From contig JACGCK010000128.1 of assembly GCA_014925825.1 (NCBI GenBank), positions 1-64,000 on the forward strand: a DNA stretch of 64,000 bases, given 5' to 3'. The translations under genes and the position numbers were made by a program. This stretch comes from Pholiota molesta (Eukaryota > Basidiomycota > Agaricomycetes > Agaricales > Strophariaceae). Below the pieces are notes generated by a model that was not told where the DNA came from, ran no database searches, and saw only the letters and a list, made by a program, of their open reading frames with translations. Positions 1 to 64,000 of the stretch are shown here, piece after piece (position 1 is the first letter of the stretch; the number at the start of each line of letters is the position of its first letter).

Positions 1-1153
1 GAAATATGCAAGGAACACATCCGCGCCTTGGGCCCAATGATGTCCATTTATCTGGAGGCAAGTAAGACTTGGGTGTCGCAAGGTCAACATTGGTAGTTCG
101 AATACATCTGCGCCAAGATTTTCGAGGGTTAGATGTGTCAAGCGCGGCGCGGCGCGTAAAAGTTCGGAACACCTTGCGATTGGAAGGTCATAAGCTCGAC
201 ATGTACATGTGTGACACTGTCCCACTCCATTGCGACATCATCGAATGTGAGGGCATACAGGTTAACCTCTCTGAGGTTGGAGTCCCCCAAAGATTGATGC
301 AATCCGCGGGATCTTCATTGTCGATGAAGGATCTTCAATGTCTTCGACAACCAGCTGAACTGTAAAGGTCACAAGCATCGGGGCGTCCAATTCGTTGCAA
401 TATACATACTGCATGAAACGCTTTGGGAGGTTAAGATTCAAGTAGAACCATCTTTCAGAGCACTGGTTAATCGGATACGTGAGTCGCCCGATATAACTCT
501 CATATCCATAGGGATGAGGAGCCAATAGACCACTATCGAGGCGTCTACACTCCGTGTAGAGGTAAACGTACAGTGGAAGTTCGTCGGATCTGTCCAACCA
601 CTGGTTGATCATACCGGGAGCATTTTCACGTTCGTCGTAGAGGTTGACAGAGATTGTTGTCCAGAGCTGGGGGAGCGACCAGGCTAAGGAACGCCAGGCT
701 CTGCAGACAGCACCGAGCAAGAGGAGATTCTTCATACTCTTCCTGACATCGGTAGGTTTCTCGCTATCGAATCGGTTGCATGGCTTCATTGGAAGAGGTC
801 GCAGGTACATGAAGATGTAGGACACAAGTTCGATGGGTAGACGAGAGAGTGAACCGTGCACGGTGTTAACTTTGGTATTGTTGGCTGTCCGCAATGCTTT
901 CAAAGTAGAAAGAGCTTCTTCCATCTCGAGGATCTGTCGGTCAAGCGAAACGCCCTCTTTACAGGCACCACAGGTATCTTCTTTTCCAGGATCGCATCTG
1001 CTAGTTGTCGGGATGTTGCATTCTGGTGTTTCGATGTTGGAAGGATTGCGAGTCGTCTATCATTTGGATTATTTACTCAGTCGTCATGATAGGTGAGATC
1101 TTGAGAACTGATAGGCATACCCTTACCTTGACCTTCTTTATGATTTGTTTCAT
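1..1153 (-). pseudogene. F-box protein copy, frameshifted and cut by window edge
   Basis: This is a close paralogue of the F-box gene at 4743-6504. A first exon of nine codons (1153-1127, MKQIIKKVK) is followed by a GT-AG intron and a second exon from 1056 that starts TTRN as in the paralogue. The F-box segment (LSRLPIELVSYIFMYLRPL) and the following AVCRAWRSLAWSLPQLWTTI are intact. Compared with the paralogue, one G is missing near 281 (GGTTGGAG versus GGTTGGGAG), which ends the frame at 262. A second single base is missing near 200. Between and after these the protein similarity continues in other frames (NLREVNL, then the leucine-rich part), so the sequence is a gene copy broken by small deletions. 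The 3' end lies outside the window. A decayed member of the tandem family is likely; assembly errors are the alternative. Confidence 0.75.
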
Positions 1154-1734
1154 CTTGCACTGGTCTTCCGATTCGCACTTGTGTCTTCATGAACGTTGTG
1201 GTTGAGCCGTAAATTGTAATTTGCTCGATCATTCGGACCGGACCGCATTTTTCCGAACCCAACTGATTACGTATCTTCCTTCAAAATGACTGCGAAACTC
1301 TCCCCGCTTGCCAACTTCATCCGTACTACTTATCCATATCTTATTCATGATCCACGGTCTGCATAACGAGCAAACTTTCTAAAGCTTGCTCATGACCATA
1401 CCTCCACCCACATACCTTCCAGACGAGAAGACCCACCATTCATTCGCGCGCACAGAAGAGTACATATGGACGTGCAAATGCAGCGCTTGATAACCCAGTA
1501 ACGAGCTATGGTGGCCGACAATGATGTGCAGAGCTACTATGCTCATCTATTCATTTCACATGCAGATTAGGGCATGCTGACATGATATTCAAGGTTCCTA
1601 TGTTGCTTGACGTGACGCATGCACCCTTTTCGGCAGATTTGGTGCGACGTAGCTCCCGCCATAAACCCAGCATGACGCTCCAGAGTTCGGACGAGAGTTC
1701 AGACACGCGGTGCCTTGCCTAAACGTCGCGAACA
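1154..1734. other. Intergenic spacer
   Basis: No convincing coding segment is seen on either strand. It is the presumed promoter region shared by the F-box copy on the left and the decayed gene on the right. Confidence 0.5.
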
Positions 1735-2377
1735 ATGGCACTCAACATCAGCCAGTTAGTGCGGCGCGTTGCGAAGCAGATGGAAGAGGATATCAATGAT
1801 CATCGTACCGCCATTCCGTGCCCCTTCAATTGAGCTGAGGCAACCGTGGTCCGTAACTTCATCCCAAATACATATCTCCAGCCCCTTCAGCCTTTCGTTG
1901 ACGCCATCGATACCCCCGACCTCGTCAATCATGCGCACCTACCTGATACTTAGCCGCCTAATATTGTGAAAGCTCTTTCCCCGGACCAATCTTTCGATAC
2001 CGACGACGAAGGGCAGTGGAAGCGGCAGATGGACGTCGACAAGCGGCCATCTACCTATGCATCTCGCTTTCTGGCTCCTCTGCCCATCTCCGACGCGCAA
2101 AACGACGAGGACGAGGACATGGATGACGCACCTCGGCAATTATCTATATCTCGCAAAACGCGAACCGCCGCAACTCGCATCTCCTGAATTAAGGGATGAA
2201 GTATATGAACCGTGCAAGCAATCTGCATTGCTCCGAAGGAGGCGTTGTTCAATTAACTCCTCGCGCTCAGGCTCACCGCCCACGCCTCCAACGTCTGCGG
2301 GAATAATCGCCAGTTGCGATTTATCATGGACGGCAAAATGTATCGTTAACTTCGTGAGCACTTTCGAGTTATCTTAG
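1735..2377 (+). pseudogene. Decayed unknown gene
   Basis: An ATG at 1735 opens a frame beginning MALNISQLVRRVAKQMEED that meets TGA after 32 codons. The same frame continues with protein-like sequence (VVRNFIPNTYLQPLQPF) to a TAG near 1954, then with an acidic stretch (NDEDEDMDD) to a stop near 2187. The neighbouring frame then continues protein-like to 2377 (SPELRDEVYEPCKQ, then Ser/Pro rich). No GT-AG introns of usual size remove the two stops. The pattern of one plausible protein split by two stops and one frameshift suggests a dead gene. I do not recognise the family. It could also be chance reading frames in a GC-balanced region. Confidence 0.3.
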
Positions 2378-2476
2378 TCGATTGTCATATATTTGTTCAA
2401 TCAATTCGTTCAGTTCTAACATGATATAGTACACATACACTTCAAATTGTCAGTCTTACTAGAATCAGTATTCAAT

Positions 2477-4249
2477 CTAGGTAATGTTAGATCCATCTGG
2501 TCCACGACGAATGTCAAGACGCACCGCATTGCTTGAGGCTTCGAGTAAACCAACGGTAGTTGGCATGTTACCTGTATAAAAGAAGGTTTGAAGAGATTGT
2601 CGGAGGAAACCCATGATCGGGTGGAAGATCCCCCAAAAAGGCAGGACCCAGAAGCCGCTTTCGATGACGAGCTGAATCCTACTTTGAGTGTCCGGATCGA
2701 GGAGATAATATATGTTCAGCGGCGTGAGGTAGAGTGGGTCGGCAGGCTCGGTATCGTCGTCGTCGTCATCCGGTCCACTTTGTGAGGCGGTAGCAAGGTT
2801 ATCGGGTTGCATTCCCAATTTCATAGCACAGGACCAATCCTTGGTATCAAGGTGGAGGGTGACCATCACGAGATTGGGGAGGAGGATCCTTTCGCTGGTC
2901 GATTTCATCTCCTCGATTATGGTCGGCGTAGGAAGCTGGGACGGGAGTGGTGATTCGTCCAATCCCGTCTGATATAGGCACTCTACCTCGAGATGTTCCA
3001 GATCAGGCATCCTTTTCAAAAGTACGAGCAGATCTTGTTTGTGTTTCATCCAGCTGTCCGTAATTGCCAACCGAAACGTCTTGAGAGTACACGACGAACG
3101 CTGGAGGAGATTGGCCACAGTGTCCAGATTAGACTGCCGATTTGCGAAGATAGCGAGGTCCTCCAGCGCTGGTAGGTCAAGAAGTGCAAGGAGTGTATCT
3201 GGCGCGTCATCTGAGAAGGGACCGGTTATCTGGAGAGTGCTAAGATTCTGGTGTCGAAGGATCGGTCCTTGGTGTGGGTAACCCAAAAAGACACAACACA
3301 ATTCGATGGGAGAGGAAGAAACTTGAGTATATACATGCGTAAGATTCTTCCAGTCCAATTCGATCCCGAGAAGGGTGACGCCATGAAGGTTGACCTTTCT
3401 GAGGCTAGGAGTCTCACCGACGATGCGGAGGGGTTGGAAGTGCCGGATGGCCGAATCTTGGATACCATGCGTAATTAGCTGAAGCGTCAAGGTCTGTAAG
3501 ATTGGCGCATTCATATCATTGCAATGGACTTGTTGCATGAAGCGCTTTGGGAGGGCAAGATTCAGATACGACCATCTTTTCGAGAGTGAGTTAATCTGAT
3601 GCATGAGTGGTGCAATATAAGGCTCGAGTCCGAAGGGATGGTGGGATGTTCGTCCACTGCTGAAGAACTTCTGCTTTGCATAGAGGTAGATACAAAGTGG
3701 AAGTTCGTCGGACCTCCTTGACCACTGATAAATCATTTCGGGAACGTTTTTGTTTTCGTTGTAGACGTTAACAGAAATCGTTGTCCAGAGTTGGGGGATG
3801 GACCAGGCTAAGGAACGCCAGGTACTACAGACAGCGCCGAGCATGAGGAGATCCTTCATGCTCGCCGCGACCTCCTCAGCCTTGTTAGAATCGAAGGGGT
3901 TGTCCATGTGGCAGTCTAAATCCTTCATTGGAAGAGGTCGTAAACACATGAAAATTCTAGACATGAGTTCGGTAGGGAGGTGGGGGAGAGAAACATGTAT
4001 AGCAGTGTTGACTTTGGTATCGTCGGATGACCTAGACGTTGCTTTCAAATCGGCAAGGGCTTTTTCCATTTCATGGATCCTCCGTTCAAGTGAGATTTCC
4101 GCTTCAGCTCGATTCTCGCTGCGTGCTGATATTTCATCATCGACAGAATTCCCTGTCGCCTATATATTGAAAGTATATATATTCACTCTCTGATATCAGG
4201 ACTCAGGAGATGGATGTACACTTACATCGGTAGCTTTTGCGAACTTCAT
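2477..4249 (-). CDS. F-box domain protein
   Basis: Predicted substrate-recognition subunit of an SCF ubiquitin ligase; the F-box would bind Skp1 and the C-terminal part would choose the target. Exon 1 is 4249-4226 (MKFAKATD); the intron 4225-4160 has a gtaagt donor and an atatag acceptor; exon 2 is 4159-2477. The sum gives 568 residues. The chain starts with a charged helix that can form a coiled coil (about 15-45). An F-box-like segment follows (LPHLPTELMSRIFMCLRPL, about 62-80) and then AVCSTWRSLAWSIPQLWTTI. The remaining 400 residues are irregular leucine-rich, typical of agaricomycete F-box families. The first-exon structure matches the paralogue at 4743-6504, which supports the start used here. 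The target is unknown. There is an acidic run (DDDDDD) near residue 475. Confidence 0.85.
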
Positions 4250-4742
4250 GTTCTTGCACTCTAAATCTTAGCCTTAAGAGTTAGAGAAGGATGGGGATAT
4301 CACAAAACGATCTGAGCTTCAGGCGTCCAAACGACTGTGGACAATTTGTGGGAGATCGATGCAGTGTGCCTAAGTATAAGTATCTCCAAATTGGTCCTAT
4401 GACCGACTCCCCCATCTTCCATAGTACTCAGGTTACTGCATCGGGAATCTTGGCGGATTTCAGTCAGTAAAACGACGGTAGAAATATGGTAGTCGTCAGG
4501 TCGAACACGGTCTGTGCTAATGTGAATTTCTAATTCTCGAGTACATGCCAAGTTTTTGGATTCAATTATCATGTCTTGAAATTATAGCCAAACTTTTTCG
4601 CTGGTTACGCTCCGCCATGATACATATGCCACATGTACACTACGTAGTCAGTCTTATAGTAAAATTTCTAGAGTGAGAGTCATATAACTAATAAAATAAT
4701 TGACGAACATCTAAGTACTTTCACATCAGATCCAGACAACGA
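4250..4742. other. Spacer with an unassigned 90-codon minus ORF
   Basis: Mostly noncoding. On the minus strand 4572-4300 is open for 90 codons (TRELEIHISTDRVRPDDYH and further). Its composition is protein-like and might be a scrap of another F-box/leucine-rich gene, but there is no F-box, no splice partner and no recognised family. Confidence 0.25.
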
Positions 4743-6504
4743 TCAACCAGAAGCAGGATCGTCATACACGTAGCGATAAAGAGAATGTCTTAGGAAGTCC
4801 CTGAAGGGATGCAAGTCAGCCGAAGATGGCATAGGCCAGTAGCCGCTTTCGACGATGGGTTGCATTGTCTGTTGAGTACCTGGATGAAGCAGATAACAGA
4901 TGAATAGCGGTTTGAAATAGAATGGGACGGAAGGTATCATAAGGTTGTTGTCCGAGCGTCTTGCTGAGATGATATTTGAGTCATCTGGACGTAGTAGATG
5001 TAGGGAACAGGACCACGAGCTGCATCGATGTTTGATATGTAGCTTCTTGAGATTGGGAAGGAAGAGACGTTGATCGATTGATTCCATTTGTCGAATTGTG
5101 GTCGGCGACACCAGTAGTCGTTCGTTGGGGCAACGTTGATAAGATAGACACTCTAATTCGAGGATTTCTAGACAAGGCATCCTTTCCAAGAGGCCGATCA
5201 AATGTTGTTTGTTCTCTTCCCAGCTGCCAGATATGCTCAACCGGAACTTCTTGAGAGTACACGACGAATGGCGAAGGAAAACGTCTAGATTGTCCAATTT
5301 AGATAGATGATTTGCGAAGGTACCCAAATCCTCTAACGCCGGGAGGTCAAAATATGAAAGAAATACATCTGCGGCATCGTGCCAAGTATTTCCATTTATC
5401 TGGAGGCAAGTAAGACTTGGGTGTCGAAAGGTCGACATTGGTAGTTCGGCTGAATCTGCGCCGAGACTTTGGAGGGTTAGATGTGTCAAGCGTGGCACGG
5501 TGCGTAAAAAGTCGGAACACCTTGCTATGGAAAGGTCATAATCTTCGACATGTACATGTGTGACACTGCCCCAATCTATTGCGACGTCATCAAATCTGAG
5601 GGCACACAGGTTAACCTCTCTGAGGTTGGGAGTCCCCCTAAAATATATGCATTCAGGGCGATCTCCATTGCCGATGTCGGGATCTTCGATATCTTCAAAA
5701 TCCAGCTGAACCGTAAAAGTCTCAAGCATCGGCGTGTCCAATTCGTTCCAATGGACTTGTTGCATGAAGCGCTTTGGAAGGTTAAGGTTCAAGTAGAACC
5801 ATCTTTCCGAGCACTGGTTAATCGGATACGTGAGTCGTCCGATATTAAGTTCACTTCCATAGGGATGAGGAGCCAATAGACCACTATCGAGGCGTCTACA
5901 TGCCGTGTAGAGGTAAATGTGAAGTGGAAGTTCGTCAGATCTGTCCAACCACTGGTTGATCATATCGGGAGCATTTTCATGTTCGTCGTAGAGGTTGACA
6001 GAGATCGTTGTCCAGAGCTGGGGGAACGACCAGGCTAAGGAACGCCAGGCTCTACAGACAGCACCGAGCAAGAGGAGAGTCTTCATATTCTCCGCAACGT
6101 CATCAGCCTTCCCGGGAAAGAAGGGGTCGCCTAGTTCCATTGGAAGAGGTCGCAGGTACAGGAAGATGTCGGACACGAGTTCGATGGGTAGACGAGAGAG
6201 CGAACCGTGCACGGTGTTCACTTTGGTATTGTTGGCTGCCCGCTTTGCTTTTAAAGTAGAGAGAGCTTCTTCCATCTCGAGGATCTGTCGGTCAAGCGAG
6301 ATGCCCTCTTTACAGGCACCACAGGTATCTCCTTTTTCAGGATCGCATCTGCTAGTTGCAGGAATGTTGCATTCTGGTGTTTCGTTGTCGGAGGAATTCC
6401 GAGTCGTCTATCATTTGGATCATTCACTCAGTCGTCGTGATAGGTGAGATCTTGCGAAATGAGAGGCATACACTTACCTTGACCTTTTTCACAATATGTA
6501 GCAT
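4743..6504 (-). CDS. F-box domain protein
   Basis: Predicted SCF ubiquitin-ligase adaptor. Exon 1 is 6504-6478 (MLHIVKKVK), intron 6477-6408 (gtaagt...tag), exon 2 6407-4743, giving 563 residues in phase. Exon 2 begins TTRNSSDNETPEC and carries a small Cys-rich stretch (CDPEKGDTCGACKEG, about residues 31-45) before a helical segment. The F-box follows (LSRLPIELVSDIFLYLRPL, about 76-94) with AVCRAWRSLAWSFPQLWTTI and a long leucine-rich C-terminal region. A related Cys stretch is present in the F-box gene at 29520, so it is probably a family trait. The F-box copy at 1-1153 is its closest relative here and is broken; this copy is intact. Function beyond the F-box is unknown. Confidence 0.85.
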
Positions 6505-7421
6505 CTCACACCGGCCTTGCACTTCGCACTTGTGTCTTCATAAATGTTGTAAAATGTGCGTGCGGTTTCGTGTGGTTGAGTCGTACGGATAAATGTAGAT
6601 AGTTCAATCATTCGGACCGGACCGAATTTTCCCCGGATCCATCCGATTACCTACGTACTGCCCCTGTTTGCAACTCCCCATGTCAACTTTCTCCGCCAAC
6701 GATACTTTAGAGATCCCGAATTGAACTGCGAACTAAAATTTATTATAGATACTTTCAGATATCTTTGGCATATTCTAGAAGAGCAGCGTACATGGGTTTA
6801 ATTTCGATACATTCTATATCTCGAAAGTTGAAGTGGTGAGCGCATGATAATTCAACGCTCAAAAGAGTCAAAATTGAGAATGTCGGCGAGAAAATGGGAA
6901 ATAAATCCCAAATGAATCCAGTCAGTCGTTACGTTATTATACTTTTATCCACTTCTACGGCTGGCATGAAAAAAATCATCAGTTTCGCAAATTAGCGGTG
7001 CCGCAGGCCCGCAGCCCATTGAAGCCTTGAAGCTTGAAACCTAACATGTCATTCCGGCCCATTCGACATCTTACTGATGTCCGTCCATAATCCACAGCTA
7101 CATTTAGTAAGCTCACCTGGTGTCCTGGCTGCCCGGAGTTTGATTCACAGAAGTGAAAGATATAATTGACTTGTTCCACACGACCATTGTATTTTAAGCC
7201 TTGACTGGAGACCTCTTGGTCATGATATCGAAGGATTTAGAGTAATAGAATAGGAATATTATCGAGATGAACACGAACGTCAAAAGATAAGTTACTAGAT
7301 AAAGACAGACGGACATATCGTGTATGATTCGTTTGAGTAATGCAAATTCTTTTAAACTCATGAGAGGGGTATGTATCCGTAAGGAAAAGAAAAGATACTT
7401 TCCAAGTATTTTCAAAAACTT
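6505..7421. other. Intergenic spacer
   Basis: AT-richer sequence without a supported gene. The open frames at 6979-7179 and 7194-7415 on the minus strand have no splice or family support. Confidence 0.5.
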
Positions 7422-9829
7422 TTAATCAACCCATGTCGGGGTTATCCCTTTAATCAGCCCTGCCATAGGCTTGTACAACTCGTCCCCATCTTTCTTCATC
7501 TCCATTCGCAGCTTGACAGTGCGATGGATCTTGACACCTTCCAGACGCTGTTTTGGTATAACGCGTCCACGTCCGCGATTAATCCTAGCAGGGCAATAAT
7601 AAAATGACAACGAACGATCAGCAAGCAATCCATAAAATGACCGCAGCGAAGAAGCTCCGCCACACAAGAACTTACGAGAGCTTGCGCACCCACGAGTCGT
7701 CGTCCGTCTGGAACCGTATCTGCTGCGGGACACACTCCAGGATCCACCACGACGGCGAAATCCTGAGCATGTCATTGATCGGGCTCAGCGCGTCCGCGAG
7801 GTCCTCCTCCTCCTCGCTGATGAAGTCGTCGATCGCCCCGTGCGTGCCGTTCACGCCGACGCGGTGCATGCCCTTGCGCTCGCGCGGCGGGGGGGCGCCG
7901 GCGAACGCGGTCACCGGCGCCGGGCGGTGTGCGACGTGCGGCCAGAGCGACGCGGGGTCGAGCCCGACGATCTTGAACGCGTCGCGGTGGAAGAGGATCC
8001 CGGTGTTGAGCTTGAAGCACTCGCGGATCATCCACCGCAGCGAGATCCGCGCAAGGTTGTTGCGCACTTCGTTTTTCACCGCGCCGCCTCCGACGTCTAG
8101 AATAGCGGCTCAGAGGTTGAAGAGGGCACACGGAAGCGAAACGGATGGTCGACGAACCGCAATGACACCCGGAAAACCACACCTCCTCCACGTCTGTGTA
8201 ATGTTGGCCGCCGTGGTTATACTGCCGCTCGAGCTCGCGCAGTGTCTTTCGCCGATGGGGCTTCTGGCGCAGCCTGTGCAGTTCGCCCCACTTGAGCCCG
8301 AGCAGCATCTCCTCATGCGTAGGGCGGTTGAAGAAATTGGGCTTGAACCGCACGCGGTGCTCGTCCAGCGCGAGCGCGTGTCGGAAGTTCTTCACGTGGG
8401 TATTGAATGTGGTGAACGGTAGGCGCTTGGGGATGAAGCCAACAGAGCCCACGGTCTCCCTGGTCCGCTTTAGCACGAATAACAGAATCGGATATGGGTA
8501 TCTGAGAGGGACTAACCACACTCCGATCAGCTCGATATCAACATCGACGGAAAACGCCTTCTTGAAGGCGGAACTCTGGCGCCAGCCCGTCTCGTCTTCC
8601 CGGGAATACATCTTGTAAGCAAACGGGACTTGCTGGTGATTATCTTTCGGCAGAAGCCCGACCTGTGGACCATCATGAGACCATCGTTTCATACTTTAGA
8701 GTCGAGACTTGGTAAGCTGGCGTGCACCCACCTTGTGAATCCTGTGTGATTTCCCGCGGCCCGATCAGACGGAGGATGGAGATTAAACGCCAATGTAGCA
8801 CGAGGACACTCACATTCCTGCTAGCGCTCGTGCTGTGTCTGAATTTCTTTCATAAATCCCCGCCTGTACACACGATTTTCCAGAATTTGAGACTTACAGG
8901 CGCCTCGAGAAAAACCTGTATCAGATTATCTCCTAGACTCAGCAGTTGCCGAAAATCGCGGTCAAAAAGCGAAAACGCACCGAATAGACAGATCTTGTCT
9001 CCCGCCTCATCTAAATACATTATTAGCGCCTTACGAACGAAGTTAATTCATTTATTTGGAACGCTTACAATTTTGCATGAGAAATTCATACCCTCCTGAT
9101 AACGTTTCGATGTCGGAGAGTTCGGAAATTAACTTCTAGTTGAAATGCTTACCCATGACATGGGCGTTCAGATGAACCCCGACCATGCTGTCCATGATTT
9201 TGTGCAATTTCGCCATCATCGGTTTGGCTATCTGTGGGATGGTGTAGGTTCCGATTCCGGCCTGGAATAAGATAGCTGGTCAGGAGTTCTACACTTTGAT
9301 AGCAGCGTGGAAAAAGGGGAAACGTGCTTGATAGTACACCATCTGTTGCTGCGGGGAGTCTTTCTTCAGCATCGATAAGAAGTTGACGATATTTGAATTC
9401 TGTCGGGCGCAAGACGTTTGATTGACAAGTTGAGGACGAGGGGAGAATAGACACTGACGTCGTCATCAAATTGGTCCCCTACAGAGAGAAAAATTTCATA
9501 AAAATCAACATTTGAGCATCATGAAATATCGTACCTGTCCCATCAAAGCAAAGCACAAGAGTACGATGAGCATGATGAGGAGGAACGGTGTCAGGGAGAG
9601 AAGAATCATTGGTAGTCCCAGACGCTGATCGAGGGGAAAGTGTTTTCGGAAAGCCAGAAAAATAGTCAGATCCAGGTCTCGTATCGCTCGTTACAGGAGA
9701 ATCAGCCTCGCAATTCAAAATCGGCGCCTTCTCCTCTATCGACGACATCGTAGGGTGCTGATGATGAGGCATTGAAGATGGAGGTGCAAGAAAAGGTGGA
9801 CACTGTGTTCTTACGCTCTCATTCCCCAT
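7422..9829 (-). CDS. Tle1-like DUF2235 alpha/beta hydrolase
   Basis: A fungal member of the DUF2235/T6SS Tle1-like phospholipase family; substrate unknown. Thirteen exons join in phase to 545 residues: 9829-9535, 9478-9459, 9399-9328, 9261-9153, 9095-9069, 9010-8981, 8915-8898, 8838-8814, 8741-8732, 8662-8517, 8459-8158, 8096-7676, 7584-7422. Family landmarks appear in order: LCFDGTG (about 93-99), YYQ then AGIGTYT, the nucleophile elbow GFSRGA with Ser187, YTARALAGM, TVGSVGF, and GCHCDVGGG with Asp352 as the likely acid. Exon 9 is only 10 nt. The junction after exon 3 uses a GC donor (CAA|gcacgt), required to keep YYQ-AGIG. The first 85 residues are Ser/Pro-rich and poorly conserved, so the true start could be a later Met (residue 20 or 28). 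No signal peptide is seen. Confidence 0.9.
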
Positions 9830-10691
9830 CGTGGGGTTGAAATAGTCAGGTCCAGATAATTGTTCGCTTCCCAGATAGATGAAAGAAGATATCTCATGGA
9901 GAATCCCCTAAAGAAACTCCTCGGTGTGGAATCGCTGATCCACTACAAATGTCAAGATTGTTTATATCCAGCGTATCTTGAACCAAAGAGGCAGGTACTA
10001 CCCAAGGAGCGACAGACATGGCTGACAGTTGATAGTTCGGCATTCCAAGGACTAATGGCAATTGACTGTTGATTAGTGACTTGCTGTTGACAGTCTGACT
10101 TCAGAACGTGAGGCTGCGCTGTCGGAATGAAAGCTCTGAAGATACTCTGGATCCTCGTCCTTGTCGCATGGTTCAAATGAAGAAGGCTTAGCAGGGATCC
10201 TCCGTAGTGCTTCCTGCCTGGAGGGCATTGGAGGAGCTACAAGGCTCGAACTGGTATAAATGGCATGCAGGATGATGGTGTTGAGATGAAGTGCGGATTA
10301 GGCGGCCGTCAGTCGTGCAGGAGCGCGCTCAGCGGAGCCGGAAAGCCGGAGCACAGCCATCCATCACATATTTATCTAATCTAATCTATTGCCTTTTACA
10401 CGCGACAGGATCAACATGAGCCTTTACCTCTGCTGTCAGCGCCGGACGATGACACAGTCCGACCGTGGCGCCCCCTTGCGGTCTTCTCTGATACTCTCCG
10501 GCGAAATCAGAGGCGGATTTGCGCGTGAGCGCTCAGCCAAGAGTCCCTAATTTGTTTCAAGAGGAACCTCATTGCTCTCTGCACAAACTTTTGCGACCAT
10601 TTGCCGCCGCCACATCATTCGACTACTCTTTGCAAATGCAAATCTGATCATACTCTCTCTTTTGCCACCCGAAGTCCTATCTGCACTCTAA
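9830..10691. other. Divergent intergenic region
   Basis: Lies between the minus-strand hydrolase and the plus-strand regulator and should hold both promoters. No coding segment is supported. Confidence 0.5.
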
Positions 10692-13600
10692 ATGAGCTCT
10701 GGAGGGAAAGGAAAAGAGCCGAAGCAAAAGAAGAAGCCAGGTCGCGTGTACGTCACATTTAGTCGAGTCATAGGTATCGTTGTACTCATCAACGGCGCAT
10801 CAAGGCCTACTGCTTGCGCGGAATGCAGGAGACTAAAGCTGCGCTGCGATCGAAATGTAGGCCCCTCTTCAGCAATGACAGCGCCCGAGTATCTGATGGC
10901 GGTTGGGCGCTGTTTCCAATTACACGTGTTTCGATGAACTCGTCTGACAACTGTCCTACCCTGGCAGGTTCCTTGCGAGAAATGTGTACAGCGGGGGTGT
11001 GGCTCAATATGCCCAACTGGTATGGCCTTGCTCGTCAAATCTGCTCTAGCACCTTTCTAATATTCATTTAAATCGCAGGTGAACTTGTGACGGGCAAAAA
11101 CAACAAGATGATCCTGGCGAACACCGAGGAGCTGCACGATCGAATCGATGCAGTATCAGCGAGGAATCGCGAGCTGGAGAATGCCCTTCGAACTCTGCAG
11201 GAGTCCCTCTCAGATCAACCCCATCCTCTTCTTGTGGAGAAAGATGTTCTCAATTTAAGGATCAACACGACTCCCCTGGGCACCTCGTCGTCAACGTCGT
11301 CAGGTGCTAGCACATCATCTTCGAGCAAGTCGCCGTCGGCATCTCGAGTTAGCCCGGCGGTGCAACCATCGGCGGCCTCGCAAGTGAAATTAGAGGATGA
11401 ACACAATGTCTTGGATGCATTTGGTCTGTAATTATCCTTCCTGTCTTCCTATGTAATGCTCATTCGATCAATGAAGGTACTCTGGTGGTTGGACGACGGG
11501 AAGAATCAAGGCATCTAGGAAAGACAGCTCGTTCTGAGGTTTTTATCGCCCTTTCCTGATTTGAGCAATCCTCGCTAACATGAAACAAATAGTATCTAGC
11601 TCAAGTAGGTCTTCCGATATATAAGGACTGCCCAGTGCGGCCTCTCTAATCCTCCGTACAACTCGCAGGCCACAACCAGGTCTACGCGACCACCAAAACA
11701 CCGCCTACCCCGACTATCCAATCGACTCGTCGATGTCCCTTTACCTGATTCACCAATACGTGATGACGACCTTCTCTCGGAACTCCTTGATCTTCTGCCT
11801 CAACAATCGAAAGCGCAACACCTTTGTGACCTTTACCTTGAATATGGAAAATATCTGTTAGTTTTCATCCTTGTCGCGAAATGACCTATATCGAATTGCG
11901 ATTCCCCTTTATAGATATTCACCGATATCAAGAAAAGAGCTTTTAGACGGAGTCCTCGCCGTCGTCTACAAAGCCAAGTACATCATTTCCCTTTTCCCCC
12001 CGTCCACTACCCAAGTTCGCTCACCTCATACTCTTTCAGACAATACACCGGCTTTGACCATCATCACTCCTTGTCCCTCCTCTACGTTGTGTTCGCCATC
12101 GCGGAGCTATTCAATCCCGAAACGCAAGCGTACACCCCTGAAGCCCACGAATACTATCACCTCTCCCGAGTCGCCCTCCAGTTCTCCCCACCCACGTACG
12201 ACACGACGTTGTCGTCTATACAGACCCTAGTGAGTGCGACACACAAAACGCCCACCATCTTAGGCGCGCTGGGTGGCTTTGTCGAACATCTGTGTGCTAA
12301 CTTGGATTTTTTGTTTATGATATGTACTTTTAGATCCATATGGCGCAATATCTTGATTTGAGCGGTTCTGATCCGAGCAGTGCAGAGACGGCGTGGATGC
12401 ACATTGGGCATGCGATGAGGTTGGCGCAAAGTGTATGTCGTTTCTTCGTTTGAGGTGATATTATTCCGGAAACAATGCTAATATAATCTCTACGCTTTAG
12501 GTTGGTCTACGTGAGCATTCTAACCAATTATCCCTGCCAATCGTTATTGATTATGTATATGCAGATCTAAACAGTGGGCGGTGGAAGATGAATGATGATG
12601 CATTGCAGAGGCGGCATGCCCTGTTCTGGCGGCTATTCGTAGTGGATACATGGGCTGTGCGTAATCTTTTTTGTTGGCTAGTGGACACACGAACGAAGCC
12701 TCATCATGATCTATCTGCTCAGAGCACCCACCTAGGCAGACCATCGAGCATTCTGCAATCTCACATTGATATCCCTCTCCCGCCTCATCCAACTGTTCTT
12801 TCGGAATCAGGCGCGGATGCAGCTACTATCTGTACGTTCCTTTCCTGAACATTATGTTCATGCGACGATTTATTGACTCTGGTGATTAGTTCATTCTTGG
12901 AATGTGCACTTCACATTTCTTCTACATTCGATCACCGAACTAGCACTAGGCCCCAAGCAACCTGTATATTCTGTAATTATTGACTGCGATCGCAAGATTC
13001 GAGACTTCGAAGTGCCAGTGCAGTGGAGGATATCGGCGGATGGTGATTCGTTGCCGCTTGACGTCGCGATGTACCGATGGCTCGTTATCTCGGCGAAGGA
13101 AACAGGTGCATTCCTCTTTCGCGATAGTTATAATCCCAGGAATGACTCTGACCGTCTTTTTCCTTTTGTTCTTGTTATGTTATAGCATTGTTGAATCTAC
13201 ATCGAGGATATGTGGCACAGGCACTGCAGGAGGCACCTGGGGACCTTCAGCGGCATCGATATTTGCCGTCGGTGGTAGCCATTTATCGTTCGGCCTGGCG
13301 TCTAATTCGCGGGCTGGCCACGACGTGGACCATCATCCCGAAGTTCCTTGCTCGTGTTAGCTTGGCATGGTCCCATGGGCTGTCTGCCGCGGTACGTTAT
13401 GGTTCTCCATTGATGGTTTGCATTTGTGTTGATCAATGGTTTACTTAGATTGTGATGTGCCTATTGGTTACTCGCGCACCGACGTCTCATTTAACGTCTG
13501 CAGCTCTGGATGAGTTGGAGAACTTGACGTCGCTGTTTGACTCATCGTCGTCTTCCTGCCGATCTGCTTCCAAGTTCTTGGTTCGTACACTGAATAAGGA

Positions 13601-14598
13601 TTCTTTTTTTCTATCGATATCTAACATCCATATGTCGCCGCAAATACTAGATTTCAGTCCAGAACCTTCAACGAAAGGCGCACGAGGCGACCGGCCTCCC
13701 ACACAACCGATTTCATATGTACGCAGACGAAAGCTCATCCAATATCTCCCTCCCTGAGCTCGACCGCCTAAACGGCAAGACCCACATATTCTATCCCGAC
13801 CAACGCCTGTCGTCATCGACAGCAGGATTCAGCAGTGGCGCAGCGTCCTCGTCCGCATCTACCCTCCACGACGCCTCTCGCTCGCGCGCAACCTCCGTAA
13901 CGATCTCTGATATCGCGGAAGGGAGCAACGCATTGACATCGCCCCTCTTCCACAGTACGGATAACCTACATGCGACGCTCGTGCAGGACTTGCGGGACTT
14001 CAGCCTGGGGACCGTGCCGCGCGCAGTGGACCTGGCGCTCTTCGACTACCCGAGCCCGAGCGTGAGGGCCGCGTCGGATGATGTGGATATGGCGATGTCG
14101 ATGTCTCCTCCGCCCAGGACCTCGCAGGAGACGGCGAGAGCGAAGGATCCGTCGCCTCCTGACACCGCACGGGTGCCTTCGCAATCGCAGCCCCATCTGC
14201 ATCCACGCCCACCGCCGCCTCCGCCTCCGCAGCACCCTTCCCATTCACCCCTTCCGCCGGTGGTGCCCGACCCGGCACTGGTACCGGCGGCCCCAACGAG
14301 CGCCCATACGCACTACTTCCATACTGCACTGCAGCAGCAGCACGACCCGCATCCGCTCACGCTTTTCTCCGAACCCCGACGCACTTCGGCGTTCCCTCTG
14401 AATTATTTCGGCGCGGGCGGCGGTGGTAGTACGGGCAGCAGTCCTAGTGGTGGCAGCGGGTGGAGCACTGCTGCGGGCGCGTACACGAGTATTACCTTTC
14501 CGCCGGGGTTCCAGGCCGGGTGGGGGAGTGGGTTTGGGCACTCGCCGATTGCGTTGGATTCGTCGTGGAATAGTTTTGTTGAGCAGCTTGGATTTTGA
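10692..14598 (+). CDS. Zn2Cys6 fungal transcription factor
   Basis: Nuclear regulator with a Zn2Cys6 binuclear cluster and the fungal-specific middle homology region. Seventeen exons sum to 943 residues in phase; the first are 10692-10747, 10805-10856, 10968-11019, 11079-11423, 11477-11538, 11593-11604 and the last is 13651-14598. The cluster reads CAECRRLKLRC, then DRNVPCEKC across an intron, then VQRGCGSIC (about 22-50), giving Cx2Cx6Cx5Cx2Cx8C. A coiled-coil segment follows (ILANTEELHDRI). The fungal_trans region is recognisable from LSLLYVVFAIAELFNPE through MRLAQSVGLH and HLGRPSSI. The C-terminal 300 residues are Ser/Pro/Gly-rich and probably form a disordered activation region. The layout resembles basidiomycete XlnR-like regulators, but the target genes cannot be told from sequence. 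Exons 6 and 11 are only 12 and 10 nt. Confidence 0.93.
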
Positions 14599-15595
14599 GA
14601 CTGTTGGATGTTGGATGTTGGATGTTCTGCGCATTGATGTGGCTTGACTGATTTTTTATATACCCTGTAGCAATTGGAATATCTTGCGTGTGGACTTGCG
14701 TGTATTATGAGTTGTAATGACATCTTCCTCAAACCTCTGTCATGCGGTAGTGTGTTCTCTTTAACGAAGTTTACTTCTGGTCTTCAGAACGGCTTTCTAA
14801 TGATCGAGAAGTTTATGTGCCAAACAGATTATTTACCGGTGGACCCTCATCGCTGTGGCTTTTAGTCGTTGCCTGGTCGTTGCAGTTGCAATTCAGTAAG
14901 CTCCTGGCCGGCCACCGGGACAAATAAGTATGTTCACTTTAATATGCTTCGAGGTCTATCTGTCAAATGTCCAAATACCTTTCGTTGGAATGAAATCGCC
15001 ACCAATGAAAGTCTTTTGATCATATCATATATCTATTCCCGCCCAACCTTTCTTGCTTAAGCATGTTACAGAAAGGTCCATTGACACGTCCTCCGATTCT
15101 ATCGCGTTATGGAAAGTCTAACCTTCGACAACCAGATAATGTACGAACGACCTGAAATGAATCTATGCTGCAACCACAACAGATCTATTCGTCAAATAGC
15201 GCCGTAAAGGAATCTGATCTGAGAAAAGGCAAGATAACGGTTCCCCATCTTTGACTTTCAATAAAGGCCCAGAAATTTATGGAAGTACAACGCTCGAGGA
15301 CGAACTAGACCACACAATCGCTGCCGCGTGCTGATTGCGCTGACTGCTGATCAACAAGCCGCGGTCCACGCCACCGCTGCCCTGCAGGGCCTGCACATCA
15401 TCCAAGCGTCGATGAAGACACATTCCCGATGGCCGGAGTAGGGTTGGATAACCTATATAGCAGTCTCGTACCATGCGCTGATTTCTCTCCTCTTGCTTCT
15501 TTTTGTTTCGCACCAGCTAGTGTTGGCAGACGACGCGTCTAGACGGTCTAGCACCAGGCTCCTCTCGATCGTGAGCACTAGAAGAGATCCCTCGT
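14599..15595. other. Intergenic spacer
   Basis: About 1 kb without a supported gene. A short tandem of TGTTGGATG follows the stop codon of the regulator (about 14602-14625). Confidence 0.5.
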
Positions 15596-17488
15596 ATGAG
15601 CGCCACTCCACCCCCGACCATCTCTCTGCGGCGCGAGTCCGCTGTGCTTATCATCGGTGCTGGCGTTGGTGGACTGTGCACAGCGGTGCAGCTCCAGACA
15701 CAGCTCGGGTGTAACGATTTCCACATCTACGACAGCAACGCCGTGCCCGGTGGGGTCTGGGCCGTGCAGAAGTATCCCGGTACGTCCTGCTTACCCCGTC
15801 TTCCAGACTATACGTGATCTTATCAGAACCATCCGGGGCTTGTAGGTGTAGCCTGCGACGTCCCAGCGGACTTCTACTCCTTCTCCTTCTTTCCTGCGGA
15901 TTGGACCCAGTTCAGGCCCTCCGGCGACGAGCTGCAGAGCTACTTCCACGCGCTCGCGGTGAGGTACCGGTTGTACCCGCACATCACGTTCGAGAGCGTC
16001 GCGGAGGACGCGCGGTGGGATGCGGCGTCCGCGCGCTGGGTGGTGACCGTGCGCGTGCGCGTGCGCGCTCGGGCGGAGGGAATGGAGAAGGAAGGAGAGT
16101 GGATGTGGATCGAGCATCGCGCGCGTATTTTGTGCTCGGCTGCCGGCGGGTTGGTTGAGCCCAAGACGCCTGACATTAACGGGCTTGGCGACTTCAAGGG
16201 GACGATCGTCCAGAGCGCTGCATGGGATCCTGCGTTGGATTTGAAAGGGAAGAACGTCGCTGTATTCGGGAACGGACGTGCGTGCTAAACTCTCTTCCTC
16301 TTACCGGGAATGCGTATTCATCCCGCAGCGCAGCCACAGGCTCCCAGATCGTCCCGGCGATAATGCCGTCCGTGGCGACCGTCGTGCACATCTCGCGCTC
16401 CGCGCCGTGGTACCGCCCCGCCATCAACTTCCCGTACGGGCCCCTGATGCGGTGGGTGCTCACGCACATCCCGTTCGCGCGGAAGCTGCTCCGAATGCTG
16501 CTGGCGGTGGTGACGGAGATGGCGTTTAGAGACACGGAGATGGAGGAGGGCCGGGGAGGGAGGGAGAAGAGGAAGATGCAGGCGGTAGAGCATATTAGAA
16601 AGACCGCGCCGGAGAAGTATTGGACGGCCTTGATGCCAGATTTTGAGTTTGGGTGTAAAGTGCGTTGGGAGTTTTATTTATGGCTAGCCGCTACTGTGTA
16701 GCTACTGACGTACTGATGCGATTTTTTCTGTTAGCATGCAGTTTGGGATGCTGGATACTTGCAGAGCCTGAATGATCCCAAAGCGACGCTCATCATCAGC
16801 CCGGACGTGCGCGTCCTCCCAAACGGTGTCTCTCACAATGGCGTTACCTACCCCGTCGACGTCATAGTTCTGGCCACCGGCTACGCGCCGACGCATGGTG
16901 TGGGGCAGTTAAAGGTTGTCGGACGTGGTGGAAAGACGCTTGCGCAGCATTGGGAGGAAAGCGGGGGCGTGTCCGCGTACGGGACAATCGCGATGAACGA
17001 ATTCCCTAATTTCTTCTTGATCAAGGGCCCGAATACAGCGTCGACGAACACATCGGCGATTCTTATTACGGAGAAGTGAGTGTGCTTTAGCCTTTGATTT
17101 TAGAAAAATGATAGCTCTTTGCTGACAATTAGCGCAGTGTTGTCAATCTCGCGATTAAAGTGATGAAGCCTATCATTCGAAAGAAAGCCGTAGCGGTCGA
17201 AGTCAAAGCTAGCGCGGAAGAAAAGTATACAAGACTTGTGCAAGCGACTTCGTTGAAAAAAGTATGGTATGCTGGATGCTCATCGGTAAGTATCATTTCA
17301 GTACATTTTTGCGTAGATGATCGAGCTCATCATACCGTTTATGTGGACAGTGGTACTTTTCGGAGAACGGCAATGGTTGGAACGTCGTATTATACCCTTT
17401 CAGTCAGATTTACTGCTGGTGGTCGTCGGTATTTCCCAAATGGAATGATTGGGAGTACCGGAATTATAACGAGCACGCAAAATTGTGA
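15596..17488 (+). CDS. Flavin-containing / Baeyer-Villiger-type monooxygenase
   Basis: FAD- and NADPH-depend oxygenase of the class that includes Baeyer-Villiger and N-hydroxylating monooxygenases; substrate unknown. Six exons (15596-15779, 15846-16277, 16334-16659, 16735-17075, 17138-17285, 17351-17488) give 522 residues. The FAD Rossmann motif GAGVGG is at 21-26, followed by PGGVW and KYPG as in this class. The NADPH motif reads GNGPTGSQ when the acceptor at 16333 is used. FGCKHAVWDAGYL and the late DVIVLATGY motif complete the pattern. The chain is aromatic-rich at the C-terminus (WYFSENGNGW). No signal peptide or membrane anchor is seen. The splice choice at exon 3 is inferred from the motif; using the nearer cag would shift the frame. 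Confidence 0.88.
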
Positions 17489-17861
17489 TAAGTGCCGATA
17501 GCCATATGTTTGACGACCTAGCAAACAAACGCTTGTATTTTGTACTTGTCTTGACAGATGTTGTAGAGTCCGTGTAGAGTTCAATTATTTTTACTGAAGA
17601 CTGGTAGCTCGGAATCAAAAAGCTGTATATAACTGTTAGTTGAGATTATTTTCCACTTCGTTCGATATTTAAATAAGGAATAAAAGAGGGAACCGGCCGT
17701 TAGAGGATTCGACCTGAATCCTCTCCAAAAAGGGGCTGGTCACGAGGCTATTCAATGTCAACATTTCTTCATTGTGACATTGATCGGGGACAAAATTGCC
17801 AAATCGAGTCCTGTGATCGACCACCGCTGGTGAATTCTTTTCACTGCCATATAGAATAGCC
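17489..17861. other. Intergenic spacer
   Basis: AT-rich 3' region of the monooxygenase and promoter of the peptidase. No gene seen. Confidence 0.5.
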
Positions 17862-20501
<2,640 letters not shown>

Positions 20502-23500
20502 ACGGAGGTCTGGCGTGCAGTGTTGTCAGTGTGGGGAGGTTGCTTTGTGGGGTGGGAACGAGATTTGCTTGCGTTACCGAGGACGAGCGTTAGGTGGTGG
20601 GCATGGATTGGTGGTGCCCACTGAAAAACAAGGCAAAAATGTATTTGTATACCGTATCTAAATCGATGTAGTTATCGCCCAACTCAGGTAGGTATGATAC
20701 GAGGCAGTTCTGAATAATGGGCAAGTACTACGCCACAGATTCACTCAAGGAGGATGTTATCATGTTCTACGCTGGCACAGCCCTTGGTTCGCCAGGCGCC
20801 TTGTATATCCCGCCGGTCCTTCATATCGATGGTACCGGGTTGCACTGCATATGCCATTTGCGGCTCAATTTTAGCTTCAGCCGTTGTTAGAGCGGCGTGT
20901 TATCACCCGATTGTTACCAAAAATAGGTATACTTAAGGATCTTCCACGGACTTCTGCTTGTCTACTTATAAATAAAATTAGTATTCATGACAGAAGTGAG
21001 ATGTCAATGGCAACTGTTTCCAGATCTTTCTTTCAGCGGCTGGACAGTGGACTGGGCGTAGTGGGTATAGGGCTCGGAGGACAATGATGCGCATTGCCAG
21101 GTTGCATTCCGTCTTTCGGTTCAACTTCAATTGTGCGTGCCACACTTTCACAGCCTTTTTGGTGTTGTGCAATGGATCTTGCCTCCGGCACGGGATGACG
21201 TACAATTAAACGATACCTTGGCCGGAGTGCCATGGTATAGCATTCGTTGAGATTCATTGGTCTCGTCTCCACCGCGTCTATGAACTCAGTTTCCTCGATT
21301 ATAAAATCACCATAGCCTATGCTAGCGCATTCCAAGCGCAGTTAACTGGGAAAGAATGGAGCAAATTCCTGTGTACTTGAACGTTTTGAATGACACATGT
21401 AAGGACGCCTGTCGCCGTCCCCCGACTATAGTTCCATTTCAGTAACTACTAACCAATCTATCATGAATTTCAATCATATTGGTCTGAAGAACATAAGCGA
21501 GTCTCTGAGGACACCACAATGCCCAGCATACTTAGATACTCGTTCCATGAGTTGTCCGTGCTTTACATAGGTCTATCTGAATCAAGTTAATTTATCACCA
21601 CAGGTGTACATTTCTCTGCACGGAAATACTCTGAGGACTCTTGCCATTTATATAGTACCTGAACTGCGGGGCTAACGTGGCATCATTCAAGATGATGCTT
21701 TAATACAGATACATGACTCGGATGTTCAGCACCAATTAAATTTGTATGCGAAGCAGTAATGGCGCAGCATGAGCACTCGAACTGAAGGCTACTGTGCGGG
21801 AGTTACATGTACAGACTTCAAGGGGGCCCGAGTCAGTGAGGCGATATCCGGCCTGAATTGAGACGAGAAATGGCGTTCTTACACATATGATCGACGAGTA
21901 GATATTTGGACAACGCGTGTTGCCCATACGAGTTTGTCCAGCGCAGTCAAATGATATGATCGAGACAAGATCGGGAAGACTGAAGTGCTGACTGGGTCGA
22001 CAATTCACCACTATATCGAGTAAACAGAGATTCGAGACTGCCAGTTATTAGCGTCTGATACTATGATAAATTGCAAGTACCCGCATTATCTATCAATGCG
22101 CCTGATCTGAGAAACAAAATACGACAATATTTGGAGCGGAAGGATTTGGGGCGAATATGCCCCACTGGCATTGTCGGTATCTGGTGACCCTTTTACAAAA
22201 GGAGTGCTCTGAATATTGCCATATCTATCTAGTTTTGGGAACAATTGGATGGTCACCATCCTTTTTGGAAGCCTTTGATTATTACACTTCTACACGATTC
22301 TCTTCGTACGATCAAACATACTCCTCAGATCATTAAGTTGCATCAAGAAAATGATTCCATTAGGTGGGTCTTGGCTTTCTATGAATGATGGGACTTGAAG
22401 CCGGGAGCTTCATGAGTAGCATTTGATTCTCATACGAAGTTTGTGGCCATACATAGTAGCCGAGGCACTGTAAACTCTAAAAAAAACACCAGAAACGATC
22501 GGCCTCAAGTTGGGAAACTCGCGGAAGCGCCAATGTGATATCCAAAAGCATACCAATGCATTCAACGCCGGAATAGTCCCGGCGATGGCATGGCCTGCTT
22601 GAGATTCCAACGTCCTAGCTATGACCTTTTTCAATGCTGCGGTACACGTTGTATTCGCGTGGTAGGTCAATTTAAACGTGGTCCAGTGGAGTACTCTTTA
22701 GTTAGGAGTTCTGGAGAATCCCATTGACTGAATAAGCACCTGGGGAGTCATCGGAACTCGACTCTCAAATTAAATATAGGTACGAGTGGCACAGTGATAT
22801 GCTCATAATGCTCCTGTGGGTAAGTTAAATTTCTTTTCTTCTTATTAAAGTTCAAAAAAGCAATTTCACAGCTTTTGGATCAAGAGCTTGTGCTGAGTCG
22901 TTGATACGGTTGCACCTTTTATCAGATTGCACATAGATGCATACCCCAGATTTTATATTACGTTCAACTTGGGACAAAATCAATGAAAGATCGAGAATCA
23001 CTTCGTTCATTTATCTCTCTAATCATACAGCCCATGTTGCTTGATCACCCCATTCAGTAATTTAACAGCAGATAACCGAACTGATCAATGACCAACTAGG
23101 TCTTCTACCCCTACGTATAGGACGCTCTGTATTGTTCATCTTCGCAGATAGAATCAACTAGTAAGAAATCTTTTACCACTACCAGGTAACTTGGTGTTTC
23201 CATCGATGATGTGATCCGATCCTGCATCATGATTAACAACTCCTGCAGAGCTATACTGTTTTGTTATTCATTGAATCTGGGGGGATGTAATTGGAGCAGA
23301 GATCCTCAAACTCAGGGTGATACCACGTAATATGCGCAGTTTTTATCCTATTCCTATCAAAAGCGAAGGGCCACGAAATCGTTCTAATTGTCCTTGGGAG
23401 AGCTTCCATGTTCGGCGTCGTTAAAATCACTTTCCGACTCCATCCTCCCGCAATGCAATGCGTGATATGATGATCACAAAGCTCTGAGCATTTGGGCGCC

Positions 23501-24330
23501 TATCAAGCGCTTATATAAGAATTCTTGCGCAGCAGTCAAACACCGAGCAATGATGGCGAAATGCCGTACAAAATTGATTGCTCAAGCGCTCAAGGAGTGT
23601 TAATCTCAGTGAGCACCACTTCCAGGACCAGGGAAGACGAGCGCCTATTTGAAAAGATGTTGGCCCGAGGGTCGATCTAATCGGAGATATTTAGGTCAAA
23701 TCGAATTGAAAGTTAAGATCGAAGATGCGTGTGTATAGATAGTGCAATGCAAGTCATGATACAGATGAATGAAAATGTAGCGAGGCATGTACCCATCAGC
23801 AATTGACGGCTTGTGCGAGCGCTGGGTATACTAAGTATGCGTAAACGATGGTATGATGCAGAAATCCGAGGAGAAATAGACAGATCGTGTTACGAAGAAG
23901 ATAGAACTGGAGAACAAGAAGTCATTACCCGAAGCATAACTCACAGGTGTTGATCTACGTCACTCTGTAAGAACAACCCATATGGGTTTGATAGCTCGTG
24001 TTTGTTCGTCCGGAAAATGGAGGCGGCCTGAGAGACATCTAGAGAAGGCATAGAAATATAGATTAGTTGAGACAGGAGGTGAGAAAAGGAGGACTCACAA
24101 TGGTCAAGAAAGCAGCGCCATGTGTACGACAACAATTAATAGATGGCAAGCTACTGGTAATCGTGCAATCCGGAGAATATTGATACACATCGAAGCCAAG
24201 ATATGGGTGAGAGGCGGAAGCGGTGGAGGCGGGTGGACAAATACGTGTGAAGCTGCGAAGGAGGACCTGGTATGTAATATGACACGGATGGGGGAGAATG
24301 CTGTAGGTTGCAAGGGCTGCATGCGATCAT
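20502..24330. other. Gene-poor region
   Basis: Nearly 4 kb without a gene I can support. Minus-strand frames at 21033-21335, 21736-22011 and 22410-22670 are 86-100 codons long but have no start context, splice partners or recognised motifs. The right end holds the 3' region of the bZIP gene. Confidence 0.45.
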
Positions 24331-25170
24331 TCACCGGTCGGAGAAGTTCGGGCAGGGGAGGCCATGCGTAGACAACATGCGCTCCATCATCAGTGCGCGC
24401 TCCTTCCAGATATCGCGTTCCCTGTTTAGACGGGCCACGTCCTCCTCGAGCTTCTGGAACTGCACCTGGCGCCGATGCCGGCTCCTGCGCGCAGCCAGCG
24501 TATTTCTACGGCGCTTGAAGGCTTGCTTCTCTTGTTCCGTTGCGTTTGGGTCCAGCTGCTCGTCTGGTAGCTCATCGTCGTCGTCTGAGCGGGGGGATGC
24601 GCCCCGTCTTCGAGAAGGCAGGAAGGAGCTGGGGGGTTCCTTCTTCTCGGATGTGCTTAGGTAGCCAGCACTTTGCCCGGGTGCATACTGCGGCATGTAG
24701 AGGTTTGGATTGACGGCCCCCTGGTAGTTAAGTGATGGATGGTCGCGAGTGAGCGTGTTCTTCCCGTACCCCGAAGATGTCGACTCGGATGAGATCGAGC
24801 GTGAATGTCCCATAACCGACGAATCTGGGACGCTTCCGAAATTGTGGTCGTTTGTGGTCATACGCGGATCCCATAGTGAGCTGATAGTCGAGAGATCGTA
24901 TTGCGCGCTCATATCCTCCTTGTTAAGTGAGGGCTGCATGGTCGGAATGTGGGTTGAGATAGCCGTCGTAGAAGATTGTTCAGCCAGCTCGGCGCTGGGC
25001 GTCAATTGTCTTTGGGGGTTGGTCGCCACTGTCTTCGATAATGAGAAAGAGATGGTGGACGGGATGCCCGGCTTGGATGAGTTGGAAATACGTGTTGTGA
25101 GCAATGAGAGCCATTCTGGACTAAGCTTTATACGATTCCAATGCTGCATATTCAAGTCAGAACAGGTCAT
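24331..25170 (-). CDS. Gcn4/Cpc1-like bZIP transcription factor
   Basis: Nuclear bZIP regulator of the Gcn4/CPC1 type, which in fungi drives amino-acid starvation genes through TGACTCA sites. The 279-residue single-exon frame has Ser/Thr-rich N-terminal and middle regions, an acidic patch (RSDDDDELPDEQLD), and a C-terminal bZIP. The basic region is KRRRNTLAARRSRHRRQ, with the diagnostic N-x7-R, followed by a short zipper (FQKLEEDVARLNRERDIWKE) and MMERMLSTHG. In family members the bZIP also lies at the extreme C-terminus. The start at 25170 is the first Met of the long frame. A spliced alternative with ATG at 25272 and a 36-nt intron (25266-25231) would add MA-SRAQQLFSVAAG in frame, but that intron is shorter than usual. 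The leader carries short ORFs and a TGACTCA site, suggesting translational and self-regulation. Confidence 0.87.
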   Translation of the reverse strand: MTCSDLNMQHWNRIKLSPEWLSLLTTRISNSSKPGIPSTISFSLSKTVATNPQRQLTPSAELAEQSSTTAISTHIPTMQPSLNKEDMSAQYDLSTISSLWDPRMTTNDHNFGSVPDSSVMGHSRSISSESTSSGYGKNTLTRDHPSLNYQGAVNPNLYMPQYAPGQSAGYLSTSEKKEPPSSFLPSRRRGASPRSDDDDELPDEQLDPNATEQEKQAFKRRRNTLAARRSRHRRQVQFQKLEEDVARLNRERDIWKERALMMERMLSTHGLPCPNFSDR

Positions 25171-25230
25171 CTCCCAAGAATCTGAATCTGAGATTCCAGC
25201 AGCAACCGAAAATAGTTGCTGTGCTCGAGA

Positions 25231-25283
25231 CTAAATTAGTACTCTCAATTGGGCAGTGTGACTCACAGCCATGCATTGATCAT
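25231..25283 (-). promoter_or_regulatory. Two overlapping upstream ORFs in the bZIP leader
   Basis: Reading toward the bZIP gene, ATG at 25283 opens a six-codon ORF (MINAWL, stop ending at 25263). A second ATG at 25272 opens a 13-codon ORF (MAVSHTAQLRVLI) that ends with TAG at 25231. Both lie 60-115 bases before the main start. GCN4 and its filamentous homologues cpc-1 and cpcA are controlled by upstream ORFs, so the arrangement fits. The second ORF could instead be a short first exon. Confidence 0.5.
25259..25265. promoter_or_regulatory. TGACTCA (Gcn4/Cpc1 recognition element)
   Basis: An exact TGACTCA palindrome, the consensus site of Gcn4-type proteins, sits about 90 bases before the start codon of the bZIP gene that would bind it. 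It overlaps the upstream ORFs, so it may lie in transcribed leader. Seven bases can occur by chance. Confidence 0.45.
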
Positions 25284-28200
25284 GCAGCAGAACAGATATG
25301 CAAGGCCCCAAGCCTACTGTTTACGTGGATAGATTCTGAGGGCTTTCCAGGGCGCCTCCAGTGCTATGTGTGGGCGTCTGGAAGTTAAGAAAACATGTTG
25401 CTTATTGTGAGGACGTGGAGGTTTTTGGTGGGCGCCATCATTGCACAGTCAGTGTCACCCGAGAAACGACCACATCACGTGTTCGTGTTCCGCCTCCCAA
25501 CGCCGCCGCGTCGGTTCCGCCATAATCACCGCTGAGCACCATAAACGCATTTCACGCAAAAGAAAAAACTGCGGGATGTTACAAGAAAAGTTGTAATACT
25601 GGCACGCTAGATTGTTCCAGGAGTCAGTATGAGCTTCCTGAAAATCATCTTAGGTTCAATTTGGACCAAGGCGAGTGAATGCTTTCACAACATTTCACAT
25701 ATAAGCGCGCGCCTTCTCAGCGAAGCGGAGATTGAGCGTTGCTCGATATTCTAAGTATGCAATAAACTTGTAACCCAAGTAAAGCTGGGCCTTAGATCAA
25801 GCAAAGAATTACCCAAATCGTGTATGATATGATGATATAAAGCCTCGGGAAAAAGAACGGAATACATCTCCTTTTCCGCACCGCGGGAAGTCCTTGTACT
25901 GCAAAATATTATTTCGATGTTTCGTTCCCCGAGTAATTTACGGGAGCCTACGGCACACACTCCGCCACCACTCAAAAAGGTAGATCTACTGGTTTGTTCT
26001 ATGAAAGCACGAGAAAGTGGTGCATACATTATTTAATTATCTCACACTGATAGCTCACAAGAACCAAGGATTTTACGGTAGTTATGCAGAGATAGTCTCG
26101 TCCTGAGTCAGTTCCTACAAATAAGCTTGTCACATAAGGGGTGTATTGTCCCGTAAGTCCGTTGTGCGGGGGTACGGGGAACCCATTCTGGGAATATAAT
26201 TGACATAGAGCATATGCGTAGAAGCTCTGCCAAATATCTCAAACGTCCTATTATCGCTGAAGCATATTATCATTAATAGAATACACATTGTCGAAGAGAC
26301 TCATTCGCAGCTGCGCTTGAGAAAAAGAAATTCATGAGCTGCGTACAATTAAATGAGCAGATGTGAGCCTCAAACAATTAACTATACCTGTGAGGACAGA
26401 GCTCAAGTCCTCGACAGCTGCAGACTTCGCCGCATGATGCAGGCGGGAGCGCACGCTGCGCCGAAGTCATCCTGAGAACCTGATCCAGGTGAGTCAAAGT
26501 GCGTTCGAAATTCGACACTCGAAAACCCAAATACACCCAATAGGGATCTTTCGAGAAGCTGGCGCGATCCCTTTTGAGAAGATGGACCGGGCATAATTGA
26601 TTGTAATTTTTTGCACATGATATGCAAGTTGGCTTCAAGAAGTTGGCATTGAGAATAATATTTCCAGAATAATGCGACAGAAGTGGTGTAGCTGGGCTGG
26701 CATGTGCGCAATCTATCACGCTCGACTGCCCGCAAAAAGGTGTGCATAAAACAACGTACATACATAGCAGAGCGGGAGCCGCGCACTGCATCTCGACGTT
26801 CTGCTTGACGTCCAAGCTCAGATCTCTACTGAGCCAACAGACGATTGCGGAAGAGTAGACATGTCCCCGAATTTCCAAAGCTGTAGACTCTAGAACTTTC
26901 CACCCTACAATGACGTGAATAACGCTTCAGTCATAGCATAGATACCAGTAGTAATCCTGCCACGGCTGCTCGAACCGACAGCTAATCGCATATGCCATGT
27001 AGACGAGATTAAGCATAGCATACGCTCTTGCCGGCCATCCAAGTCGCTTTGGAGAGGTACAAGAGTAGGGTAATGGGGCAGCAAGGGTAGCACTCTACAG
27101 CCCCTCGCTTGTGCGCCAGGGTAGAGGTCGCGACGTAAGGTAGAACGTTGCTACAGGCAGCGCTAACGCAGGGCACTGGGGACCGTTGCAGGAGCGGCGC
27201 GCGGTTGGCGCTCATGTTGGAAATGCTGTGCTCCCCCGCCGAAGTTATGTCACATAAACTTAAGGTATTACAGACAAGGTGACAGACGCGAGAAATGATG
27301 AGGATATCAATGATCCGTTGGCGGGATGGATGGTTGAAAGCTTCGGCGTTGTGGGATTGAGCCTGGCGCGGCGTAACAGGGCGCGAATGGAGCGCCGACA
27401 ACGAGAAACGTGGCACTGCATACCCAGAGTGGCTGAGACTAGCAGAGACTAGAGGTCGTAGCTTGGTACACTACTGAGTGTCGCAGCAAGTGTTTTGGTA
27501 ACGCAATGCCAGAAATGCCGAGATAATCGACAGATATTGTAACAGATATTGTCCCAGATTAGGGCGAAGGGCCTGGTGAAGGCACTATCCTCCTTTCGAT
27601 ATAGAACATTGAGCGGAGCGTTGACGGTGAAGGGCAGCTGGCGAGCAAAAGGCTGTGCGACCGACGGCTGTGAGAAATAACGAACTATTATTGGTAAGAT
27701 GTCGTAATGATATGTACCGCCGCGCGCCCAAGGAAGCTGTGTAGAGTGCAAAAAGAGGTTCACAAAGAGGCACTACGTGGAGACTCTGGTGGATCTAGTG
27801 AGGTACGTAGCCTCGAGGCTGTTTGATGAATTGTTTGCGGAGAAATCACAATGAAATGAAATAGTGACATCGAGCCATTCAAAAGGGCATTTCGGTACTG
27901 TTGTACCGCAAATTAGATCGGCCGCCGAATGCTGGCGTAACCGATGTGAGCCGCAAAGTAAGTATACTTAACAGACCGAATCAGCGCCTCTGATTGTTAA
28001 CAAGTTGTGAACGAGAGGAAAGCAATGCCCTGAACAAGGAGTGCGACAGTGAGCTTAGCACTCAAGCCGCTCGAGTGCGTGAGCGCTGAGCGCTGAGCAC
28101 TTGAGCCATGAATTGTTCCTAGTTCGTCCATGCAGATGAGATAGTTTTGGCCAACACAGCAGTATAAAATCTAGCTTTGATCTCGAAATACGGAGGATGG

Positions 28201-28345
28201 CAGTCGGAAAACAAGATAGACGAGGTCGAGATCAGCCCAGGTTATCACGCTTGTGATGGTTTGTTATGGGCTCGGGTATTCCCGGTACACCCGAACACTC
28301 CCTGGTCGTCGTTTTCAGTTTCGCCCCCACCACCAGCCCAACACC
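25284..28345. other. Gene-poor region
   Basis: Three kilobases with promoter sequence of the bZIP gene at the left and of COX6 at the right (a TATAAA lies near 28165). Long minus-strand frames at 26378-26878 and 27009-27416 overlap other long frames and have Cys/Ser/Leu-rich, non-protein-like composition, so I do not call them genes. Confidence 0.45.
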
Positions 28346-28829
28346 ATGCGCGCCCAGATGCTCTCCACCGTCCTCCGCGCTGCCGCTCGCCCCGCCGCCG
28401 TCGCCAGGAGCGCACGCACAGCCCCTCTCCTCGTTCGCTACGCCTCCGGACACGCTGAGGAGTCCTTCGAGTCCTTCTCTGAGCGCTACGTCAGCTTCTT
28501 CCAGAACGCAGAGGATCTCTTCGAAGTTCAGCGTGGGCTCAACAACTGCTTCGCCCACGATCTGGTGCCATCACCCTCCGTTGTTGAGGCCGCTGTCCGC
28601 GCTGCCAGGCGTGTCAACGATTATGCCACTGCCGTGCGTGTGTTCGAGGGTGTTAAGGAGAAGGTGGAAAACAAGGAGCAGTATCAGGCTTATCTCACAG
28701 AGCTTAAGCCCCTGCGCGAGGAACTAGGTATGTTTCTTGCCTCTTACGCGTGTTGCGCCGGTTTTGCCTCAGTGCTGAACGATTTTCGTCGCAGGATTGG
28801 TGTTGAAGGAAGAGCTATACACCTCATAA
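28346..28829 (+). CDS. COX6: Cytochrome c oxidase subunit 6 (Va)
   Basis: Nuclear-encoded subunit VI of yeast numbering (Va in animals) of mitochondrial complex IV. Exon 1 is 28346-28727 and exon 2 is 28795-28829, total 138 residues. The first 30 residues are an Arg/Ala-rich presequence without acids (MRAQMLSTVLRAAARPAAVA). The mature part begins near HAEESFESFSERYVSFF and continues EVQRGLNNCFAHDLVPSPSV, RRVNDYATAVRVFEGVKEKV and LKPLREELG, all typical of the family. Splicing to exon 2 gives the expected C-terminus LVLKEELYTS; reading through the intron would not. An upstream in-frame ORF without ATG precedes the start and is not included. Confidence 0.95.
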
Positions 28830-29519
28830 AAACTCCCTTTGCCCGTGACTAGGTGAGATCAGATTATTTTGGGTTGTTGCTCGTACTCATTTACATCTCA
28901 GATACATAGAAGGACAGAATAATCAGTCATTCGACCTTGCTCTCGTGTACTTTCGTCGAAGCACGACCAAAGTTCAAACCATGTTACCCATTTGCCTGAA
29001 ATAAATTACGCTCTCATCAAAGTCCTTGAAGTTGCAGATGACGCGCTCATGTGTCCAATGAAGAAAAAGGCTCGTGAATAACCTTATACCCTGTGTTGTC
29101 TCGTTTATGCTATCGCCCCACTTATTATCATCAACCTCATGTTCCTCCGCTGCTGTGAGCAATTTTAATGAGCAACTTGCCTCGATTTTATAGCGTTTCT
29201 TCATTCATGCGTTCTTGAATATGATTGATTCGCTCGTCAAGCACGTCCCTTGACTGGGATTTATCCCTTGATATTCCAGGGAATTGGAAGTGCAGGAAAT
29301 TTTATCCGTTTCAATGGCCACCACACATGCTTGTTATGTTTTCTTGACTTGGAAGTCACCACAATGATCATGCAACCATCGAACCAATACTATCATCGGG
29401 TATGCGCGTATGGAATAACGCGGAGATCATCGCCGTCTCATTTGGTCTTGTTTACGAGAGGCCCCTAGCCTGTAAGTATGTGGACAGAACCTTCCGAAGC
29501 AATCTGAACCCAAACCACC
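28830..29519. other. Intergenic spacer
   Basis: No coding segment supported. A 76-codon minus frame at 28974-29204 has no other evidence. Confidence 0.5.
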
Positions 29520-31118
29520 ATGACCAGTCCTAGTCAACTCTGCATATACCCGGCCTCTAGTGATGACACGTATATATGCCAACCGACAAACCCTGGTGCT
29601 TGCGAACCCTGTCGAAAGCTTGCGGAACTCGGGCGGAAGATCAAGACGCAGGACACAACCGATATCGCGATGGAAAGGGAGCGCCTGGAATTGAAGTCGC
29701 AGATGAACATCAACCACGATACTCTTACGCGGAACTTGCCTCTGGAAATTACCACGGAAATATTTATACTCAGTCTTCCAGAAAACATTGTGGACCTCTC
29801 CCTCAAAACCGTGACATCGAGGTACACGCTGGCCGCCCCGCTGGTGCTTTCGGCTGTCTGTCGGAGATGGAGGAACATAGTACACTCGACGCCGCTCCTA
29901 TGGGCAGATCTTCCGCTGTACATTACACGGCACAACGCCGACGCCTTGCTCGTCCTCGCAAAGGACTGGCTCGAGAGATCGGATCCGTGTCTGCTCTCCA
30001 TCAATATCTTCGCCAGCAAGCTCACCCCGCAGCTCGAAGCGCTGATACAGCTGGTCTGCCGATACGCGTTCCGGTGGGCACAGCTGGCGTACAAAGGCCC
30101 AAATGAGGGCCTGGACCACTTCTGGAGCGGCGCAGAGGGTGTTTCGCACATACGGACGCTTATTCTAAGAGCCTTCGTACCTACCCAGCTAACGTGGTGG
30201 CACCACGGGAAATTCGAGCTAGGAAATCTCATTCTGCGACCAACGCGCTTGGAAATGGCCTCCATCTTCTTACTCAAAGCGGTCACTATCGAATGGTCAT
30301 ATCTGACGGACGTGACGATCGCGAATTCGTGCATCAGCGACTGTCTCGAGGTGCTCCGCAGCGCCCCGCGGCTCACGCGCTGCGCGCTCAATCCGCGGTT
30401 CAACCCCTACGACCCTGCGGACACAGCGCACCTTCAGCTGCACGCGGACCACCCCGTTGTGCACCCCGCGATCGTGGAGCTCACACTGACCGGAGCCCAC
30501 TTCCCCGGGCTCCTCGCGTGTTTGGTGTGCCCCTCCCTGAGGACGTTGCGGGCGCGGCGGATTTTCGGGGTCCAAAGGGCGGAGTCACTCCGGCCCATGC
30601 CAGAGGGCTGGATGGACCGTATCGTCGCGTTTGTGCAACTATCCGGGTGTCCGGTAACGGACTTTTCCGTAGTTGGGTTTGCGCCCTCGGAAGACGCGAT
30701 CGAGTCACTCTGTCAAGGTATGCCTACGCTGCGCCATCTGCATGTGGAGTGGGCCGACGACCCGGACGTACCGGCGCACGACTATCTCTTTGCGCTCCTC
30801 GCCAGGACGTCGACGGTAGGCGGCAAGACGGCGCCTCTCTATCTACCCGACCTGCGCGCGTTGACGGTGCACCATGACAGCAGCGAGGTCGGTGTGGACT
30901 GGGCCTTGCTCCCCGCTATCTTTTGCCGGCCGCGGAGTGCGGTACGCCTGCGAAGCACACTGGATGTTGTCGCGGTTTGCATTGGGTTGGGGGAAGAGGC
31001 GAGTAGTGCTTCGGAGGTTGTTGTCGGGGAAGAAACGCGGCAGCAGCTTTTGTCGCTTCGGAAGCAAGGTGTGGAATTGAGAATACAGGTTGGGAAGGAT
31101 AAGAAGGATGTGATCTAG
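29520..31118 (+). CDS. F-box domain protein
   Basis: Single-exon gene of 532 residues, predicted SCF ubiquitin-ligase adaptor. The N-terminus has a Cys-rich stretch (CQPTNPGACEPCRKL, about 20-34) like that of the F-box gene at 4743-6504. A helical, charged region follows. The F-box-like segment is LTRNLPLEITTEIFILSLP (about 69-87), then VLSAVCRRWRNIVHSTPLLW. The rest is leucine-rich and irregular (FRWAQLAYKG, LRSAPRLTRCALN, LACLVCPSLRTLRARR), typical of agaricomycete F-box proteins. Unlike the three copies at the left end it has no short first exon. Large antisense frames across the GC-rich middle are shadows. The target is unknown. Confidence 0.85.
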   Translation: MTSPSQLCIYPASSDDTYICQPTNPGACEPCRKLAELGRKIKTQDTTDIAMERERLELKSQMNINHDTLTRNLPLEITTEIFILSLPENIVDLSLKTVTSRYTLAAPLVLSAVCRRWRNIVHSTPLLWADLPLYITRHNADALLVLAKDWLERSDPCLLSINIFASKLTPQLEALIQLVCRYAFRWAQLAYKGPNEGLDHFWSGAEGVSHIRTLILRAFVPTQLTWWHHGKFELGNLILRPTRLEMASIFLLKAVTIEWSYLTDVTIANSCISDCLEVLRSAPRLTRCALNPRFNPYDPADTAHLQLHADHPVVHPAIVELTLTGAHFPGLLACLVCPSLRTLRARRIFGVQRAESLRPMPEGWMDRIVAFVQLSGCPVTDFSVVGFAPSEDAIESLCQGMPTLRHLHVEWADDPDVPAHDYLFALLARTSTVGGKTAPLYLPDLRALTVHHDSSEVGVDWALLPAIFCRPRSAVRLRSTLDVVAVCIGLGEEASSASEVVVGEETRQQLLSLRKQGVELRIQVGKDKKDVI

Positions 31119-33427
31119 TTCGGTGTTGATGTTGATCTTCATGTATCTCATTCGAGGCATTTCTTCCACTTCACTTCCGTTTCTCCCATCCATGAAATCC
31201 GCCCTAGCGCCTCTTCAGCGATAGTGGAACCGAACTCGAATCGAACTCTGCTCTGCGTGGATACAAGGAAATGTCAACAGCCTCAAGCGCGTGTCTAGAG
31301 CGTGCCTTTGTATTGCGCTGCGGTCGTCCCAGTTCAAAAGATATCTGGTAGCAACGCCCAATCCGGAAGTACAGCTGATAAGATATGGCTCATGCATCTT
31401 CGACAAGCCTTCACGTGACTTTGCGTTACAAAGGGTGACAAAGGACTGTTTGCGAACGATAAGCATTCCACAGATAGATAATAAAAATTTGCCTCCAGAG
31501 AACCATTTAAAATATGCCTGGCTATGGTTCTCAGGAGCCATAACTTTTGGAAACTGAGTGTACATCCTTATTATTCAATGACAAGGTGCGGAGGAGTGAG
31601 CGCAGGGGATCACGCAACTGACAAACAAGCTCTGCCGAGGAATGCCGAGTGATCTTGCGGGCTTGCCTCCTACCCAACTCCTATCCAGGAATTGTCCGCT
31701 ATCTACATAGATCCATAAGTACAAGAATATTCTGAATCGATGATGTACAAGCAAAGCACAAGAATGTTTTAAAAATGTAATGGAACTCTGAATTTACCAC
31801 TAGAAAGAGCACATTACTTAGCGCATGCCTAAATCTCCGCAATCAGGCTTGCTTGACAATATCAAACTGTATCGAGGTTCTTTGGGACATGTTGTTTGTG
31901 TTTCATGTATATACAATAGTTGAAGACATCGGAGAACACGAGTCCGCTTTAATGCGCGGATGACCACACCCGCCAGCGCCCTCACGCATCACGGCACGCT
32001 GTGCATGGGTGGGGGTGTCAATTGGGTGGGCGCTGACATGCAGCGCGACTCCGATGAGTGACGCGCCCATCGTGTTCATGGGCATGAGCATACTTATTTA
32101 ATGTGTAAAATTACTCATAATTTTCTGGGTTAATACGGATGAGATGGATACGCTATGTACTTACTTCTATGGCAGCACCAAGGCAGCACCGAGAATGACG
32201 TCCACGGTCCAACAAGTTAGCCTTGCGAGTGCCGAAGTGCCGCAGAGCACATGACCTTTGTCACAGATTCGTCACATTCGCAGGCTTCGCTTAACCTTGT
32301 TGAAGATGCATGAGCCATATCTTAGGACAGCAGACATAGGGACGGAAGATATCTAGGTTCTTTGCCCCCATCGATAGTCGAACTTAGTGGTCTGCTCGCT
32401 GCGCGAAAAGACGCGCTGGTATCAACGTCAACTGGGGGTCCATCAACAGAGTGGATCGATATCTGGTACGCGGATATCTTCCCCCAGATGCAAGGACTAT
32501 AAGGAGCAGCCGGAGTGCTTCAGGAACTCGACCACCCAGCCTCGGCATTTCAACCTCCCCACTGTCGAAAGCCGACCGCCCAGGGGCGCGATGTCATTTT
32601 CATTATCACAAGCGTAGTGCGGAGTGTAGTTTCTGAGATCCCGTTATCTTCACGCAACGATTTCTCCATTTTAAGTTATGTATTTTCTGTCTATCTCTTA
32701 TTTACCTACTCTGTAACGATCCCTGATGTCCATTTTCGAAACTATGCCTACTTTTCTCCACTCGCTCCCAACTTGCTCAAGTGCAATGCTCTCCTAAATA
32801 GTCGGATCTACCTCTGGGCTTATGATCACACTATGCTCACGAGGTCACCTCAATACGCACTGATTATGGAAAAAAGTATGGAATGTCAGCTGTTGCATCG
32901 TCGTTCTGCGCTTCAGGCCCAAATCCCGAACGCTTGCAAGTAGGCGTTCTCGGCTGCGAGCTTTAGGCGACCAAGCGCGCTTCGCATCCTAGAGCTAGAT
33001 CAATAATCAGATTTTTCTGAGGAACACATGCATCGATTCATGGATGCGTTGGGGCTACAGGGTCCAACCGGGATTTAATCAAACGAAGACACTATAAAGA
33101 GGCGGGGTCATGGGAAGAACCCTCAAAAAATACCCAGTCCCCTTCATGCATCACTCAAAACGCCTGTTAGATGAACCAGAGAGCATGACGAGCAAACATC
33201 CATGGTTGAGTACCATAGCTGCAAGTAAGTGGCCGGATAATTTGCATCATGGAACAGCGGATAATGACTCAATATTGAATAATGAGTAGGAATTTCAGCG
33301 ATGACCTTCACCGATCGATCGACGGTCCAACAAAGGGTGGAACAAAGACTCATTACTTATATCCGAGCGCGCCATCGGGGCAGGTCACATCACCGACCCC
33401 GAAAATGTCGAAGACCAATAGGCATCG
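31119..33427. other. Gene-poor region
   Basis: 2.3 kb without a supported gene. Opposed frames at 31215-31565 and 31291-31557 overlap each other, and the plus frame at 32515-32943 has no recognised features. Confidence 0.45.
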
Positions 33428-33727
33428 ATGCGCACTCAGAGGTAAACTCAATCTAGTTCCACCCTTAGCTAGTTGGCTGATCGTCCTACTCCGTTAGGGC
33501 AAGAGTCCTCCTACAGGATTCATTTTCCATTGCCAGAGCCATGGAAAGGGCACGGAAAACGAAGTAAGTCGAGTCCAATCGTGCTCTTGAGTACGAGCTA
33601 ACTGTCCTGCTATCCTTGTTCCCGATACGAAAGAAGAATGGGCGTCGCTGCACCACGGGAGGTGGGACCGCCAAACGTCGTCGGCCTCTACCTAGTCAGC
33701 AAGATACCCAAGGAAGCTCCGATGTAA
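33428..33727 (+). CDS. Possible small three-exon gene (57 residues)
   Basis: Exons 33428-33441, 33498-33563 and 33634-33727 join in phase through two GT-AG introns of 56 and 70 nt. The product begins MRTQRARVLLQ, continues SFSIARAMERARKTKRMG and ends GPPNVVGLYLVSKIPKEAPM. The middle is basic and helical, the end hydrophobic. None of the exons would be noticed alone; the support is the agreement of frame across two good donors and acceptors. I do not recognise the family. It may be a fragment of a longer gene whose upstream exons I could not find, or chance. Confidence 0.3.
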
Positions 33728-34556
33728 GTCGTGCCAGCCATACCTAAAACATGGCCTGATAAATAGTTGAATCCCCAAACCAGTAATATCACACACCGAG
33801 CTGCCCCGTCGACATTGGCTAATTGGGCTTATCCACCCCCGCACTTCGAGGCGAGCGCGCTCAACTTGGATTTCTCCATCGCATCGCGGTCACAGCGCAT
33901 CCGACTTGCATTTCTCTATTGCGTCTCGTTCACAGCGCATTCAACTTGGATTTCTCCATTGCCTCTCGTTCCACTCGGTCACAGCCCACCACTGTGGTCA
34001 GCGCCGCCACCACCATCGCATGCCAGTAACGCTGAGCTTCCCGTGGTCAATGCTACGGAAAATGGAAATGCGGCACTCACTAATCATGCCTTCTGAAATT
34101 ATGTCGTCGTTGTCGTCGTCAACGGTACCTTCTGATCTCTCGAGCACAGCAGCCTCGTCATTGGCCGACAATCGGATTACCGTATCGCAAAATTATTGGA
34201 AGGTTTCGACCCATTGTTGGCCCCGCACCACCATCATCGTTGTCCGAGTTGATCCCTTATCTTGCAAGACACCCCACTGGCGCACCGTTGACAAATGGGA
34301 CAGTAATTTAGCAGCGGAAGTCCCAAGCACTCCAGTAAAGGTGGTTTGCAAAGCAGTGGCGAGGGATAGGGACTAGTTCACACATAAAAAGAGATATCAA
34401 GGGGGATGCCGTGGATCAGATGGAAGAATTGTCGATGGAGTACATAGGATTGAGGCTTTGTAGTGACATCAATAATGTGACCAGACACGAATCGTAACAA
34501 AACGTGACGCACTTTACCACCTGCCACCTTTCGCATTGACTTTATCCCAGCTTGCG
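33728..34556. other. Spacer with minisatellite
   Basis: Contains the 40-bp tandem repeats listed separately and the presumed promoter of the SCC4 gene. A 109-codon plus frame over the repeats (33767-34096) is produced by them and is not called. Confidence 0.5.
33856..33984 (+). repeat. Three-copy 40-bp minisatellite
   Basis: Units at 33856-33895, 33896-33935 and 33936-33984 share CAACTTGGATTTCTCCAT-like cores and end in CACAG. The third unit carries a 9-bp insertion. Divergence between units is about 10-15 percent by eye. Confidence 0.85.
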
Positions 34557-37129
34557 ATGCATTCACTAGACGATTCACCAGAACGCGGCAACAGGCCCTT
34601 CAAAAGACAGAAAATAGACCGCTCGGACATGAAGCCACTCCCTCCTGACATTCTGCTCTTGTCGCTACCAAGCCTTCTCGCTCACCCGCCCACCCACCGA
34701 TACCACCCGCGCTCGCTCTTTTTGACGTTGTTCGCATTACGGAAATGTCTATCCCTCTCAGACCTTGATGCTGATGTGGAGTGTCGTGCATGGACAGAGC
34801 TGGCCGAAGTGGGGCTACGGATTGGGTTTCAAGAGCCGGGAATGGAGACTGAGGTGGGCAAGGCCATCACAAAAGCGGTGAGTCCTGTGGAATGATCGAC
34901 GGCGCGTCGAAGGCTGATGTATGTGGTTGTAGCTTATGATAGCCAATAAAGTACGTGCCAGAGTCTCGCTGCGCAACGGAGAGACTGACTGACCCTCGTC
35001 CAGCACCCATCTCTTAGGATCTACAAGCCACAGATCACAAACCTCTCCGCTCGTCTTGCTCTGTACCAATCTAACCCCAAACTCGCGCAAAACACGTTAA
35101 AGAAGGTCCTAACTAACTTCATTGTACCCTCTGATCCTCCTCACATCACCTATGCCGCCCACCTCGCCTACATCACCAGTCTTTCCAGCATTTCACAAGA
35201 CGACGATTCTCCTCCATATTCTCCCTCATCCGCAAGCCTGAAAGCGCTCGGTGCAATACGTGATCTACACGACCTAGCAACGCGGAACAAACACCCCGAA
35301 GTGGCCCAACTAGCAATGGTTCTCGAACTACGTGATTTGGTGCAGAACGGCGTCTGGACGAAGTAGCGGAATCTTTGACGAGCACCGAACGCGAACTCGC
35401 CATCGAACCACCCACCGAGCCGCCCTCCTCTTCGCCCCCCGCCCCCGCCGCACGGACGCCCCTGGCGACGGCGCTCTCCGTCCACGTTCTCCTCATCGGC
35501 GTGCTCTACCACACCTACGCGGGGCAGAGCGCCGCGGCGCACACGCGCCTGCGGACGCTGCACGACCTTCTCGACGGCGGCGCGTTGGATGCGTTTGGAG
35601 AAGGCGGCGTCGTCGCTGCTGCGCTGCCCGCGGCGCCAGCGCCGCTCCACGTGCAGGTGACGCACCCGCGCGTGGTGTACGCGCTGGGCTTCCTCGTGAG
35701 CAGCGTGTCGAAGCGCGACCCGGTCGGGCGCCGGCCGAAGCGCGCGCTGTTCGCGCACGAGGGGATGCTGACGGTCGATCGGGAATTGAAGAAGGAGGTG
35801 CCGTGTGCGTGTTCTCGTTTTGACTCAATTTTTTTTTGGTTGCTTATACGCGGGGTGATTTTTATAGTGCCGACGTGGGCGTCGATGGCGGATGTGAAGC
35901 GCTTCCAGGAGAGGATGCATAAAATGAAAGCGGATCTGATGTGTGAGCTCATCAGTGTAAGCCCATCAAATCCCATAAATCATGCTCGCCGTTTGACCTC
36001 CTCCCGCGCAGGTGGCCATCTCCCGCAGCGAATACGCCGACGCTGAACGGGTAAGTCACCTCCCTCCCCTCATCCGCATCTTCCCAACTGCTGATGATGG
36101 TTCATCTATAGCATCTGGCGCAAGTGATAGCGCATACACGCACGCACGGCATGTTCCCCCTTTACAGCGCGCGCATCACGCTGCACCAGGCGCACCTCGC
36201 GCACGCGCTCGGCCAGACGGACCGTGCGCTCAAGTGCTACCGCGTTGCCGCGTACCTCTCGCAGGAGCGCGATGCCCTCGCTACCACGGGTTCCGCAACG
36301 ACGCCATCGCCCCAATCCAAGGCAGATTCCAATTCCAGAACGCCCCCGTCACAAGAACCAGACACCGAGCATGACGGGTGCGCGGACCGGTGGGTGCACG
36401 TCTCCGCGCGGGCGGGCGCGCTGTGGCTCCGCGTCGGGCTGGCTGGCGAGGACCCCGACGAAGCGGGGTACGCGCGCGCAATGACGGCGCTCCGGCGGGA
36501 GGGCGCGGACGTGGTGCGCGCGTGCGCGGGCCTCGGGGGCACGCTCGCCGCGGTCGGCGCGGTGCTCGACGCGTGTCTCGCGACGGAGTTCCTGGCGGCG
36601 AAGTACGTGTCGCCGAATCTCTTGACGCTCCGCTCGAGCGCTGATCCCTTGTTGTTATTTGTAGGGCGAGCCTCCGGAAGGCACTCAATTTTTCGACGGA
36701 CGCGCAGGACAACCACCTGCGCGCGCTCGTGCTCGCGCTCGTCGCCGCGCAGTACGTGCACACGTCGACCGAGCACGCGCAGACGATGCTTGCCACGGCG
36801 GAGCAGCTCGCGGCGGGGCTCGGCGCGCAGCCCAAGGCACCTGGTGCTGCAGCACCTGCAGCCCCGGACCGCGATGGAGGCAAGGCGGCGGCGGGAAACA
36901 AGGTAGGGAACGCGCATCTGCGGCTGTGGATTGGGGAGCGCATGCTTGGTGGGTCTTCCATGGCTTTTTATGGGACCCTTCGATGCTAATTGCTTGTGAT
37001 TGTTCGATTGTAGAGCTCAAACGACGTTCAGGAGACGATGAGGCGGCGGCGCAGCAGGAGAGAGTGAATGCGAAATTCCGGGCGGCGGTAGGGGCGACGC
37101 GGAAGCGGGCGTTTGGGGAGATGGAGTGA
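34557..37129 (+). CDS. SCC4: Cohesin loading factor SCC4/MAU2 (one apparent base lost)
   Basis: Partner of Scc2 in loading cohesin onto chromatin; a helical TPR-like protein. Exons: 34557-34877, 34933-34950, 35004-35804, 35868-35956, 36012-36050, 36112-36602, 36665-36948, 37014-37129. Marks of the family include ITNLSARLALYQSNPKLA, KALGAIRDLHDLA, RFQERMHKMKADLM, VAISRSEYADAERHLAQVI, the AKASLRKALNFS segment, AQDNHLRALVLALVAAQY and the end NAHLRLWIGERML. At 35352-35366 the frame reads GVW-TK-stop, while the frame one base over continues EVAESLTSTERELAIEP with no gap. One base (probably a G after TGG) seems to be missing. Because SCC4 is usually essential and single copy, an assembly error is more likely than a dead gene. 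The first 20 residues are basic with a possible nuclear signal (RPFKRQKIDR). Confidence 0.85.
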
Positions 37130-37715
37130 TGCATTCGTTGTTCTGGTTTTTTCGCTACCGATTCCTGGACGGTGTGCCGCTCTCAGTGTGCTTCAGCTCT
37201 ATCAATCATATTCCTCATCGTCGTTGTTTTCGTGCTTTCATAATTGCTATCGATATACTTGCTGTAACGGAACTGGCGACTGAATATAAGGACTGCATGC
37301 GGGTGATAATAGCACTGTCAATGTTATGTTATGCAATGTGCTCTGCCTGATTCAGATAAACTTCTTCACGTTTTCAAAAATTTAAATAAATCCAAGAGCG
37401 AAATCGAGGAGAGTCTGGAGAAGTTATTAATAATTAATCTGGGTGATAGTTCGATGAAAGTGACCGAATTCCCCAAGAATTCGCGGTGGTCATGTAGAGG
37501 AGGGTCGTGGTATTAATTGACACTTGTTTGTCAAAACCTTTGAAGTAAGGAGATCGGCGCACGTGATAACCGCGTCGTTGCAACGCGTTGCCAACATGTT
37601 CAATGTTCTCTTCATCTTTTGCCTCTCAAACCACCACAAATAACGCGTCTTCACAGCTCTGCAGCGTAGCTGAGCTGACTTAGTACACCGCCTATACCAC
37701 TTTCCACATACCCCC
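37130..37715. other. Intergenic spacer
   Basis: AT-rich; no coding evidence. Confidence 0.5.
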
Positions 37716-38611
37716 ATGCGTCGAGCTCAAAGTGTCCGCCATTACGCCCGGCCATCACTTGCACTCGCAGCGGACGATCTAGGCATTTTACGCGAAGGAG
37801 ACGAGTCGAACGAAGATGTATTGAGGAAACAACTGCTAGAGAAAGACCGGGAATGTGATAAGGTACGTCCTAATATTATGGAATTTTTACTCCTAGACTG
37901 AGCCTGTCTGCAGTTGCAAATGACGGTTCAAGCACTTCAGGAGCAGCTCGCGCAGCGACCACCTATAGAGAAGATCCAAGAGCTTGAGATGGAATACAAG
38001 AATCTGGAGCTCATTCTTGTGGGAACGCAAAGGGAGAACGAGAAGAGCATGGCGCAGATAGAGCAGTGCGTGGTTTTTTATCTACATGCAATTGTGGCTC
38101 ATTGACGGCGGGAGAATAGAGCAAAACAGCGCGAAAAAATGCTGGAACGCGAGCTCACCCGCCTAGCAGGCGATAACTGGCGGGTAAGCATCTTCCTTTT
38201 CCTTCTCTCATCTAAAGATAAAGTTAACCCTATCCAAAGGCGAATCTCGAAATACCACCCCCAGGAACTCTAACCGCCCGCTCTTCCCATCAGCGATCCA
38301 ACACCGTCTCCTCACCCATCTCCTACGCTTTAGGCAGAGGCTCGCCCACCTCGTCGCCACGCCTCGACTCCAGCCACCGCACGAGCAGCCCTTCCCCGAT
38401 ACGGCAGGGTGAGAGCCAGAAGGACAACGAGGCGCAACGCGTGGCGGCGATGGCGCAGATCGAGCAGATTAGGATGCTCGTGCTCGGGATGGATCAGAGA
38501 CTGGACGCACGCGAGGAGAGGCTTGCGAAAACGCTGGAGAGGGCGGAGCACGAGGGGAAGCGGTTCGAGGGCGCGGCTGCTGCGGCTGCAGCTGTTGGTT
38601 TGAGGACGTAG
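37716..38611 (+). CDS. Coiled-coil protein of unknown function
   Basis: Exon 1 37716-37862, exon 2 from 37914, then two further exons, all with GT-AG introns and in phase, ending at TAG 38609-38611. The chain starts MRRAQSVRHYARPSLALAAD, followed by long heptad-like helices (LRKQLLEKDRECDKLQMTVQ, KIQELEMEYKNLELILVGTQ, KQREKMLERELTRLAGDNWR). A Ser/Pro-rich linker with SSPISYALGRGSPTSSP comes next, and a second helix (MAQIEQIRMLVLGMDQRL to AEHEGKRFEG) ends in an alanine run. It could be a cytoskeletal or spindle-pole component, but nothing specific supports that. It lies directly before the repeat island. Confidence 0.75.
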
Positions 38612-38923
38612 GCGGGAGGTGGGATTACCGCTACATCAGGCAGAGCGATGCGGCTACTTGGACCAACTTTGGACTCAGTTCGAATATGGAGGATGCACTG
38701 GATTTTTTCGACCACCATCTTGGCTTAGAAGCCTTAGCTTCATCTTCCAGCTATTTTAATGATGGCTCATCCAACGATTTTCTTGTATTTGTACGTACTT
38801 TTTCTTCTATGCCTCGATTCTCATACATCTGTCATGATCATGTCATATATTTATACATTCCCCTCCAACATAATAGTTCTCTCAGCCATGCAGGAGATTC
38901 TCGTCCATTTGATTTTGAACTTA

Positions 38924-39071
38924 GAGTCTGTTCGGTTGCGGTTAGACGGCCGAATTATGATTATGGCTAGCTAGACCGGTGTTCGCCGGTCTAGCTGATG
39001 CCTAGCCAGCTAGCCACGGGCCGGTGCGCGGCTTATTCTCACGTTCGCGATCGCACTGATCTCGCGCTGAT
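38924..39071 (+). repeat. Left terminal inverted repeat
   Basis: Pairs with 39731-39885 reversed. It contains a subterminal hairpin that is about 8 bases shorter than in the right copy (GACCGGTGTTCGCCGGTC). Confidence 0.88.
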
Positions 39072-39316
39072 TATCACTCGCTCTGCCTCATTCTCATCCA
39101 AAACACATTCAAAACACAATGTTTCGCTGCGGAGAGACCCTGTGGTCTCTCTATACTTGTCTATGCCTCGTTTGATGGTAATATGAACCAAAAAACACAT
39201 TGGATTGGTGTGTTTTCATATATAAAAGAGTGAGTCCATGCCTCGCTCTCTTTTATCCCCCCTTCTCATATATAATATAAGGTACTGAATAAAATAAAAA
39301 GATATAAGGGACTCAC

Positions 39317-39699
39317 TTTGAAATAGTTTCATTTGCATGCTGGAATCTTTCTCCAACATGTCGCACTGAAAGACCAGTAACGCACATGTAAAGAAAAATC
39401 GCAACTTGTTCATTTGCGCTAACAACCTTTTCATCTTTGAATCCACAAAAAGTGCGCAGATCATGTACTAATGCCAAAAATACATGAAGCCGCACACCTA
39501 GCTCTGTCCAAATTCTATCCGGATGTCCCTCGATCAACTCTTGAACCCAATCAGCACCAGAGAGCTTTGATGTGTGATAATCTTGTTTCCAGTAGAGTGG
39601 AGCAGAATATAGAGTTGTAGCCACACCTGCAGCATGGACAGCATATGCTGCCAGCATTATCAAGCTTTTCCGCCTCGATTCTAGGTCAATGCGGGGCAT
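39317..39699 (-). pseudogene. Harbinger transposase N-terminal exon (truncated)
   Basis: Starts MPRIDLESRRKSLIMLAAY and ends LSVRHVGERFQHANETISK at a good gtgagt donor. The ending matches the helix-turn-helix-like start of HARBI1/PIF nucleases, where RFxHSxxTISRYF is usual. No downstream exon with the DDE residues is present inside the element, so it cannot encode a working transposase. Confidence 0.75.
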
Positions 39700-39730
39700 G
39701 GAAGTGGTGGATTGGCTGAGAGGTATGGTT

Positions 39731-39885
39731 ATCAGCGCGAGATCAGTGCGATCGCGAACGTGAGAATAAGCCGTGCACCGGCCCGTGGCTAGCTGGCTAG
39801 GCATCAGCTAGACCGGTGTTCGGGCGAACACCGGTCTAGCTAGCCATAATCATAATTCGGCCGTCTAACCGCAACCGAACAGACT
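39731..39885 (-). repeat. Right terminal inverted repeat
   Basis: Reverse complement of 38924-39071 with one substitution in GGTGCACGG and the complete hairpin GACCGGTGTTCGCCCGAACA plus CCGGTC. Confidence 0.88.
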
Positions 39886-40156
39886 CTTATTAAAGATGGA
39901 TCCTTGTGAATCACGTACTGTATACGTCCACTTCATTCATCAGCGCTCAGCGCTGACGCGTCAATGAGGAGCAGAAGGTTATGATCAGCCCCAACATAGA
40001 GTTGGAGGTACCGCCAAGTCTCAAGCTTCAAGGGGCAACAACGGCCGGGGAAATTCGAAGCTACCTCACCGTGATATCATCGACGGATCGTTTCTTGCTA
40101 TCTACCTTTTCCGGTAGTGTCCCCACAACACCACATGCAATCTAGCGCCCAACGTC

Positions 40157-40530
40157 AAGGCTGGTTGGGCTTTTGCAGATGGAATTGCGACATGGTATAA
40201 CCGCATTTTTGTGCCTAACGCTGCCTCTCTACGTGAACGTGTTCTACGTGAATGCCATGATTCTGCTGCCAGCGGTCATCCTGGGCGTACGCGAACTGTC
40301 GAGCTTATCCTACGTGACTACTGGTGGCCTTCTCTGACCAAAGACGTTCATGCTTACGTTGATGGCTGTTCTACATGCCAGCGGACAAAACCGTTGCGAC
40401 AGAAACCCTTGGGTCTGTTGACACCTAATGAGGTCCCCTCTGGGTATTGGCAGATAATCTCCTGCGATTTCATCACCGACCTACCTCGTTCGCGTGGTTA
40501 CGACTCGGTTATGGTTTGCGTCGATCGCCT
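40157..40530 (+). pseudogene. Ty3/gypsy integrase fragment
   Basis: Begins at the end of repeat copy A and reads GWAFADGIATWYNRIFVPNA, then the H2C2 zinc-binding domain (CHDSAASGHPGRTRTVELI ... YVDGCSTCQRTKP), then the start of the integrase core (WQIISCDFITDLPRS and DSVMVCVDRL). Homology stops near 40530. There is no reverse transcriptase, protease or matching LTR nearby. It is a scrap left by recombination or truncated insertion, converging on the 3' end of the gene at 40607-41526. Confidence 0.85.
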
Positions 40531-40606
40531 TCGTTCTCGTTCTCTCTCTTCCGAGTCTCCTCGTAACAGCAAGGTTGGCGGTAGTATGCCATTTTGGGCC
40601 GCAAGG

Positions 40607-41526
40607 TTATATGTCGCTAACGACAGTTTCGGAGCTGTCGTCCATTCTGGCGAGTGGTTTGGGCGTCCGTGCGGTCTTCCTGTCGGCGGTAGACCCAAGA
40701 TGTGGCAGGGTGGCTATGTCCTTCTCTCCCTTCACGATCCCAACCAGCGCATCTTCCATCCACTCCTCGGCCTCCCTCCACTGGCCCGCCCGTCCCCACC
40801 CCCTGATGCGCTCGGCCGCTTCTTCGCTGCGCTTTTCCAATTCGGAATCCTCGATATCGTCCCCCGCAGACATCTTCTTAAGCCCAAGCAGGTTATAGCA
40901 AACGAGCAGCTCGAGGTCGGACTGCAGCTTGTATCGCTCGGAGCAGAACTTCCGATACTTGAGCATCATGCGCAGGATTCCCGCGTAGACAGCGGAGGGG
41001 CGCGGCACGTAGAGCGTGACCGTGGTGCCGTCCAGAGGTGTCGGCTCGAGCTCGTCTTCGGTGTAGCCCGGGAGGGATGCGGGCACAAGATGGATGCACT
41101 GCATGCGGTAGCAGTCGGTCGCCCGCGTGACGCGATGGAGACGACTGCGTCGCAAGAAGTCGCCCTCATTGTTTGTGAGGTGGTTCGGAAGCGTGGTGAG
41201 GGGCAAATTCATCTGAGTGAGTGTCGCTGATAGTGTGTCTAGCTTGTCGTCCGGCACGAGGAACGTGAAGTGCTGGCGGGGTTAGCTACGTGTTGACCTT
41301 GAGGATGTCTTGAACGTACCTTTTGTATGCGCGGAACACTCATGCGCCAATCCAGAAGAGCGCCCCAGAGAATGAGATGTGTGTGCTCGCTGAGCCTTCG
41401 TAGCGCTCTGCGGACAAGCTCGTCAACCGGCAACGAGAGTATGTCTTCTGGTGCTTCCTTCACATCCTTCAGTCGTGCAGAATAGGGCAGCGTGTACGCC
41501 GGTGGTAAGTCTGTGAGGTGTGCCAT
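40607..41526 (-). CDS. Uncharacterised protein
   Basis: Exon 1 is 41526-41320 and exon 2 is 41272-40607, joined in phase to 290 residues. The start MAHLTDLPPAYTLPYSARL is in good context; a longer frame upstream has no better Met. Segments include ELVRRALRRLSEHTHLILWG, MSVPRIQKHFTFLVPDDKLD, FLRRSRLHRVTRATDCYRMQ, VTLYVPRPSAVYAGILRMML and a charged acidic-basic C-terminal helix region (DIEDSELEKRSEEAAERIRG). No signal peptide or membrane span. I do not recognise a family. It is divergent from the nucleotidyltransferase-like gene to its right with about 130 bases between starts. Confidence 0.75.
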
Positions 41527-41654
41527 GGTCGTTGTGGTCAAGGTCAAGAAGATCCGAGACGGTGGCGTCGGACATCCGTCCCGATCACGAGCGCCAATTC
41601 GCACGGTTCGATTTCCCCCTATTCAAGTTCGATCCTGGCATTGGTCTTCCCTCG

Positions 41655-42628
41655 ATGCATGTCCAACTCGATATCGGTCACCACAGTCCATGAACATCAA
41701 GCAGAAGCGGCGAGAGCCGTATCCATGAGGTGTGCAGAGTCCACCTCTTCGTGACAACCCATCTGAATGCGTTCAGGCTCGATGCCGAGGGCTTCAAGCA
41801 TGTCTTCATCGGGGGCTTCGCTTGCGCCGTCCTCGGGAGTACGAGGCCTACAGAGATATTTCCATCCTATCGTTAGAAATACAACTGCGACTGACGCACT
41901 CTGTACGATATCGACATCCTCATAGAGACCGAAGGACGTAGCATCATAGAACTGCGCAACCGGATGGTGGACCTCGACGAAAGACTTGCGAGGTCCGGCA
42001 TGAAGTTGTACTTTGTACGGGTGCGTAACCTCCATTTCTGTTGCATGTTCCGGGCCCACATCTGCTTCAGGAAATTCCTGCCTCGCCGCCATCATCGCAA
42101 TCCACAGAAGAAGGCGCGGCTGAAGATATAGTCAAGAACAGCCGAGGCAACGTCTTGGTCGAGACGGTCGCCGCAGGGACCCTCGGTTTGCCCATAATTG
42201 CTGGACCCATCTACCAAGACGAGACTTACAGTGATAATCTTCTTTCTGTTGTGTGTCCCAGCATCTAACGCCACACAGAGTTCAAGATCCTCCACCCCTC
42301 GGTCTTGCCGCTGACCAAACTCGGTCGCTGGACGAGGATGCGTGGTCGCACGCGCCCTAAGTCTCAGCTCAAATTCCGCACCGACGAGCAGGATATTATG
42401 CTCCTCGTTCACCTCCTCGCGGACCTCGACATGAAGCTCGGCATCGCAGACTACGAAGGCAAATCGAGAGCGGAGATCTTGCGCCTCGTCTCTACCTTCC
42501 ACGACAGCTTCAAAGAAGACGAAGACTTTTGCGCGGTGCTTCAAAAGGTTATGCATGTGGAGGACTGGGAAGAGATGTTGACGACCCCTCCGTTCGAGAT
42601 AGAATCCGAGATCGCGCCCACCGATTAG
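41655..42628 (+). pseudogene. Nucleotidyltransferase-fold protein, with in-frame stop and AT-AC intron
   Basis: The coding segments read FKHVFIGGFACAVLGSTRPT-E, then DIDILIETEGRSIIELRNRM. Together they form a nucleotidyltransferase motif (GG followed by R-x-T-x-D-I-D). To join them, 41856-41906 must be removed; this 51-nt segment begins AT and ends AC. Later exons are normal: 41907-42014, 42071-42230 and 42279-42628, with FKILHPSVLPLTKLGRW, TRPKSQLKFRTDEQDI and KLGIADYEGKSRAEILRLV, as in a family of agaricomycete proteins of unknown role. The N-terminal part (MHVQLDIGHHSP) is cut from the rest by TGA at 41691-41693. Either the gene is decaying, the stop is a sequence error, or an upstream exon was missed. 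The long antisense frame at 41697-42095 is a shadow. Confidence 0.65.
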
Positions 42629-42837
42629 TTGATTTCTGGGTCGATGGGACGGCTCTGCAGCAAAAGTAGTTTATCTGTACTTATTGGTTTCGGTGTTGCT
42701 CTTGCTTTCGGCTCTCTATGCTATGTACTTCTTTCTTCGTCAGTGCCCCCGCGTGGGAGGAGCTTTTGTCTCCGCTTTAGGAAGGCCTTGTCCCTGATGG
42801 GGCACACCTCCGCATGTCGAATTGTTGAGAACCTGCA

Positions 42838-43204
42838 TTTCTTCTACGCCTCGATTCTCAAACGTCTGTCATGATCATGTCATTTATACATTCCTGTCCC
42901 ATATAATTTTCTCAATCATGCAGGAGACCCTTATTCTTTTGATGTTGAACTCGTCGTATACGCCCACTTCAACCATCAGCGCCGAGCGCTGACTCGTCAC
43001 TGAGCAGCAAAAGTTTGTGATTGTAGCCCTAACAGAAAAGAGGTATGTACATACCGCCAGCTCCTGCATCATGCTTCAAGGGGCAACAAGGGCCGGGGAA
43101 TTCGAAGCCACCTCACCGTGATATCATCGACGGATCGTTTCTTGCTATCTACCTTTTCCGGTAGTGTCCCCACAACACCACATGCAATCTAGCGCCCAAC
43201 GTCA
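42838..43204 (+). repeat. Direct repeat copy B (no insertion)
   Basis: Matches copy A at 38801-40156 with the Harbinger element left out. Begins at TTTCTTCTACGCCTCGATTC and ends GCGCCCAACGTCA. Confidence 0.8.
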
Positions 43205-43835
43205 CCGAGTCCGACATACCTGCTACTGTCTGGACCTTGCAGCCTGTATCTCAGCCATATATCTCCTTGACGATGGTCCAGAATAAGTTCTCCTTTCACT
43301 TCAGCTTCCATTATTGTTGCCAATTTTGAAATACCAATTAGATTCGGGTTGGATGAAGATATATGTAACCGGTCAAAATTTGTTTTGTAGGCGCATGCTA
43401 CTTCTTGGCTTGGAGAGCTGCATTACATTATTTTTGTGCGGATATTAACTAACTAGTGGAGAATTAAATATATTGCTGTTGTTCGTAAGTAGATGTTAAT
43501 CAATGTTATTTGAATGTTAGAGGGGATGCTATGGGAATGTGTAGTGCTAATAAAGTAAAGAGTAATGATACAACAGGAGCTAGTGGTAATACAGAGGGTG
43601 GAGGTCTACTCCGGATGCGCGAGCGATGCTAGAAATACAGATACAGCAAGGGAGTTCTTGGATTACCGAGTCAAATGCTTTGAAGGATATGCGCCAGTCC
43701 ATCAAACGACGGATTAAAAGCCTGGGTGCGTAGAGTAAACCACCAGAAAGCGAGAGAGGGAAAACAGCAGAGAAAACAAGGAATGGACAGGGACACAACA
43801 GTCCCAGAGAACGTAAACACAATAGACGGCTGGTC
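43205..43835. other. Intergenic spacer
   Basis: No gene seen; AT-rich toward the middle. Confidence 0.5.
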
Positions 43836-45694
43836 TCAGCACCACCACACGCCGTCCATCTCCCTCGGCGTGCGGAGATGCGACACCGTCATCTGCGTAT
43901 CCGCGACGAGCGGGTGCACCTTACCGCTGGTGTTCTCGTCCAGAGAGAGCACCCGCTCCTCGTCGCCCATCATCCACACGCGCGCGTCGACGCGGAACAC
44001 CCGCGTCTCGCGCTTCGCGAACAGCCGCGTCGGGATCGGCACCCAGAACTTCAGGAACCACCCGCGCGCCTGTGCCTGCGCGCCGACGGGCCCCGCCGCG
44101 CGCGCGAACGCGTCCGCCACCGCCGCGTGCCGCAGGATGCGCGCCCGCCCGCCCGCGCCCTCGGCGCCCGGCGGCGCGTACGTGCGCACCCACGTCCCGT
44201 CGAGCGTGATGTCGTCGGGGTCGATGGCGGGCGTCGGCGCGCGGGCCCTGGCCGCGCCCGGGGTGTGGGTGGGCGGCGTGCGCTTGCCCTGCGGGCCGAT
44301 GTAGCGCGTGGTGTACTCCTGCGCCGGGTCGTACACGGACATGCGCGAGGGCAGCGGCACGTCGGAGCAGCGGAGGTCGATGAAGGTGACGTCGGGGAGG
44401 GCGAGCGGGAGTCCGGACCACGCGTGCGCGTCTTTGGCCATGAGGCAGAGCAGGGCTGGGACGGCGATGTGGGAGCTGTAATAAGTATCAAGTATGTATT
44501 AGTATGAGATAATGATGAATAACAAAGAGAGGGTACTGACTCATCGCCCATGTCCCATACTTCGAAATGCGATGTCTGCGGGAACGCGATGGAAAGCTCA
44601 CAGTCGGAGGCCCCGAGATGCATGCAACCCCATGCGTCTTTTCTTGAGGACGACGGACCCGACGATGATTTTGCCTTGGGTGGAGTGAGCTTGGCCTTTG
44701 AGGGTATCGGAGCAGGGGTAGATGATAGAAGGGGGTGAGGAGACGTCGTGTTCTGACAGAGTGTACGCAAAGGAAGAGGATGTGGGAGACCAGGAAGGGC
44801 GCTTTGAGGTGGCACTGTGGGCGGTGGATCTATTGTGGGCGGAACAACATGTCTATTAAGTATGTTGCCGCTCAAGTTTCGGAGACCCTTATTCTTGGAC
44901 TTCTTGATCCCCATATCTTCGCGGACAACTTTAGAATGACGGTTAAATGGGAAAGGGATCTCGTTCTCTATTGAGGCGTCGTCATCGATGGGCGCGGAAA
45001 ATGGGTTCGAAAATATCGAAGGTGTAGTCGTAGAGAAAGTCGTCTGCAGACCTGGGCTGTCGGGCGGGCTGGGAATGGTCGGTAATGAATCCATGTCCCA
45101 ACGCGATAGGTCATCTAGGGTGTCAATCGATAAATACGCTGAAGGTTGCGTCGCGTTTACAGTGGCGACGTCGAACAGGCCTACATTGAGAATCGATGAC
45201 GCAGATCTACGAAGTGGTGTACTGATAGCTTTAGATTCGCCAGCTTTCTGTGGATTATTGACAGTGTTCTCGTTCACTTCAGGTTTAGCAGATCCGCGGG
45301 TGGTGGTAGGTTCACGAAGGTTCGACCTGGATTTCTTGCTATGGGCGCCGGCGCGGGTTGGTGTAGTTAATGGAACGCGTTCATTCCCAGTGACTCCAGT
45401 CGGAAGCGTTCTGGACTTTGTGGATCGTACACAGCTTGACTCGACACGAGTGGTAGCGGGAACAGGTCGCGGACGCAAGGAATCTTTAATTTTTTGAACT
45501 TTTCGACCCGCCTCTGTCAAAAGGGAGTGATCGGCGGAGGGTTGGCGCCGCGGTCGTGCTGGAGTTTGCCCGACAGTTGAAGGACCGGACAAAACACTGG
45601 ACTTCAACCGGGGGCGTGGTAGGGACCCATGCGAGTAGATATTTCGGGATTGATGAGCTGCCGATCTGCCCTCAACCTCTCGTCCCAATTCCAT
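43836..45694 (-). CDS. Uncharacterised protein with disordered N-terminal half
   Basis: Exon 1 is 45694-44541 and exon 2 is 44475-43836, giving 597 residues in phase (GAT GA|gtcagt ... ttacag|C TCC). The first 350 residues are Ser/Pro/Thr/Arg-rich and look disordered, with basic segments (RLKSSVLSGPS, KKSRSNLREP). The C-terminal third is ordered: CMHLGASDCELSIAFPQTSH, FEVWDMGDDSHIAVPALLCL, MSVYDPAQEYTTRYIGPQGK, WFLKFWVPIPTRLF, then a Trp-Cys end. The frame is open further upstream (MLLFILILYLGG) in AT-rich sequence, but the start at MELGREVEG is preferred. No family recognised. Very GC-rich exon 2 produces large shadow frames on the other strand. Confidence 0.7.
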
Positions 45695-48542
45695 GGATGA
45701 TGTAGATGAGTCAGATCCACCCAAATACAGGATTAAAATAAAAAGTAACAAGCGGAAAGATTAAGTGAAAGATAGAAATCAAGCAGAATCAAAGGAGTGT
45801 GAAGGGATGTATCTCGCCTGTAGCGGTGCCACTGACCGTCAAACTGGGCGATGGATTGGGGAGAAGGAGGTTGAGGTGTCAGCTACGCGACTGTCAATGT
45901 ATTTGGACGCGAAAAGTCAGAATGACGACGCCGGCGCTGAGTGGCACGAGAGACAAAAAGCCACCAAGGTTCATGTTCATGAATGGCCTTGAACGGCCCA
46001 CCACGCCTTTCAACAATTGATCGCGGCCCTCGAAGAATTCCGATGTCCTACCCCACCTCCGTTAGCTTGTCCAGCTATACTTGGATTCCTTCGGTGTTCG
46101 GGATGCCGAGGCCCTGACTCTGCTGTGGGCTTTCCAGATGTTAGATTTGAAACAGGAAGTTCTGAGCTTGGATATCTGGAAAATTTCCCTCCATGTTCTA
46201 AGAGCAGTTAGAAAGACGTTGTGGGTCTCCCAGTGGGCGGGTCGGTAAGTATGTGGGATCGGAGACGACATCATCCCATGTGGCGCCATCAATGATTGGT
46301 GTTGTTTGCCTTGGGCCTTAGGCCGCTGATTGCCCTTCCGAGTTCGGCCGTTGACTCCTCTTCCTGCACCGTGACATCTACTGTGTGTCCAACCAAAGAA
46401 AATCGTTCCTTGGTTAACTTCACATCCGAAATCCAACTGCAGGCCACAATTACCATATCCCATGAAATGGTCGTATGTTGTCGCTGGTGGTTAGCTTCTG
46501 TGGGCTCTATGATTTGGCGTAACAGCCTGAGGCTGGACCATCCTGCGCTTCGAACTCTTCTATGTATCTACTTCAAGTCTTCGCTGAAAACATTGCTTTA
46601 TCTGCATGAAGCATGTCAACCAAAAAACATTGAATCCAGGCTGGTTTCAACAAATTCATCTCCAACAGAAACATCCAATATCGGTGTTCAGGCTACGCAT
46701 TGTTCTTTCTCTCGTTTCTGTATTTCTTTGACTTCATATCCTCAATCCCGTCGCTATGGGATGAATTAACTTAGGTGGAAAAAGCTCTCAAGAATGAATT
46801 GTTCTTAAAAGAACCCTATGCTCGTCCAAGAAGATCACTGAGATAGAGATATAGTACACGCCGTCTCGCTACACAAGCATAAATCAGGACTCGAGGACGT
46901 CTTGCCGCAGACCTTTCGATTTCCTCGGGCACCTTCTGTCAGCGTCAAGGTCTGAAACTTGAAGGGGCAGAAAAGGCATGGCGCATCATCAATTCAATCT
47001 AGGTGACCCTCAAACAGCTCTTGGACAATGTTTCTACGCATGCGCGCCTGTCATAATATATCTATGATAATTGTCGTCATCTCGACGGACCATACCTTCT
47101 CGTAGGACGACGATTGCTATGTCATCATTGGCCATTGTCTTCTTTTCTTCTTCTGCCTTGCATCGTGTTTTTGAAGATCTGGTGTCCTTTCCCTTCACTC
47201 TTTGGTTGTTCATTTCATCCTCAAACCCTTCTGTTGTTTTGGATATGGCGTATGCTAGCACGAGCGTTAATTCGAAACGCATCGCCACGAAGATCAGCAT
47301 CGTACACATTGTAGGCACCACTATGACTATGAAAAGTGGGACTACAAAGAACGCGCGCGATGCTTCGGAAAAGTAAGAACGCTCGTTCTGCCAGTGCGAC
47401 TCCCTCCCTCCATGAGTACAAGCCATGCTTTTCTGCCGCGCACCACGGGCACCCACTCAAGAGTCAAGTGACGTCTCTGTACGTACACAAAGCCACCAAC
47501 TACGGAACTTACCCCGAGTCAGCAGCTAGGGCATCGGAAACAACTATACGAGTACTGGACACGCGCGGATGACCATCATTACGAAGCCTCGCCATGCTTT
47601 AGCCTCAGCAGCTGAGGCATCAGAGAATACGTACAAGCCTGGAGCACCACATCACCTCCATTTCCTCCCCGCTTCAACGAGTTCGGCTGGAGCAAACGCC
47701 AGCAGAACGGCAAGCAATCCTTCTTACCTTAACAGTGACCGGCACCACCGCTATCAACGCACGATCGGTGCTACATCCATGTATGGTGCTTTAGAACCTA
47801 CAGCCACAATAATGATCGCTGTTCAAGAGTCTATTGTAAGTTATTCCCTCTACTAGTGATTGATGCTCATTATCGATTTTTTGGGTTGTCGTAACCTGTG
47901 ACCTGACAGCAGCCAAAGGGGCGTCTAAGGCGAGGTACCACAGGATTGAGCAAGAGATAGCAGCTATTACCGCCACTGTTGTTGCACCCACTGCCGCTGC
48001 GACCGCCAGCGACGTCAGTGAAACCAGAGAGTTCTAGAAGAACCTTCCCGCAGCTCTCCAAGGTCAGAGACTCGGAAGCTCGCAGTTGCCGCTTACCGCT
48101 CATACTTCGCGCGTACGCGTATTAAGAAAACGTGTTCGTATCAGTGTAGAAACATTAAGGTCTCAAATAGCCTTCCGAGATTTTTTGAGTTAATTACCGG
48201 ATAATCACATTAATTATTAGTAACGACGCTACCAAAAACGCTACGTACGGTGGCACAGGACTCCGGAGTGCTGGATTCTGGACGCTGGGGCAATGCAGAA
48301 GAGTGATTGACCAGCGATAGACGTTGGGACTAAAATATATCATCGTAATTACCGATGGCGGGAGGATTTTCTGTCTGCTTCTCGTGTGTTTCTGCATTTT
48401 TCGGCGAGTGTGGTATTAGAAAAACGTGTTGCATTTTGATGAACGGGTCATTGAAGAATTGAAGGCCTGCGAGGCTTATATAAGCAGAGGTTAGGCTCTG
48501 GTCGGGGATGACGACAGGCGACACCTGTTTCTTCTCTAACCC
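45695..48542. other. Region without supported genes
   Basis: 2.8 kb. The minus frame 47456-47034 (140 codons) includes a hydrophobic stretch (FFVVPLFIVIVVPTMCTMLI) followed by charged sequence and could be a small membrane protein, but there is an opposed open frame and no family match. The plus frame 46296-46769 and minus frames 47791-48103 are likewise unsupported. Confidence 0.35.
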
Positions 48543-49318
48543 ATGCTCAACTGGCGGGCAGTCTGTCGGCCAGCCATTATCGCACGGCGGGCTATTGAAT
48601 GCCAACGACGGCCCATCCATGTCTCAGTACCGCGCGCACAAGCCCCAGTACAGGCGAGACCGAGCGGCGTGCTTGCGAAAATTCGATATAGGAAGGATGG
48701 AAACCCACGTTCACGATGGGTGGGCGCGGCATTTGGTGAGTGGGCTGCCTTTTTGACTTTTTACCTTTAGAATTAACCTGTCGAGCGTTAGGGACCCTGA
48801 TGCTTGTGAACATGCTGACGCTTCTTACAATGTACGACCTCGTCGATGACAGTGAGCTCGCGCTCGGGCTCCTTGCGAGTGTCATATACACACAAAAGGC
48901 GGATATGGAGTACGAAAAAATCAACTTCGACGACTTCGCGGAGACGTACCAGTACTTCAAGAAGCTATATCGGACATTCACCCGCCTCCCGGACGAAGAA
49001 GTCGACGCACTTTTCGCGAACTTCGATCGCTTGCTGCAGATCAAAGGAGATACTAATGCGTGGACGCAAATCCATGGAACTATGCGCAAAGCTGCAGAAG
49101 AGATCCATACCGCGTTCCAGGAGCTCGATGAGGATTCGATTTCTGCGACGGCGAATTTTATCCTATCGGTGATGAAAGTAGCGCTGGAGAATATGTTGGA
49201 AGTTGTCCAGGATGTGGAAGATGACGACGATGAAACCAAATACGCGTTTCAACTAATCAAAGATCGTTCAAGAAAAGACCCAGGGGCAGTGTTGAAGGAC
49301 TATGAGGTTTTAGGATAG
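48543..49318 (+). CDS. Uncharacterised, probably mitochondrial protein
   Basis: Exon 1 48543-48735 and exon 2 48792-49318 (TTT G|gtgagt ... gttag|GG ACC) give 239 residues. The N-terminus is Arg-rich without acids (MLNWRAVCRPAIIARRAIEC), as expected for a mitochondrial presequence. A hydrophobic segment follows the junction (TLMLVNMLTLLTMYDLV), then ELALGLLASVIYTQ. The rest is acidic and helical (KINFDDFAETYQYFKKLYRT, FANFDRLLQIKG, FILSVMKVALENMLEVV) with a DDDDE patch. A membrane-anchored inner-membrane protein is possible. Family not recognised. The 215-codon antisense frame is a shadow. Confidence 0.7.
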
Positions 49319-50235
49319 ACGTGCGTCCCATCCCCTTTCTCACTCGCATCCGTTGCTCATCGACATTTGACAGTCTATTATATATACTTAATATATTCAG
49401 CATTGTTGACGTTTAGTACTGAAGTGTCTATATGACACTTTATTTACAGATGAGGTATGTCATCACATTCCTTCGTCTGCATGCCAACATGTCTGAGACT
49501 GGTGTTCTCTACAGCAATGCATGTACATTTCTAACAATTCTCGATGACGAAAATTCCAAGAACACCGTTAACTCTCCGTCGCTTCCGCAAATTCTCAAAA
49601 TGCACGAGCTCCACTTTGACGGATCTCTAGAGACATGTAATAATGACAGATGCCAGGAGTACGCGAGTATGCCGTTGTATGCTGAAATTTCACCAAACCG
49701 TAACGCTTCTTCGGCCTGTATCTAAGGCATTTGAAGGCTGGCGCTGAACATCCAAGCCACCGACCTCAATTCGTTTCCAACGAGCGCCGTCAGATGCAAG
49801 AGGTACACATATTTTTCTGTCCTTTTCTTCCCGTACTTTTTAAAAATATAAACCTCTATTCAGGTTCATATTCCCGTATTCACAATCCACGACCTTGGAG
49901 TATTTCACTTCGTACCCCGAAATTTTTGATCGACAAACGACCCAGGACGAAGGGACACTTTCATCCCGCCCACCCTTCAGGTCGCGCTTAACTTCGTCCT
50001 CTATGAGGGCTCCGGCACTTTAATTCGGTGAAATGAACGCATCAACTGCGTTCCGAAGGCAGAATTCTCTTCCTCCGGATCATCACTTTTAAACTCGAAA
50101 ACCGATCGTTCGTGCCGAGAGTGTAACAAATGTCGTGCGTATGAATATTTATGATTTTGTTGTACTTTTGCTCACTTTACATTATACGTAGTCATTACTG
50201 CGGAGAAAACAATGCATGGCCGTGGTCCTCGCTCC
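49319..50235. other. Intergenic spacer
   Basis: No supported gene; small frames at 49432-49725 and 49731-49991 lack any feature. Confidence 0.5.
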
Positions 50236-50957
50236 CTATGTAACATCATCATGCCAAGGAATATCATGGGCAATGCGAAATTCATCCCATTCCTGCCATT
50301 TCTCATTCATCATCTCGTACGCAGGGACCCAATCCACGCACGTATGCGTCGCTCCGATCCTTTTCGTGGTGAAATTCCGTGTCGTAAAATCCCCCGGCTC
50401 GAGGGTGGCGTCGGCTGCACAAAGCGTCCACTGGCGGAGATAATTATAGCAGTGCAGGATGTGCGCCTGGCGCGCGTGGCTGAACGTCTTCCAGCCCTGC
50501 TCGATGGTGGTGCGGATCCAGCGCAGGCAGTGCAGCTCGTGGAACATCGCGACGGCGAACATGCGCTCCTCCTCCCCGATGCGGACGTGCCCGTCGCCGT
50601 TGCTCGCGGTCCACAGCCATTCCGCTTCTGATTCGGGCGCGACTAGGTCGTAGTGGACGCTCTCTTGGACTGTCACTTTGACGAGTCTCTCTTCGATGGG
50701 AAGCCGTATTGGATGGTCGTCGCCAATGAAAGCTAATAAGACGATTGTTTCAGAAAGCGCCCGCGCTGAATAAACGGAAGGATCTCACAGTACGAGTCAA
50801 TCGGGCGCACGACTGGACTTCTCCTTTGCTGCAATTGGAGGAGCTTCTTCAAATCCTTCGAAAGCGTCATAAGAGACCAGGTCAAATACAATGAACTTGT
50901 CGCCAGTAGCAGCAATGAGAATAGTTGAGCCTTTTCCCGTATTCCCTTGCTCTGCAT
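50236..50957 (-). CDS. UstYa-family (DUF3328) protein 1, both HxxHC motifs intact
   Basis: UstYa-type proteins are membrane-anchored oxidases that close rings or modify side chains in ustiloxin-type RiPPs and some other fungal peptides. Exon 1 is 50957-50789, exon 2 is 50732-50236, total 221 residues in phase. A single membrane span lies near 10-31 (QLFSLLLLATSSLYLTWSLM). The lumenal domain starts SYSFIGDDHPIRLP, continues VQESVHYDL and EAEWLWT, and has the two diagnostic motifs HELHC (121-125) and HILHC (147-151) plus LRQ, CAADATLEP and THTCVDW. Length and layout match the family. It is divergently placed 572 bases from the GNAT gene at 51530. With the repeat precursor at 58205 and the second UstYa-like gene at 62609 it suggests a peptide-modifying cluster. 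Confidence 0.92.
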
Positions 50958-51529
50958 GATCACCAATTCTAAAGTGTGTAGTTTCGAATGGAAAACGAGT
51001 GATCCAGAGTTTACAAGCAAGTGAAAAACTACCCTCAAATATTCTTTCCTGTCCCATGGGCTATTAGAGATCTCTTCCCGCCGTAGAACACGGTTCTGGA
51101 ACCATGTTTGATATACTGTAAATGCAAGGCATCTACTCCCACATTCGATGTCCACTACCCGCGAAGATCTCCAAATTGCCGATGACAGTTCGTTCACAAG
51201 GACCTCCGGAACCGTGCTGTTAGTTTATTCTCATGCTCGTTTTAGACCCTTGACAAATCTCTTTTGTATAGATTGTATCAGCACCGATGACGTCTCCGGC
51301 AGCCCAAAATCCGCTCGACCTCCCCTTTAAGTTCCTCATTGCGCTTTAGTGCGGGGACTGCGACATGACGAAGCAGATCCTTGCATCAAGATACGGCGCG
51401 TGATGAGCACGGAGAGGCATTATAATGATCTCTTCTCGTCATTGATCAGACAATCAACTGTCCGCGGCGCAGTTCCAGCTGCCCTCTTTCCCTGAGGTAG
51501 TGCGTCCCTCCTTCCCTATATACAGAACG
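50958..51529. promoter_or_regulatory. Shared divergent promoter region
   Basis: Lies between the start codons of the UstYa-like gene (minus) and the first GNAT gene (plus), so the two may be co-regulated. No specific operator was recognised. Minus-strand frames here are open but not supported as extra exons. Confidence 0.4.
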
Positions 51530-52745
51530 ATGGCCCCTTCCTTTCACGTACAGCGCGTCTTGAATCCCACAGGTGATCGAATTTCATTTTAAGAGGCTGC
51601 TCGTTTCAGTGATTTTCTAAACTTCCTGCGTCCCTCAGAAGCCCAACTATGCGACGCAGCGGATCTGTTTACAGACCTCATGAAGACCAGTAAGTATCCC
51701 TGATTCTTTTAATATTTGCCCGGAAACTCGATCGCCTTTTTTGAATCATAGATTTGGGCGCCGTCAGTTTGGCGGGAGGCGAGATCTCCCACATGACCTG
51801 TCAGGCATTGGCCCTGTTGCGTGCAGGGGCCCTCGCTGGAGAGTATTACGAAGCTACAAATGAGGAAGGAGAGATGATTGGGTACACCATGTGGATGCCC
51901 CCTGGGCAGGAAATGTTTAGCACGTCCGTTTTAGGTTCTGTTTTGGCCCCCAAGAGATGATTTTGACAATGATCTCTTCCCCACATAGCGAAGAACAGAG
52001 GAAATTGGGATTCGACGAATTCATGACGAAGCTGTCCGATGAAGCGAAGACCTATTTCAAAACGAAGGTGACATTGCCCCATTGAATTATTGAAATAAAG
52101 TTTTGAAGCTTTTCCTACTAGTATATGGCTGAATTCCCCGGATTTGTGGCGAGTCTTCTCGGCCCAAGGGTATATCTAAAAATTTCAAACAATCTCGAAC
52201 TATCAGTTGACGATACACAATATTTAGGGGAAATTAGATTCCTGGTGGCTACACATGGCCATGGTGCGCCGCGATTTTCAAAGGCAAGGTGTATCACGGA
52301 CAATGCTCAATCTTGTCAGGGAAAAGGCGAGTACCAGGGAATTCTGCTGCTTTCAAATGACATACCTAATGTATTACGTCTCGTAGGCTGAAAAACGCGG
52401 CGAATACCTTGCGGCATGCACGACAAACGATGATAATGTGATTGTTCGTCACGTTCCGAAGTTCACGATTGACAGCTGACCCACGTTGATCTTGATTAGA
52501 TTCGTGTTTATACAGGCCTAGGTTTTGTCCATGAAGGATCCACCACGATGGATTCTCCTTGGGGTCAATGGCCGATTCATGTATTCAGGATGACATTCGA
52601 CAATCATCCGACCGCCAACTTGAAAGCTCTTTTGGTTCATTGGCTTGGGCTCCTTTTCGATAATCAAAGTAGAGTTATACGAGATATTTTGGGGAGCATT
52701 TGGGGAAGCTACCACCGCTTTCTCGTTCCGAGTTCTAAGCACTAG
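51530..52745 (+). CDS. GNAT-family N-acetyltransferase 1
   Basis: Acyl-CoA-dependent N-acyltransferase fold. Eight exons join in phase to 262 residues: 51530-51572, 51639-51689, 51752-51923, 51989-52067, 52122-52169, 52228-52326, 52389-52439, 52500-52745. Family marks: start MAPSFHVQRVLNPTEAQLC, EYYEATNEEGEMIGYTMWMP, then the core GKLDSWWLHMAMVRRDFQRQ-G with the acetyl-CoA loop around Gln149-Gly152, and the C-terminal VYTGLGFVHEGSTTMDSPWG. Intron 6 uses a GC donor (AAG|gcgagt). The last exon runs about 40 residues past the usual end. Intron positions equal those of the paralogue at 54091. In the cluster it could acylate the peptide or self-protect; this is inference. Confidence 0.88.
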
Positions 52746-54090
52746 ACCTTTGTCTTCAGGTTTAGAAATCAGCAGTAATAGATCTAGAGTGTGAGTGAGA
52801 GTAGAGGCCTCGTATCCACCCGGAATACTCTCACAGCTAGTCATTGTAGCTTCGATAATTTTAGAGAGTGCAAGACATGATCCTTTTACTGTATGTTTCA
52901 AGTAGATATCTTTGCGTACGTACATAATCAGGTCTTCAATCAACAGGATGCCTGAGGCCCTGTGTTGGACCATTCGCTGCCAAATTGAGGTTCTCAGGCT
53001 GTTGGACATGTTAGTGAAAAATATCGCCTGAGCGCTTAAGCAATTGATATTTGAATTCTGAACCTGCAAGGAGGAAATCGGCGAATGAATATCGTAGTCC
53101 AAGTCCCATAGATCCTGAGGCTATGATTTATTAATGTAGATCAAAATGGCGAGTGCTGATGTTTACTGGGTGAATATTTTATCAGTCCACCATCGATGCG
53201 TGGGCACTGATGTAGATGGATCCATAAATTAGCTGTATGTATGTCACAAGTGTGTCCTCATTCATCATTCATGGACGGATATAACACTGTTCTCTCCTTT
53301 GATATATTCTCTCACACTTAATTATCCGTATCCGCTGTCAGTGATCTTTCGTACCAAGCTTCTTGAAATTCTCAACATCAATTCAGACATACACGTCCAA
53401 GTTTTAAAACAATTGTTCTTCATGCGTGTAGTAAGAAGATCCCAATAAGGTGCACATGGACGAGAAGTCCGCCTACAAGTAGACATTCTGCTTTTGTTCA
53501 AAAATAAGCCGCAGTCACACATCGCCGATAGATGCGTTGATACATTACAAGGCAACATGCAGAAATTTTCACACTGACAATTTGAATCTTTGCGTTGAAT
53601 AGAATTATATGGATGTTTAACTTGTCCCATGTTGCTCCCTTGGATAAAAATACCTTTACAGCGCTGATGGTGCCTTGGGCGGCAAGCGCGGCCGGGAGCG
53701 CCAGAAACGAACGGAGCGGCGCGGGAACCTGTCGCTGCCCCGAACGTCGACGATGACCCTTCTTTCCATTGAGTATCCCGAAGCGAAACGCTAAGCTTTT
53801 TCAGTCTGCAAGCTATGGGCGGGCAGACATGCAGAAACGGCAGCGGGGCGACATCAAGTTCCGGGCATCAGTCAAAGCAGGGCCAAACAGAAATCCTGTG
53901 GATGAAACTGCAGAATCCTGTGGATGCGTTGTGCAAAACAATATCGTGTAAGTCACTGTAATGTGCTATTAAAAGTAAATCCCTCATCACTTCGTCAATA
54001 ATGAAGCGTTCCTAGACTTTATAAAGCGCATGCGTCACAGCTTGCTTAGCTTATCTCCTCCTCCTTTCACTGCTTCATATCGTAGCATTG
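52746..54090. other. Spacer with an unassigned minus ORF
   Basis: A minus frame at 53102-52518 (194 codons, overlapping the end of GNAT 1) includes SNSLRTSIWQRMVQ, EDLIMYVRKDIYL and CLALSKIIEATM. The last part vaguely recalls the end of agaricomycete multi-span DUF6534 proteins, but no membrane segments precede it. It may be a decayed relic or chance. A minus frame at 53322-53630 has no features. Confidence 0.3.
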
Positions 54091-55163
54091 ATGACATTTA
54101 CTGTTCAACGCGTCGAAAACCCAACAGGTCAGTCGCGCTCATGTCTTGTCTTACTTCCTGTTCAAACCTGTCGATTGATATAATGTTAAAGATGAACAAC
54201 TCTGCCAGGCTGTCGATTTATTCCATGAATTAATGCAACATGGTAAGCTAATATGCCCCTTTTAAATTGGACACCATTTAGCCCAGGAGGTATCTTCAGA
54301 TCGATCCGCAATTAGCATCTCGGGCGGAGATAGATCGTTAATGAGATTACAAGCCCTGACGATGTTACGAGCATGTTCTTTGCGGGGTGAATATTATACG
54401 GCCACAAATACAGATCAAGAATTGGTCGGATTTGCTGCGTGGACACCACCAGGGCAAGATATGTTTAATTCGTGAGCGACCCGCTGCAATCTCCGAAAAA
54501 TCTGGCTAACAAGATGGTGATAAATTTCAGCAAGGAGGAACGATCACACGCCTTTGATGAGTTTATGTTACGGGTGTCTGATGAAGGAAGACAATACTTC
54601 GCCACGGTAGGCATTCGCGTTTATACGATATCTTGTCTCTAACTTCTTATCGAACGATCAGTATATTCCAACGTTCTCGGCCTTTGTTGATGCTATACTT
54701 GGCCCAAATGTACATCGATTAACTCAAAAGGGACCATTTGTGAGGTTTCTAATATTCCAATATTTAGGGCAAACGAGACTCTTGGTGGCTTCATATGACT
54801 GGTGTCCGACGCGATTACCAAAAGAAAGGCATTCTTCGAAAGTTGATCAATCTTGTTCAAGAAAAAGTATGTCGACACAGCATGTTCTTGCTTCTGGCAT
54901 ACTTCTAATGTATTCCGGCATTCAATTCAGGCATCAATGGGTGGAGATAGTCTTGGCTGTACAGCTACCGATGACGCAAATGTATATTGTCCATCCCACA
55001 TTTTCAACGCTCATCGCGATTCGTGCTCATGTCTCTTTTGAAGGTGCCTGTTTACGTTGCCCTAGGCTTTACTCGTCTCGGTCAAACGATTATGCCATCT
55101 CCGTGGGGAGACTGGCCGGCGCATTTGTTCTCTTTGAATACCAGCTCCCCTAGGAGTGCGTGA
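54091..55163 (+). CDS. GNAT-family N-acetyltransferase 2
   Basis: Paralogue of the gene at 51530. Eight exons in phase give 223 residues: 54091-54127, 54192-54242, 54282-54471, 54531-54606, 54662-54709, 54768-54866, 54931-54981, 55044-55163. It starts MTFTVQRVENPTDEQLC, continues GEYYTATNTDQELVGFAAWT, then GKRDSWWLHMTGVRRDYQKK-G with the CoA loop around Gln152-Gly155, and ends VALGFTRLGQTIMPSPWGDW. Exons 5, 6 and 7 have exactly the same lengths (48, 99 and 51 nt) as in GNAT 1, so the pair arose by duplication after the introns were in place. No long reading frame reveals this gene; it was found by splicing, and all exons are intact. Confidence 0.87.
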
Positions 55164-55827
55164 TATATAAATTGTTATTGCTGATGCATACTGGCAGTAC
55201 ATACTCTATCAAGGGGCTGGCAGCTCCGGGATTTTGTTTCGTCGGCATCACATTTTACTGTTCATTACGGCTATCTAGGAAATATTAGACTTAGTAAATA
55301 TGTAATAGGCGCGCGAATAATTGGAGCATTACTCCATCTCTGAGGCTCAAATTCAGATCTCGTGTTTGTGAAGTACTTGTAAGCGCCTGGGCCTGGTAAA
55401 GTCCCATTATTCCAGCCCGACGAGCGTTAATGCAAAGCTGCGATACCAGAAAAAGACTTATGGCTAAGCATGATGTTTATAATTTTTGGGTTCATTGTGA
55501 AGCGACATTTCGAATTGTCTTCAAGATAATTCTGGACCCAATGTATCTAGAGGAGGTACTAATGGAAAGATATTAGTTGATGCGTGTATGTAAAACAAAT
55601 TCGTAATGATGTTTAGAAGACCCCGGGAACTTGCGGACAAGCTCTCTGTCGCTCGTTGGATATACTTAGTTGTCCCTTCTCCATATTCACAATGAGTCTC
55701 CATTCAGGTATCGGCTCCCTCGCGGTCCTATATACGAACTGTATATGTCAGTCTGTCTTGCGTCATTGAGTCGTGACCTCAGAGCTGCTATCCACTTCTT
55801 ACGAGGGCTCCTTTTAACATTTCCACC
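55164..55827. other. Intergenic spacer
   Basis: No coding evidence. It precedes the membrane protein gene and should hold its promoter. Confidence 0.5.
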
Positions 55828-56858
55828 ATGAATCAAGAGCAGGACGACTCCGAATCATTAGAGCTACTTGGCGATGAAGAATTTGACGATAGACGCGGTG
55901 AGTGCCACTCCTCAGATTCCTCGAAGAGAGCAGGGAAGTCATGGATTGGCCATAGAGCGTTCAAGTTCGTTCAAGCGGAGCGCCCTGTTCCCCAACCCAT
56001 CTACGCTCCTGTCAATGGTCTTAGTGCTCTTTTTCTTACTTGATATTATTGCTTTTATTTTCATCGGAAAACTTCTTCTTGACGCCAGCCAATCGATTGA
56101 AGGCGTTGAAAACATGGAATTTCGGAATCCGTACATTGGCCTTGACGAACTATACGGGTCCCAAAGGATCAACGTCTCTCGCTACGCTGCTCTTGTCAAC
56201 GAACCACGTTTAGCAGTGCAGATTAGCCCAGCGCATCCCGACAAGGTCTTTCCCTTCGATGTACACCGATGGCTCAGTGACTTTGGTCTTCTATCTCCTC
56301 CAGACAGACATTTGCAAGTATCAGGTAAAAACGAAGTACGCACAACTCAATTTAATCCTGATTTGTCTCTGAACGGTGTACAACTATTTTAATCTCTAGA
56401 TCCACACTGTTGTCCAGTTTAGCGTTTTGGATTATGGAATGGAAAACTGCGCCCTGGCGATACGCCTTCCGCTCCGCGGAGATACTCTTCCACATCCATT
56501 TTCACTTCCCAGCATGTTGGATACGGTACCTCTTCGAATTTGTGAAGTAGACGCAAAGAGGCCTCTGAAAGAGAGGCTTATTTCTTGGTCAACTCGTCCT
56601 ACGTGTCTTCGCCTCTTGGGCGTCGTGGAAGCAAGGATAGGCGAAGAGACTGAAACAGAGCGTTTTTTCTGTAAATCGGGTTCATTTTTAGGATATCAGA
56701 TCTCCTGCGCCGAAAATTCTCCACAATGCGAAATTGACGTGTGGACTAACCAGAACAAAACATGGGGTGAGCTCGTGTTCCGGTTGTTCGCTCTAATGGA
56801 AGCTCTGACACATGTCCTTATAGGAATCTTCATCAACCAATATCAATCCATACTCTGA
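55828..56858 (+). CDS. Single-span membrane protein, But2-like agaricomycete family
   Basis: Exons 55828-55897, 55956-56335, 56400-56766 and 56824-56858 give 283 residues in phase. The N-terminus is acidic and cytosolic (MNQEQDDSESLELLGDEEFD). One membrane span follows at about 42-63 (MVLVLFFLLDIIAFIFIGKL), then an extracytosolic domain: NPYIGLDELYGS, INVSRYAALVNEPRLAVQIS, FPFDVHRWLSDFGLL, HTVVQFSVLDYGMENCALAI, and a Cys-containing end (CAENSPQCEIDVWTNQNKTW-G). The pattern matches basidiomycete proteins often labelled ubiquitin-3-binding/But2-like; the biochemical role is unknown. The donor after SGKNE (gtacgc) is chosen because it alone restores the VVQF frame. Its place in the putative peptide cluster may be meaningful or accidental. 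Confidence 0.8.
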
Positions 56859-58204
56859 ATTTTTGGTCTACGACTTCATTACATTCCGCGTACTTCGAGT
56901 TACTGTTGCAGAATAAATAAATTTCTACCTATTACCTTTTGTACCTTGAATCTGACGCAGGAGGCCTAACCATCATATAATCTTCAACTCAATCAGAGAT
57001 TCTCACGTCGGTTAATGTCATCGGCACGTCATTTGGCATTATCAGATATGCCGTTGAAAGTCTTGGCCAATCAAGAAAGGAGTTTTGGCCCTTTAGATTC
57101 TACCACCCGCGATGATTCTTTCTCGCGGCAATTGTTCTCTTCCATTTATGCCACTGATCACAATCAAGGCACCCACCTTCGATTCGTATGGATGATATTT
57201 CGAACCTGTTTACCATACTTAACAATTTTTGGATAAAGAACAATATGCGGGTTCCTCTTGATGTTGGAAGCAAACAAAATTGGATATCGACGATCGTCAC
57301 CTACTGTGGATTTCGCTTATAGGGCCGACAACCGACCAACGGGCGCCTGTGTAATGTCACGCCGTTGGTAGGTTCCCCAGGCTTGCACACCTGCCCTTAC
57401 ATTTCTGACTACACGCATTGTATTTCCTGTGGCGCTGTGCTTAACTTGTCATTTTTGGTTATCCTGGGCGGTCCCCAACCTCCGATTCACATCGCCATTA
57501 GGTCTGCCTTCCCTACATCCGAACGTATGTAAGCCTCTTAAAACTCCGGATCCGTATACTTACATTTGTGGCACATCTAATTCCAAAGCGACTTGCCCCC
57601 TGATATACAACGTGGTGCCCCAGACCCCAGATGAGTTACTAACGTAACTGTCTGTCAATGGGCGGGCGAGTACTTCCAGATCGCCATTTCTCTACAGTTT
57701 ATCGGCGTGTTCACGGAAATTCGTAATCGTCGTTCAAAATATATTGTTTGCATCATCTCCTTTGCCATGGGAAAAGTCGATTCTGAAATGTCCTTGATCG
57801 TTTGAAGGTTGTGCCAGGAGTCTTGATTTTGGGCATGTCCGATGAACAAGCCGACATATGGCATCGCTCTTATTTTATTTTGGTAGCATACCCTTATATC
57901 GATCCTAGTTATATGGTCTAGATTTCCCTTATCTTGTCAGTCACTTCGCTATCCGTTGAAATGCACTCTCATTCGCCATGCCTGATAGGTCCTCCAAAAT
58001 GAATTGATGAACTACTGTTGTACAATTCGTCCCAATCACAATATTGTATAAATAACATCATAGCTTGTGAGTATCAATATGTCTTCCCTGTCTCTTGTTG
58101 TTATTATACATAAAATACGGCCACGAGAGCTGGTTTCCAGGGATAATTTTAGCGACAACACTTCTTAAATTTACGATTTGGACTCACCACAATAGATAAA
58201 CGTT
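56859..58204. other. Intergenic region
   Basis: 1.3 kb without supported genes. The frames at 57429-57647 (plus) and 57655-57864 (minus) have no motif or splice support. Confidence 0.45.
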
Positions 58205-58520
58205 TCAAGAGGATTCTGCAAGGGAACGCAGCCATGCGGTATCAACAGGATCCCTCTCAGGAAGAGAACGAAGCCAGGCAGTGTCTACTGGATCAACCTC
58301 TGAAAGAGAACGAAGCCAAGCAGTGTCGATGTGGTCCCTCTCTGGAAGAGAGCGGAGCCAGGCAGTGTCGACTGGGGCATTGACTGGGGTATCTGCGAAA
58401 GCGTCAGAACAGATCGGTCCAAGATGTATATACCATACCTGGGGTGACCACAGTGACCGGTATCGCAGTAACGGCGAAAATACTGCCGATGCTGAGGATA
58501 ATGTATAGAGCTTTGACCAT
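58205..58520 (-). CDS. Secreted repeat peptide precursor (candidate RiPP precursor)
   Basis: Exon 1 58520-58439 and exon 2 58392-58205 are joined by a 46-nt GT-AG intron (CCA G|gtatgg ... ttcgcag|AT) to an 89-residue protein. Residues 1-19 (MVKALYIILSIGSIFAVTA) are a clear signal peptide. After a short Pro/Val/Thr spacer come four tandem repeats of 14 residues: VDTAWLRSLPERDH (35-48), IDTAWLRSLSEVDP, VDTAWLRSLPERDP and VDTAWLRSLAESS (77-89). DTAWLRSL is invariant in all four. This is the architecture of fungal multicopy peptide precursors. UstYa-family genes on both sides point to a dikaritin-like RiPP. Unlike known dikaritin precursors there is no Lys-Arg between repeats, and no Tyr; Trp is the only aromatic. 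Other readings: a pheromone-like signal peptide or a secreted structural repeat protein. Confidence 0.8.
58209..58376 (-). repeat. Four tandem 42-bp repeats
   Basis: Units at 58335-58376, 58293-58334, 58251-58292 and 58209-58250. Changes between units are mainly synonymous around the DTAWLRSL codons, while the linker codons differ, which indicates selection on the encoded peptide on the minus strand. Confidence 0.9.
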
Positions 58521-58569
58521 TTTTTTTCGCTGGGGTGTGCTTTGATTGATATGGTTAGTTCAAGGCTCC

Positions 58570-58575
58570 TTTATA
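58570..58575 (-). promoter_or_regulatory. TATA box of the repeat precursor gene
   Basis: TATAAA on the minus strand about 50 bases before the precursor start codon, in the context GGATATAAAGG. The short distance implies a very short leader. Confidence 0.45.
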
Positions 58576-60794
58576 TCCAAATCGAACATAGCTTGAACGA
58601 AGCCACGCGATCAGGTTCTCCTTCTGGTATTCCTGTCATGAGTCAGAGCCCTTCGGGTTTAATTGTTTTACCAAATAGACTTGCACGTAGGCTTAGGCCG
58701 TGATGCGAGGTCAATAATATTTTTCTGACTTGCGGATGCCGTATGTATGTTTATGATATATTCTACTTGGAATGTCGCAAGCGTCGATTGCTCGGCCACA
58801 TTCTCTTGTATACCCTTTACAATATGTGAGATCTTTTAACTAATTTGCGCTGCGGAATTGTAAATGATAATCATTGCAAAAGGTCAGATTGATTCACGAC
58901 AACGCTGGTTGCGGCTTTCGTCGGTGACGTCGGTGACTTGGAATGACTCACGTTCTCAAGTCCTAGCTGACATGTCGAAGTTTATTGAGCCGCCAAAACA
59001 GCGTCAAAATAAATCAGCCAGCACAAAAGGTTGCTGATTTAATCTCACTGCAAGTTCTGTGTTCAATTTTCTGAAACTATTTTACGCAGCCGCTTGCTGC
59101 AAAACACACAGATGGGATACATTTTCAGTGACTGTAAGGTCTTATAATTATTTTTACTCTAAAAGTTAATATATATTCTAATATTTGGCTTACCTCTCTG
59201 CGTAGACGTAGATAGAATGGGAGAGAAACTCCTTTTCAAGATTGCTTACGTTCTCGCTTGGCATCAAGTTCGGTGAAGTAGGTCCATGAAATGAAATCTA
59301 TCTTTGAATAAAACTACCACTGAATGGTTGCCAAGCATTCATTAATTTACGGAGGCAGCATAATTACATTACACCATCTCTTTCTTTAGATGTTCGATTC
59401 TTTTCTTAAGAAAAGGCCCTTCGAAACAGGCAGGTATAGGGTAGTTCTTGCAAAAAATTTGGCTAATTCCGATGTAATTCCTGGTAATTCGCTGGTGAGC
59501 TGTCTAATTTGGTCCCATCTATTCATAGTCCTATTCTCACGTGCGTGCGCCATCAAGCGCATCAATGCATCAGGCTTGGCGAAAAGAGGCGCGCACCGCG
59601 TCGTTAGCGAGACGTCACCTTGTAGTTTCTCATTCCAACTCTTGTGCAACGCAGAAACGATTTATCAAATTGCCTTTCCTACAGCCTGTTCTCTCTCCCT
59701 TAAACATTTTGAAAACCAGTCTGCTTTTAACTCCTCATCTAAAAGAACGAACTAATAGTTCGAAGATTGATAGTTTGCACCTGCAGAGTTTTTTAAGAGC
59801 CTATCGTCCAGGTTAAGGCCATCTTGTTTGAGCTTCAGTAATCTATCTGTTAGCAGAAATTTCTAAACGGGAAAGAGATCTTCAACCCTCTACTACCATC
59901 GATGAATATTCTACAGGCGCGATTTAATGAGCAGAAAATAGCAAGCAAAGAGATTAGTTACATCGAGCCCACGGCTGAGGTAGTGAAGGAGCATAGGGTC
60001 TTATTTACAAATTCTCAGCTGCTTGTCTGTGTTTGTTATATATTGAAGTCAACAAGATTAGCGCAGTACCCTTCAAATCCATTTTACTCTCAGGACCAGA
60101 CAGTCTATTTTTCACGCTGTGTCGGAGCGCTGGTACTAGGCTTTAAGCATTTACTATAGAGAAAATCGTATCTATTTTGCTCCTCGGAGGCCCTATTTTA
60201 AATTCCACCACCTACCTATCTAATGTTACTATAAACTACGTTACTGTGTTTAGTTGGTGTTTAATGAGAATCTCACGATAAGGATTCGACATTCATTCGG
60301 CTTAAGCTACTTATCGGTATTGCCCAAGGTTTTCCGCAGCATTCACCTCGTAGCCATGGCACTAAACGCCGTTTGATATTTAATTTGTCTGTTTTTGAGG
60401 AAATTCAGACTGATTATCTCTACTGAGTGCTTCATCCTACACAAGTATAGTATACCACTCGGGCGTCGTAATTTTAAGCGCTCAGGCATATTACAACTTA
60501 GGCATCATATATGTATTACAGCCTTCTAGGCATATCTGAAGTGGAAATTTTGGCTGCAGAAATTATCATGGAGAATTTCTGGGTCGTTGATGGTCAATAA
60601 GACGTCCTGTCCAGCCCATCACCTACTTAATCCGTAGTTTCAATTTTCGTATTTCAAAAACTCATAATTGACTCAAGAACAAACGATACACCGGTACTAA
60701 CCAATCATATTTATAACTTAAAGAGGATAGCTGCATTAATCGTCCATTGTTATCTAAGTACTAGTAGGAGAGATGTGCCACCATTTTGATTCAA
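58576..60794. other. AT-rich gene-poor region
   Basis: 2.2 kb of AT-rich sequence. Frames at 59386-59755 on both strands and at 59902-60159 are not supported by motifs. It may hold old transposon debris, but no terminal repeats or catalytic motifs were seen. Confidence 0.45.
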
Positions 60795-62013
60795 TCACGA
60801 CGAACCAAGGCTTTTAGTGCTACCGTTCCACTTCTCAGTGGCGGAATCACCGAGAGTCGCGGTCCCATGGCTATATCCACCATGACTCTGCAACTCAATG
60901 CCTGAAGCGTGGACAACTGGCCTTCCATTGATGAATTCGACGTTGCTCTGGGCTTGAGTGATAACTTCGCGTCCCCAAGCACGGCCAGTGACAACGCGAA
61001 GGACGATCAACTGAGGGGCCAAGCACTATGAAGTAGGCCTGTGAGTATCATGCACAGAATTTGAAAATTGACGAAGGGACATACAGCGATCTTAGCCCAG
61101 ACTTGGCCGAATGAGATAGCTATGGGGTTACCCATAGCGTAGGGGATCAAAAACATGATTCCGAACACGCTGTAAGGAGCAGCCGACTCGACGAGCATAG
61201 ATGCAACGCTGGTGTACATCCTGGCGCTGTCTCGGCCAAGTGCCCTTGAAACGGCTTTCCCGAGCTTGAGAAGCCGGCTCACAATAAGAACGGTCGTGAT
61301 AATATTGAGAGAGATGGTGATCGTGTAGTATGGGGTGCCAAAGTTGATCGACTTTCCGTGGAAGAAGTCCCCGCCTGGCTTGCCAGCGATAACAAGTTCG
61401 ATAATAGCCAGAGCTTTAAGTCGTGATTAGATTCAATAATACTCAAAAATATCATGGGTGACTTACAAAGTGCAACGAGGTATGCAAGAACTGGGAAGGC
61501 TATTACGATCCATCTTGATCCATATATAACATAGAGGCGGTAGAGCTTTTTGAAAGATGAGCAAAGTGAAAGTACTTGGGACAAATATAGGCGCCTACCA
61601 GTAAGGCGTCACCCATGAAGATCATGATCACAACGGCGGCAGAGCCCATAGTTTGATACCATGCAGCGGTCTGAGTAGCAATGAAGCCCGGAACACCGCC
61701 TGGCCCGTTGCGCCCTTCGATCCACATCAGCTCGCCCCATACCGCGTTGACAGAGACATCGACAGTGATGAGCAGCAGGAGGATAGTACTATATATGGCG
61801 AAGAACCTCCGGCTTTTTGGAGAATTATGATTGTTTTTTCGTAATAGACCCTGCAACGTCAGAAAATACATGATGAGGTTTATCCCTACATGGGCGATCA
61901 GCATACTGATCTAAGTATTGTACAGCCCTAACACCAGACGTACCGTAGAGGATACCGCTCATGTAGCTTCCAATGTAGAAAGAATGTTCGAACTGGGAAA
62001 GTGCGTCCGCCAT
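60795..62013 (-). CDS. Seven-span integral membrane protein, agaricomycete family
   Basis: Five exons (62013-61944, 61885-61599, 61545-61467, 61413-61085, 61025-60795) give 331 residues in phase. It begins MADALSQFEHSFYIGSYMSG and shows about seven hydrophobic segments: GILYGINLIMYFLTLQGLL, FFAIYSTILLLLITVDVSV, the QTAAWYQTMGSAAVVIMIFM segment, WIVIAFPVLAYLVALSLAII, TITISLNIITTVLIVS, YSVFGIMFLIPYAM, and ACLAPQLIVLRVVTG. The C-terminus is cytosolic-looking and polar. This large basidiomycete family has no known biochemical function; a receptor or transporter role is only suggested by topology. The last intron uses the acceptor at 61026 because it alone restores the LAPQLIVL frame. In the cluster it could serve export or sensing of the peptide. 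Confidence 0.88.
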
Positions 62014-62608
62014 GCTGAGGATGATAGTAGGGTGCTAAGATGGAGCTGAGGGGGCCTCTCTGCTCTTATACCGAAGTTCTAGGGCGGATTTATGTATCGT
62101 CTATGTCCACAGTACACACGGGAGTTGCTTCGAATGCAAAACTCAGCAGTAGGACGCAGCGTCATATCAGTATCTGTCCTATTTGGTACGTTTGACGGAT
62201 TATGGGAGTTGCGTCGTAGGCTATCTTCGCTGTCCGAGGGAGAATTTGGATGTTAAGTGGCGATCAGAGTATAAAAATAATCCGAGGGTGGCCACTTGTC
62301 GATACTGGGAAACGGGAACTATGCACGCCGTTGGCTGGGATGGCGACAGAATGAAGTCCTAGTCCTGAATTGGCCTCGAAGACAGTATTTCCGAGGCTTT
62401 TGATAGGTGCCACAAAGGGTTACAGTAAGGTCGCATATCCCCTTCCTGATGATTCCATGAGCGAGCTGTTAGCGGCTGTGAGAGTATGGAATAACAAAGG
62501 TAAAGAGAAATATAACTCATGGCCATCATAAATCCGAATCGCGGCTTTTTCGTGTGCACGGTGTTGAACGAGAGACAAAATCGAAGCACACATACAATCG
62601 TCCTTCAC
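62014..62608. promoter_or_regulatory. Shared divergent promoter region
   Basis: Lies between the start codons of the seven-span protein (minus) and the second UstYa-like gene (plus). No coding segment is supported and no operator was recognised. Confidence 0.4.
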
Positions 62609-63299
62609 ATGTCCACATCCTCGAAGCAGCGCTATACACTATCTTTCGCTGGTATAAGCTTAGTGTTCGTGGGCTTGAGTCTCTTGGTCAAGCTTGCGGG
62701 ATCAATATGGATCCATAAACAGATCGCCCATTTGACAAGGGAATACAGTGAGTAGCATCGTCGTCGGTAACTTGCAGACATTCTGCCATTTCTGAGCCTC
62801 GTTCCCTTTGCTTGCGGGGTCCTGCTTCTCAGGCTACGTAGGAAACGACTATCCTGAAGTATGGCCTATTGAACGCAAATCTGTCCTGATGACATTCGAC
62901 AATCCCAAGCACTTTCGCTTGGACACTGAAGATGGCGCCGCCGAGTGGGCCGCCATCGCACCTCAAAACGGTATCGTGCATCTTGGGCCCCACCGACAGC
63001 CATTCACCGTCGCCATGATGCACCAACTCAAATGTCTCGACATCCTTCGCCAAGAGATGGTGCGGGACCGCGATGAAGACGAGCAGCCCTCTGTGCTTGC
63101 CCGCCACTGTCTAAACTACGTGCGCCAAATGGTCATGTGTCACGGCGATTTGGAGCTCGAATCGTTTCAATTTGCCTCCCACAAGAACCCAATAGACTGG
63201 CACGGGGTGTATGAATGCAAGGACTGGGAAGTAGTGTTCAACGAGGTGCAGCGGAATCAAGCAGAGCATGGGAAGTGGCTGGAAACCCACGCAACGTAA
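62609..63299 (+). CDS. UstYa-family (DUF3328) protein 2, degenerate HxxHC motifs
   Basis: Exon 1 62609-62747 and exon 2 62833-63299 give 201 residues. A membrane span lies at about 10-35 (TLSFAGISLVFVGLSLLVKL). The domain begins SYVGNDYPEVWPI as in UstYa proteins (compare SYSFIGDDHP in the first copy), and continues AEWAAIAPQNGIVHLG, MMHQLKCLDILRQ and LARHCLNYVRQMVMCHGDLE, ending in GVYECKDWEVV. In the motif positions it reads HQLKC (110-114) instead of HxxHC, and LxxHC (135-139) instead of HxxHC, so one His of each pair is replaced. Basidiomycete members with this pattern exist as far as I recall, so it may be a separate subfamily rather than decay. The frame is intact. Confidence 0.88.
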
Positions 63300-63697
63300 T
63301 GCGAGAACGCAAATCGACCACGGCTTTCGGTAATCATTCGGGGCGCGAACATTGCGAAGGGAATGCAGTGGGCGAGGCTTGAGTACTGTCTAGGGATTTC
63401 GTAATGTTCAAAGATATCTGTATGATTCGTATTGCGCCATGACGAAAATTGCGGGCTTAACAAGATAAAAATCGAGCGGTGTTACGTTGGTGATGGCTGA
63501 TAGCGAGAAATGTTTTCGAGTGCCTTCGTTATGCACCTTCAAGACCACCAAAATATCCAAGTCGAGCGTATTTTTACAGATTTTCTGTGGCGTACATCTT
63601 TGAAACGGACTGCGGCCGCAAAGAAGGGGTATGTAAATCGAGGGAGACCAAAAAAGAAGATCGCAGGTGTTGTCGGTACCTGATGATGCCACCAATC
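63300..63697. other. Intergenic spacer (convergent)
   Basis: 3' regions of the UstYa-like gene and of the methyltransferase. No gene seen. Confidence 0.5.
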
Positions 63698-64000
63698 TCA
63701 AAGATCCTCCCAGCCTGTCTCCAACCCCTCCCGCACTCTCCAGCCACAAGCATCGTCGCCGCCTAACCACCTGCTGACACGTGCCGCATCCTCGCGTTCT
63801 CCATTCTCGTCCAGAACTCCCATGTCGCCTTGGCCGTGAAGGGCTAAGACGGCCCAACCAATGATCATCAAGCCAGGAGGGCGCTGCTCGCCATTGCTCT
63901 CCAACGCTCTCACTATATCTTTCAAAGTTGACGCAATAACACGTTGATCGGGCATCGACGCGCGCTCGATGATGGCGATCGGCGTGTTGAGCGGATACGC
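63698..64000 (-). CDS. Uroporphyrinogen-III C-methyltransferase, C-terminal end (partial)
   Basis: The frame enters from the right edge and ends at the stop at 63698. It reads AYPLNTPIAIIERASMPDQR, VIASTLKDIVRALES, GEQRPPGLMIIGWAVLALHG and RVREGLETGWEDL. This is the characteristic C-terminus of SUMT/Met1 enzymes, which methylate uroporphyrinogen III with S-adenosylmethionine on the way to siroheme, the cofactor of sulfite and nitrite reductase. The PIAIIERASxPDQR segment and the PPGLMIIGWAVL strand are typical. The catalytic N-terminal part lies outside the window. An overlapping 149-codon frame on the same strand is a shadow. Confidence 0.87.
   Translation of the reverse strand, partial: AYPLNTPIAIIERASMPDQRVIASTLKDIVRALESNGEQRPPGLMIIGWAVLALHGQGDMGVLDENGEREDAARVSRWLGGDDACGWRVREGLETGWEDL

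Follow-up and report, generated by a model that had tools for sequence, protein, structure and literature searches.

We report a minus-strand gene of Pholiota molesta (58520..58205) that encodes a protein of 89 residues with four exact DTAWLRSL octapeptides at a 14-residue spacing. At a probability of roughly 70%, we read this protein as a multi-copy precursor of a UstYa-type RiPP of a mushroom, processed without Kex2 sites. Five observations favor this reading: the UstYa genes that flank the precursor on both haplotypes, the ratio of synonymous to nonsynonymous differences within the octapeptides (22:0), a database protein with related units (P0070), the HxxHC(x)nHxxHC motif of one flanking enzyme (UstYa-L), and the arrangement of genes on another contig (C135). 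The coordinates of all features in the window, i.e., the whole 64,000-nt stretch of DNA that was analyzed, are collected in Table 1.

Table 1. Precursor gene, its repeat units and neighboring genes in the window.
Feature	Position	Strand	Remarks
Precursor exon 1	58439..58520	-	82 nt; signal peptide (MVKALYIILSIGSIFAVTA, by inspection) and start of leader
Precursor intron	58393..58438	-	46 nt, GT..AG; GTATGG...CGCAG; CTGAC branch-point-like sequence; kept in other haplotype
Precursor exon 2	58205..58392	-	end of leader, four repeat units, stop
DTAWLRSL copy 1	58346..58369	-	DTAWLRSL-PERDHI (linker PERDHI)
DTAWLRSL copy 2	58304..58327	-	DTAWLRSL-SEVDPV (linker SEVDPV; SEADPV in other haplotype)
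DTAWLRSL copy 3	58262..58285	-	DTAWLRSL-PERDPV (linker PERDPV)
DTAWLRSL copy 4	58220..58243	-	DTAWLRSL-AESS (tail AESS)
TATAAA box	58570..58575	-	55 nt upstream of precursor ATG; sequence match only
UstYa-L, canonical UstYa/DUF3328	50236..50957	-	221 aa; HELHC and HILHC; intron 50733-50788; PF11807, 59.8 bits; one TM-like stretch by inspection
UstYa-R, UstYa/DUF3328 with degenerate motifs	62609..63299	+	HQLKC and LARHC; PF11807, 61.9 bits; one TM-like stretch by inspection; intron acceptor uncertain, several in-frame candidates
But2-like protein	55828..56858	+	one TM-like stretch; exon borders provisional, joined by eye; PF09792, 19.8 bits, below cut-off of 24.2
GNAT acetyltransferase	54419..55163	+	PF13673 and PF00583 over cut-off; exons joined by eye; 5' end outside model
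Second, diverged GNAT copy, possibly degraded	51871..52595	+	in tandem with GNAT acetyltransferase
Multi-pass membrane protein	61051..62013	-	no Pfam match; 3' end outside model

The precursor is a real gene. Translation starts at the ATG at 58520, and the protein reads MVKALYIILSIGSIFAVTA-IPVTVVTPDTPVNAPV followed by the four DTAWLRSL units. Its first 19 residues were judged by inspection to be a signal peptide, and the short leader IPVTVVTPDTPVNAPV stands between this and the repeats. At the DNA level, the array is a direct repeat with a 42-nt spacing, and its copies share 75% and 81% identity with the reference copy. No [KR][KR] dibasic Kex2 site was found anywhere in the 89 residues, and there is no Tyr after the signal peptide. 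The protein, which ends in AESS, also has no Cys and no C-terminal CaaX, the ending carried by basidiomycete a-type pheromones. There was no Pfam domain in the precursor at E 0.1, and no Rfam match in the window at gathering thresholds. The computed unmodified [M+H]+ values are 961.510 for DTAWLRSL, 1286.674 for VDTAWLRSLPE, and 1654.855 for DTAWLRSLPERDPV. A UstYa crosslink would shift these masses by -2.016, a hydroxylation by +15.995, and an acetylation by +42.011.

Both haplotypes also carry a stretch of 14 nt (58595-58608, upstream of the TATA box) that matches the repeat at the DNA level (GAACGAAGCCACGC; its minus-strand reading resembles AWLRS). Its pattern has four matches in the window, three of which are the array itself, against 0.13 expected. 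This match is perhaps a decayed repeat unit.

Selection acts on the peptide of the precursor gene. In pairwise comparisons between the four units, the octapeptide blocks showed 22 nucleotide differences with a synonymous to nonsynonymous ratio of 22:0, while the three linkers showed five synonymous and 17 nonsynonymous differences. At least eight substitutions took place within the octapeptides, and eight of eight were synonymous and at the third codon position. The chance of this outcome is about 3e-5 if changes are independent, 27% of random changes are synonymous, and transitions are weighted 2:1. The signal peptide, the single 46-nt intron, the four repeats spaced by 14 residues, and an octapeptide that is kept while codons and linkers vary had all been described in a first-pass annotation of this DNA, which had also proposed the synonymous and nonsynonymous comparison; the description is borne out in each of these respects.

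At the precursor locus at least, two haplotypes seem to be present in the assembly, which comprises 625 contigs and 65.6 Mb. Contig C79 aligned to the window in long blocks with 94.9-96.5% identity and one shorter block with 90.9% identity. The second allele (C79:450003-450318) is 97% identical at the DNA level and keeps the reading frame, the intron, and all four octapeptides. Eight codons differ between the alleles: four synonymously, one of them inside an octapeptide, and four nonsynonymously, of which a linker contains one and the signal peptide the other three. No match to the precursor gene was found in the assembly beyond these two haplotypes.

On both haplotypes, the precursor is flanked by UstYa-L at a distance of 7.2 kb and by UstYa-R at 4.1 kb. 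We had searched the assembly for UstYa before any other protein family. The assembly contains at least 11 exon-level PF11807 matches, on contigs C33, C79, C94, C135, and C168, and the four best of these 11 are the two flanking genes on each haplotype. Judged from the match coordinates, the stretches up to 8 kb from a UstYa match make up approximately 0.17% of the 65.6-Mb assembly. UstYa-L and UstYa-R resemble each other in build, but the double HxxHC motif is present in the former and absent in the latter. In CctR, a copper-dependent and dimeric member of the family, copper has been assigned to HxxHC(x)nHxxHC, and changing the motif residues to alanine abolished activity (passages of PMC12435403). 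Set beside the degenerate motifs of UstYa-R, these results suggest that UstYa-R is probably no stand-alone catalyst. Between the haplotypes, UstYa-L shows five synonymous and six nonsynonymous codon differences, which indicates only moderate constraint; the exon frame of UstYa-R shows 13 and eight, respectively.

Between the two UstYa genes lie the GNAT acetyltransferase and its diverged second copy, the But2-like protein, the precursor, and the multi-pass membrane protein. All 15 GNAT matches in the assembly at E 0.001 are at the precursor locus or its other haplotype. A sirohaem-synthesis gene (sirohaem tetrapyrrole methylase) to the right of this neighborhood looks like a housekeeping border of the locus. 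Apart from this border gene, no tyrosinase, methyltransferase, peptidase, or transporter was found among 20 selected ORFs and the spliced models; the 20 ORFs took in 13 of the 30 frames of at least 90 codons between 49,900 and 64,000.

Parts of this neighborhood recur elsewhere in the assembly. For the But2-like protein, six exon-level matches fall at four places, namely both haplotypes of the precursor locus, C94:53389-53970, and C135:295176-295478; a UstYa match is no more than about 5.5 kb from each place. As its only matches in the assembly adjoin UstYa genes, the family is a candidate partner of mushroom UstYa enzymes. On contig C135, a canonical UstYa (HQLHC/HVNHC) is paired with a degenerate UstYa (HQFKC/LTHHC) that has the two changes of UstYa-R, and there are likewise a But2-like match, a membrane-protein match, and a short peptide gene led by a signal peptide. 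This gene (C135:287413-287684, minus strand) is spliced with two introns and encodes 52 residues, namely a signal peptide and then MPIEGDGAEGSPIDKDTLCPLVGIRACP, with the end CPLVGIRACP; only one possible core can be recognized in the peptide, and dibasic sites are absent. A second copy lies about 23 kb away (C135:310.1-310.4 kb) and, if the same splice sites are assumed, differs in one signal-peptide residue. There is also a weak GNAT-like match (E 0.008) near the C135 pair. The membrane-protein family, found on C135 and C168 as well, has 23 matches in all, and its recurrence therefore carries little weight.

The remaining UstYa loci have less in common with the precursor locus. Contig C94 has a single canonical UstYa (HQLHC/HVEHC), and C168 has UstYa matches at 109634-110548 with stop codons in three of four, which may mark a pseudogene. 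A crude scan, by hydrophobicity of unspliced frames only, found no believable precursor candidate near the UstYa genes of C94 or C168. A 27-residue W-L repeat 8.6 kb from the C94 UstYa was considered as a second precursor and rejected, being part of a frame of 684-711 codons (311 at C121). This frame (L018 9237-9561) has strong matches on six contigs (C94, C61, C212, C263, C356, and C121), which suggests a mobile or multi-copy gene. The gene has up to 711 codons and is probably carried by a mobile element.

We found one convincing relative of the precursor. A search with the real 89-aa protein yielded P0001 alone at E 10 or better (E 3.7); this search took proteins up to 1.75 times the query length, which P0070 (166 aa, ENA) exceeds. 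An artificial, lengthened query of seven units matched P0070 at E 8e-27 with 58% identity. P0070 contains ...APVDNTFLRALPESAPVDTAWLRALPEGEPIDAAWLRSLPEGDLVDTTFLRALPEGSLIDTTFLRALPEGSLVDTTFLRALPEPEGELFDTAWLHSPAEDL and has seven units of the form D-x-x-[WF]-L-[RH]-[AS]-[LP]-x-E after an APVD start, with five of the six unit steps measuring 14 residues and one measuring 16. It resembles the precursor in its D-x-x-[WF]-L-[RH] units and their mostly 14-residue spacing and differs in that its units vary, have W or F, and follow no evident signal peptide in the database model, which is perhaps an unspliced frame. The P0070 repeats likewise contain no [KR][KR] dibasic site.

Since the seven-unit query was artificial, we ran the reverse check with the repeat part of P0070 against the whole assembly. 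The precursor came back with E 4.1e-17 on C79 and with E 2.6e-9 and 1.2e-7 on C33; apart from it, the search gave just three weak matches to arrays (E 0.77, 2.17, and 3.04). The weak matches on C7 and C333 were rejected as 14-codon near-exact arrays in similar surroundings. The matches in both directions point to a family of repeats whose number varies and whose aromatic position is taken by W or F. What the two proteins share can be written approximately as [VIF]-D-x-x-[WF]-L-[RH]-x-[LP]-x-E, with a free part of about three residues. The first-pass annotation knew of no family with this repeat, which P0070 corrects, and it had looked to homologues with a variable repeat number, of which P0070, with seven related units against four here, is one. 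P0001 (119 aa, ENA) has TAWLR seven times at a 7-residue spacing (five of seven as DTAWLR) and no evident signal peptide. It matched the artificial query at E 0.032. It looks unrelated, and we did not count it as a relative, although kinship is conceivable.

Viral contigs scanned with P0070 and with the precursor yielded no relatives, and the best E values in a PDB sequence search were 0.09 for P0070, 0.46 for UstYa-L, and 0.28 for the But2-like protein. Our literature search returned no report of the DTAWLRSL string, and we recognized no description of a basidiomycete UstYa precursor without Kex2 sites among the titles, abstract beginnings, and selected passages covered. UstYa-L has 68 database relatives, the best being 89% identical (Pholiota conissans); 33 have an organism name, and all 33 are mushroom-forming fungi (Agaricomycetes), Psilocybe cyanescens, Gymnopilus junonius, Agrocybe pediades, and Crassisporium funariophilum among them. 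As these 68 relatives stand against one convincing relative of the precursor, UstYa-L may have another substrate.

The course that we infer for the precursor peptide, from secretion and modification to cleavage, product, and role, would begin with entry into the secretory pathway via the signal peptide. UstYa-family enzymes, membrane-anchored and facing the lumen, would then oxidize the repeated peptide around Trp (Phe in some P0070 units), probably by side-chain crosslinking or hydroxylation. Copper catalysis would fall to UstYa-L, with UstYa-R as its non-catalytic or specialized partner in a dimer, and the GNAT enzyme may acetylate the product. A protease that does not need dibasic sites would cut the linkers to give up to four copies of one small peptide. 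Kex2 acting at dibasic sites is an unlikely release step, as the precursor has no KR, KK, RK, or RR; release would call for a protease that cuts at monobasic or acidic sites and is encoded at another locus. Cutting into several identical small peptides, as first suggested for a protein of this shape, was thus not borne out in its usual form, the Kex2 route being inapplicable.

DUF3328 (UstYa) is named as the class-defining enzyme of dikaritins, or UstYa-type RiPPs, in passages of PMC12048977, and PF11807 was found on both sides of the precursor on both haplotypes. The locus resembles those of the dikaritins (ustiloxin, phomopsin, and asperipin-2a; UstYa/DUF3328 of Ascomycota) in its signal peptide, tandem putative cores, and nearby pair of UstYa-family genes. 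It differs in its basidiomycete host, the lack of dibasic Kex2 sites, Trp instead of Tyr in the repeat, one degenerate UstYa of the two, and the lack of tyrosinase, methyltransferase, and peptidase among the locus ORFs scanned. The original dikaritin definition lists tyrosinase, methyltransferase, peptidase, or transporter genes in the cluster (PMC12048977, in part), and a core Tyr is called mandatory for ustiloxins, phomopsin, and asperipin-2a in a passage of PMC7329392. Like the Kex2-processed repeat proteins (KEPs, including MiSSP8 of Laccaria), as characterized in parts of PMC6339444 and PMC7329392, the precursor is small and secreted and has at least three repeats of at least eight residues. 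It does not have the KR/KK/RK/RR separators that the 2020 survey required (PMC7329392, in part), so the rule of that survey would miss it. The gene most probably encodes a UstYa-associated peptide precursor that lacks the Kex2 sites of the known kind. It would work like a dikaritin; we call it dikaritin-like only and do not file it as a KEP.

The MSDIN (amatoxin/phallotoxin) and borosin RiPPs of Basidiomycota are likewise ribosomal peptides of mushrooms, with Trp in some cores. Borosins have a fused methyltransferase, and we know of no signal peptide or UstYa in either group; the precursor sequence has neither an MSDIN leader nor a fused N-methyltransferase. The amatoxin and phallotoxin peptides use prolyl oligopeptidase, according to a passage of PMC9233826.

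Several observations count against a UstYa-modified product. Dibasic sites and Tyr are typical of the UstYa substrates known so far, and the precursor lacks the former throughout and the latter beyond its signal peptide; UstYa-L is found far more widely than the precursor, and its constraint between haplotypes is only moderate; and neither a peptidase among the 20 ORFs scanned nor a precursor candidate beside the C94 UstYa was seen. The precursor could instead release linear, unmodified signaling or effector peptides, like MiSSP8 or Rep1, with the UstYa genes serving another substrate. A signal peptide followed by tandem repeats fits such proteins, and the 68 relatives of UstYa-L against one of the precursor indicate that the two need not travel together. 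MiSSP8 and Rep1, however, are cleaved at Kex2 sites (PMC7329392, in part), of which the precursor has none, and its position between two UstYa genes on both haplotypes also makes this explanation unlikely.

We consider it rather improbable that the gene encodes a secreted repeat protein that stays uncut and uses its 14-residue units as binding motifs, e.g., for the cell wall or a partner protein. There is no obvious cleavage site, and a binding motif would also be conserved exactly. P0070 moreover passes the UBM profile (PF14377) with 41.7 bits against a cut-off of 23.3. Its best stretch, however, covers only positions 6-20 of the 35-position profile, its units vary at the aromatic position, UBM proteins are intracellular, and the repeat region of the precursor has no PF14377 match up to E 10. 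We treat the UBM match of P0070 as the resemblance of a short D..FL.ALP pattern.

That the minus strand is non-coding here, the array being a minisatellite or part of a plus-strand gene, is highly improbable. An open plus frame of 102 codons does run over the repeat with nearly constant units (RERSQAVS three times and RERSHAVS), but the octapeptide blocks are free of residue changes in the minus frame only. Haplotype differences in the repeat stretch change the plus-frame residue in three of three cases (E/D, T/A, and L/R) against one of three in the minus frame; the second haplotype preserves the reading frame, the splice sites, and the octapeptides, and related units are coded in P0070. Finally, a mating-type pheromone precursor has a negligible probability: multi-copy secreted precursors do give rise to the alpha-type pheromones of Ascomycota, but the sexual pheromones of Basidiomycota are only a-type (both from passages of PMC6339444), the precursor has no CaaX, Cys, or dibasic site, and all 36 STE3 receptor matches are on C17, C593, and C13, with none on C33 or C79. 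Of the RiPP cores and mating signals between which the first-pass annotation hesitated, the former gain from the flanking UstYa genes and the seven-repeat P0070, and the latter fall with the missing CaaX and Cys and the STE3 genes elsewhere.

Beyond the UstYa-modified precursor itself, we propose tentatively, at somewhat below even odds, a separate class of mushroom RiPPs. Its members would have signal-peptide precursors with Trp/Phe-centered repeats, Kex2-free processing, a dimer of canonical and degenerate (HQxKC/LxxHC) UstYa proteins, and a But2-like membrane partner. Mushrooms may have many DUF3328 genes, as does Pleurotus ostreatus with 16, six of which are developmentally expressed (passages of PMC8893723), but only 103 of 1680 surveyed basidiomycete Kex2-type precursors lie near a DUF3328 gene (PMC7329392, in part). 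Should dibasic sites often be missing from the UstYa substrates of mushrooms, as they are from the precursor and the C135 peptide, Kex2-based surveys would have sought the wrong signature. The precursor locus provides a concrete putative substrate, enzyme pair, and accessory set for testing UstYa substrates that are free of dibasic sites. A Trp/Phe core, which to our knowledge lies outside the UstYa-family chemistry known so far, would, if true, widen that chemistry.
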